The notes under the pieces were generated by a model that saw only the letters and a program-made list of their open reading frames with translations, searched no databases and had not been told where the DNA came from. The translations under genes were made by a program, and so were the position numbers. A DNA stretch of 32,707 nt from Elioraea sp. Yellowstone (GTDB lineage: Bacteria > Pseudomonadota > Alphaproteobacteria > Acetobacterales > Acetobacteraceae): positions 1-32,707 of the forward strand of contig NZ_VIKA01000026.1 of NCBI RefSeq assembly GCF_006704265.1. The letters run 5' to 3'. This document shows positions 1 to 32,707 of the stretch, one piece after another (the stretch's first letter is position 1; every line of letters begins with the position of its first letter).

Positions 1-133
1 CGATGAGCAGGGCGGAGCGGCCTGCGCGCGCCTCGGCCAGCATCGCGCGCTGGTGCGGGTGCGGCGACCAGCCGCGCATGGCGAACCAGGCGGCGAGGCG
101 GGCGGGCAGCGGGTGTGTTCCTGTTTCGTCCAC
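1..133 (-). CDS. Lhr-type DEXH-box helicase, ligase-associated (5' end only)
   Basis: Only the first 44 codons are in the window; the gene runs off the left edge. The N-terminus contains LPARLAAWFAMRGW and then HPHQRAMLAEARAGRSALLI. This is the entry segment (a Q-motif-like 'HQ' followed by the strand leading to Walker A) of ligase-associated Lhr-Core helicases. Members of this family are 3'-5' ATP-dependent translocases that unwind RNA:DNA or DNA duplexes, and they cluster with an exonuclease, an ATP-dependent ligase and a manganese phosphoesterase. The exonuclease and ligase genes lie 0.8 kb away on the other strand, which supports the call. The start is a GTG at 133; no in-frame ATG exists just upstream and no clear Shine-Dalgarno is visible, so the start is moderately uncertain. 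The helicase core lies outside the window. Confidence 0.72.
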   Translation of the reverse strand, partial: MDETGTHPLPARLAAWFAMRGWSPHPHQRAMLAEARAGRSALLI

Positions 134-233
134 ATTCTGACTATAGGCACATGTCGAGAGTCCGCCACCGCGCTTCTGCCAGGCGGCTTGCGTCAGTCGA
201 GCGCGCTGCGCCGAAGTTCCATGATCAGGGCAG

Positions 234-869
234 TCATGTCGCCGGCCGGCGTGCGGCGGCGAGGGCGAGGCCGAGTCCCACCATCGCTCCGGCCGACGCC
301 TTGCGAAGCCGGCGGAGAAGCCGTGGCCGCCGCGCTGCACCGTCGCGGACCCGCGCGGCCCAGAGCACGACGAGCGCGTCAACGGCGGTGTTCAGTACGA
401 CCGAGATCGTGCCGAGCAGCACGAACTGCAGCGCGACCGCGCCGGCGGGATCGACGAATTGCGGGATGAAGGCGAGGAAGAAGGCGGCAGTCTTGGGGTT
501 CAGCGCCTCGACGACGATGCCGTCACGGAAACCCGAGCGGCGGCGCGGCGTCAGTCCCGCGTCCGGCAGCCGCACCACCGTGCCGGCCTCACGCCAGATG
601 CGGATGCCGATCCAGACGAGATAGAGCGCGCCGGCGAGCTTCAGGGCCGTGAACGCCTCGGCGCTGGCGAGCACGAGCGCCGAGACCCCCGCCGCGCCGG
701 CGGCGACGTGCACCAGTCCACCGATCCCCGTGCCGAGCGTGCAGCCGAGCCCCTCCCTCCGTCCGCCGGCGAGCGTGCGGGCGGCGACGAACATGATCCC
801 GGGTCCGGGGGTGCCCGCGATGACGAGGGCGGCGCTGAGGAAGAGCAGGAAGGAGGCGGGATCAATCAT
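234..869 (-). CDS. LysE/RhtB family amino-acid exporter
   Basis: This is a 211-residue inner-membrane protein with about six hydrophobic segments. The N-terminus (MIDPASFLLFLSAALVIAGT) leads into PGPGIMFVAARTLAGG, the conserved PGP signature of the LysE/RhtB/RhtC superfamily. A later ALNPKTAAFFLAFIPQFV segment is the second family hallmark. Family members export amino acids such as lysine, homoserine, threonine or leucine; the substrate cannot be read here. The ATG at 869 was chosen because the protein then begins in register with the family, and a longer reading would run into the divergent exonuclease gene. It lies 100 bp upstream of the helicase start on the same strand, so the two may be cotranscribed. 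Confidence 0.88.
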   Translation of the reverse strand: MIDPASFLLFLSAALVIAGTPGPGIMFVAARTLAGGRREGLGCTLGTGIGGLVHVAAGAAGVSALVLASAEAFTALKLAGALYLVWIGIRIWREAGTVVRLPDAGLTPRRRSGFRDGIVVEALNPKTAAFFLAFIPQFVDPAGAVALQFVLLGTISVVLNTAVDALVVLWAARVRDGAARRPRLLRRLRKASAGAMVGLGLALAAARRPAT

Positions 870-927
870 GGCGCCAGGGTAGGGCGGCGCTTCCTCTCGT
901 GCCACACTCGCGCCATGTGAGGAGCGA

Positions 928-1959
928 ATGCCTCCCCATCCCGAAACCTGGCTGAAGGTGACTCCCGCCGGGCTCTGGTGCGAACCGGCGAATCTCCATA
1001 TCGACCCCGCCCGTGCGGTGCCCCGGGCGGTGATCACCCACGCACATTCGGACCACGCCCGGCCCGGCCACGGCGCGGTGCTCGCCACGCCCGAGACGCT
1101 CGCGCTGATGACGCGGCGGCTTGGCGAGGGACGAGCCGGCGAGGTGCAGCAGGCACTTCGCTACGGCGAGACGCTTGACGTGAACGGCGTGCGCGTCACG
1201 CTGCGCCCGGCGGGACACGTGCTCGGCAGTGCGCAGGTGGTGCTGGAGTGGCAAGGGGCACGCGCGGTCGTCTCCGGCGACTACACGCCCCGGCCGCAGC
1301 CGACCTGCGCCCCCTTCGAGCCCGTCGCCTGCGACCTCTTCGTCACCGAGGCGACCTTCGCCCTGCCGGTGTTCCGCCACCCGCCGGCCGAAGGCGAGAT
1401 CGCGCGGCTGCTCGCCAGCCTGCGCGTGTTTCCGGACCGCACGCACGTCGTTGGCGTCTATGCGCTCGGCAAGGCGCAGCGCCTGCTCGCGCTCCTGCGC
1501 GCGGCGGGCTACGACGCGCCGATCTGGCTGCACGGGGCGCTCGCGCCGATGACCGAGGTCTACGAGTCGTTCGGCCAGGACTTCGGCGACCTGCGTCCGG
1601 CTACGGTGGCGAACAAGGACGCGCTCCGGGGCGCGATCGTGCTCGCCCCGCCCGGCGCGATCCAGGACCGCTGGGCGCGCCGGCTGAACGATCCCGTGGT
1701 GGCACTCGCCTCGGGATGGATGCGCGTGCGCCAGCGCGCCAAGAGCCGCGGCGTCGAGCTGCCGCTGGTGATCTCCGATCACGCGGACTGGGACGAGCTG
1801 AACGCAACCATCGACGCGGTCGGCGCACCGGAGGTGTGGGTGACGCACGGGCGCGAGGAGGCGCTGATCCATGCCTGTGCGCAGCGCGGCGTGCGGGGCC
1901 GCGCGCTCCATCTGATCGGCCGCGGGGAGGAGGACGAGGCGACGGAGGCCGAGACGTGA
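928..1959 (+). CDS. Ligase-associated DNA-repair exonuclease (metallo-beta-lactamase fold)
   Basis: This 343-residue protein belongs to the MBL/beta-CASP-like superfamily. Metal-binding motif 2 reads ITHAHSDHARPGHG, giving H38, H40, D42 and H43. A later SGDYTPRPQPTCAPFEP segment followed by CDLFVTEATFALPVF is diagnostic of the ligase-associated exonuclease subgroup. A C-terminal VISDHADW and VTHGRE supply further metal and phosphate ligands. Known relatives are metal-dependent DNA exonucleases acting with a dedicated ATP-dependent ligase and an Lhr-Core helicase. The ATG follows a GAGGAG ribosome site 4 bp upstream. The stop overlaps the GTG start of the ligase (GTGA), indicating translational coupling. 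The 58-bp gap to the divergent LysE gene must hold both promoters; no LexA-type box is visible there. Confidence 0.9.
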   Translation: MPPHPETWLKVTPAGLWCEPANLHIDPARAVPRAVITHAHSDHARPGHGAVLATPETLALMTRRLGEGRAGEVQQALRYGETLDVNGVRVTLRPAGHVLGSAQVVLEWQGARAVVSGDYTPRPQPTCAPFEPVACDLFVTEATFALPVFRHPPAEGEIARLLASLRVFPDRTHVVGVYALGKAQRLLALLRAAGYDAPIWLHGALAPMTEVYESFGQDFGDLRPATVANKDALRGAIVLAPPGAIQDRWARRLNDPVVALASGWMRVRQRAKSRGVELPLVISDHADWDELNATIDAVGAPEVWVTHGREEALIHACAQRGVRGRALHLIGRGEEDEATEAET

Positions 1960-3605
1960 GGGCCTTCGCCGACCTGCTGGAACGTCTCGTGTTCACGCCC
2001 GCGCGCGGCGCCAAACTTGCGCTGCTGCGCGACTGGATCGCGACCCAGCCCGACCCCGATCGCGGCATCGGGCTCGCCGCCATCACGGGCGAACTCTCCT
2101 TCTCCGCCGCGAAGCCCGGGCTGATCCGCGCGCTCGCCGCCGAGCGCACCGATCCGGTGCTGTTCGCCTGGAGCTACGACTACGTGGGCGATCTTGCCGA
2201 GACGGTCAGCCTGATCTGGCCCGCACGCGCGGGGGGGAAGGCCGCGGCACCATCCCTCGCCGAGGTCGCCGAGACGCTGGCGACGGCGAGCAAGGCCGAC
2301 CTGCCGCGGATCGTCGCCGGCTGGCTCGATGCGCTGGATGCCTCGTCGCGGCTCGCGCTGCTCAAGCTGATCACCGGGGGGTTGCGCGTCGGCGTCTCGG
2401 CGCGGCTCGCCAAGGTGGCGCTCGCGGACCATTTCGGCCGCCCGGTGGATGCGATCGAGGAGGCGTGGCCCGCGGTCGATCCGCCCTACCTGCCGCTGTT
2501 CCGCTGGCTGGAGGGGGCGGCGCCGCAGCCGCGCGCGATCGATGCGCCGGTGTTCCGCCCGCTGATGCTGGCGACGCCGCTGGAGGAGGGCGAACTCGCG
2601 GCGCTCGACCCGGCCGCGTATCGCGCCGAGTGGAAATGGGACGGCATCCGCGTGCAGCTCGTCGCCACGCGGCTCGGGCGGAAGATCTGGTCGCGCGGCG
2701 GCGAGGAGATCAGTTCCGCGTTCCCCGAGATCACCGAGGCGATGGCGGGGCTGCACGCCGTGCTGGACGGCGAGCTGCTGGTGGTGCGCGACGGCGCGGT
2801 CGCCCCCTTCGCCGATCTCCAGCAGCGGCTGAACCGCAAGGCGGTCGGACCGAAGCTGCTGCGCGACCACCCCTGCGCGGTGCGGCTCTACGACCTCCTG
2901 TTCGAGGGCGAGGAGGACCTGCGCGGTCTTCCGTTCGACGCGCGGCGGGCGCGGCTGGAGGCGTGGTACGCCCGACATCGCCCGCTGCGCATGGATCTCT
3001 CGCCGCTCGTGCCCTTCGCCTCGTGGGAGGAACTCGCACGGCTGCGCGAGGGTGCGCGCGCGGCGGCGATCGAGGGACTGATGCTGAAGCGCGCCGACAG
3101 CCCCTATGTCGCCGGACGGCCGAAGGGGCCTTGGTTCAAGTGGAAGCGCGATCCGCTGACGATCGATGCGGTGCTGATGTACGCGCAGCGCGGCCACGGC
3201 AAGCGGTCGTCCTTCTACTCGGACTACACCTTCGGATTGTGGCGCGCGGACGGCGAGCTCGTGCCCGTCGGCAAGGCCTATTTCGGCTTCACCGACCAGG
3301 AACTGGCCTGGCTGGATCGCTGGATCCGCAACAATACGGTGAACCGTTTCGGCCCGGTGCGCGAGGTGGAGAAGGCGCTGGTGCTGGAGATCGCATTCGA
3401 CGCCGCGCAGCTCTCGAGCCGGCACAAGTCGGGCGTCGCGCTCAGGTTCCCGCGTATCAGCCGGATCCGCACCGACAAGCCGGCCGGGGAGGCGGATCGG
3501 CTGGAGACGCTGCTCGCGCTGGCCGAGAACCGGCCGCGCGAGGCGCCATTGACCGCGTCCGGCACGCGTGGTGCCGTGCCGCCTCCAGCGGAGAGGGAGG
3601 TATGA
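1956..3605 (+). CDS. ATP-dependent DNA ligase (repair-cluster type)
   Basis: This 549-residue ATP-dependent DNA ligase seals nicks through a covalent lysyl-AMP intermediate. The N-terminal DNA-binding domain (about 1-200) includes FAWSYDYVGDLAETVSLIWP, typical of bacterial ligases of this group. The adenylation motif I is EWKWDGIRVQL with K227 as the predicted nucleophile. Motif III-like DGELLVVRDG, motif IV EGLMLKRADSPY and motif V WFKWKRDPLTIDAVL follow. A C-terminal OB-fold runs to the end (VALRFPRISRIRTDKP). The start is a GTG overlapping the exonuclease stop; the next gene starts by ATGA overlap at 3602. Length and order fit the cluster-associated (LigB-type) enzymes rather than multi-domain LigD, since no nuclease or primase domain is present. 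Confidence 0.93.
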   Translation: MRAFADLLERLVFTPARGAKLALLRDWIATQPDPDRGIGLAAITGELSFSAAKPGLIRALAAERTDPVLFAWSYDYVGDLAETVSLIWPARAGGKAAAPSLAEVAETLATASKADLPRIVAGWLDALDASSRLALLKLITGGLRVGVSARLAKVALADHFGRPVDAIEEAWPAVDPPYLPLFRWLEGAAPQPRAIDAPVFRPLMLATPLEEGELAALDPAAYRAEWKWDGIRVQLVATRLGRKIWSRGGEEISSAFPEITEAMAGLHAVLDGELLVVRDGAVAPFADLQQRLNRKAVGPKLLRDHPCAVRLYDLLFEGEEDLRGLPFDARRARLEAWYARHRPLRMDLSPLVPFASWEELARLREGARAAAIEGLMLKRADSPYVAGRPKGPWFKWKRDPLTIDAVLMYAQRGHGKRSSFYSDYTFGLWRADGELVPVGKAYFGFTDQELAWLDRWIRNNTVNRFGPVREVEKALVLEIAFDAAQLSSRHKSGVALRFPRISRIRTDKPAGEADRLETLLALAENRPREAPLTASGTRGAVPPPAEREV

Positions 3606-4390
3606 CCCGGATGATCGAGAACCACGCGCTCGCGCGCATCAGGGCCGGCGGCGTCGCGCTCGGCCTCGGCGTGCATCATCTGCGCACGGCCGCGACGGGG
3701 ATGCTGGCCGAGGCGGCCGGGGTCGACTGGCTGTTCATCGACGCCGAGCATGGGGGGTTCAGCGAGGATCAGGCCACACAGGTGGCGATCGCGGCCTTGC
3801 CGACGCGGGTGACGCCGATCGTGCGGGTGTGCAAGGGCGCGCTCGATCAGGCGCCGCGGGTGCTCGACAATGGCGCGATGGGCGTGGTGATCCCGCACAT
3901 CGACACGGCGGAGGAGGCGCGGGCGGTGGTGGAGGCCTGCAAGTATCCGCCGCTCGGCCATCGCAGCCTCGGCGGCCCCTGCGCGCAGGCGGGCTATGCG
4001 GCGCTGCCGGCGGGCGAGCTGATGGCGGAGATGAACAAGCGCCTGCTGACGATCGTGATGATCGAGACGCCGCAGGCGGTGGAGAACGCGGAGGCGATCG
4101 CGGCGGTGCCGGGGATCGACTGCCTGATGATCGGAACCTCCGACCTGACGGCCGAGATGGGCATTCCGGGCCAGATCGGCCATGAGCGCGTGAAGGCGGC
4201 CTATGCGGCGGTGATCGGCGCGTGCCGGAAGCACGGCAAGATCACCGGCATGGGCGGCGTCTACGACGAGCAGAACGCGCCGGTCTACATCGGCATGGGC
4301 GCGCGCCTGGTATTGTCGGGCAGCGACCATGCGCTGCTGATGGGCGCGTTGAAGGCGCGTACCGGGTTCCTGCGGTCGATCACGGTGTGA
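3602..4390 (+). CDS. HpcH/HpaI family class II aldolase
   Basis: This 262-residue TIM-barrel aldolase belongs to the 2,4-dihydroxyhept-2-ene-1,7-dioate aldolase / 2-keto-3-deoxy sugar acid aldolase family, metal-dependent enzymes that cleave or form 2-keto-4-hydroxy acids. Visible motifs are FIDAEHGG (catalytic His H50), TPIVRV (R75), MIETPQAVEN (metal-binding E155) and GTSDLTAEMG (metal-binding D181). All the expected active-site residues are present. The start overlaps the ligase stop as ATGA, after a GGAGAGGGAGG ribosome site inside the ligase coding sequence. It is therefore coupled to a DNA-repair operon with no obvious functional link. The true substrate cannot be told from sequence. 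Confidence 0.9.
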   Translation: MTRMIENHALARIRAGGVALGLGVHHLRTAATGMLAEAAGVDWLFIDAEHGGFSEDQATQVAIAALPTRVTPIVRVCKGALDQAPRVLDNGAMGVVIPHIDTAEEARAVVEACKYPPLGHRSLGGPCAQAGYAALPAGELMAEMNKRLLTIVMIETPQAVENAEAIAAVPGIDCLMIGTSDLTAEMGIPGQIGHERVKAAYAAVIGACRKHGKITGMGGVYDEQNAPVYIGMGARLVLSGSDHALLMGALKARTGFLRSITV

Positions 4391-4398
4391 ATGGGATC

Positions 4399-4415
4399 AA
4401 GGGGGCGCGCCCCTT
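4399..4415 (+). terminator. GC-rich hairpin after the aldolase gene
   Basis: A 6-bp perfect stem (AAGGGG / CCCCTT) with a 5-nt loop lies 9 bp after the aldolase stop. The tail after the stem has only two or three T residues, so it is a weak intrinsic terminator at best. It lies between two convergent genes, where it could act in both directions. Confidence 0.4.
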
Positions 4416-4478
4416 CGTGCCTGCGCGATGGGGGCCGGCCATGGCCCTTTGCGGGGCAGGGGGCGGAGCCTCCCCGCC

Positions 4479-5327
4479 TCAATCGGCGAAGTAGAGCCGC
4501 GCGGGATTGTCCACCAGGATCATCTCGCGCGTCTTGGGATCGGGCACCCAGTCCAGCAGCAGGTCGAGCTCCTTCGCGTCGTCGGGCTTCGGATCCATGC
4601 GCGGGTGGGGCCAGTTCGCGCCATAGAGCAGCCGGTCGGGCCGTGTCTCGACGAGCGCGCGCACGCGCTGTTCCACGTCCGGATAGGGCCAGCCGGTGCT
4701 GGACGAGTAATAGAAGCCGGAGAGCTTCACGTAGACCTTGCCGGTCTCGACCATGCGCAGCAGCGCCTGGAAGGCGGGGTGGGTGGCGGTCGCCATCGCA
4801 CCCGGCCCGGGCGGGACGCGCCCGAGATGGTCGATCACGACGGGGCAGGGGAGCCGCCCGATCAGGTCCGCCCAGGCGGGCATCCTCGTCCCGTCCGGGT
4901 CCTGCATGATGATGTGCCAGCCGAGGGGCGCGATGCGCCTCGTCATCGGCTCGACGTCGTCGAGGGTGAGCCATTTCGAGCCGAAGAAGAAGCGCAGGCC
5001 GCGGGCGCCCTGCGCGTGCAGGGCGCGGAATCCCGCCTCGGTCTCATCGGGCCGCGTGATCACCACGGCGCGGGCGCGTTCGATGCCGATCCTCTCGACC
5101 GCTTCGAGGGTGCAGCGGTTGTCGTGGCCGTAGGCGCCGGCCTGGACGACGGCGACGCGATCGAAGCCGAGCCGGTCCATCAGCACGGCCTTGTAGGCGC
5201 GCCAGTCGTAGGTCTTCTCGCCGATCTCGGGAGCGAGGTAGGGGAAGCGGTCGGGGTCGTAGACGTGGCTGTGGCATTCCACTGCGCCTCGCGGCAGGAC
5301 GAGTTGCGGGCGTGCGGTCTCGGCCAT
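4479..5327 (-). CDS. Amidohydrolase-2 family hydrolase (PDC-lactonase-like)
   Basis: This 282-residue TIM-barrel metal hydrolase belongs to the amidohydrolase-2 family, which includes 2-pyrone-4,6-dicarboxylate lactonase and related decarboxylases. The N-terminus contains VECHSHVYDPDRFPY with the HxH metal pair (H19, H21). Later come CPVVIDHLGRVPPG (His ligand), YVKLSGFYYSS and the family end motif LLYGANWPHPRM with its Asn/Trp/His active-site edge. The 'HSHVYD' start and 'GANWPHP' are characteristic of the PDC-lactonase subgroup, but neighbours give no pathway for lignin-derived aromatics, so the substrate is unassigned. The ATG at 5327 gives a cytoplasmic protein without signal peptide. It is divergent from the iron-binding-protein gene. 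Confidence 0.85.
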   Translation of the reverse strand: MAETARPQLVLPRGAVECHSHVYDPDRFPYLAPEIGEKTYDWRAYKAVLMDRLGFDRVAVVQAGAYGHDNRCTLEAVERIGIERARAVVITRPDETEAGFRALHAQGARGLRFFFGSKWLTLDDVEPMTRRIAPLGWHIIMQDPDGTRMPAWADLIGRLPCPVVIDHLGRVPPGPGAMATATHPAFQALLRMVETGKVYVKLSGFYYSSSTGWPYPDVEQRVRALVETRPDRLLYGANWPHPRMDPKPDDAKELDLLLDWVPDPKTREMILVDNPARLYFAD

Positions 5328-5411
5328 CGGTCTGTTCCTTCCTCGGCGCGCGGCGGCGGCACTGTAGGCGGCGGCGGGGCGCGGGTGAACCCGGCGGCGT
5401 CGGAATCCAGT

Positions 5412-5426
5412 TGCGAACCGCTCGCA
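5412..5426. promoter_or_regulatory. Second, weaker Fur-like inverted repeat upstream of fbpA
   Basis: TGCGAACCGCTCGCA is a near-perfect 15-bp inverted repeat, with TGCGA mirrored as TCGCA. It lies 32 bp upstream of the stronger Fur-like box, so the two centres are about three helical turns apart. It departs from the AATGRTT core seen in the other boxes, so it may be an auxiliary site or chance. Confidence 0.35.
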
Positions 5427-5443
5427 GATGCCCTAGGAGTCGC

Positions 5444-5458
5444 TGCGAATGATTTTCA
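5444..5458. promoter_or_regulatory. Fur-box-like operator in front of fbpA
   Basis: TGCGAATGATTTTCA matches the 7-1-7 Fur box (TGATAATnATTATCA) at 11 of 14 informative positions. It lies 22 bp before the fbpA start, where a bound repressor would block transcription start or elongation. A poor promoter candidate (TTGCGA at 5411, TAGGAG at 5434) precedes it. Two similar boxes stand in front of the other two genes of the cluster. Known biology: Fur with ferrous iron represses ferric uptake genes. Confidence 0.68.
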
Positions 5459-5480
5459 ACATCAACAGCGACGGGACGCC

Positions 5481-6527
5481 ATGACCGACCGCACGATCCT
5501 GCTCCGCCGCCGCACCGCCCTGCTCGGCGGGGCCGCTCTCCTCGCCGCGCCGGCGCTCGTGCGCGCGCAGGAGAAGGTGGTGAACGTCTATTCCTCCCGC
5601 CACTACGACACCGACCGCGCGCTCTATGACGGCTTCACCGAGGTCTCGGGCGGGGTGCGCGTGCGGCTGATCGAGGGCGACGCGGACCAGCTGATCGAGC
5701 GCATCCGCAACGAGGGGGCGAACAGCCCGGCGGACGTGCTGATCACGGTGGATGCGGCACGGCTGGTGCGGGCGATGGACGCGAACGTGCTCGCCCCGAC
5801 CAGGAGTGCGACGCTGGAGAGCCGCGTGCCGGCGCATCTGCGCGACCCCGACGGGCACTGGTTCGGCCTCTCGAAGCGTGCGCGCGTTCTCATCGTGCCC
5901 AAGGACTGGACGCCGCCGAAGCCGCTCGCCCGCTACGAGGACATCGCCGATCCGGCGTTCCGCAACACGATCCTCGTGCGCACCGCGAGCCACGTCTACA
6001 ACATCTCCCTCGCCGGCTCGATCCTGGCCGCGAACGGCGAGGCGGCGTTCGAGCAGTGGGCGCGGGGCGTGGTCGCCAACATGGCGCGCCCGCCGCAGGG
6101 CGGGGATACCGACCAGATCATGGCCGTGGCCGCCGGCCAGGGCAGGATCGCGGTGAGCAACACCTACTACTTCGCGCGCCTGATCCGCTCGTCGAAGGCC
6201 GAGGACCGGCAGGCGGCGGAGAAGCTCAAGGTGATCTTCCCCAACCAGGAAGATCGCGGCACGCATGTCAACATCTCGGGCGCCGGCGTGGTGCGCACGG
6301 CGCCGAACCGCGACGCGGCGGTGGCCTTTGTCGAATACCTGACCTCGGTGAAGGCGCAGGAGATGTTCGCGCGCGGCAACAACGAGTACCCGGTGGTGGA
6401 CGAGGTGAACGTCGTGCCCGAGGTCGCCGCCTGGGGCCGCTTCAAGGAGGACCGCCTGAACGCGGTCGCCTATGCGCGCAACGGCGCGAAGGCGCTCGAG
6501 ATCATGCAGCGCGTCGGCTGGCGCTGA
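5481..6527 (+). CDS. fbpA: Periplasmic ferric-ion-binding protein of an Fbp-type ABC importer
   Basis: This 348-residue extracytoplasmic solute-binding protein is of the FbpA/FutA ferric-binding type, which carries unchelated Fe(III) across the periplasm to an ABC permease. The N-terminus has an Arg-rich n-region (LLRRRTALLGG) before a hydrophobic stretch ending ALVRAQE. This resembles a Tat-type signal, although the motif is not canonical. The mature protein starts KVVNVYSSRHYDTD, the family entry motif with a Tyr and His available to the metal. SNTYYFARL provides the hallmark adjacent tyrosines (Y229, Y230) that bind iron in this family. The gene sits behind a Fur-like box and ends at a strong terminator (6539). 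The permease is encoded 0.7 kb on, on the opposite strand, and no ATPase is nearby. Confidence 0.9.
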   Translation: MTDRTILLRRRTALLGGAALLAAPALVRAQEKVVNVYSSRHYDTDRALYDGFTEVSGGVRVRLIEGDADQLIERIRNEGANSPADVLITVDAARLVRAMDANVLAPTRSATLESRVPAHLRDPDGHWFGLSKRARVLIVPKDWTPPKPLARYEDIADPAFRNTILVRTASHVYNISLAGSILAANGEAAFEQWARGVVANMARPPQGGDTDQIMAVAAGQGRIAVSNTYYFARLIRSSKAEDRQAAEKLKVIFPNQEDRGTHVNISGAGVVRTAPNRDAAVAFVEYLTSVKAQEMFARGNNEYPVVDEVNVVPEVAAWGRFKEDRLNAVAYARNGAKALEIMQRVGWR

Positions 6528-6538
6528 GGGTTGTCCGT

Positions 6539-6563
6539 GAAGGGGGCTCAGGCCCCCTTCTTC
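6539..6563 (+). terminator. Intrinsic terminator of fbpA
   Basis: A perfect 9-bp stem (GAAGGGGGC / GCCCCCTTC) with a TCAG loop begins 11 bp after the fbpA stop and runs into TTC. The U-tract is short, but the stem is very stable. It separates fbpA from the following small gene, which has its own Fur-like box. Confidence 0.7.
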
Positions 6564-6574
6564 CGCGCCACAGT

Positions 6575-6589
6575 TGAGAATGGTTCGCA
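6575..6589. promoter_or_regulatory. Fur-box-like operator abutting the start of the unknown gene
   Basis: TGAGAATGGTTCGCA matches the 7-1-7 Fur box at 10 of 14 positions and shares the AATGRTT core with the boxes at 5444 and 8962. It ends one base before the ATG at 6591, so it occupies the place where a ribosome binding site would be. A repressor here would cover the transcription start of a very short-leader or leaderless mRNA. Confidence 0.6.
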
Positions 6590-6590
6590 A

Positions 6591-7067
6591 ATGAGCGCCG
6601 AGGCGGCGACCCTGCATCCGGATCGAAGCACCGCGACCACCACGGTGCCGGATCTCGACCGCGCTGCTCAGCTCGCGCTGTTCGCGCTGCGGGGCGCGGC
6701 CGCGCGCGGCGGGACAGACGCGCCGCTCTGTCTCGCCTTCGCCCGTGCCGGGATCTCGCCGCGCGCCATCGCGGTCTTCACCGAGTTCATCGCACTGCTC
6801 GATGCAGGCACGCGTGGCACGATCGTGCTCCACGCGCCCCCTCAGGCGGCGCTGTCGCGCGACGAGGCCCTGCTGCTGACGGGGCTGGCGGCCCTCCAGG
6901 CCGGCGAGCCATGGGTCGCGCAGCGCGCGGTGGCGGAATGGCTCGCGCCCTGCCTCGCGCCGCGCGGCATAGCGCTCATGGCCTGCGCCGCGGCCGAACT
7001 GTGCCGGGCCGGGCTCAGGCTGCAGCGAAGGCCAGCCGCGGTCGGTCCGCCGCGCCTCTCGAGCTGA
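6591..7067 (+). CDS. Unknown 158-aa protein in the iron cluster, probably Fur-regulated
   Basis: I do not recognise the family. The protein is predicted mostly helical and soluble, Ala/Leu-rich, with no signal peptide or clear membrane span. Recognisable stretches are AAQLALFALRGAAARGG, AIAVFTEFIALLDAGTRG, VLHAPPQAALSRDEALLLTG and a Cys-containing C-terminal part. No metal-binding CxxC or His cluster is evident. The ATG at 6591 directly follows a Fur-like box and has no Shine-Dalgarno. An in-frame TTG at 6531 would lengthen it through the fbpA terminator hairpin, which is unlikely. Codon use is like the neighbours, with GC-rich third positions. Position between ferric-binding protein and permease genes suggests a role in iron uptake or its control, but that is inference. 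Confidence 0.7.
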   Translation: MSAEAATLHPDRSTATTTVPDLDRAAQLALFALRGAAARGGTDAPLCLAFARAGISPRAIAVFTEFIALLDAGTRGTIVLHAPPQAALSRDEALLLTGLAALQAGEPWVAQRAVAEWLAPCLAPRGIALMACAAAELCRAGLRLQRRPAAVGPPRLSS

Positions 7068-7174
7068 ACCCGATCGCTCCGCCGTTCACGTTCCCCTCGC
7101 GGCGGGGCGTCTCCCAGGGCACCCCGGACCCGTTCCCCCGGGGCATTGCCCCAATATCGCTCCGTTCCCACTTG

Positions 7175-7208
7175 CGCCCCGGGCAGCCCGCCCGGGGCGT
7201 CCTGTTTT
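7175..7208. terminator. Strong intrinsic terminator between convergent genes
   Basis: A perfect 10-bp stem (CGCCCCGGGC / GCCCGGGGCG) with a 5-nt loop is followed by TCCTGTTTT on the plus strand. It lies in the 167-bp gap between the unknown gene (ending 7067) and the convergent permease gene (ending 7235). The T-rich tail favours termination of plus-strand transcripts. Nothing else recognisable lies in this gap apart from a short GGGGCATTGCCCC inverted repeat at 7140. Confidence 0.75.
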
Positions 7209-7234
7209 CCGGAATGGCCCAGCCTGCCCCGCCC

Positions 7235-8878
7235 TCAGCCGTGCCCGGTGCGCTTCATCGCCCGCGACAGCAGCGCGACGGGGATCAGCCCGACCGCGAC
7301 GATCAGCAGCGCCGCCGTCGAGGCCTCGGCGAGACGCTCGTCCGAGGCGAGGTTGTAGACGCGCACCGCGAGCGTATCGAGATCGAAGGGCCGGACGATG
7401 AGCGTCGCCGGCAGTTCCTTCATCGTGTCGACGAAGACGAGCAGCAGGGCTGCGAGCAGGCTGCCGCGCAGGAGCGGCAGATGGACCGCGAGCAGGGTCC
7501 GGCCCGGACCGCGGCCGAGCACGCGCGCGGCGTCCTCCACCGTCGGCCGGATGCGCGCCAGTCCCGCCTCCACCGAGGAGAGCGCCACCGCGAGGAAGCG
7601 CACGACATAGGCGAAGACCAGCGCGGCCATGGTGCCGGAGAGCAGCAGCCCGGTGGAGACGCCGAAGCGCGTCCGCATCCAGGCATCGACCGCGTTGTCG
7701 AACAGGCCGAACGGGACGAGCACGCCGACCGCGATCACCGAGCCCGGGATCGCGTAGCCCATCGCCGCGATGCGCGCGGCCGCCCGCATCGTCAAGCCGC
7801 CGCGCAGCCGCACGCCGTAGGCGACCACCACCGCGATCGCGGTGGCGATCACCGCGGCCACGCCCGAGAGCACCAGGCTGTTGCGGGCGAAGGGCAGGAT
7901 CGTCGGGCCGAACAGCGGGTCGCCCTCGGTCAGGGCGTAGCGCAACAGCACATGGGCCGGCAGCAGGAAGCCGAGCAGGACGGGCAGCGCGCAAGCGAGC
8001 ATGGCGGCCGCTCCCGCCGCGCCGCCGAGCGGCGAGCGGGTCAGCGCCTGGTGCTTCGAGGAGGTGTTGTGGAAGCGCCGCGGCCCGCGCGCCGCGCGCT
8101 CGAGCGCGAGCAGCAGCGCGACCACGCCCATCAGGCAGGCGGCGAGCTGCAGCGCCGCCACCCGGTCGCCCATGGTCAGCCAGACCTGGTAGATGCCCGT
8201 GGTGAAGGTGCGCACCGCGAAGTGCTGCACCGTGCCGAAATCCGCCAGCGCCTCCATCAGGGCAAGCCCGGTGCCGGCGGCGATGGCGGGGCGTGCGAGC
8301 GGCAGGCCGATGCGGAAGAACACCTGGCGGCGGTTGCAGCCGAGCGTGCGCGCGACCTCGGCGAGGCAGACCGACTGTTCGAGGAAGGCGGCGCGCGCGA
8401 GGAGATAGACATAGGGGTAGAGCACCAGCCCCAGCATCGCGATGGCGCCGCCGACGCTGCGGATCTCGGGGAACCAGTACTCGCCCCACTGCCAGCCGAA
8501 GGTGGCACGCAGCCAGGTCTGCACCGGTCCGGTGAACTGCAGCAGGTCGGTGTAGACATAGGCCATCAGATAGGCCGGCACCGCGAGCGGCAGCAGGAGC
8601 GCGATCTCGAAGACGCGCCGTCCTGGAAACTCGTGCATGGTCACGAGCCAGGCCGTGCCGGTGCCGATGACGATCGCGAGCGCGCCGACGCCGACCGCGA
8701 GCAGGGCGGAGTTCAGCACGAACTCGGCGAACACCGTGCCGACGATGTGCTGCCAGGCCGGCCCGGCCGGCCTGAGCGCGCCGATCAGCACGGCGAGGAT
8801 CGGCGAGGCGACCAGCAGGGCGACGAGGACGGCCGCGACCGTCCAGGCCGAGTGTGCGCGCAGCGCCGCCCGCGCCAT
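7235..8878 (-). CDS. fbpB: Fbp-type iron ABC transporter permease (fused, about 12 membrane spans)
   Basis: This is an inner-membrane permease of about 547 residues with two BPD-transporter-like halves, as in FbpB/SfuB/HitB. Each half ends with an EAA-type coupling segment: EVARTLGCNRRQVFFRIGLP in the first and EDAARVLGRGPGRTLLAVHL in the second. The known partner would be a ferric-binding protein, and fbpA is encoded nearby. The start is ambiguous. The ATG at 8878 begins just before the first membrane span (AWTVAAVLVALLVASPIL); GTGs at 8926 and 8992 would extend it. The 8992 choice would place the Fur-like box inside the coding region, so I prefer 8878. No ATPase gene (fbpC) is found in the window, so the ATP-binding subunit must be encoded elsewhere. 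Confidence 0.88.
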   Translation of the reverse strand: MARAALRAHSAWTVAAVLVALLVASPILAVLIGALRPAGPAWQHIVGTVFAEFVLNSALLAVGVGALAIVIGTGTAWLVTMHEFPGRRVFEIALLLPLAVPAYLMAYVYTDLLQFTGPVQTWLRATFGWQWGEYWFPEIRSVGGAIAMLGLVLYPYVYLLARAAFLEQSVCLAEVARTLGCNRRQVFFRIGLPLARPAIAAGTGLALMEALADFGTVQHFAVRTFTTGIYQVWLTMGDRVAALQLAACLMGVVALLLALERAARGPRRFHNTSSKHQALTRSPLGGAAGAAAMLACALPVLLGFLLPAHVLLRYALTEGDPLFGPTILPFARNSLVLSGVAAVIATAIAVVVAYGVRLRGGLTMRAAARIAAMGYAIPGSVIAVGVLVPFGLFDNAVDAWMRTRFGVSTGLLLSGTMAALVFAYVVRFLAVALSSVEAGLARIRPTVEDAARVLGRGPGRTLLAVHLPLLRGSLLAALLLVFVDTMKELPATLIVRPFDLDTLAVRVYNLASDERLAEASTAALLIVAVGLIPVALLSRAMKRTGHG

Positions 8879-8961
8879 CGGCGGTCCGGCAGGGCGGCCG
8901 GCTGAGAGGGCGATGTCCTGCGGCACGGGTCGATCGGCGGCCGGTCGGGGCGCGCGGTCCC

Positions 8962-8976
8962 TGCAAATGGTTCTCA
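8962..8976. promoter_or_regulatory. Fur-box-like operator upstream of the iron permease gene
   Basis: TGCAAATGGTTCTCA matches the 7-1-7 Fur box at 10 of 14 positions and has the same AATGGTT core as the box at 6575. It lies in the 157-bp gap between the flavin-reductase-like gene and the permease, about 84 bp upstream of the preferred permease start at 8878. This argues for an independent iron-regulated promoter for the permease. Confidence 0.6.
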
Positions 8977-9035
8977 GTCGCAGACCTAGCACGCGCCGCC
9001 AGACATCGCCAGAGAACGTCGCCGGCGGCGCGCCG

Positions 9036-9674
9036 CTACTCGGCGGCCTTGCCCGCCAGCCAGTCGGCCACCGTGATGCGCGGGATCTCGATCCGGTCGG
9101 TCGTGCGCGCGTACCAGCCGCGACCGTGCATGCGTCCGATCAGCCCGAGTCTCGGCGTGTCGATGTAGCACCGGGCGGGATCGAGCACGCAGTCGTCGCG
9201 CACATGCATCGCCAGCACCTTGCCCAGCACCACCGCGCGGCCGTTGCCGACCTCGACCACCGCAAGCCGCTCGCACTCCATCGAGACGGGGCTCTCGGCG
9301 ATGCGCGGCGGCTTCACCAGCGTGCTGGCGAGCGGCGTCAGCTTCGCCATGGCGAGCTCGTCGACGCCAGGATCGACGTCGATCGCGGTGATGTTCATCG
9401 CATGGGCGGTCTCCTCGGACACCAGGTTGACCACGAACTGGCCGGTGCGGCGGATGTTCGTGCCGGTGTCCTTGAGCTCACCCCTCTTCGGGCCGATGCC
9501 GATCGCCACCACCGCCGGGTCGTTCGCCATGGCGTTGAAGAAGCTGTAGGGCGCCGCGTTCACCCGCCCCTCGGTGTCGAGCGTGGTCACCCAGGCGATC
9601 GGCCGCGGCACCACGGTGGAGACCAGGAGCTTGTAGGCGTTGTCGGGGCCGATCGCGGCGAAGTCGAACAGCAT
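9036..9674 (-). CDS. Flavin reductase-like (FMN-binding split-barrel) protein
   Basis: This 212-residue protein belongs to the flavin-reductase-like domain family (DIM6/NTAB type). The N-terminal part contains STVVPRPIAWVTTLDTEGRV, then NAAPYSFFNAMANDPAVVAIG, the FMN/flavin phosphate-binding signature. FVVNLVSEETAHAMNITA follows, and a conserved YIDTPRLGLIGRMHGRGWYAR is near the C-terminus. Family members reduce free flavin with NAD(P)H or bind FMN for other redox reactions. Its own substrate is unknown. It is upstream of the iron permease in the same direction, separated by a Fur-like box. Reduced flavins can release iron from ferric complexes, so a functional link is possible but not shown. 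Confidence 0.85.
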   Translation of the reverse strand: MLFDFAAIGPDNAYKLLVSTVVPRPIAWVTTLDTEGRVNAAPYSFFNAMANDPAVVAIGIGPKRGELKDTGTNIRRTGQFVVNLVSEETAHAMNITAIDVDPGVDELAMAKLTPLASTLVKPPRIAESPVSMECERLAVVEVGNGRAVVLGKVLAMHVRDDCVLDPARCYIDTPRLGLIGRMHGRGWYARTTDRIEIPRITVADWLAGKAAE

Positions 9675-9735
9675 GGCGGGTCTCCGGCAGGGTGCGCGAG
9701 GCAGAAATAGGGGGGGCGGGCGCGATCGGCCAGGG

Positions 9736-11922
9736 TCACGGGCCGCGGCGGCGCTTCGCCCCGCTCCGGCGCCGGGCGGGATCGTAGCCGCCGCCGCCCG
9801 GGCCGAGCGGCCTGGGCTTCCAGTCCACGGCGCGCGAGGGCGCCACGCCGGGGCGATCCAGCCCCAACTCCTTCGCCTCCAGCCGGCGGATCTCGTCGCG
9901 CAGCTTCGCCGCGGTCTCGAACTCGAGATCAGCGGCCGCCTCGCGCATGCGCCGTTCGAGCTCGGCGATCGTCGCGCGCAGATCCTTGCCGACGAACTCG
10001 CTCGGTCCCGCCTCCTCGGCGACGGCGGCGACGGTGACGTAGTCCTGCTCGTAGACCGAGGCGACGATCTCGGCGACCTGCTTCTTCACGCTCTGCGGCG
10101 TGATGCCGTGCGCCGCGTTCCAGGCGAGCTGCTTCGCCCGCCGACGCTCGGTCTCCTCGAGCGCGCGCTTGAGGCTCTCGGTCATGCTGTCGGCGTAGAG
10201 GATCACGCGGCCGTCGATGTTGCGCGCCGCCCGGCCGATGGTCTGGATCAGCGAGGTGGTGGAGCGCAGGAACCCCTCCTTGTCGGCGTCCAGGATCGCG
10301 ACCAGCGCGCATTCCGGGATGTCCAGCCCCTCGCGCAGCAGGTTGATCCCGACCAGCACGTCGAACACGCCGAGGCGCAGGTCGCGGATGATCTCGATCC
10401 GCTCCAGCGTGTCGATGTCGGAATGCAGGTAGCGCACCTTGATGCCGGCGTCGTTGAGGAACTCGGTGAGCGTCTCGGCCATCTTCTTGGTGAGAGTGGT
10501 CACCAGCACGCGCTGGCCCTTCTCGGCGCAGGCGCGGCACTCGGCGAGCAGGTCGTCCACCTGCTTCTCGACGGGGCGGACGATCGTGACGGGATCGACG
10601 AGCCCCGTCGGGCGGATCACCTGCTCGACGAACACGCCGCCGGTGCGCTCCATCTCCCACGGGCCGGGGGTCGCCGAGACGAAGATCGTATCGGGGCGCA
10701 TCGCGTCCCACTCCTCGAACTTCAGCGGCCGGTTGTCGACGCAGGAGGGCAGGCGGAAGCCGAACTCGGCGAGGATCGACTTGCGCGCATAGTCGCCGCG
10801 ATACATGCCGCCGAGCTGCGGGATGGTGACGTGGCTCTCGTCGACGATCAGCAGCGCGTTGCCGGGCAGGTACTCGAACAGGGTGGGCGGCGGCTCGCCG
10901 GGATTCCGCCCCGTCAGGTAGCGCGAGTAGTTCTCGATCCCCTTGCAGGACCCCGTGGTCTCGAGCATCTCGAGATCGTAGAAGGTGCGCTGCTCCAGCC
11001 GCTCGGCCTCCAGCAGCTTGCCCTGCGCCCGCAGTTCCGCCAGCCGCTCCTTCAGCTCCGCCTTGATGCCCTGGATCGCCTGGGTGATGGTCGGGCGCGG
11101 CGTGACGTAGTGGCTGTTGGCATAGACCGTGATCGTCTCGAGCGCGGCGGTCTTCTCGCCGGTCAGCGGGTCGAACTCGTGGATCGATTCGACCTCGTCG
11201 CCGAACAGCGAGATCCGCCAGGCGCGGTCCTCGTAGTGGGCGGGGAAGATCTCCACGCCGTCGCCGCGCACGCGGAAGCTGCCGCGCGCGAAGGCGAGGT
11301 CGTTGCGGCGGTACTGCAGCTCCACCAGCGCCTTCAGCAGCCGATCGCGGTCGAGCCGCTCGCCGCGCGCCACCCGCACCACCATCTGGCTGTAGGTCTC
11401 GACCGAGCCGATGCCGTAGATGCAGGAGACCGAGGCGACGATGATCACGTCGGGGCGCTCGAGCAGCGCGCGGGTCGCGGCATGGCGCATCCGGTCGATC
11501 TGCTCGTTGATCTGCGCATCCTTCTCGATATAGGTGTCGGTGCGGGGAACGTAGGCTTCCGGCTGGTAGTAGTCGTAGTAGGAGACGAAGTACTCCACCG
11601 CGTTGTCGGGGAAGAACGACTTCATCTCGCCGTAGAGCTGGGCGGCGAGGGTCTTGTTGGGCGCCAGGATCAGCGTCGGCCGGCCGAGATTGGCGATCAC
11701 GTGCGCCATGGTGAAGGTCTTGCCCGAGCCGGTCACGCCGAGCAGCACCTGATCGTGCTCCCCCGCTTCCAGCCCGCGCGTCAGCTCCGCGATCGCCTGC
11801 GGCTGGTCTCCGTTCGGCGCGAAATCGGCCTGCAGGCGGAAGCGTGCGCGCTCGGGCCACGCCAGGCGCTTCTCCGGCAGGAAGACCATGGGCGGGCCGG
11901 CGATGACGGCGGGGGCGGGCAT
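9736..11922 (-). CDS. uvrB: Excinuclease ABC subunit B
   Basis: This 728-residue UvrB is the helicase-like damage-verification subunit of nucleotide excision repair. Walker A is GVTGSGKT (62-69). The beta-hairpin that clamps DNA is seen at [16 protein letters not shown] (111-126). Walker B-like [21 protein letters not shown], and the late helicase motifs [16 protein letters not shown] and QTIGRAARN are all intact. A UVR domain ([20 protein letters not shown]) near the C-terminus contacts UvrC, and a basic tail ([13 protein letters not shown]) follows. Length is slightly above the usual 670-700 because of N- and C-terminal extensions. The ATG at 11922 follows a GAGGAGAG ribosome site. No LexA-type box is visible in the 108-bp gap to the divergent gene. 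Confidence 0.98.
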
Positions 11923-12030
11923 GCTCTCTCCTCGGTCATGCGCTCAGATGGGGTGGCCGTGCGGCGGCGCCATGGCGTCCGGCGCAGGGTGGGGGCAGCA
12001 TAGCGGGAATGCCCGCCGAGGACGCTGCCG

Positions 12031-13716
12031 ATGCGCCGGTTCGCCCTTGCCCTGCTGCTGCTCGCCGCTCCGGCCGCCGGCCGCGAGCCCGCCACTGCCG
12101 CACGCCACATGGTCGTGGCCGCGCATCCGCTCGCGGCCGAGGCGGGGCGCGAGGTGCTGCGCCGCGGCGGGGCGGCGATCGACGCGGCGGTCGCGGTGCA
12201 GGCGGTGCTGGGGCTCGTCGAGCCGCAATCCTCCGGCATCGGCGGCGGCGCCTTCATCCTGCACTGGAACGCAGGCGTGCGCACGCTCGAGACCTGGGAC
12301 GGGCGCGAGACCGCGCCGGCCGAGGCCGCGCCCGACCTGTTCCTCCGCCCCGACGGCGTGCCGATGGGGTTCCTGGAGGCGGCGCATGGCGGGCGTGCGG
12401 TCGGGGTTCCGGGGGCCGTTGCGGCACTCGAGGCCGCGCACCGGGCGCATGGTCGCCTCCCCTGGGCCGGCCTGTTCGCCCCGGCGATCGCCCTCGCCGA
12501 GCGGGGCTTCGCGGTCTCGCCGCGGCTTGCCGCCGCGATCGCCGCTGAACGTGAACGGCTCGCGCGCGACCCGGCCACGCGCGGCCATTTCCTGCTGCCG
12601 GACGGGTCGCCGCTGCCCGAGGGCCATGTGCTGCGCAATCCCGCCTATGCCGAGACCCTGCGCGCGATCGCCGCGCGCGGCGCGGCGGCCCTGCGCGAGG
12701 GGCCGGTCGCCGAGGCGATCGTCGCCGCGGTGCACGGTGCGGCGTGGAACCCGGGCCGGCTGAGCGCGGCCGACCTCGCCGGGTACCGCCCGGTGCTGCG
12801 CGATCCCGTCTGCGTGCCCTACCGCGCCTGGCGCGTCTGCGGCATGGGCCCGCCCTCCTCGGGCGGGATCGCGGTCGGGCAGATCCTCGGCCTGCTCGCC
12901 CACACCGACATGGCCGCGCTCGATCCGCGCGGGGCGGAGGCGGCGCACTGGCTCGCCGAGGCGGGCCGTCTCGCCTTCGCCGACCGCAACCTCTACGTCG
13001 CGGACCCCGACCGCGTGCGCGTGCCGGTGCGCGGGCTGCTCGATCCGGCCTATCTCACCGCGCGCGCGCAGCTGATCGACCGCGACCGCGCCAACCCGGC
13101 GCCGAAGCCCGGCAACCCGCCCTGGCGCGAGGGGGCCCTCGCCCCCGATGCGACCGCGCGCGACAGCGGCACGAGCCACCTCTCGATCCTCGACGCCTCC
13201 GGCAACGCGGTGGCGATGACCACCACGGTCGAGAGCGCATTCGGCGCGCGGATCATGGCGGCGGGGTTCCTGCTGAACAACCAGCTCACCGACTTCTCGT
13301 TCCGGCCCGAGAGCGACGGCCGCGCCGTGGCGAACCGCGTCGAGCCGGGCAAGCGGCCGAGGAGCTCGATGGCGCCGACCATGGTGTTCGATCCGCAGGG
13401 CGAGCTGCGCGTCATCCTGGGCTCGCCGGGCGGGGCGCTGATCATCGGCTACGTCGCGCAGACCCTGGTCGCGATCCTCGACTGGGCGATGGACCCGCAG
13501 GCCGCGATCGGGCTGCCGCGCGTCCTGACCACCGGCGGGCCGGTGCTGCTGGAGCGGGATACCGGGGCGGCCGGGCTGAAGGAGGCGCTGGAGGCGCGCG
13601 GGCACCGCGTGACGGTGCAGCCGACGGTCTCGGGCCTGCACGCGATCGTCGTGACCGCGCGCGGCATCACGGGCGGGGCGGATCCGCGGCGCGAAGGGGT
13701 GGCGCTCGGCGACTGA
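12031..13716 (+). CDS. ggt: Gamma-glutamyltransferase, exported
   Basis: This 561-residue gamma-glutamyltranspeptidase precursor hydrolyses glutathione and other gamma-glutamyl compounds or transfers the glutamyl group. A Sec signal (MRRFALALLLLAAPAAG) indicates a periplasmic enzyme. The large subunit contains SSGIGGGAFILHW and TWDGRETAP, the substrate-binding Arg region. The autocatalytic cleavage site is DSGTSHLSILD with Thr381 as the predicted nucleophile and new N-terminus of the small subunit. GFLLNNQLTDFSF and RPRSSMAPTMVF follow, with the paired Ser and Met of the oxyanion region, then LGSPGGALIIGYVAQ. The precursor length is normal. The 3' end overlaps the convergent membrane-protein gene by 50 bp. 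Released amino acids could feed the adjacent ABC importer. Confidence 0.95.
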   Translation: MRRFALALLLLAAPAAGREPATAARHMVVAAHPLAAEAGREVLRRGGAAIDAAVAVQAVLGLVEPQSSGIGGGAFILHWNAGVRTLETWDGRETAPAEAAPDLFLRPDGVPMGFLEAAHGGRAVGVPGAVAALEAAHRAHGRLPWAGLFAPAIALAERGFAVSPRLAAAIAAERERLARDPATRGHFLLPDGSPLPEGHVLRNPAYAETLRAIAARGAAALREGPVAEAIVAAVHGAAWNPGRLSAADLAGYRPVLRDPVCVPYRAWRVCGMGPPSSGGIAVGQILGLLAHTDMAALDPRGAEAAHWLAEAGRLAFADRNLYVADPDRVRVPVRGLLDPAYLTARAQLIDRDRANPAPKPGNPPWREGALAPDATARDSGTSHLSILDASGNAVAMTTTVESAFGARIMAAGFLLNNQLTDFSFRPESDGRAVANRVEPGKRPRSSMAPTMVFDPQGELRVILGSPGGALIIGYVAQTLVAILDWAMDPQAAIGLPRVLTTGGPVLLERDTGAAGLKEALEARGHRVTVQPTVSGLHAIVVTARGITGGADPRREGVALGD

Positions 13717-15040
13717 GCCGCGCGGCGATGAGCATCGCGACCACCAGCGGGAACAGCCACATCAGCCGCGCGGCGTAGCGGTCGTGCACCGCGCCGCCCA
13801 GCCCGACCGCCACCGCGTTGGCAACCGCGGCGGCGGCGGTCGCGACCGCGAGCACCGCCGCCGGCGAGCGCGCCGCCATGCGGTCGAGCGCCAACCAGAG
13901 CGCGGCGACCGGCACGGCGAGGAGCGACAGAGGCCCCGCGAGCCGCGCGAGCGGGAACCGCGCGATCTCCTCGCTGGTCTGCCGCGCCGCATCCAGCGCC
14001 GCCGCCGCCTCCGGCCCCATGGTCGCGGCGAAGCGCGGGATGACGAGGCGCGCGAGCAGCGCGCGGTCCTCGTTCACGCGCACGGAGAGATCGGCGCCGA
14101 CCTCCGCGGTGACGAGCTGGCGGAGCGCGCGCGCAAGCCCGTTGCGCAGGAACGGCCACCAGTGCTCGGCGATCACGCGCGGATTGAGCGCCGCGAGCTC
14201 GCCCTCCAGGCGGAAAAAGTCGCGGTCGCGCCACACCACCGAGTTCGGGTTCCAGAGGAAGTCGTCGGAATCGCGCGGCAGCGACGCGATGTCGGCGCAG
14301 AGCGTCCAGGCCGGGTGCGGGCAGTGCGCGGTCAGATAGGCCTGCATCAGCCCGTCGCCGACCAGGCGCGCGCCGAGGAAGATCGACGAGCCGAAGGCGA
14401 GCGTCGCGGTGCCGTGCGAGAGCCAGTTCGCGATCAGGTTGAACGCCGGCGCCGCGACCAGCGCCGCCGCGGCGGCGCCCAGACCGCTCCATGCCACCGG
14501 CGCGCCGCGCAGCAGCAGCCGCAGCACGGCCAGCGCGAGGAGGATCGCCGCGAGCGTGGGCAGATGGGTCAGGTGCACCGCGGTCGCGGCGGCGAGCGCG
14601 AGCCAGGCGCCGATCGCCTCGATACGTCCGAGTCCGCCAAGCGCCAGCGCCGCGGCCGCCAGCACCATCGGCGCGGTGAGCGCATCCGCCATCACCCAGG
14701 AGACGAACCACGGCGCGCCCGAGAGCAGGGCAAGCGCGAGGCAGACCCCGAGCAGATGCCGGCCCGCGCCGAGCCCGGCCCGGCGCAGCACCAGCCGGAT
14801 CAGCCAGACGGTCAGCAGCGCCTGCGCCGCGATCACCGGCCAGAGCGTGTGCGCCTGGTGCAGCGGCCCGATCAGCCAGCCATAGGCGGGCGGGCGGAAC
14901 GGCCGGAACCACTCCGGGCGCGTCCAGACCCAGAGATAGTCGGTGGTGTCGCTGAAGATGAGCGGCCAGCCGTTCCAGAACGCGGGCCAGAGCAGCGCGA
15001 GCGTGGAGGCGAGGATGGCGAGCGGGATCGGCAGGCGCAT
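13667..15040 (-). CDS. Unknown polytopic membrane protein (possible GT-C-like)
   Basis: This 457-residue integral membrane protein has about nine to eleven hydrophobic spans and one larger loop in the middle (roughly 230-350). The N-terminal signal anchor is followed by FWNGWPLIFSDTTDYLWVW, with an acidic FSD motif in the first external loop. That arrangement recalls GT-C glycosyltransferases or PMT-like enzymes, but no family signature is certain. The loop carries several Trp and charged residues (DSDDFLWNPNSVVWRDRDFF). It lies 60 bp downstream of the ABC importer operon on the same strand and may be read through from it. Its 3' end overlaps the ggt 3' end by 50 bp. Confidence 0.75.
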   Translation of the reverse strand: MRLPIPLAILASTLALLWPAFWNGWPLIFSDTTDYLWVWTRPEWFRPFRPPAYGWLIGPLHQAHTLWPVIAAQALLTVWLIRLVLRRAGLGAGRHLLGVCLALALLSGAPWFVSWVMADALTAPMVLAAAALALGGLGRIEAIGAWLALAAATAVHLTHLPTLAAILLALAVLRLLLRGAPVAWSGLGAAAAALVAAPAFNLIANWLSHGTATLAFGSSIFLGARLVGDGLMQAYLTAHCPHPAWTLCADIASLPRDSDDFLWNPNSVVWRDRDFFRLEGELAALNPRVIAEHWWPFLRNGLARALRQLVTAEVGADLSVRVNEDRALLARLVIPRFAATMGPEAAAALDAARQTSEEIARFPLARLAGPLSLLAVPVAALWLALDRMAARSPAAVLAVATAAAAVANAVAVGLGGAVHDRYAARLMWLFPLVVAMLIAARLSRRAPPLRAADPPRP

Positions 15041-15100
15041 CGGCGTGCGCGGCTACGCGAGCGATGTGGCGGCGGCAAGGCCGCGCCTCGCACGCCTGCG

Positions 15101-15772
<672 letters not shown>

Positions 15773-15775
15773 CGC

Positions 15776-16456
15776 TCAGCGCTTCCAGGCGAAGCGGGTC
15801 TCGACCCAGCGGCCGAACGCGACCACGGGGACGAACAGCACGAGATAGGCGATGGCGCCGAGCGTGAGCGGCGAGGGGTTCGAGGAGAACGACACGCCGG
15901 CCGAGGCCTGGGACAGGATCTCGGCCACCGCCACCACGCTGCCGAGGGCCGTACCCTTGGTGATCGCGATCGTGCGGTTGGTGAGCGGCGGGATGGTCAG
16001 CCGCACCGCCTGCGGCAGCACCACCCAGCCGAGCGTCTGCGCGAAGCCCATGCCGGTGGAGCGTGCCGCTTCCCACTGTCCCTTCGGCACCGCGAGGATG
16101 CCCGCCCAGAAGATCTCCTCCGCGAAGGCGGCGAGCACGAAGGTCAGGCTGAGCCAGGTCGAGACGAAGCCCGAGGGGGCGAGGCCTACCGAGGGGAGGC
16201 CGAAATAGATCAGCACGATGATGACGAGCGGCGGGAGCGCGCGGAACAGGTCGACCAGGAACACGATCAGCCAGTTGACGGGCCGGATGCGGAAGCTGCG
16301 CACCACCGCGAGCAGCAGGCCGAGCGCCAGCCCGCTCAGCACGATCAGGAGCGCGAGCCAGACGGTCAGGAAGAACCCGTCGATGATCTTCGGCAGGTAC
16401 GCCGCCATCACCTTCGCGTTGAAGAAGGTGAAGAGGAACTGCTCCCAGTTCGTCAT
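15776..16456 (-). CDS. Polar amino acid ABC transporter permease 1
   Basis: This 226-residue permease belongs to the same family as the downstream one. It begins MTNWEQFLFTFFNAKVM and has the TM1 signature PKIIDGFFLTVWLALLIVLS. The ATPase-contacting EAA loop is GQWEAARSTGMGFAQTLGWV, followed by PQAVRLTIPPLTNRTIAITK. The start at 16456 was chosen over a longer reading that would overlap the ATPase gene by 130 bp. It then lies 10 bp behind the ATPase stop, and it forms the pore with permease 2. Confidence 0.92.
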   Translation of the reverse strand: MTNWEQFLFTFFNAKVMAAYLPKIIDGFFLTVWLALLIVLSGLALGLLLAVVRSFRIRPVNWLIVFLVDLFRALPPLVIIVLIYFGLPSVGLAPSGFVSTWLSLTFVLAAFAEEIFWAGILAVPKGQWEAARSTGMGFAQTLGWVVLPQAVRLTIPPLTNRTIAITKGTALGSVVAVAEILSQASAGVSFSSNPSPLTLGAIAYLVLFVPVVAFGRWVETRFAWKR

Positions 16457-16466
16457 GCCAGCAGGC

Positions 16467-17213
16467 TCAATGCCGGTCGAGGTCGCGCAGGAAGCCGCGC
16501 AGCCGCTCCGCCCTGGGCTCGCCGAAGATCTGCGCGGGCGGTCCTTCCTCGACCACGAGCCCGTGGTCCATGAACAGCACCCGGTCGGCGGCGGCACGCG
16601 CGAAGCCCATCTCGTGGCTGACCACCACCATGGTCATGCCGCTTTCGCGCAGTTCGCGCATCACCTTCAGCACGCCGCCGACCAGTTCGGGATCGAGCGC
16701 GCTGGTCGGTTCGTCGAACAGCATCACGCGCGGCTCGAGCGCGATCGCGCGCGCGATCGCCACGCGCTGCTGCTGCCCGCCGGAGAGCTCGAGCGGATAG
16801 GCGTTCGCCTTCTCGTCCAGCCCGACGCGCCGGAGCGCGGCGTGGGCGATCTCCTCGGCCTCCTCGCGCGACCTGCCGAGCACCCGGCGCAGCGCCAGCG
16901 AGACGTTCCCGAGCGCGGTCATGTGCGGATAGAGATTGAAGGACTGGAACACCATGCCGATGCGCCGGCGCGCGGCGTTGATGTCCGTGCGCCGGTCAAG
17001 GAGATCGATCCCGTCCACCACGACGCTGCCCGAGGAGGGCTCCTCGAGGCGGTTGCAGCAGCGCAAGAGCGTCGATTTGCCGCTGCCCGAGGGGCCGATG
17101 ATGAAGACGAGTTCGCGCGGGGCGACCACGAGATCCACCCCCTTCAGCACGTGAAGGTGGCCGAAATGCTTGTGGATCCCGCGCGCCTCGAGGATCGCTC
17201 CGCCGCTCAGCAT
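16467..17213 (-). CDS. Polar amino acid ABC transporter ATP-binding protein
   Basis: This 248-residue ABC ATPase is of the GlnQ/HisP type. Walker A is GPSGSGKST (40-48). The Q-loop lies in [20 protein letters not shown], the signature is [15 protein letters not shown], Walker B is [17 protein letters not shown] and the switch His is in [10 protein letters not shown]. All catalytic elements are intact. The order binding protein, ATPase, permease 1, permease 2 is preserved on the minus strand. The start overlaps the stop of the binding-protein gene by 7 bp, so translation is coupled. Confidence 0.95.
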
Positions 17214-18049
17214 CCGCGTCCGTGCGGCGTCGGATCATGGCCGGGCAGCCCCGGCACGCCCTTGCCCGGGAACGGCGTGTTCTCGGCATCGTCGGCGCCG
17301 GGCTTCAGGCCGAACCACTTCTCCGAGAGCCGCGCGATGGTGCCGTCCTTCTTCAGGCATTCGATCGCCCAGTCGAGCTGGTCGCGCAACTCGGTGCTGC
17401 CGCGCGGCAGCGGCGCCGCCCAGTGGGCGCGGGTCTCCTTCAGGACAAAATCCGGAACGAACTGCGGGTTGCGCGTGGCCGCGAACTTGACGACCGTGTT
17501 GCCGGCGAGGTTGGCGTAGGCGCGGCCGGCGAGCACGGCCTGCACCGCATCGGTGTTGGTGTCGTAGGCCTGCACCGTGAAGCCGTAACGGGCGGCGTTT
17601 GCCTGCGCCCAGGAATCGTAGGCGCTGCCCTTGTTCACCGCGATCGTCTTGCCGCGCAGGTCGTCCAGCGAGGAGATGGGCGTCGAACCGCGGCGGATGC
17701 CGAACTGGAACTCGGTGAAGATGTAGCCTTCTGTGAACAGCATGTTCTCGGCGCGCTCACGCGTCGCGGTCGTCGGCGCGCAGAGGAAGTCGTAGCGGCC
17801 GGCGTTCATCGCCGCGATCAGCCCTGCGAAGGACGCGCTGTCGATCGTCAGCTCGCGCCCCAGCTTCCGCGCGATCGCCTGGAACAGATCGACATTGAAC
17901 CCCTCGACGCCGCCGCCGAGCTTCGGCATCGCGTGCGGCGCGAAGGTGCCGTCCACCGCGCAGCGCAGCGGCGGCTGGCCTTGCGCGAAGGCCGGCGCGG
18001 CCGAAAGCGCGAGCAGCCCGGCCAGGGCGAGAGCGCATCTGTGCATCAT
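17207..18049 (-). CDS. Amino acid ABC transporter substrate-binding protein
   Basis: This 280-residue family-3 extracellular solute-binding protein has a Sec signal peptide ([20 protein letters not shown], cleavage predicted after AFA). [20 protein letters not shown] is the family-3 hallmark. [20 protein letters not shown] and [15 protein letters not shown] shape the ligand cleft. The specificity is likely polar amino acids but cannot be refined. The ATG at 18049 follows GGGGGA; an in-frame ATG at 18061 would add four residues. It is divergent from the TAXI binding-protein gene across a 153-bp region containing two inverted repeats. A Gly/Pro/His-rich C-terminal extension ([18 protein letters not shown]) is unusual. 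Confidence 0.92.
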
Positions 18050-18081
18050 CAAGTCCCCCATCCGACATGTTGCATCGCCTC

Positions 18082-18130
18082 CGCCGCGATCGCGGCGAGG
18101 CGCGACGTGCGCGGCCGCGACCGGCCGCGC
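18082..18130. promoter_or_regulatory. Two inverted repeats in the divergent importer control region
   Basis: The 153-bp region between the amino-acid binding-protein gene and the TAXI gene contains a perfect 16-bp palindrome CGCCGCGATCGCGGCG (18082-18097), flanked by GCCT and AGGC. It also contains an 8-bp inverted repeat GCGCGGCC / GGCCGCGC around a 6-bp centre (18109-18130). Either may be a repressor site for one or both divergent transporter operons. In DNA this GC-rich, some palindromes arise by chance, so the assignment is tentative. Confidence 0.35.
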
Positions 18131-18202
18131 CCGGTTGATCCTGACCTGTCCGGGGTCTAGCGTGAAGACGTCAATCACCGGAACACGCCAGGGGGATGCT
18201 TC

Positions 18203-19225
18203 ATGACCACGCTTCGTCGCAGCCTGTTGGCGGCGGTCGCCGCCGCCGGCCTTGCCGCCTCCGCCGCCTCGGCCCAGGCGCCGCAGTTCTTCCGCATCGG
18301 CACCGGCAGCGCGGGCGGCACGTACTATCCGATCGGCGGCATCATCGCCAACGCCATCTCCTGCCCGCCCGGCTCGCGCTGCCGCGCGACCGGCGATGGC
18401 GGCGGCACCGACGGCGTGCCGGGCCTGGTCGCGGTCGCGCAGGCGACCCAGGGCAGCGTGCAGAACGTCAATCTCATCCAATCCGGCAACGCGGAGAGCG
18501 GCTTCGTGCAGTCCGACGTGACGCACTGGTCCTACACCGCGACCGGCCTGTTCGAGGGCCGGCCGAAGCTCGACCGGCTGCGCTTCATCGCGCATCTGTT
18601 CCCCGAGCACATCCATGCGGTGGTGCGCAAGGACAGCCCGATCCGGAGCTTCGAGGATCTGCGCGGCAAGCGGATCGCGATCGGCCTGCAGGCCTCCGGC
18701 GCGCGCATCGGCAGCGAGCTGATCCTCGCCGCCTACGGCCTGCAGCCGAACCGCGACTACACGCCCGAATACCTGAACCAGGCGCAGGGCACCGAGCGGA
18801 TGCAGGACCGCGGGCTGGACGCGACCATGACCGTGGTCGGCTATCCGGCCGCCGCCTTCTCCGAGTTCTGCGCGCGCACCGGCTGCCGCATCCTGCCGGT
18901 CACCGACGAGGCGGCGAAGCGCGTGATCGAGCGCGCGCCGTTCTACGCCCAGGGCGTGATCCCGAAGGCCGCCTATGAGGGGCTCGATGCCGACACGCCG
19001 ACGCTCACCGTCGGCGCGCTCTGGCTGGTGCGCGACAGCGTGCCCGAGGATCTGGTCTACGGCATCACCCGCGCCCTCTGGTCCGAGACGACCCGCGCCC
19101 TGCTGGACGGCGGCCATGCCAAGGGGCGCGAGATCGTGCGCGAGCGCGCGCTGCTCGGCCGCGGCGTGGTGCCGTTCCATCCTGGCGCCGAGAAGTTCTA
19201 CCGCGAGGCCGGGATGCTGAACTGA
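18203..19225 (+). CDS. TAXI-type TRAP transporter substrate-binding protein
   Basis: This 340-residue periplasmic binding protein is of the TAXI family (TRAP-associated extracytoplasmic immunogenic). A Sec signal (LRRSLLAAVAAAGLAASAAS, ending AQA) precedes the mature start FFRIGTGSAGGTYYPIGGII, the TAXI signature that lines the substrate pocket. LRFIAHLFPEHIHAVVRKDS and LRGKRIAIGLQASGARIGSE are further family segments. The substrate class of TAXI proteins is generally small organic acids or glutamate-like molecules; this one is unassigned. An AGGGGGAT ribosome site precedes the ATG. The fused membrane gene starts 10 bp after the stop. Confidence 0.93.
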   Translation: MTTLRRSLLAAVAAAGLAASAASAQAPQFFRIGTGSAGGTYYPIGGIIANAISCPPGSRCRATGDGGGTDGVPGLVAVAQATQGSVQNVNLIQSGNAESGFVQSDVTHWSYTATGLFEGRPKLDRLRFIAHLFPEHIHAVVRKDSPIRSFEDLRGKRIAIGLQASGARIGSELILAAYGLQPNRDYTPEYLNQAQGTERMQDRGLDATMTVVGYPAAAFSEFCARTGCRILPVTDEAAKRVIERAPFYAQGVIPKAAYEGLDADTPTLTVGALWLVRDSVPEDLVYGITRALWSETTRALLDGGHAKGREIVRERALLGRGVVPFHPGAEKFYREAGMLN

Positions 19226-19235
19226 TCCCGCTCGC

Positions 19236-21284
19236 ATGACCGTCCCGGCGGAGGGCGGCGCGCCGGCGCGCCGCCTCGATCCCGAGCGTGCGGCGGAACT
19301 CGAGCGGACCTACGACAGCGAGCTCCAGTTCCGCGCGCTCGACGGGCCGGCGAGGTGGTTCGTCTCGGCCGCACTCGTCGTGTTGTCGGTCTTCCACTAC
19401 TACACCGCCGGCTTCGGCATCGTCACCGAGCACTGGCACAAGTCGATCCATCTCGCCGCGGTGCTCGGCATCATCTTCCTGGTGTTCCCCGGCCCCTCGC
19501 GAGCCTTCGCCGGCCGCCTCGGCGGCGTGCCCCTGGTCGACTGGGGGCTCGCCGCGGCGGTCGCCGCCGCCGCGCTCTACCTCCCGCTGGTGTTCGACGA
19601 CCTGACCTTCCGCATCGGCGCGCCCAACACCGCCGACGTCGCGATGGGCAGCCTCATGGTGGCGCTGACGCTGGAGGCGGCACGCCGCGCCATGGGGCCG
19701 ATCCTGCCCGGAATCGTCGTCGTCTTCATCCTCTACGCCCTGTTCGGCGACAGGATCGACGGCGTGCTCAGCCATCCCGGCAACGACTGGGAGGGGCTGA
19801 TCAACCACGTCTACCTGACGCAGGAGGGGATCTTCGGCATCCCGGCGAAGGTCGTCTCGACCTTCGTCTTCCACTTCGTGCTGTTCGGCGTGATCGCCAC
19901 GCGCATGGGGCTCGGCCAGTTCTTCATCGACCTCGCCGCGATCGTCGCGGGGCGATATCCGGGCGGGCCGGCCAAGGTGGCGGTCGTGTCCTCGGCGCTG
20001 TTCGGTTCGATCTCCGGCTCGTCGATCGCGAACACGGTCACCACGGGCTCGCTCACGATCCCGGCGATGAAGAAGATCGGCTACCGGCCGCATTTCGCGG
20101 GGGCGGTGGAGGCGGCGGCAAGCGCGGGCGGGCAGATCACGCCGCCGATCATGGGCGCGGCGGCGTTCGTGATGATCGAGTTCCTCGAGATCCCGCTCAC
20201 CACGCTGCTGGCGGCGGCGGCGGTGCCGGCGCTGATGCACTTCCTCGGCGTGTTCGTGCAGGTGCATTTCGAGGCCAAGCGCCTCGGTCTGCGCGGCATG
20301 GAACCCGAGGACCTGCCGCGGCTCGGTCACACCGTCGCGCGCGGCTGGCCGACCGTCATTCCGCTGGTGATCCTGGTCTGGACGATCGTCGCCGGCTACA
20401 CGCCCTATCTCGCCGCCTTCCACGGCATCACCGCCTGCATCGTCGTGGGCTTCCTCAACCCGCGCAACCGGCTGACCCTCCGCGACCTCTGGCATGGCTT
20501 CGAGACGGGGGCGCGATACGCGCTCGCGGTCGGCGCGGCGGCGGCTGCGGTCGGCATCGTGGTCGGCGTCATCACGCTGACCGGCGCGGGGTTCCGCGTC
20601 GGCTTCATCGTCACCCAGGCGGCGCAGCGTCTGGCGGAGCACTTCGTGCCGCTGATGGCGCTGCTGCCCGATGGCATCCTGACGCCGCAGGGGCTGACGC
20701 TGTTCCTGACGCTGCTGTTCGTGGCGCTGGTCTGCGTGGCGATGGGGGCGGGGATTCCGACCACGGCACTCTACATCGTGCTCGCGGCGATGGCCGCGCC
20801 GGCGGTGACCGGGCTCGGCGTGCCGCCGCTCGCCGCGCATCTCTTCATCCTCTACTACGGCATCCTCGCCGACCTGACGCCGCCGGTCTGCGTCGCGGCC
20901 TACGCGGCCGCCGGCATCGCCGGATCGAACCCGTTCCGCACCGGGCTCACCGCGTTCCGGCTCGGGCTCGGCAAGGCGCTGGTGCCGTTCGTGTTCGCCT
21001 ATGCGCCGGTGATGCTGATCGTGCTGCCGGGCTTCGGCCTGGGCGAGTTCCTCCTGGTGACGCTGAGCTGTGCGGCCGGCGTCGCCGCGCTCGGCATCGC
21101 CATGACGGGGTTCCTGTTCGCGCCCCTGTCCTGGCCGGCGCGGCTGCCGCTGATCGCGGCGAGCCTGCTCATGATCTCGCCGTCGCTGAACGCGACGCTG
21201 ATCGGGCTTGCCCTGGTCGCGCCGGTTGCGCTGCTGAACTGGATCGCCGCACGCCGGCGGTCGGTTCAGGCCCTCTCGGGATAG
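19236..21284 (+). CDS. TRAP transporter fused membrane subunit (4TM + 12TM)
   Basis: This 682-residue membrane protein has the small (DctQ-like) and large (DctM-like) TRAP subunits in one chain, the usual partner of TAXI binding proteins. The N-terminal 60 residues are hydrophilic, then four spans form the Q part. The M part includes FGSISGSSIANTVTTGSLTI, GGQITPPIMGAAAFVMIEFL and a second repeat GAGIPTTALYIVLAAMAAPA and DLTPPVCVAAYAAAGIAGSN. These are the conserved Gly/Ser/Thr/Pro-rich helical hairpins of the DctM transport core that bind sodium. It works by a sodium-coupled elevator mechanism. The last 19 bp overlap the convergent mtnA gene. Confidence 0.95.
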   Translation: MTVPAEGGAPARRLDPERAAELERTYDSELQFRALDGPARWFVSAALVVLSVFHYYTAGFGIVTEHWHKSIHLAAVLGIIFLVFPGPSRAFAGRLGGVPLVDWGLAAAVAAAALYLPLVFDDLTFRIGAPNTADVAMGSLMVALTLEAARRAMGPILPGIVVVFILYALFGDRIDGVLSHPGNDWEGLINHVYLTQEGIFGIPAKVVSTFVFHFVLFGVIATRMGLGQFFIDLAAIVAGRYPGGPAKVAVVSSALFGSISGSSIANTVTTGSLTIPAMKKIGYRPHFAGAVEAAASAGGQITPPIMGAAAFVMIEFLEIPLTTLLAAAAVPALMHFLGVFVQVHFEAKRLGLRGMEPEDLPRLGHTVARGWPTVIPLVILVWTIVAGYTPYLAAFHGITACIVVGFLNPRNRLTLRDLWHGFETGARYALAVGAAAAAVGIVVGVITLTGAGFRVGFIVTQAAQRLAEHFVPLMALLPDGILTPQGLTLFLTLLFVALVCVAMGAGIPTTALYIVLAAMAAPAVTGLGVPPLAAHLFILYYGILADLTPPVCVAAYAAAGIAGSNPFRTGLTAFRLGLGKALVPFVFAYAPVMLIVLPGFGLGEFLLVTLSCAAGVAALGIAMTGFLFAPLSWPARLPLIAASLLMISPSLNATLIGLALVAPVALLNWIAARRRSVQALSG

Positions 21285-22360
21285 AGTCCCAGAAGCCCGG
21301 CCTCGCTCGCCGCGCAGCGGCCGCGCTCGGTGATCAGCCCTGTGACGAGCCGCGCGGGGGTGACGTCGAAGGCCGGGTTGCCGGCAGCGCTGCCGGGATT
21401 GGCCACGCGCACGCGCGTCACCGTGCCGTCGGGGCCGAGGCCGGTGATCTCCGTCACCTCCTCGGCGCCGCGCTCCTCGATCGGGATCCCGGCGAGGCCG
21501 TCGCGCACCCGCCAGTCGATCGTCGAGTGCGGCAGCGCGACCCAGAACGGCACGCCGTTGTCCCGCGCGGCAAGCGCCTTGAGATAGGTGCCGATCTTGT
21601 TCGCGACATCGCCGGTGCGCGTCACCCGGTCGGTGCCGACGATCACGATGTCCACCTGGCCGCGTTGCATCAGGTGTCCCCCGGCATTGTCGGCGATGAT
21701 CGTGTGGGGGACGCCGTGATTGCCGAGTTCGAACGCCGTCAGCGCCGCCCCCTGGTTGCGCGGCCGCGTCTCGTCCACCCACACATGCACCGGAAGGCCG
21801 GCGTCGTGCGCCGCGTAGATCGGCGCGGTCGCCGTGCCCCAGTCCACCGTCGCGAGCCACCCGGCGTTGCAATGCGTCAGCACGTTGACGCGCTCGCCCC
21901 GCCGCTTGCGCGCGGCGATCTCCTCGAGGAGCGGCAGGCCGTGCCGGCCGATCGCGGCGTTGGTCGCGACGTCGTCGTCGCAGATCGCCCCGGCCTCCGC
22001 CCAGGCGATGGCGGCCCGCGCGGCGTGCGGCCGGTTCCGCACGGCATCGCGCACGCGATCGAGTGCCCAGCGCAGATTGACCGCGGTCGGACGCGTCGCC
22101 GCCAGCATCGCGTGCGCCGCCTCGAGCCCGCCATCGGACGGATCCGCGCGCAGCGCGAGCGCGAGCCCGTAGGCGCCCACCCCGCCGATCAGCGGCGCGC
22201 CGCGCACCTGCATCGTGCGGATGGCATGCGCGGCCGCGGCGGCGCTGTCGATCGTGATCCACACCGTGCGCCAGGGCAGCAGCGTCTGGTCGAGCACCGC
22301 GATCGCGCTGCCGTCCTCTGACGGGCGGATGCTGCGCGTCTCCTCTCCGTCGAGCCTCAT
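21266..22360 (-). CDS. mtnA: S-methyl-5-thioribose-1-phosphate isomerase
   Basis: This 364-residue enzyme of the methionine salvage pathway converts 5-methylthioribose-1-phosphate to the ribulose form. RTMQVRGAPLIGGVGAYGLA (48-67) is the family substrate-binding motif. The catalytic Cys lies in LTHCNAGWLATVDWGTATAP (C164) and the catalytic Asp in IVGTDRVTRTGDVANKIGTY (D244). NHGVPHTIIADNAGGHLM is also diagnostic and argues for MtnA over the related eIF2B-like proteins. Length is normal. The ATG overlaps the UPF0262 stop by 1 bp (TGATG). No other methionine-salvage genes (such as mtnP or mtnK) are in the window. Confidence 0.95.
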   Translation of the reverse strand: MRLDGEETRSIRPSEDGSAIAVLDQTLLPWRTVWITIDSAAAAAHAIRTMQVRGAPLIGGVGAYGLALALRADPSDGGLEAAHAMLAATRPTAVNLRWALDRVRDAVRNRPHAARAAIAWAEAGAICDDDVATNAAIGRHGLPLLEEIAARKRRGERVNVLTHCNAGWLATVDWGTATAPIYAAHDAGLPVHVWVDETRPRNQGAALTAFELGNHGVPHTIIADNAGGHLMQRGQVDIVIVGTDRVTRTGDVANKIGTYLKALAARDNGVPFWVALPHSTIDWRVRDGLAGIPIEERGAEEVTEITGLGPDGTVTRVRVANPGSAAGNPAFDVTPARLVTGLITERGRCAASEAGLLGLYPERA

Positions 22361-22839
22361 CAGTGGGTCAGCCTCTGGTGCAGGACGCAGATCAGCGTGA
22401 AGAGCCGGCGCGCGGTGTCGAAGTCGATGTCGATCTTGCCGTCGAGCCGGCGCAGGAGCAGTTCCGCCCCCTCGTTGTGCAGCCCGCGCCGTCCCATGTC
22501 GATCGCCTGGATGCGCGCCTGCTGACCGTCCGCGACCGCGGCGTGATGCGCGCCGACCAGCATCAGGTAGTCCTTGATCAGGCCGCGGAACGGTCCCATC
22601 GCCAGGATCACCGCGCCGATCGGGCTGCCGTCGGCGCGGCGGATGTCGAACACGAGCCGCCCCCCGTTCAAGCCGAGATGCAGCGTATACGGCCCCTCGG
22701 GCGCGCCCTTGGGGATGAACCGGTTCTCGTGCAGGAGATCCGCGATCGCGCTGTTCCGGTCGGCCTCCAGTTCGGCCGAGGGGCGGGTCAGCGCCTCCGC
22801 CTCGAGCACGATCTCGCCGATCCGGCTGCGCTGCGCCAC
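22360..22839 (-). CDS. UPF0262 family protein
   Basis: This 159-residue protein is of the UPF0262 family, a set of small soluble proteins nearly confined to Alphaproteobacteria and of unknown function. Diagnostic stretches are ADLLHENRFIPKGAPEGPYT, LHLGLNGGRLVFDIRRADG and FRGLIKDYLMLVGAHHAAV. A C-terminal FDTARRLFTLICVLHQRL is also typical. It lies 4 bp behind DUF983 and overlaps the start of mtnA. This tight coupling suggests a three-gene operon. Its role in that operon is unknown. Confidence 0.9.
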   Translation of the reverse strand: MAQRSRIGEIVLEAEALTRPSAELEADRNSAIADLLHENRFIPKGAPEGPYTLHLGLNGGRLVFDIRRADGSPIGAVILAMGPFRGLIKDYLMLVGAHHAAVADGQQARIQAIDMGRRGLHNEGAELLLRRLDGKIDIDFDTARRLFTLICVLHQRLTH

Positions 22840-22843
22840 GCCT

Positions 22844-23266
22844 TCACCCGTCGCGCCGCGGATCGCCTTCCCGCCCCGTGATGCCGAAGCGCATCATCAG
22901 CCCGACGGTGGCGCCCTTGATCGGGCGCAAGAGCAGCAGCGCCAGCAGCAGCGTCGTCGGCAGGAACACCGCCGCCATCCCCCAGGGCGACCACGCGCCG
23001 CTGCGTTCCGCCAGCAGCATGAGCGGGATCACGAGATGGCCGACGATGAAGATGGTGAAATAGGGAGGGGCGTCGTCGGCGCGGATCGCGCCCAGCGGCG
23101 CGCCGCAGGCGTCGCAGCGTTCGGCCAGCCGCAGATAGCCGCGGAACAGCCTGCCCTGTCCGCAGGCCGGGCAGCGGTTGCCGGCGCCGCGAGCGAGCGC
23201 GCCCCAGAAGGACGGCGTCGGCCAAGCGGCGATGTCGGTGCGGTGCGGGAGCGGATGGGCCGACAT
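22844..23266 (-). CDS. DUF983 family membrane protein with zinc-ribbon-like Cys pairs
   Basis: This 140-residue protein has an N-terminal cytoplasmic part with two CxxC pairs (CPACGQG and CDACGA), separated by about 20 residues, that look like a zinc ribbon. The family motif RADDAPPYFTIFIVGHLVIP runs into the first hydrophobic span, and a second span (AVFLPTTLLLALLLLRPI) follows. The function of the family is unknown. The ATG at 23266 was chosen; no Shine-Dalgarno precedes it, but TATATA lies 5 bp upstream, which would fit a leaderless mRNA. Longer in-frame starts would need TTG and read unlike the family. Confidence 0.87.
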   Translation of the reverse strand: MSAHPLPHRTDIAAWPTPSFWGALARGAGNRCPACGQGRLFRGYLRLAERCDACGAPLGAIRADDAPPYFTIFIVGHLVIPLMLLAERSGAWSPWGMAAVFLPTTLLLALLLLRPIKGATVGLMMRFGITGREGDPRRDG

Positions 23267-23391
23267 AACTTTATATAAGGAGTGCGCGGCGGGCTTGTTG
23301 CATCGCACCAAATTGGTCCGCGGCATCGCATGGATCAAGGGAAAAGCGCCAGGGCTTGGCCTCTCGGGGGGGCCGGACCAGGATGGGCGGC

Positions 23392-24078
23392 ATGACGCGG
23401 CGGATCCTCTTCATCAACCCGAACAGCAACGCCCGCTGCGGCGAGGGGATCGCGCGCGCGCTCGACCCCTTCCGCGCTCCGGGCCTACCCGCCTTCGACG
23501 TCGTCACGTTGCCCGACGGGCCGCCGGCGATCGTCTCCTGGTCGGACTGGTACGCGGCCACCGGGCCGATCCTCGCGACGATCCGCCGCGAGGACGACCG
23601 GACCGATCTGTTCGCGATCGCCTGCGCCTCGGACCCCGCCCTGCCGGCCGCGCGGGAGGCCACGCGCAGGCCGGTGATCGGCATCTTCGCCGCCGCGGTG
23701 GCGCAGGCCCTGACGCTCGCCGAGCGCTTCGGCGTGATCGCGCTCGCCACCGCGAGCATCGCGCGCCATGCGCTGGCGCTCCGCCAGATGGGCACCGAGG
23801 CGCGGCTTGCGGCCGAGATCGCGATGGACGTGGACATGGACACGCTGCTCGACCCGCAGGCGACGCGCGCGGCAATGCAACGGACGGCGCGCGACCTCGT
23901 CGCCCGCGGGGCGCGGACGGTGATCCTCGGCTGCGCGGGCATGGCGCACCACCGCGCGGCGGTGGAGGATGCCGCCGGCGTGCCGGTGATCGAGCCGTGC
24001 CAGGCGGCGGCCGGAGCGGCGCTGTCTGTTCTTCTTGCGGGGGGCGCCGCCCCCCGCGCTCCCCGCCAGGGGCCGTAA
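23392..24078 (+). CDS. Asp/Glu/hydantoin racemase family protein
   Basis: This 228-residue racemase-fold protein belongs to the family of hydantoin racemase, aspartate/glutamate racemase and maleate isomerase. The N-terminus RRILFINPNSNARCG is the family hallmark. Two Cys residues are placed as the acid/base pair: C78 in FAIACASDPALPA and C181 in VILGCAGMAHH. EPCQAAAGAAL follows. It is convergent with an operon of carbamoylases and a cyclic amidohydrolase, supporting the hydantoin-racemase reading. The last residues (AGGAAPRAPRQGP) are encoded inside two GC-rich hairpins and look like a run-on tail. Two in-frame ATGs (23383, 23392) are possible; I chose 23392. Confidence 0.88.
   Translation: MTRRILFINPNSNARCGEGIARALDPFRAPGLPAFDVVTLPDGPPAIVSWSDWYAATGPILATIRREDDRTDLFAIACASDPALPAAREATRRPVIGIFAAAVAQALTLAERFGVIALATASIARHALALRQMGTEARLAAEIAMDVDMDTLLDPQATRAAMQRTARDLVARGARTVILGCAGMAHHRAAVEDAAGVPVIEPCQAAAGAALSVLLAGGAAPRAPRQGP
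24037..24057. repeat. Perfect GC palindrome inside the racemase 3' end
   Basis: GCGGGGGGC and GCCCCCCGC form a 9-bp perfect stem around GCC. It encodes part of the C-terminal tail of the racemase-like protein. It is not followed by a T-tract. Hairpins of this type may be remnants of intergenic palindromic elements absorbed into a reading frame. Confidence 0.6.
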
Positions 24079-24087
24079 GGCTCCTGG
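24066..24087. terminator. Hairpin spanning the racemase stop codon
   Basis: CCAGGGGCC and GGCTCCTGG form a 9-bp stem with one G-U pair and a GTAA loop; the TAA stop codon lies in that loop. It falls between two convergent genes only 14 bp apart and could terminate both, but no clear U-tract is present. Confidence 0.45.
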
Positions 24088-24092
24088 CCCCC

Positions 24093-25073
24093 TCAGACCA
24101 CCGGCGGCTCCACCGCGCCGACCTGCGCGGTGATGCGCGTGTAGTGTTCCGGGCGGCGATGGGCGGCGAAGTTGAAGATGCTCGTCCGGCCGAGCCGGCA
24201 CATCTCGAGATCGCAGTCGTAGGTGACGAGCTGGTCCTCCCAGGTGTCCGCCATCGCGACGATCTCGCCCTGCGGGTTGACGATGATCGAGTGGCCGAAC
24301 AGCTCCGCGCCGTCCTCGATCCCGGCCTTCGCTACGGCAACACCCCAGCAGGCGTTCTGGTAGCAGCCCGCCTGCACGGAGAGATGGCTGTGGAAGACGC
24401 GCAGGTGATGGGCTTCCCAGCCCTTGGCCTCCTGGTTGATGGAGGGCGTGTTGTAGCCGAGCATGACGAGTTCGACCGACTGCAGCCCCATCACCCGCCA
24501 TGCCTCGGGCCAGCGCCGGTCGTTGCAGATCATCAGCCCCATGTTGATGCCCTCGTCGCGCCGTCCCATCGGCGTGCGCACGACCGGGAAGCCCAGGTTG
24601 CCCACCTCGAAATAGCGCTTCTCCAGGTGCTGCACCTTGCGCGCCGGATCGAACTCGGCATGGCCGGGCAGGTGCACCTTGCGGTACTTCAGCACGATCC
24701 TGCCGTCCGGGTTCACCAGGATCGCGGTATTGAAGCGCCGCTTGCGCACCTGGCCGGTCTCGTCCGGCTCGTGGGCAAGCTCGGCATAGCCGAGGTGGAA
24801 GCCCATGCGGTAGCGGCGTGCGGCCTCGAACAGCGGCGCCGTCTCGTTCGAGGGCATCGCCGTCTCGTACCAGTGGTCCGCCTCGTCGAGGTTCTCGACG
24901 TAGTGGCGCGGGAAGAAGGTGGTCAGCGCCAGTTCGGGAAAGACGATCAGCTCGACTCCCCGCCGCTCGCCCTCCGCCATCAGCGCCAGCATCCGCTCGA
25001 CCGCCACCTTGCGGCTGTCCGACTTCTGGATGGCGCCGAGCTGCGCCGCGCCGACCGTGATCCGTCGTGCCAT
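24093..25073 (-). CDS. N-carbamoyl-D-amino-acid hydrolase-like carbon-nitrogen hydrolase, copy 1
   Basis: This 326-residue enzyme is of the nitrilase superfamily, closest in motifs to N-carbamoyl-D-amino-acid amidohydrolases (DCase). The catalytic triad is visible as E47 in VFPELALTTFFPR, K132 in LKYRKVHLPGH and C183 in LMICNDRRWPEAWRVMGLQ. The ICNDRRWPE stretch and a YNTPS loop are DCase features. The C-terminal SIFNFAAHRRPEHYTRI is also typical. The start is ATG 25073 with AGGA upstream; an in-frame ATG at 25082 overlaps the previous stop (ATGA). It is a tandem paralogue of the next gene. The true substrate may be another carbamoyl compound such as a ureido acid. Confidence 0.88.
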   Translation of the reverse strand: MARRITVGAAQLGAIQKSDSRKVAVERMLALMAEGERRGVELIVFPELALTTFFPRHYVENLDEADHWYETAMPSNETAPLFEAARRYRMGFHLGYAELAHEPDETGQVRKRRFNTAILVNPDGRIVLKYRKVHLPGHAEFDPARKVQHLEKRYFEVGNLGFPVVRTPMGRRDEGINMGLMICNDRRWPEAWRVMGLQSVELVMLGYNTPSINQEAKGWEAHHLRVFHSHLSVQAGCYQNACWGVAVAKAGIEDGAELFGHSIIVNPQGEIVAMADTWEDQLVTYDCDLEMCRLGRTSIFNFAAHRRPEHYTRITAQVGAVEPPVV

Positions 25074-25078
25074 CGTCC

Positions 25079-26044
25079 TCATCCCTCCTCGCGCGGCGGC
25101 ACCACGCCGACCTGCTCGACGATCCGCCGGTAGTGCTGCGGCCGCCGGTGGGCCGCGAAGTCGAACATCTTGGTCTTGCCCTGCGCGCAGGCGTCGAGGT
25201 CGCAGTCCGCGACCAGCACCTCGTCGCCGAGCGTCTTCGCCTGGGCGACGATCAGCCCGTTCGGATCGACGATGCAGGACCCGCCGATCAGCCCGGCGCC
25301 GTCCTCCACCCCCGCCTTGGCCACCGCCACCGCCCAGCACGCGTTCATGTAGGCATTCGCCTGCACGACGAGCGTCGAGTGGAAGGTGCGCAGCTCCGCG
25401 CTCTCGCCCTCGCCGCCGTTCGGGTCGTAGGCGGCGGAGTTGTAGCCGATGAGAACCATCTCCACCCCTTGCAGCGCGAGGCAGCGCCAGGCCTCGGGCC
25501 AGCGGCGATCGTTGCAGATCAGCATGCCGATGATGCCGCCGAAGGCGCGGAACGCCGGGAAGCCGAGATCGCCATAGGCGAAGTAGCGCTTCTCCAGCTG
25601 CTGGTAGGTCTGTCCGGGTTTCACCTGCTCCGAGCCCGGCAGGTGCACCTTGCGGTACTTGCCGAGGATCGTGCCGTCCTTGCCCACCAGGATCGCGGTG
25701 TTGTAGCCGCGCCGGCGCACGGCCCCGTCCTCGAAGGCGGCACGGTCGAGTTCGGCGTAGCCGAGGGAGAGGCCGACGCCGAGCGCCTTCGCCCGGTCGA
25801 ACAGGGGCTGCACGTTCGGGTTCGGCATCGCCGGCTCGAAGTGGGAGAGAAGCTCCGCCTCGTCCTCGATCGGCCAGCGCGGGAAGAAGGTGGTGAAGGG
25901 AAGCTCGGGGAACACCGCGAGCTCCGCCCCCCGCTCGGCGGCCCGCTCCAGCAGCGCGATCATCCGCCCGAGCGTGTGCGCGCGGCTGTCGGCGCGCTGC
26001 ACCGGGCCCATCTGGCAGGCGGCGATGCGGACGATCCGGGCCAT
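25079..26044 (-). CDS. N-carbamoyl-D-amino-acid hydrolase-like carbon-nitrogen hydrolase, copy 2
   Basis: This 321-residue paralogue of the adjacent gene has the same triad: E47 in VFPELPFTTFFPR, K132 in GKYRKVHLPGS and C177 in LICNDRRWPEAWRCLALQ. It differs in the substrate loops: GYNSAAYDPNGGEGESAELR replaces the loop around YNTPS in copy 1. This suggests divergence of substrate choice after duplication. The start at 26044 is an ATG after GAGGGC; an in-frame GTG at 26053 overlaps the preceding gene's stop. The tight spacing within the minus-strand operon implies cotranscription with the amidohydrolase and the GlcG-like gene. Confidence 0.88.
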   Translation of the reverse strand: MARIVRIAACQMGPVQRADSRAHTLGRMIALLERAAERGAELAVFPELPFTTFFPRWPIEDEAELLSHFEPAMPNPNVQPLFDRAKALGVGLSLGYAELDRAAFEDGAVRRRGYNTAILVGKDGTILGKYRKVHLPGSEQVKPGQTYQQLEKRYFAYGDLGFPAFRAFGGIIGMLICNDRRWPEAWRCLALQGVEMVLIGYNSAAYDPNGGEGESAELRTFHSTLVVQANAYMNACWAVAVAKAGVEDGAGLIGGSCIVDPNGLIVAQAKTLGDEVLVADCDLDACAQGKTKMFDFAAHRRPQHYRRIVEQVGVVPPREEG

Positions 26045-26049
26045 CGCCC

Positions 26050-26505
26050 TCACCCGGCCTGCGGCGTCAGTCCGGCCGCGATGATGCCCGCGACCGCGGC
26101 GGCCTCGTCCTTGTCCGAGGTGTCGCCGCTGATGCCGACGGCGCCGATCGCGCGTCCGCCCTCCATCACCAGCACGCCGCCGGCCACGGGCACGAACGCG
26201 CCCCCCGTCGCCGCCGCAGCGGCATTCAAGAACGCGAGCCGCTCCGCGTTGCGCGCGCCGATCTCGCGCGAGGGCAGGCCCAGGCCGAGGGCGGCGAGCG
26301 CCTTGCCCATGGCGATCGCGAAGCGGGCGAGGCCCGCGCCGTCCTCGCGCTTGCAGGCGACGAGCTGGCCGCCGGCATCGACCACCACGACCACGAGCGG
26401 CGCGCAGCCCGCCTCGCGCCCCGCGGCCAGCGCCGCATCGACGATGCGCGATGCCGCCGCGAGCGTCATCGCCGAGTGCACGGGATAGGCCGTCGGATGG
26501 GCCAT
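26050..26505 (-). CDS. GlcG/HbpS-like small protein
   Basis: This 151-residue protein is of the GlcG/HbpS (haem-degrading/corrinoid-adenosyltransferase-like fold) family. The family elements are APLVVVVVDAGGQLVACKRE, GLARFAIAMGKALAALGLGL, GGVLVMEGGRAIGAVGISGD and the TSDKDEAAAVAGI ending. Members bind haem or act as small regulators or accessory proteins in catabolic operons; no enzymatic activity can be assigned here. It sits between the cyclic amidohydrolase and the carbamoylases, with gaps of 11 bp before it and about 5 bp after it, so it is part of the operon. A GAGGGAGC ribosome site precedes the ATG. Confidence 0.87.
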   Translation of the reverse strand: MAHPTAYPVHSAMTLAAASRIVDAALAAGREAGCAPLVVVVVDAGGQLVACKREDGAGLARFAIAMGKALAALGLGLPSREIGARNAERLAFLNAAAAATGGAFVPVAGGVLVMEGGRAIGAVGISGDTSDKDEAAAVAGIIAAGLTPQAG

Positions 26506-26516
26506 GGCGCGCTCCC

Positions 26517-27887
26517 TCAGACCGTCTGCCGCTTCACGAAGGCGCCGTCGCCCGGCCTGTTCAGCACCGACGCGCCATCCCAGATCTGTCGCCCGCGCAG
26601 ATAGGTCGCGGCCACGCGCGCCTTCATGGCGCGGCCGTGATAGGGGCTCCAGCGGCACTCGGGCCGGTCGACGATCGAGGCCTCGTCGAAGGTGAAGTCG
26701 CCGCGCTCCATCACGCAGAGATCGGCGTCCGCGCCGACCGCGATCCGCCCCTTCTTCGGCAGAAGGCCGTGGTAGCGCGCGGGTTCCTCGGCGCAGTACC
26801 TCGCCATCAGGGTGAGCGGCAGCCCGCGCTCGGCGAGCAGGGAGACCATCAGGGGCGCGAAGGACTGCAGCCCCGTGAGCCCCGCCCCGCACTTGAAGAT
26901 GTCCTCGTCGAGCTTCCTGTCGATCGGCCAGGGTGCGTGGTCGGTCGAGACATAGGCGACCTTGCCGGAAACGAGCCGGTCCCACATCCGCTCCACCTCC
27001 TCGGCGGTGCGGAAGGGCGGGTTGCACTTGCCCTTGCCCTTGAGCCGGACGATGTCGTCCTCGGTCATGCAGAGGTACTGGATGCAGGCCTCGCCCGAGG
27101 CACGCATGCCGAAGCCGCGATAGGTCTCGGCGAGGTCGAAGCCGCGCGCGAGCGACGAATGCGCGATGTGGACATGCGCGCCAGTGGCGAGCCCGATCTC
27201 GAAGATCGTCACATTGGCCAGGTTCTCGCAGAGCGGCGGGCGCGTGCGGCAGTGCATGATCGGATCGGTCCGGCCGCTCGCCTGTGCCGCCGCGGTGAGC
27301 CCGACCACGATCTCCTGGTCCTCGTTGTGCAGCGCCACCATCAGTCCGGTCTCGGCGATCAGCGCGAAGGCGCGCTCCATCTCCAGATGGTCGATGCGGG
27401 GGAAGCGCGTGGCGTCGTACTCGTAGGTGGAGAGCTTGAACGAGGCCGCGCCGGCCTCGGCCAGCGCCTTGATGTGCTGCGTGCCGCCGGTCTTCAGGAT
27501 CGTGCCGTAGAGGGCGACATCGACATGCGCGGTGCGCTCGACGACCTCGACCTTGGCCGCGAACAGACCGGCATCGGTCACGGGCTTCGGGATGTCGTAG
27601 GGCATGTCCACCACGGTGGTGACGCCGCCGGCGGCGGCCGAGCGGGTCGCGTGCTCGATCCCGCCCCAGCCCATCGCCGAGGAGGTGTGCATGTGCCCGT
27701 CCACCAGCCCCGGGAAGACCAGCATCCCGCGGTGGTCGGACACCGTCACCGCGGGCGGCGGCGGGCCCGCGCCGATCGCGGCGATGCGCCCGTCACGCAC
27801 GGCGACGAAGCCGTCGCGCAGGATCGTCTCGCTGGTGACGAGATCGCCCAGCACCACGCGGTCGAAGGGCGGCGGCAGGTCGGTCAT
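26517..27887 (-). CDS. Cyclic amidohydrolase (hydantoinase/allantoinase/dihydropyrimidinase-like)
   Basis: This 456-residue binuclear-metal amidohydrolase has a TIM barrel and a flanking beta-domain. The HxH pair is in [17 protein letters not shown] (H65, H67). The carboxylated Lys is K151 in [12 protein letters not shown]187 is in ALHNED, a His lies in [11 protein letters not shown] and the catalytic Asp is D316 in VSTDHAPWP. These place it in the dihydroorotase/hydantoinase/allantoinase group. The YEYD motif and the absence of pyrimidine or allantoin genes leave the exact substrate open; with two carbamoylases and a racemase nearby, a hydantoin-type ring is the most likely. It is the first gene of the minus-strand operon and is divergent from prpD. 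Confidence 0.87.
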
Positions 27888-28041
27888 GGATCGTGATGTC
27901 TCCGGCGTCGGTCGGGCAGCGTCTTGCGCCCCTCTCGGGGGCAGGTCTAGGTATCCGCCCGCCAGTCAAGACCGCGCGGCGGCTGCGATCAACCCGTCCC
28001 GACCGCTGCGCCCGAGCCCTCCCAACGAACGGGGATCCCGC

Positions 28042-29706
28042 ATGAAGCTCCATTCCGTCCGCGTCCATCCCTCCAAGGCGCTGCTGCCGCGCGAGGAGCA
28101 GCTCGCCTGGAAGATCGCCGGGGTCGCCGTGGACAAGGTCGCGGTCCAGAAGGACGTGGCCGAGATGATCATCAACCGCATCATCGACAACGCCGCCGTC
28201 GCGATCGCCGCGATCAACCGCCGCCCGGTGGTCTCGGCGCGGATGATGGCGCTTGCGCATCCGCGCAAGGGAGGGGCCAGCCTGTTCGGCCTGCCGGCCG
28301 CGCGCACGGTCAGCCCGGAATGGGCCGCCTGGGCGAACGGCACGGCGGTGCGCGAGCTCGACTTCCATGACACCTTCCTCGCCGCCGACTACTCGCACCC
28401 GGGCGACAACATCCCGCCCCTGCTGGCGGTCGCCCAGACGGTCGGCAAGTCGGGCAAGGACCTGATCCGCGGCTTGGCCACGGCCTACGAGATCCACATC
28501 GATCTGGTGAAGGGGATCTGCCTGCACCGGCACAAGATCGACCACATCGCCCATCTCTGCCCGGCCGCCGCCGCCGGCATCGGCACGCTGCTCGGCCTGA
28601 AGCAGGAGGTGATCTACCAGGCGGTGAACCAGGCGGTGCATGTCAGCTTCTCGACGCGCCAGAGCCGCAAGGGCGAAATCAGCTCCTGGAAGGCGTTCGC
28701 GCCGGCTCATGCCGGCAAGCTCGCGATCGAGGCGGTCGATCGCGCGATGCGCGGCGAGGGGGCGCCCAACCCGATCTACGAGGGCGAGGACAGCGTGATC
28801 GCCTGGATGCTCGCGGGGCGCGAGAACAAGGACCATGAGTATCTCGTGCCGCTGCCGGAGAAGGGCGAGCCGAAGCGCGCGATCCTGGAGAGCTACACCA
28901 AGGAGCACTCGGCCGAGTACCAGAGCCAGGCGCTGATCGACCTCGCCTTCCGCATGCGCGAGAGGATCGCCGACTTCGAGGCGATCGAGCGCATCCTGAT
29001 CCACACCAGCCACCACACCCACACCGTGATCGGCACCGGCGCCAACGACCCGCAGAAGATGGACCCCAAGGCCTCGCGCGAGACGCTCGACCACTCGATC
29101 ATGTACATCTTCGCCGTCGCGCTCCAGGACGGGCGCTGGCACCATGTGGACAGCTACACCCCGCGTCGGGCGCAGCGGCCCGACACGGTGCGGCTCTGGC
29201 ACAAGATCGAGACCACCGAGGATCCGGAGTGGACGCGCCGCTACCACTCCGAGGATCCGAACGAGAAGGCGTTCGGCGGGCGGGTGCAGATCTTCCTGAA
29301 GGACGGCACGGTGATCGAGGACGAGCTCGCGGTCGCCAACGCCCACTCGCTCGGCGCGCGGCCGTTCCAGCGCCCCGACTACATCCGCAAGTTCCAGACC
29401 CTCACCGAGGGGATCATCTCGGTGCGCGAGGCGAACCGCTTCCTCGAGGCGGTGCAGGACCTCGCCGCGCTGCCGGCGGGTCGTCTCGGCGCGCTGAACG
29501 TCGCCCTGCCGGCCGGCCGGGTGACGCTCGCGCCGGTGCGGGGGATCTTCGATGCACCCGTCCGCTCGGCCGAGCCGGCTGCCACGCGCCGCATCCAGCG
29601 CCGCGGCGAGGAGAAGGCGCGCACCAGGACGATCAAGAAGGCGCGACGGGTGAAGACGATCGCTCAGGGCAGGAAGGCTCCGTCCGCCCGCCGTCCCCGC
29701 GCCTGA
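28042..29706 (+). CDS. prpD: MmgE/PrpD family 2-methylcitrate dehydratase with a basic C-terminal tail
   Basis: This 554-residue protein is of the MmgE/PrpD family; PrpD dehydrates 2-methylcitrate in the methylcitrate cycle for propionate use. Core motifs are [20 protein letters not shown], the [19 protein letters not shown] active-site region, [20 protein letters not shown] and [20 protein letters not shown]. The core ends near residue 515. About 39 more residues (516-554) are almost entirely basic and polar ([20 protein letters not shown] and [10 protein letters not shown]). Known PrpD proteins are about 480-500 residues, so this tail is unusual. prpC follows 22 bp later in the same direction. 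No prpB is in the window. Confidence 0.92.
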
Positions 29707-29728
29707 GCCAGCCGGAGGGAGCCCGATC

Positions 29729-30868
29729 ATGAACGACACCGCCGCCGCGCCGCAGGTCTTCAAGGGCCTCGTCGGCGTGCATGCCGACGTCACCGCCGTC
29801 TCCAAGGTGATGCCGGAGACGAACTCGCTCACCTATCGCGGCTACGCCGTGCAGGAGCTCGCGGAGCAGTGCCGCTTCGAGGAGGTGGCCTATCTGCTGC
29901 TGAACGGCGAGCTGCCGAACCGCCGCCAGCTCAACGCCTTCGAGAAGGAGGAGCGGGCGAACCGCAAGATCAGCAAGGTGCTGATCCGTGCGATCGAGTC
30001 CTTCCCGCGCAAGACCCACCCGATGGACGCGACCCGTACCGCGGTGAGCTTCCTCGGTCTCGAGGACCCGGAGGCGCAGGACGTCTCGGAGGCGGCGACG
30101 CGGCGCAAGGCGATGCGGCTCTATGCCAAGATCCCGACCGCGATCGCCGCGATCGCCCGGCTGCGCAAGGGGCTGAGGCCGATCCAGCCCAAGCCCGAGC
30201 TCGGCTTCTCCGAGAACATCTTCCACATGTTCTTCGGCAAGGTGCCGGAGCCGGAGATCGTGAAGGCCTTCGACGTCTCGATGACGCTCTACGCCGAGCA
30301 CTCCTTCAACGCCTCGACCTTCGCCGCCCGCGTGGTCGCCTCCACCGGCGCCGACCTGCATGCCGCCGTCACCGCCGGCATCGCCGCGCTGAAGGGTCCG
30401 CTGCATGGCGGCGCCAACGAGGCGGTCATGCACATGCTGAAGGAGATCGGCACGCCCGCGAAGGCCAGGGGGTGGATCGACGACAAGCTCGAGCACCGTG
30501 CCCTGGTGATGGGCTTCGGCCACAGGGTGTACCGGTCGGGCGATTCCCGCGTGCCGACGATGAGCAAGTACCGCGACATCGTCGCCGGGCTGCGCGGCGG
30601 GCAGAAGTGGATCGAGATCAGCCGCATCCTCGCCGAGGAGATGCTGGCCAAGAAGAACATCCACCCCAACCTCGATTTCCCGGCTGGGCCCACCTACTAC
30701 CTGATGGGATTCGACATCCCCATGTTCACCCCCCTGTTCGTCGCCAGCCGCATCACCGGCTGGTCGGCGCATGTGCTGGAGCAGATCGCCGACAACCGGC
30801 TGATCCGCCCGCTCTCGCACTACGTGGGCGTCGACCAGCGTCCGGTGCCGCCGATCAAGGCGCGGTGA
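29729..30868 (+). CDS. prpC: 2-methylcitrate/citrate synthase
   Basis: This 379-residue synthase condenses propionyl-CoA (or acetyl-CoA) with oxaloacetate. The catalytic residues are visible: H226 in LKGPLHGGANEAVM, H265 in MGFGHRVYRSGD and D316 in HPNLDFPAGPTYY. The N-terminal VMPETNSLTYRGYAVQELAE is typical. The length around 380 and the company of prpD favour the methylcitrate synthase assignment over housekeeping citrate synthase (about 430), though such enzymes are often bifunctional. A GGAGGGAG ribosome site precedes the ATG. A strong terminator follows (30891). Confidence 0.93.
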   Translation: MNDTAAAPQVFKGLVGVHADVTAVSKVMPETNSLTYRGYAVQELAEQCRFEEVAYLLLNGELPNRRQLNAFEKEERANRKISKVLIRAIESFPRKTHPMDATRTAVSFLGLEDPEAQDVSEAATRRKAMRLYAKIPTAIAAIARLRKGLRPIQPKPELGFSENIFHMFFGKVPEPEIVKAFDVSMTLYAEHSFNASTFAARVVASTGADLHAAVTAGIAALKGPLHGGANEAVMHMLKEIGTPAKARGWIDDKLEHRALVMGFGHRVYRSGDSRVPTMSKYRDIVAGLRGGQKWIEISRILAEEMLAKKNIHPNLDFPAGPTYYLMGFDIPMFTPLFVASRITGWSAHVLEQIADNRLIRPLSHYVGVDQRPVPPIKAR

Positions 30869-30890
30869 AACGTTCCGTCCGCCGCAGGGC

Positions 30891-30921
30891 AGGGGCGCGG
30901 GCCGCAGGGCTCGCGCCCCTT
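30891..30921 (+). terminator. Intrinsic terminator of prpDC
   Basis: A 13-bp stem with one G-U pair (AGGGGCGCGGGCC / GGCTCGCGCCCCT) and a GCAG loop begins 22 bp after the prpC stop. Only TT follows, but the stem is very stable. It separates prpDC from the aminotransferase gene. Confidence 0.65.
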
Positions 30922-30967
30922 CCGCATCTGGCCTAGCGTCGTCCGGTCCGACCGGAGGAGGAATGCC

Positions 30968-31915
30968 ATGGCCGACACCCATCCCCGCTTCGCTTGGTTC
31001 GACGGCCGGCTGGTGCCATGGGAGGAGGCGCGCATCCACGTCTACTCGCCGGCCGTGAAGTACGGCACGGGCGTGTTCGAGGGGCTGCGCGGCTACTGGA
31101 ACGAGGCCGAGCGCGAGATGTACGTGTTCCGCCTGCGCGAGCACCTCGAACGGCTGGCCTTCGGGATCAAGGTGATGCGCTTCGACGTCATCCCCGACCT
31201 CGCGGCGCTCGAGCGCGCCGTGCTCGAGGTGGTGCGCGCCAACGGCTTCCGCGAGGGCGTGCATATCCGCCTCTCGGCGCTGCTGGACGGCACGGGCGAG
31301 ATGCACGCGGTCGGGCCGGTGCTGTTCGCCTGCACGGCGAATACCCGCCCCCCGACCAGGGCGCTGAGCGAGGGGCTGGCCGCCGGCGTCGTGTCCTGGC
31401 GTCGGCCGGAGGACGCGGCGATGCCGATGCGCGTCAAGGCGAACGCGAACTACCAGAACGGCCGGCTCGCCGTGCACGAGGCGAAGGCGAACGGCTACGG
31501 CGCCGGCATCCTGCTGAACTCCGCCGGCAAGGTCGCCGAGGGGCCCGGCATGTGCCTGTTCATGGTGCGTGGCGGGGTCGCCGTGACGCCGTCGATCACC
31601 AGCGGCATCCTCGAGAGCATCACCCGCGACGCGGTGATCCGCCTGCTGCGCGAGGAGCTCGGCGTGACGGTGGAGGAGCGCGAGGTCGACCGCAGCGAAC
31701 TCTATGCGGCGGACGAGGTGTTCTTCTGCGGCACCGCCTGGGAGGTGACGCCGGTGACCTCGGTCGACCGCCTGCCGGTCGGTGACGGCGCGGTGGGCGC
31801 GCTGACGCGCCGTCTGCAGTCGCTCTACTTCGCGGTCGCGAAGGGCGAGAGCGCGCTCCACCCCGAATGGCGCACGCCGGTCTACGCGACGGCGTCGGCG
31901 CGCGCGGCGGAGTGA
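30968..31915 (+). CDS. ilvE: Branched-chain amino acid aminotransferase
   Basis: This 315-residue class IV PLP-dependent aminotransferase interconverts Val, Leu or Ile with their 2-keto acids. HVYSPAVKYGTGVFEGLRGY is the family N-terminal motif. The PLP lysine is K157 in MRVKANANYQNGRLAVHEAK, and ILLNSAGKVAEGPGMCLFMV and ITSGILESITRDAVIRLLRE carry the phosphate-binding and substrate loops. Length and motifs fit the BCAT I group. A GGAGGAATGCC ribosome site precedes the ATG. Val and Ile breakdown yields propionyl-CoA, which the upstream prpDC would consume; this metabolic link is an inference. Confidence 0.93.
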   Translation: MADTHPRFAWFDGRLVPWEEARIHVYSPAVKYGTGVFEGLRGYWNEAEREMYVFRLREHLERLAFGIKVMRFDVIPDLAALERAVLEVVRANGFREGVHIRLSALLDGTGEMHAVGPVLFACTANTRPPTRALSEGLAAGVVSWRRPEDAAMPMRVKANANYQNGRLAVHEAKANGYGAGILLNSAGKVAEGPGMCLFMVRGGVAVTPSITSGILESITRDAVIRLLREELGVTVEEREVDRSELYAADEVFFCGTAWEVTPVTSVDRLPVGDGAVGALTRRLQSLYFAVAKGESALHPEWRTPVYATASARAAE

Positions 31916-31922
31916 TCCGCGC

Positions 31923-31954
31923 GCGGTGCCGCGGTGCCGCGGTGCCGCGGCGCC
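31923..31954. repeat. 8-bp tandem repeat, four copies
   Basis: GCGGTGCC occurs three times in a row and a fourth time as GCGGCGCC, starting 8 bp after the aminotransferase stop. It is in non-coding DNA. Such a short tandem array can change copy number by slippage. Confidence 0.85.
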
Positions 31955-31981
31955 GCCGATGCATCCTGCGGTGTGTCGTTC

Positions 31982-32023
31982 GCGATCGACGCGCATGAAA
32001 ATCGTGCGCGTCGATTGCTTTTT
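31982..32023 (+). terminator. Strong intrinsic terminator of ilvE
   Basis: A 14-bp stem (GCGATCGACGCGCA / TGCGCGTCGATTGC, one G-U pair) with a 9-nt loop TGAAAATCG is followed by TTTTT. It is the best terminator of the window and lies 66 bp after the ilvE stop. Confidence 0.88.
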
Positions 32024-32024
32024 G

Positions 32025-32053
32025 TTGACAGCACTGCGCACGACTCGCATAGC
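32025..32053 (+). promoter_or_regulatory. Sigma-70-type promoter for the histone-like gene
   Basis: A perfect -35 element TTGACA (32025-32030) is followed after 17 bp by CATAGC (32048-32053), a weak -10 match. Transcription would begin near 32060, giving a leader of about 300 nt before the histone-like gene. It follows directly on the terminator T-tract. Confidence 0.6.
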
Positions 32054-32365
32054 GTGATGTTGCGGATGCAGATGCAATCCGATTCGCGCACGCGATCGCT
32101 GCATCTGGAGTGTCCGCGAGAGGGAAGGACGGTCCATGGACCGCACGCACGCCGAAGCCACTCCGGTGGTCGAGGCATCCCGGGCAAGCGAGATGCGGGC
32201 GATCGGTTCCCGGCGATGGCGCGTTGCGCCACCGTCCGCCGCCGCGCGCTCCCGCGCGACCGGGCTCCGCATGCCGGGCGGCCTCTCGTCGCCGCCGCGG
32301 CCCAGCCGCGGCTTGCGGGGAAGTGCCTGCGCGAAAGGACCCGCATCAGGAAGGAGTTTGTGCAC
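32054..32365 (+). other. Long leader region with a hairpin and a doubtful 79-codon frame
   Basis: The 450-bp gap after ilvE holds the tandem repeat, terminator and promoter described separately, then this stretch. CAGATGCA (32069-32076) pairs with TGCATCTG (32100-32107), enclosing a second small hairpin (GAT-CGC / GCG-ATC), so a leader RNA would be structured at its 5' end. An ATG at 32136 opens a 79-codon frame whose TGA (32373-32375) overlaps the ATG at 32372. The peptide is rich in Arg, Ser, Pro and Ala and resembles no family, so I do not call it a gene. An in-frame ATG at 32216 could also extend the histone-like gene. Confidence 0.5.
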
Positions 32366-32707
32366 GTGTCCATGACCAAGGACGTGCCGGCGGCGGTCGA
32401 GGCCATCCGCGCGGCGCGCGAGGCGAATGCGGAGGCCGCGGAGACCCGCGCGCAGCCGATGGCGATGCGGGCGGCGACCAAGAAGGCGCCCGCGAAGAGG
32501 AAGCCTGCGGCACGCAAGGCGACGGCGAAGAAGCCGGCGACGAGGAAGGCCGCGCCGAAGCGCGCGACGGCGGCCAAGAAGGCCGCGCCGAAGCGCACCG
32601 CGGCGAAGAAGCCGGCGACGCGTCGGGCTGCCGCGGCGAAGAAGCCCGCCGCCCGCAAGACCGCGACGCGCAAGACGGCGGCGAAGAAGCCGGCGACGCG
32701 TCGGGCT
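32366..32707 (+). CDS. Histone H1-like Lys/Ala/Pro-rich repeat protein (3' end cut off)
   Basis: At least 114 codons are open to the window edge. After a short acidic start (SMTKDVPAAVEAIRAAREAN) the protein becomes almost purely Ala, Lys, Arg, Pro and Thr. Repeats such as AAKKPATRRA, KKPAARKTAT and KRATAAKKAAPKR resemble bacterial histone H1-like proteins (Hc1/Hc2, AlgP C-terminal type). Members bind DNA without sequence preference and compact the nucleoid. The start is set by AAGGAG at 32351-32356: the GTG at 32366 has a 9-bp spacing, while the ATG at 32372 is 15 bp away. The start could be either, or an in-frame ATG at 32216. The end is outside the window. Confidence 0.82.
   Translation, partial: MSMTKDVPAAVEAIRAAREANAEAAETRAQPMAMRAATKKAPAKRKPAARKATAKKPATRKAAPKRATAAKKAAPKRTAAKKPATRRAAAAKKPAARKTATRKTAAKKPATRRA
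32600..32707 (+). repeat. 30-bp perfect direct repeat in the histone-like gene
   Basis: The block at 32600-32629 recurs unchanged at 32678-32707, 78 bp (26 codons) later. Both copies are in frame and encode AAKKPATRRA. Identity at the nucleotide level, including the synonymous CGT and GCT codons, points to recent duplication or gene-conversion-like expansion of the tail. Confidence 0.9.

Follow-up and report, generated by a model that had tools for sequence, protein, structure and literature searches.

Gene content and transcription units of the locus

The window, that is, the whole stretch of 32,707 nucleotides of Elioraea sp. Yellowstone DNA that was analysed, contains three genes preceded by related palindromic sites. 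The first, fbpA (5481..6527, plus strand; start codon corrected to 5481), encodes a 348-aa periplasmic ferric-iron-binding protein of the FutA/FbpA class, identified by phmmer and by the Pfam domain SBP_bac_6. It matches, along almost its entire length, its nearest relatives of solved structure, the iron-binding proteins 6g7n (phmmer E 5e-109), 2voz and 2pt1. The second gene (6591..7067, plus strand) encodes a 158-aa protein of an unnamed Acetobacteraceae small-protein family with a predicted six-helix fold. The third (7235..8878, minus strand) encodes an fbpB-like ferric-iron ABC transporter permease of 547 aa with two BPD_transp_1 domains (Pfam PF00528, two stretches); translation probably starts at the ATG at 8878. 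The permease scores below the curated cut-offs of every named NCBIfam permease model, and other genomes, among them L036, L041 and L069, have its orthologues directly next to fbpA. In contrast to FutA/FbpA systems, the permease gene here is convergent with fbpA rather than co-operonic, and no ATPase gene was identified within the cluster.

The initial annotation held that terminators divide these genes into three separate units. An intrinsic terminator hairpin (7174..7200, plus strand), which separates the 158-aa gene from the convergent permease gene, was detected by a terminator scan, with one such hit expected by chance, and covaries across species. Between fbpA and the 158-aa gene, a GC-rich hairpin followed by TTCTT (about 6542..6559, plus strand) is a probable terminator. 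Its T run is below the requirement of the scan, and the four related loci L020-L023 have a GC-rich hairpin of the same kind with a T-rich stretch behind it; no equivalent hairpin was found in L103 and L104, where fbpA and the 158-aa gene are adjacent. The division into three units holds in this genome but not across the genus: in two Elioraea genomes (G001 and G004), the 158-aa gene directly follows fbpA with neither a terminator nor a box of its own, and so stays under the fbpA box. The promoter scan recognised no sigma-70-type promoter in the region.

Fur boxes upstream of the three genes

Sites were scored at 14 positions against the 7-1-7 Fur box consensus TGATAATnATTATCA. The fbpA box (TGCGAATGATTTTCA; 5444..5458, plus strand), located 22 nt upstream of the start codon, matches at 11 positions. 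The boxes of the 158-aa gene (TGAGAATGGTTCGCA; 6575..6589, plus strand; ending 1 nt before the start codon) and of the permease gene (TGCAAATGGTTCTCA; 8962..8976, minus strand; 83 nt before the probable start codon) match at 10 positions each, so that the recount agrees with the match counts first reported. The only other site in the whole window with at least 10 matches is a second 7-1-7 site (5450..5464, plus strand; 10/14) that overlaps the fbpA box with a 6-bp shift. A weaker Fur-box-like palindrome upstream of fbpA (TGCGAACCGCTCGCA; 5412..5426, plus strand), which had been noticed as a repeat of the first site, proved to be real: it lies 32 bp, start to start, from the main box and scores 15.1 bits with a matrix built from the three sites. 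Of the 8 Elioraea fbpA loci, 7 have paired boxes spaced by 32-34 bp, and the spacing is 22-24 bp in ten other Acetobacteraceae fbpA loci.

As the three related sites were picked by eye in a single window, they could be chance matches, or they could be inherited without function through kinship within the genus. Dinucleotide shuffles of the window yielded a mean of 0.35 sites with at least 10 matches, and three or more such sites in 0.5% of the shuffles, which argues against chance. The initial annotation had taken absence of the sites from orthologous loci in related species as evidence against its proposal; the sites are present there. All three orthologous genes have a box in E. tepidiphila (L021), E. 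rosea (L022) and a MAG (L023), as do both of the genes that the L020 contig covers. The box of the 158-aa gene is identical in L020 and L021 and variant in L022 and L023. Conservation of the permease box, which is kept in L021-L023 and also in L025 and L058, is mainly confined to Elioraea.

With the three-site matrix, 51 of 75 fbpA orthologues outside Elioraea have an upstream box, against a rate of 0.9% in shuffles and 1.2% in random windows; when 200 column-permuted matrices were applied to the fbpA loci, the mean was 0.5 loci and the maximum 40. Homologues of the 158-aa protein are encoded in 44 of 150 Acetobacteraceae genomes, and 23 of the 30 family members that were fetched have an upstream box (1.4% of random windows), so that this unnamed family joins the list of conserved Fur-boxed Acetobacteraceae genes. 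With boxes conserved at matched positions across many genera, we regard chance or functionless inheritance as highly improbable.

The genome was also searched with IUPAC patterns. The pattern shared by the three sites, TGMRAATGRTTYKCA, was matched exactly three times across the genome of 3.82 Mb, each time at this locus, and never when read backwards; because the pattern was derived from these sites themselves, independent testing has to come from the relatives and from iron genes at other loci. Among the palindromes ranking next are sites that precede bfd-bfr, a hemP-TonB receptor locus and a TonB receptor gene, in line with the expectation that the rest of the genome would also have boxes before iron genes. 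Palindromes that are exact but have unlike centres (C122, C290 and C333) have low scores and no iron gene downstream, and were treated as chance occurrences.

The probable regulator and the predicted iron control

Only two Fur-family proteins are encoded in the genome, one Fur and one Zur-like. The Fur domain (PF01475) of the former scores 116.6 bits, and its nearest solved relative is MgFur of Magnetospirillum, from which the DNA-contact residues Lys15, Tyr56 and Arg57 are retained. At the first metal site, H33, H88, H90 and E101 are retained and E81 is replaced (E81D). Compared with the second metal site of MgFur (H87, D89, E108, Q111 and H125), this protein carries D89H, Q111A and H125S; judging by sequence, Acetobacteraceae Fur has lost ligands of this site, and the metal response of the Elioraea protein could accordingly differ from that of model Furs. 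We did not count the second site as defining Fur, since it is not essential for DNA binding by MgFur in vitro. A Fur lineage that combines a decayed second site with a canonical operator bears on what that site does.

The feoAB1 operator protected by MgFur, TTAATCGCAACTCATTCGCAATTGC (PMC4506495), includes, when read as its reverse complement, the half-site TGCGAAT that is also part of the fbpA box, and an E. coli fur mutant can be complemented with Fur from a different member of the Acetobacteraceae (PMC9368920). We infer that Fur binds the three sites, represses the genes behind them and makes them responsive to iron; the probability that the sites are operators of this iron-responsive repressor, acting on fbpA, the 158-aa gene and the permease gene, is put at about 0.9. 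The second Fur-family protein, which is encoded next to a COG0523-like GTPase, and the altered second-site ligands of Fur raise the alternative that the sites serve another metalloregulator, either the Zur-like paralogue or a Fur-derived, manganese-sensing Mur as in Rhizobiales. This appears quite unlikely, given that the boxes lie before iron genes (fbpA, bfd-bfr, hemP and TonB receptors), that the first-site ligands and base-contact residues of Fur agree with those of MgFur, and that no box was found at the fbpA orthologues of four Rhizobiales-type records (L036, L038, L041 and L091).

Under control by Fur, Fe(II)-loaded dimers would occupy the 7-1-7 palindromes when iron is plentiful and keep fbpA, the 158-aa gene and the fbpB-like permease gene from being transcribed; at fbpA, two overlapping dimers could bind, with a weaker dimer 32 bp upstream. 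At low iron, Fur would depart, and the ferric-iron uptake pair would be produced, as would the 158-aa protein along with its 3' UTR.

The palindrome with half-sites and the kinds of targets (iron uptake, TonB receptors, bfd) resemble those of other alphaproteobacterial Fur operators, namely, MgFur feoAB1 (PMC4506495) and the Caulobacter regulon (PMC3751524). The locus differs in having fbpA, the permease gene and the 158-aa gene as units of their own and in counting an unnamed protein family among its targets. The Fur boxes are a solid but ordinary finding, and define part of the Fur regulon for a group that has been little studied.

The 158-aa protein and a structured RNA in its 3' UTR

The 158-aa protein has no significant match in Pfam, NCBIfam or among solved structures. 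Its AlphaFold model (pLDDT 81.5) contains six predicted helices; a Foldseek search with the model returned no match at E 0.001 or better, and the best VIA match (Z 5.1 at 11.2 A rmsd) is not usable.

The 3' UTR of this gene contains a conserved structured RNA (7072..7208, plus strand; structure z -3.6) consisting of three hairpins and an invariant single-stranded linker, the third hairpin being the intrinsic terminator at 7174..7200. The covarying three-hairpin RNA is found in 7 of the 7 Elioraea that have the 158-aa gene. A primary-sequence alignment mis-registered the hairpins, and RNAalifold identified only two covarying pairs on it; a structure-based model was then used, and the later counts of covarying pairs lean towards that structure. 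A model built from two other species finds 7072-7208 as the sole copy in this genome (E 2.6e-5). No convincing homologues were detected outside Elioraea, and Rfam has no real match. The 12-nt core ATCGCTCCGTTC (7156..7167, plus strand), also written as AUCGCUCCGUUC or CGCUCCGU, is identical in seven Elioraea and mostly unpaired, with a mean unpaired probability of 0.61-0.94 compared with 0.40-0.47 for the rest of the RNA, and is a putative seed. A sigma-70 scan found no promoter for the RNA itself; the Fur box is located some 480 nt further upstream, ahead of the host gene.

The RNA, which may be a Fur-controlled 3'-UTR sRNA, is the interesting and unproven part of the case. Its release from the 158-aa mRNA as an iron-starvation sRNA would be a further step, less certain than the control by Fur and outside the probability given for it. 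Under iron starvation, the AUCGCUCCGUUC core would block ribosome-binding sites of mRNAs for iron-rich or iron-storage proteins, a tentative proposal to which we give somewhat less than an even chance. Close to even are the odds that the 7072-7208 RNA is merely a long terminator, or a 3' end that stabilises the mRNA, and does not act in trans, as its termination in an intrinsic terminator and the lack of an Rfam match would suggest. The predicted target site in bfr points the same way: an 8-nt complement to the RNA at the bfr ribosome-binding site is present here and in G001 and absent in G006 and G061; the site is not kept in one RNA-bearing species, and bfr as a target was weakened when more species were examined. 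However, neither termination nor stability needs an invariant, mostly unpaired 12-nt core set among covarying hairpins and C-rich loops.

With RyhB-type sRNAs (RyhB, PrrF, NrrF and FsrA), the candidate sRNA shares a conserved structure, an unpaired, C-rich, invariant core as putative seed, a terminator and location in a Fur-boxed transcript, but its source would be the 3' UTR belonging to a coding gene. An mRNA that encodes a small protein and yields sRNAs from its 3' UTR is known in Rhodobacter, CcaF1/CcsR1-4 (PMC8625941), which differs in its oxidative-stress control, its DUF1127 protein (the 158-aa protein has no Pfam match) and its four sRNAs. RusT of Caulobacter (PMC11005374) is likewise an iron-linked alphaproteobacterial sRNA, but is encoded by a free-standing, NtrX-controlled gene with no recognisable Fur site. 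The RusT authors remark that the Fur regulon of Caulobacter contains no known sRNA (PMC11005374), and the Elioraea RNA is a precise, testable candidate for a Fur-controlled sRNA, a kind not yet known in alphaproteobacteria. If the proposal is correct, it would be a RyhB analogue inside an alphaproteobacterial Fur regulon, co-produced with a member of an unnamed small-protein family whose genes are widely Fur-boxed.

Fur boxes and genes of the iron cluster

The initial annotation placed three Fur-like boxes in the window, upstream of fbpA (5444), the 158-aa gene (6575) and the minus-strand permease gene (8962), and both their positions and their match to the 7-1-7 Fur box were confirmed. Only four 15-mers of the 32.7-kb window match this box at 10 or more of 14 positions, namely these three sites and one at 5450, which is shifted by 6 bp and overlaps the fbpA site; the mean number in shuffled windows was 0.35, and 0.5% of the shuffles contained at least three.

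The product of fbpA (5481-6527) is related over its full length to ferric iron-binding proteins of solved structure (6g7n, E 5e-109; 2voz; 2pt1) and is 87% identical to FbpA of E. tepidiphila DSM 17972, in line with a genome of the genus Elioraea (Acetobacteraceae). The putative permease encoded by the minus-strand gene (7235-8878) can fairly be called FbpB-like, because it contains two fused BPD_transp_1 domains and its orthologs adjoin fbpA in many genomes; none of the named NCBIfam permease models scored above the cut-off. No match to the 158-aa protein (6591-7067, plus strand) was detected in Pfam, NCBIfam or PDB.

In pattern searches of the 3.82-Mb genome, TGMRAATGRTTYKCA had three exact matches, all at the cluster, and the looser palindrome TGMRANNNNNTYKCA occurred in 13 places, compared to 10 for the backward control. 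The TGMRANNNNNTYKCA sites that also have good scores with a matrix derived from the three cluster sites precede iron genes: bfd-bfr (contig C45), hemP (identified by Pfam) followed by a TonB receptor gene (C98), and another TonB receptor gene (C336). A second palindrome, also supported by the matrix, lies just beyond the 3' end of the latter gene (L124:3801-3815; C336:34300). Good palindromes also precede genes for a 79-aa protein (L006; C210:22548) and a 112-aa secreted protein (L005; C144:11839), both without a Pfam match; judging by these sites, the two genes are candidates for additional Fur targets. The remaining TGMRANNNNNTYKCA places look like chance matches.

Fur of Acetobacteraceae

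The genome encodes two Fur family proteins, a Zur-like one, which adjoins a COG0523-like GTPase, and Fur itself (L018:1088-1516), whose nearest relative of solved structure is Magnetospirillum Fur (MgFur). MgFur protects TTAATCGCAACTCATTCGCAATTGC and was crystallized with a DNA variant containing TGCAAATCATTTGCA (PMC4506495), which scores 23.6 bits with the three-site matrix. Elioraea Fur retains Lys15, Tyr56, Arg57 and the essential ligands of the first metal site (MgFur numbering), with Glu81 replaced by Asp. Of the second-site residues, Asp89 is His or Tyr in all Acetobacteraceae Fur proteins examined (that of Elioraea, L129-L149 and L155), and His125 and Gln111 are often missing. Acetobacteraceae Fur has thus lost site-2 ligands but retained site 1 and the DNA contacts; HHDH, Gln and His, and with them both metal sites, are retained in all seven sampled alphaproteobacterial Furs from other families. 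Site 2 of MgFur is not required for DNA binding in vitro, and Gluconacetobacter, another member of Acetobacteraceae, has a Fur that complements an E. coli fur mutant (PMC9368920).

Conservation of the boxes

Boxes are present at the orthologous loci of all three genes in E. tepidiphila, E. rosea and one MAG. Beyond Elioraea, a box (15 bits or more within 230 bp around the start, with the matrix derived from the three window sites only) was detected at 51 of 75 fbpA orthologs, which are related by kinship and do not represent 75 independent events. The corresponding rates were 0.9% in shuffles and 1.2% in random windows, and column-permuted matrices yielded a mean of 0.5 loci, with a single outlier of 40.

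The box upstream of fbpA is absent in four orthologs from Phreatobacter and Beijerinckiaceae-type records (L036, L038, L041 and L091). Iron control in Rhizobiales involves Irr and RirA, and the absence is expected if other regulators control iron in these bacteria; two of the best-scoring stretches upstream of these fbpA genes, TTGCAATCGTTCTAA and TTAGAATTCATCTAA, resemble Irr-type boxes by eye. The weaker repeat reported upstream of the fbpA box is also kept in relatives, at spacings close to whole helical turns (32-34 bp in Elioraea, 22-24 bp in other genera). In two relatives (G001 and G004), fbpA is directly followed by the 158-aa gene, with neither a terminator nor a separate box in between; such a joint loss would be expected of a box that serves a promoter. 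The Fur interpretation is very probably right, and by itself rather ordinary; worth pursuing are the 158-aa family, whose genes are conserved and Fur-boxed, and the structured RNA encoded 3' of the 158-aa gene.

The 158-aa protein family

A profile of homologs detected the family in 44 of 150 Acetobacteraceae genomes, representing 33 of 102 genera, often in two or three copies (the maximum). An upstream box (15 bits or more within 260 nt) was found for 23 of the 30 fetched members, compared to 1.4% of random windows from the same loci. Tested members (among L215-L244, L127, L033 and L054) matched no Pfam or NCBIfam models. Many members contain a C-x-x-C-type motif (NCVCC, RCCHCP, CPLCP) just ahead of a conserved D/E-containing helix start; the Elioraea members have lost this motif. 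The AlphaFold model of the 158-aa protein consists of six helices (pLDDT 81.5), with no clear structural match.

A structured RNA downstream of the 158-aa gene

The region 3' of the 158-aa stop codon (7072-7208) is predicted to form three hairpins, with fold z-scores of -3.6 in the window, -3.6 in E. tepidiphila and -3.9 in the MAG. A covariance model built solely from two other Elioraea had a single match in the genome, this region (E 2.6e-5), and one match in each of G001-G004, of which G003 is E. tepidiphila-like, but none in the 53 non-Elioraea genomes searched. The RNA is also present in L020-L023; it was found only in Elioraea, in every case behind the 158-aa gene. Across seven species, in an alignment fitted to the structure, two-sided changes occur at 11 base pairs (4.6 in shuffles), 96% of the cells pair (39-55% for slid structures), and the covariation score is 0.44 (versus 0.18). 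By ungapped identity, with both values lifted by the high GC content, this non-coding stretch is better conserved than the preceding gene in all but one of the 21 species pairs, and the remaining pair shows equal conservation.

The linker between hairpins 2 and 3 contains AUCGCUCCGUUC, which does not vary among the seven species and is mostly unpaired. This arrangement suggests that the RNA is a candidate base-pairing sRNA, derived from a Fur-controlled mRNA at its 3' UTR. A precedent for this layout is CcaF1/CcsR of Rhodobacter (PMC8625941); in the Caulobacter Fur regulon, no sRNA is known, which the authors of the RusT study called intriguing (PMC11005374). The complement, ACGGAGCG, has an ATG within the next 10 nt at 18 places in the genome, versus 8 for the backward control, including the starts of bfr and a narG-like gene. 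As a putative target, bfr is a lead only: its ribosome-binding region GGACGGAGCGtgcgATG (L004:1868-1882; C45:3212-3226) has 8-nt complementarity to the invariant RNA core. This site is absent in G061, which has the RNA, and in G006, where the RNA was not found, and is kept in G001, where the RNA is present.
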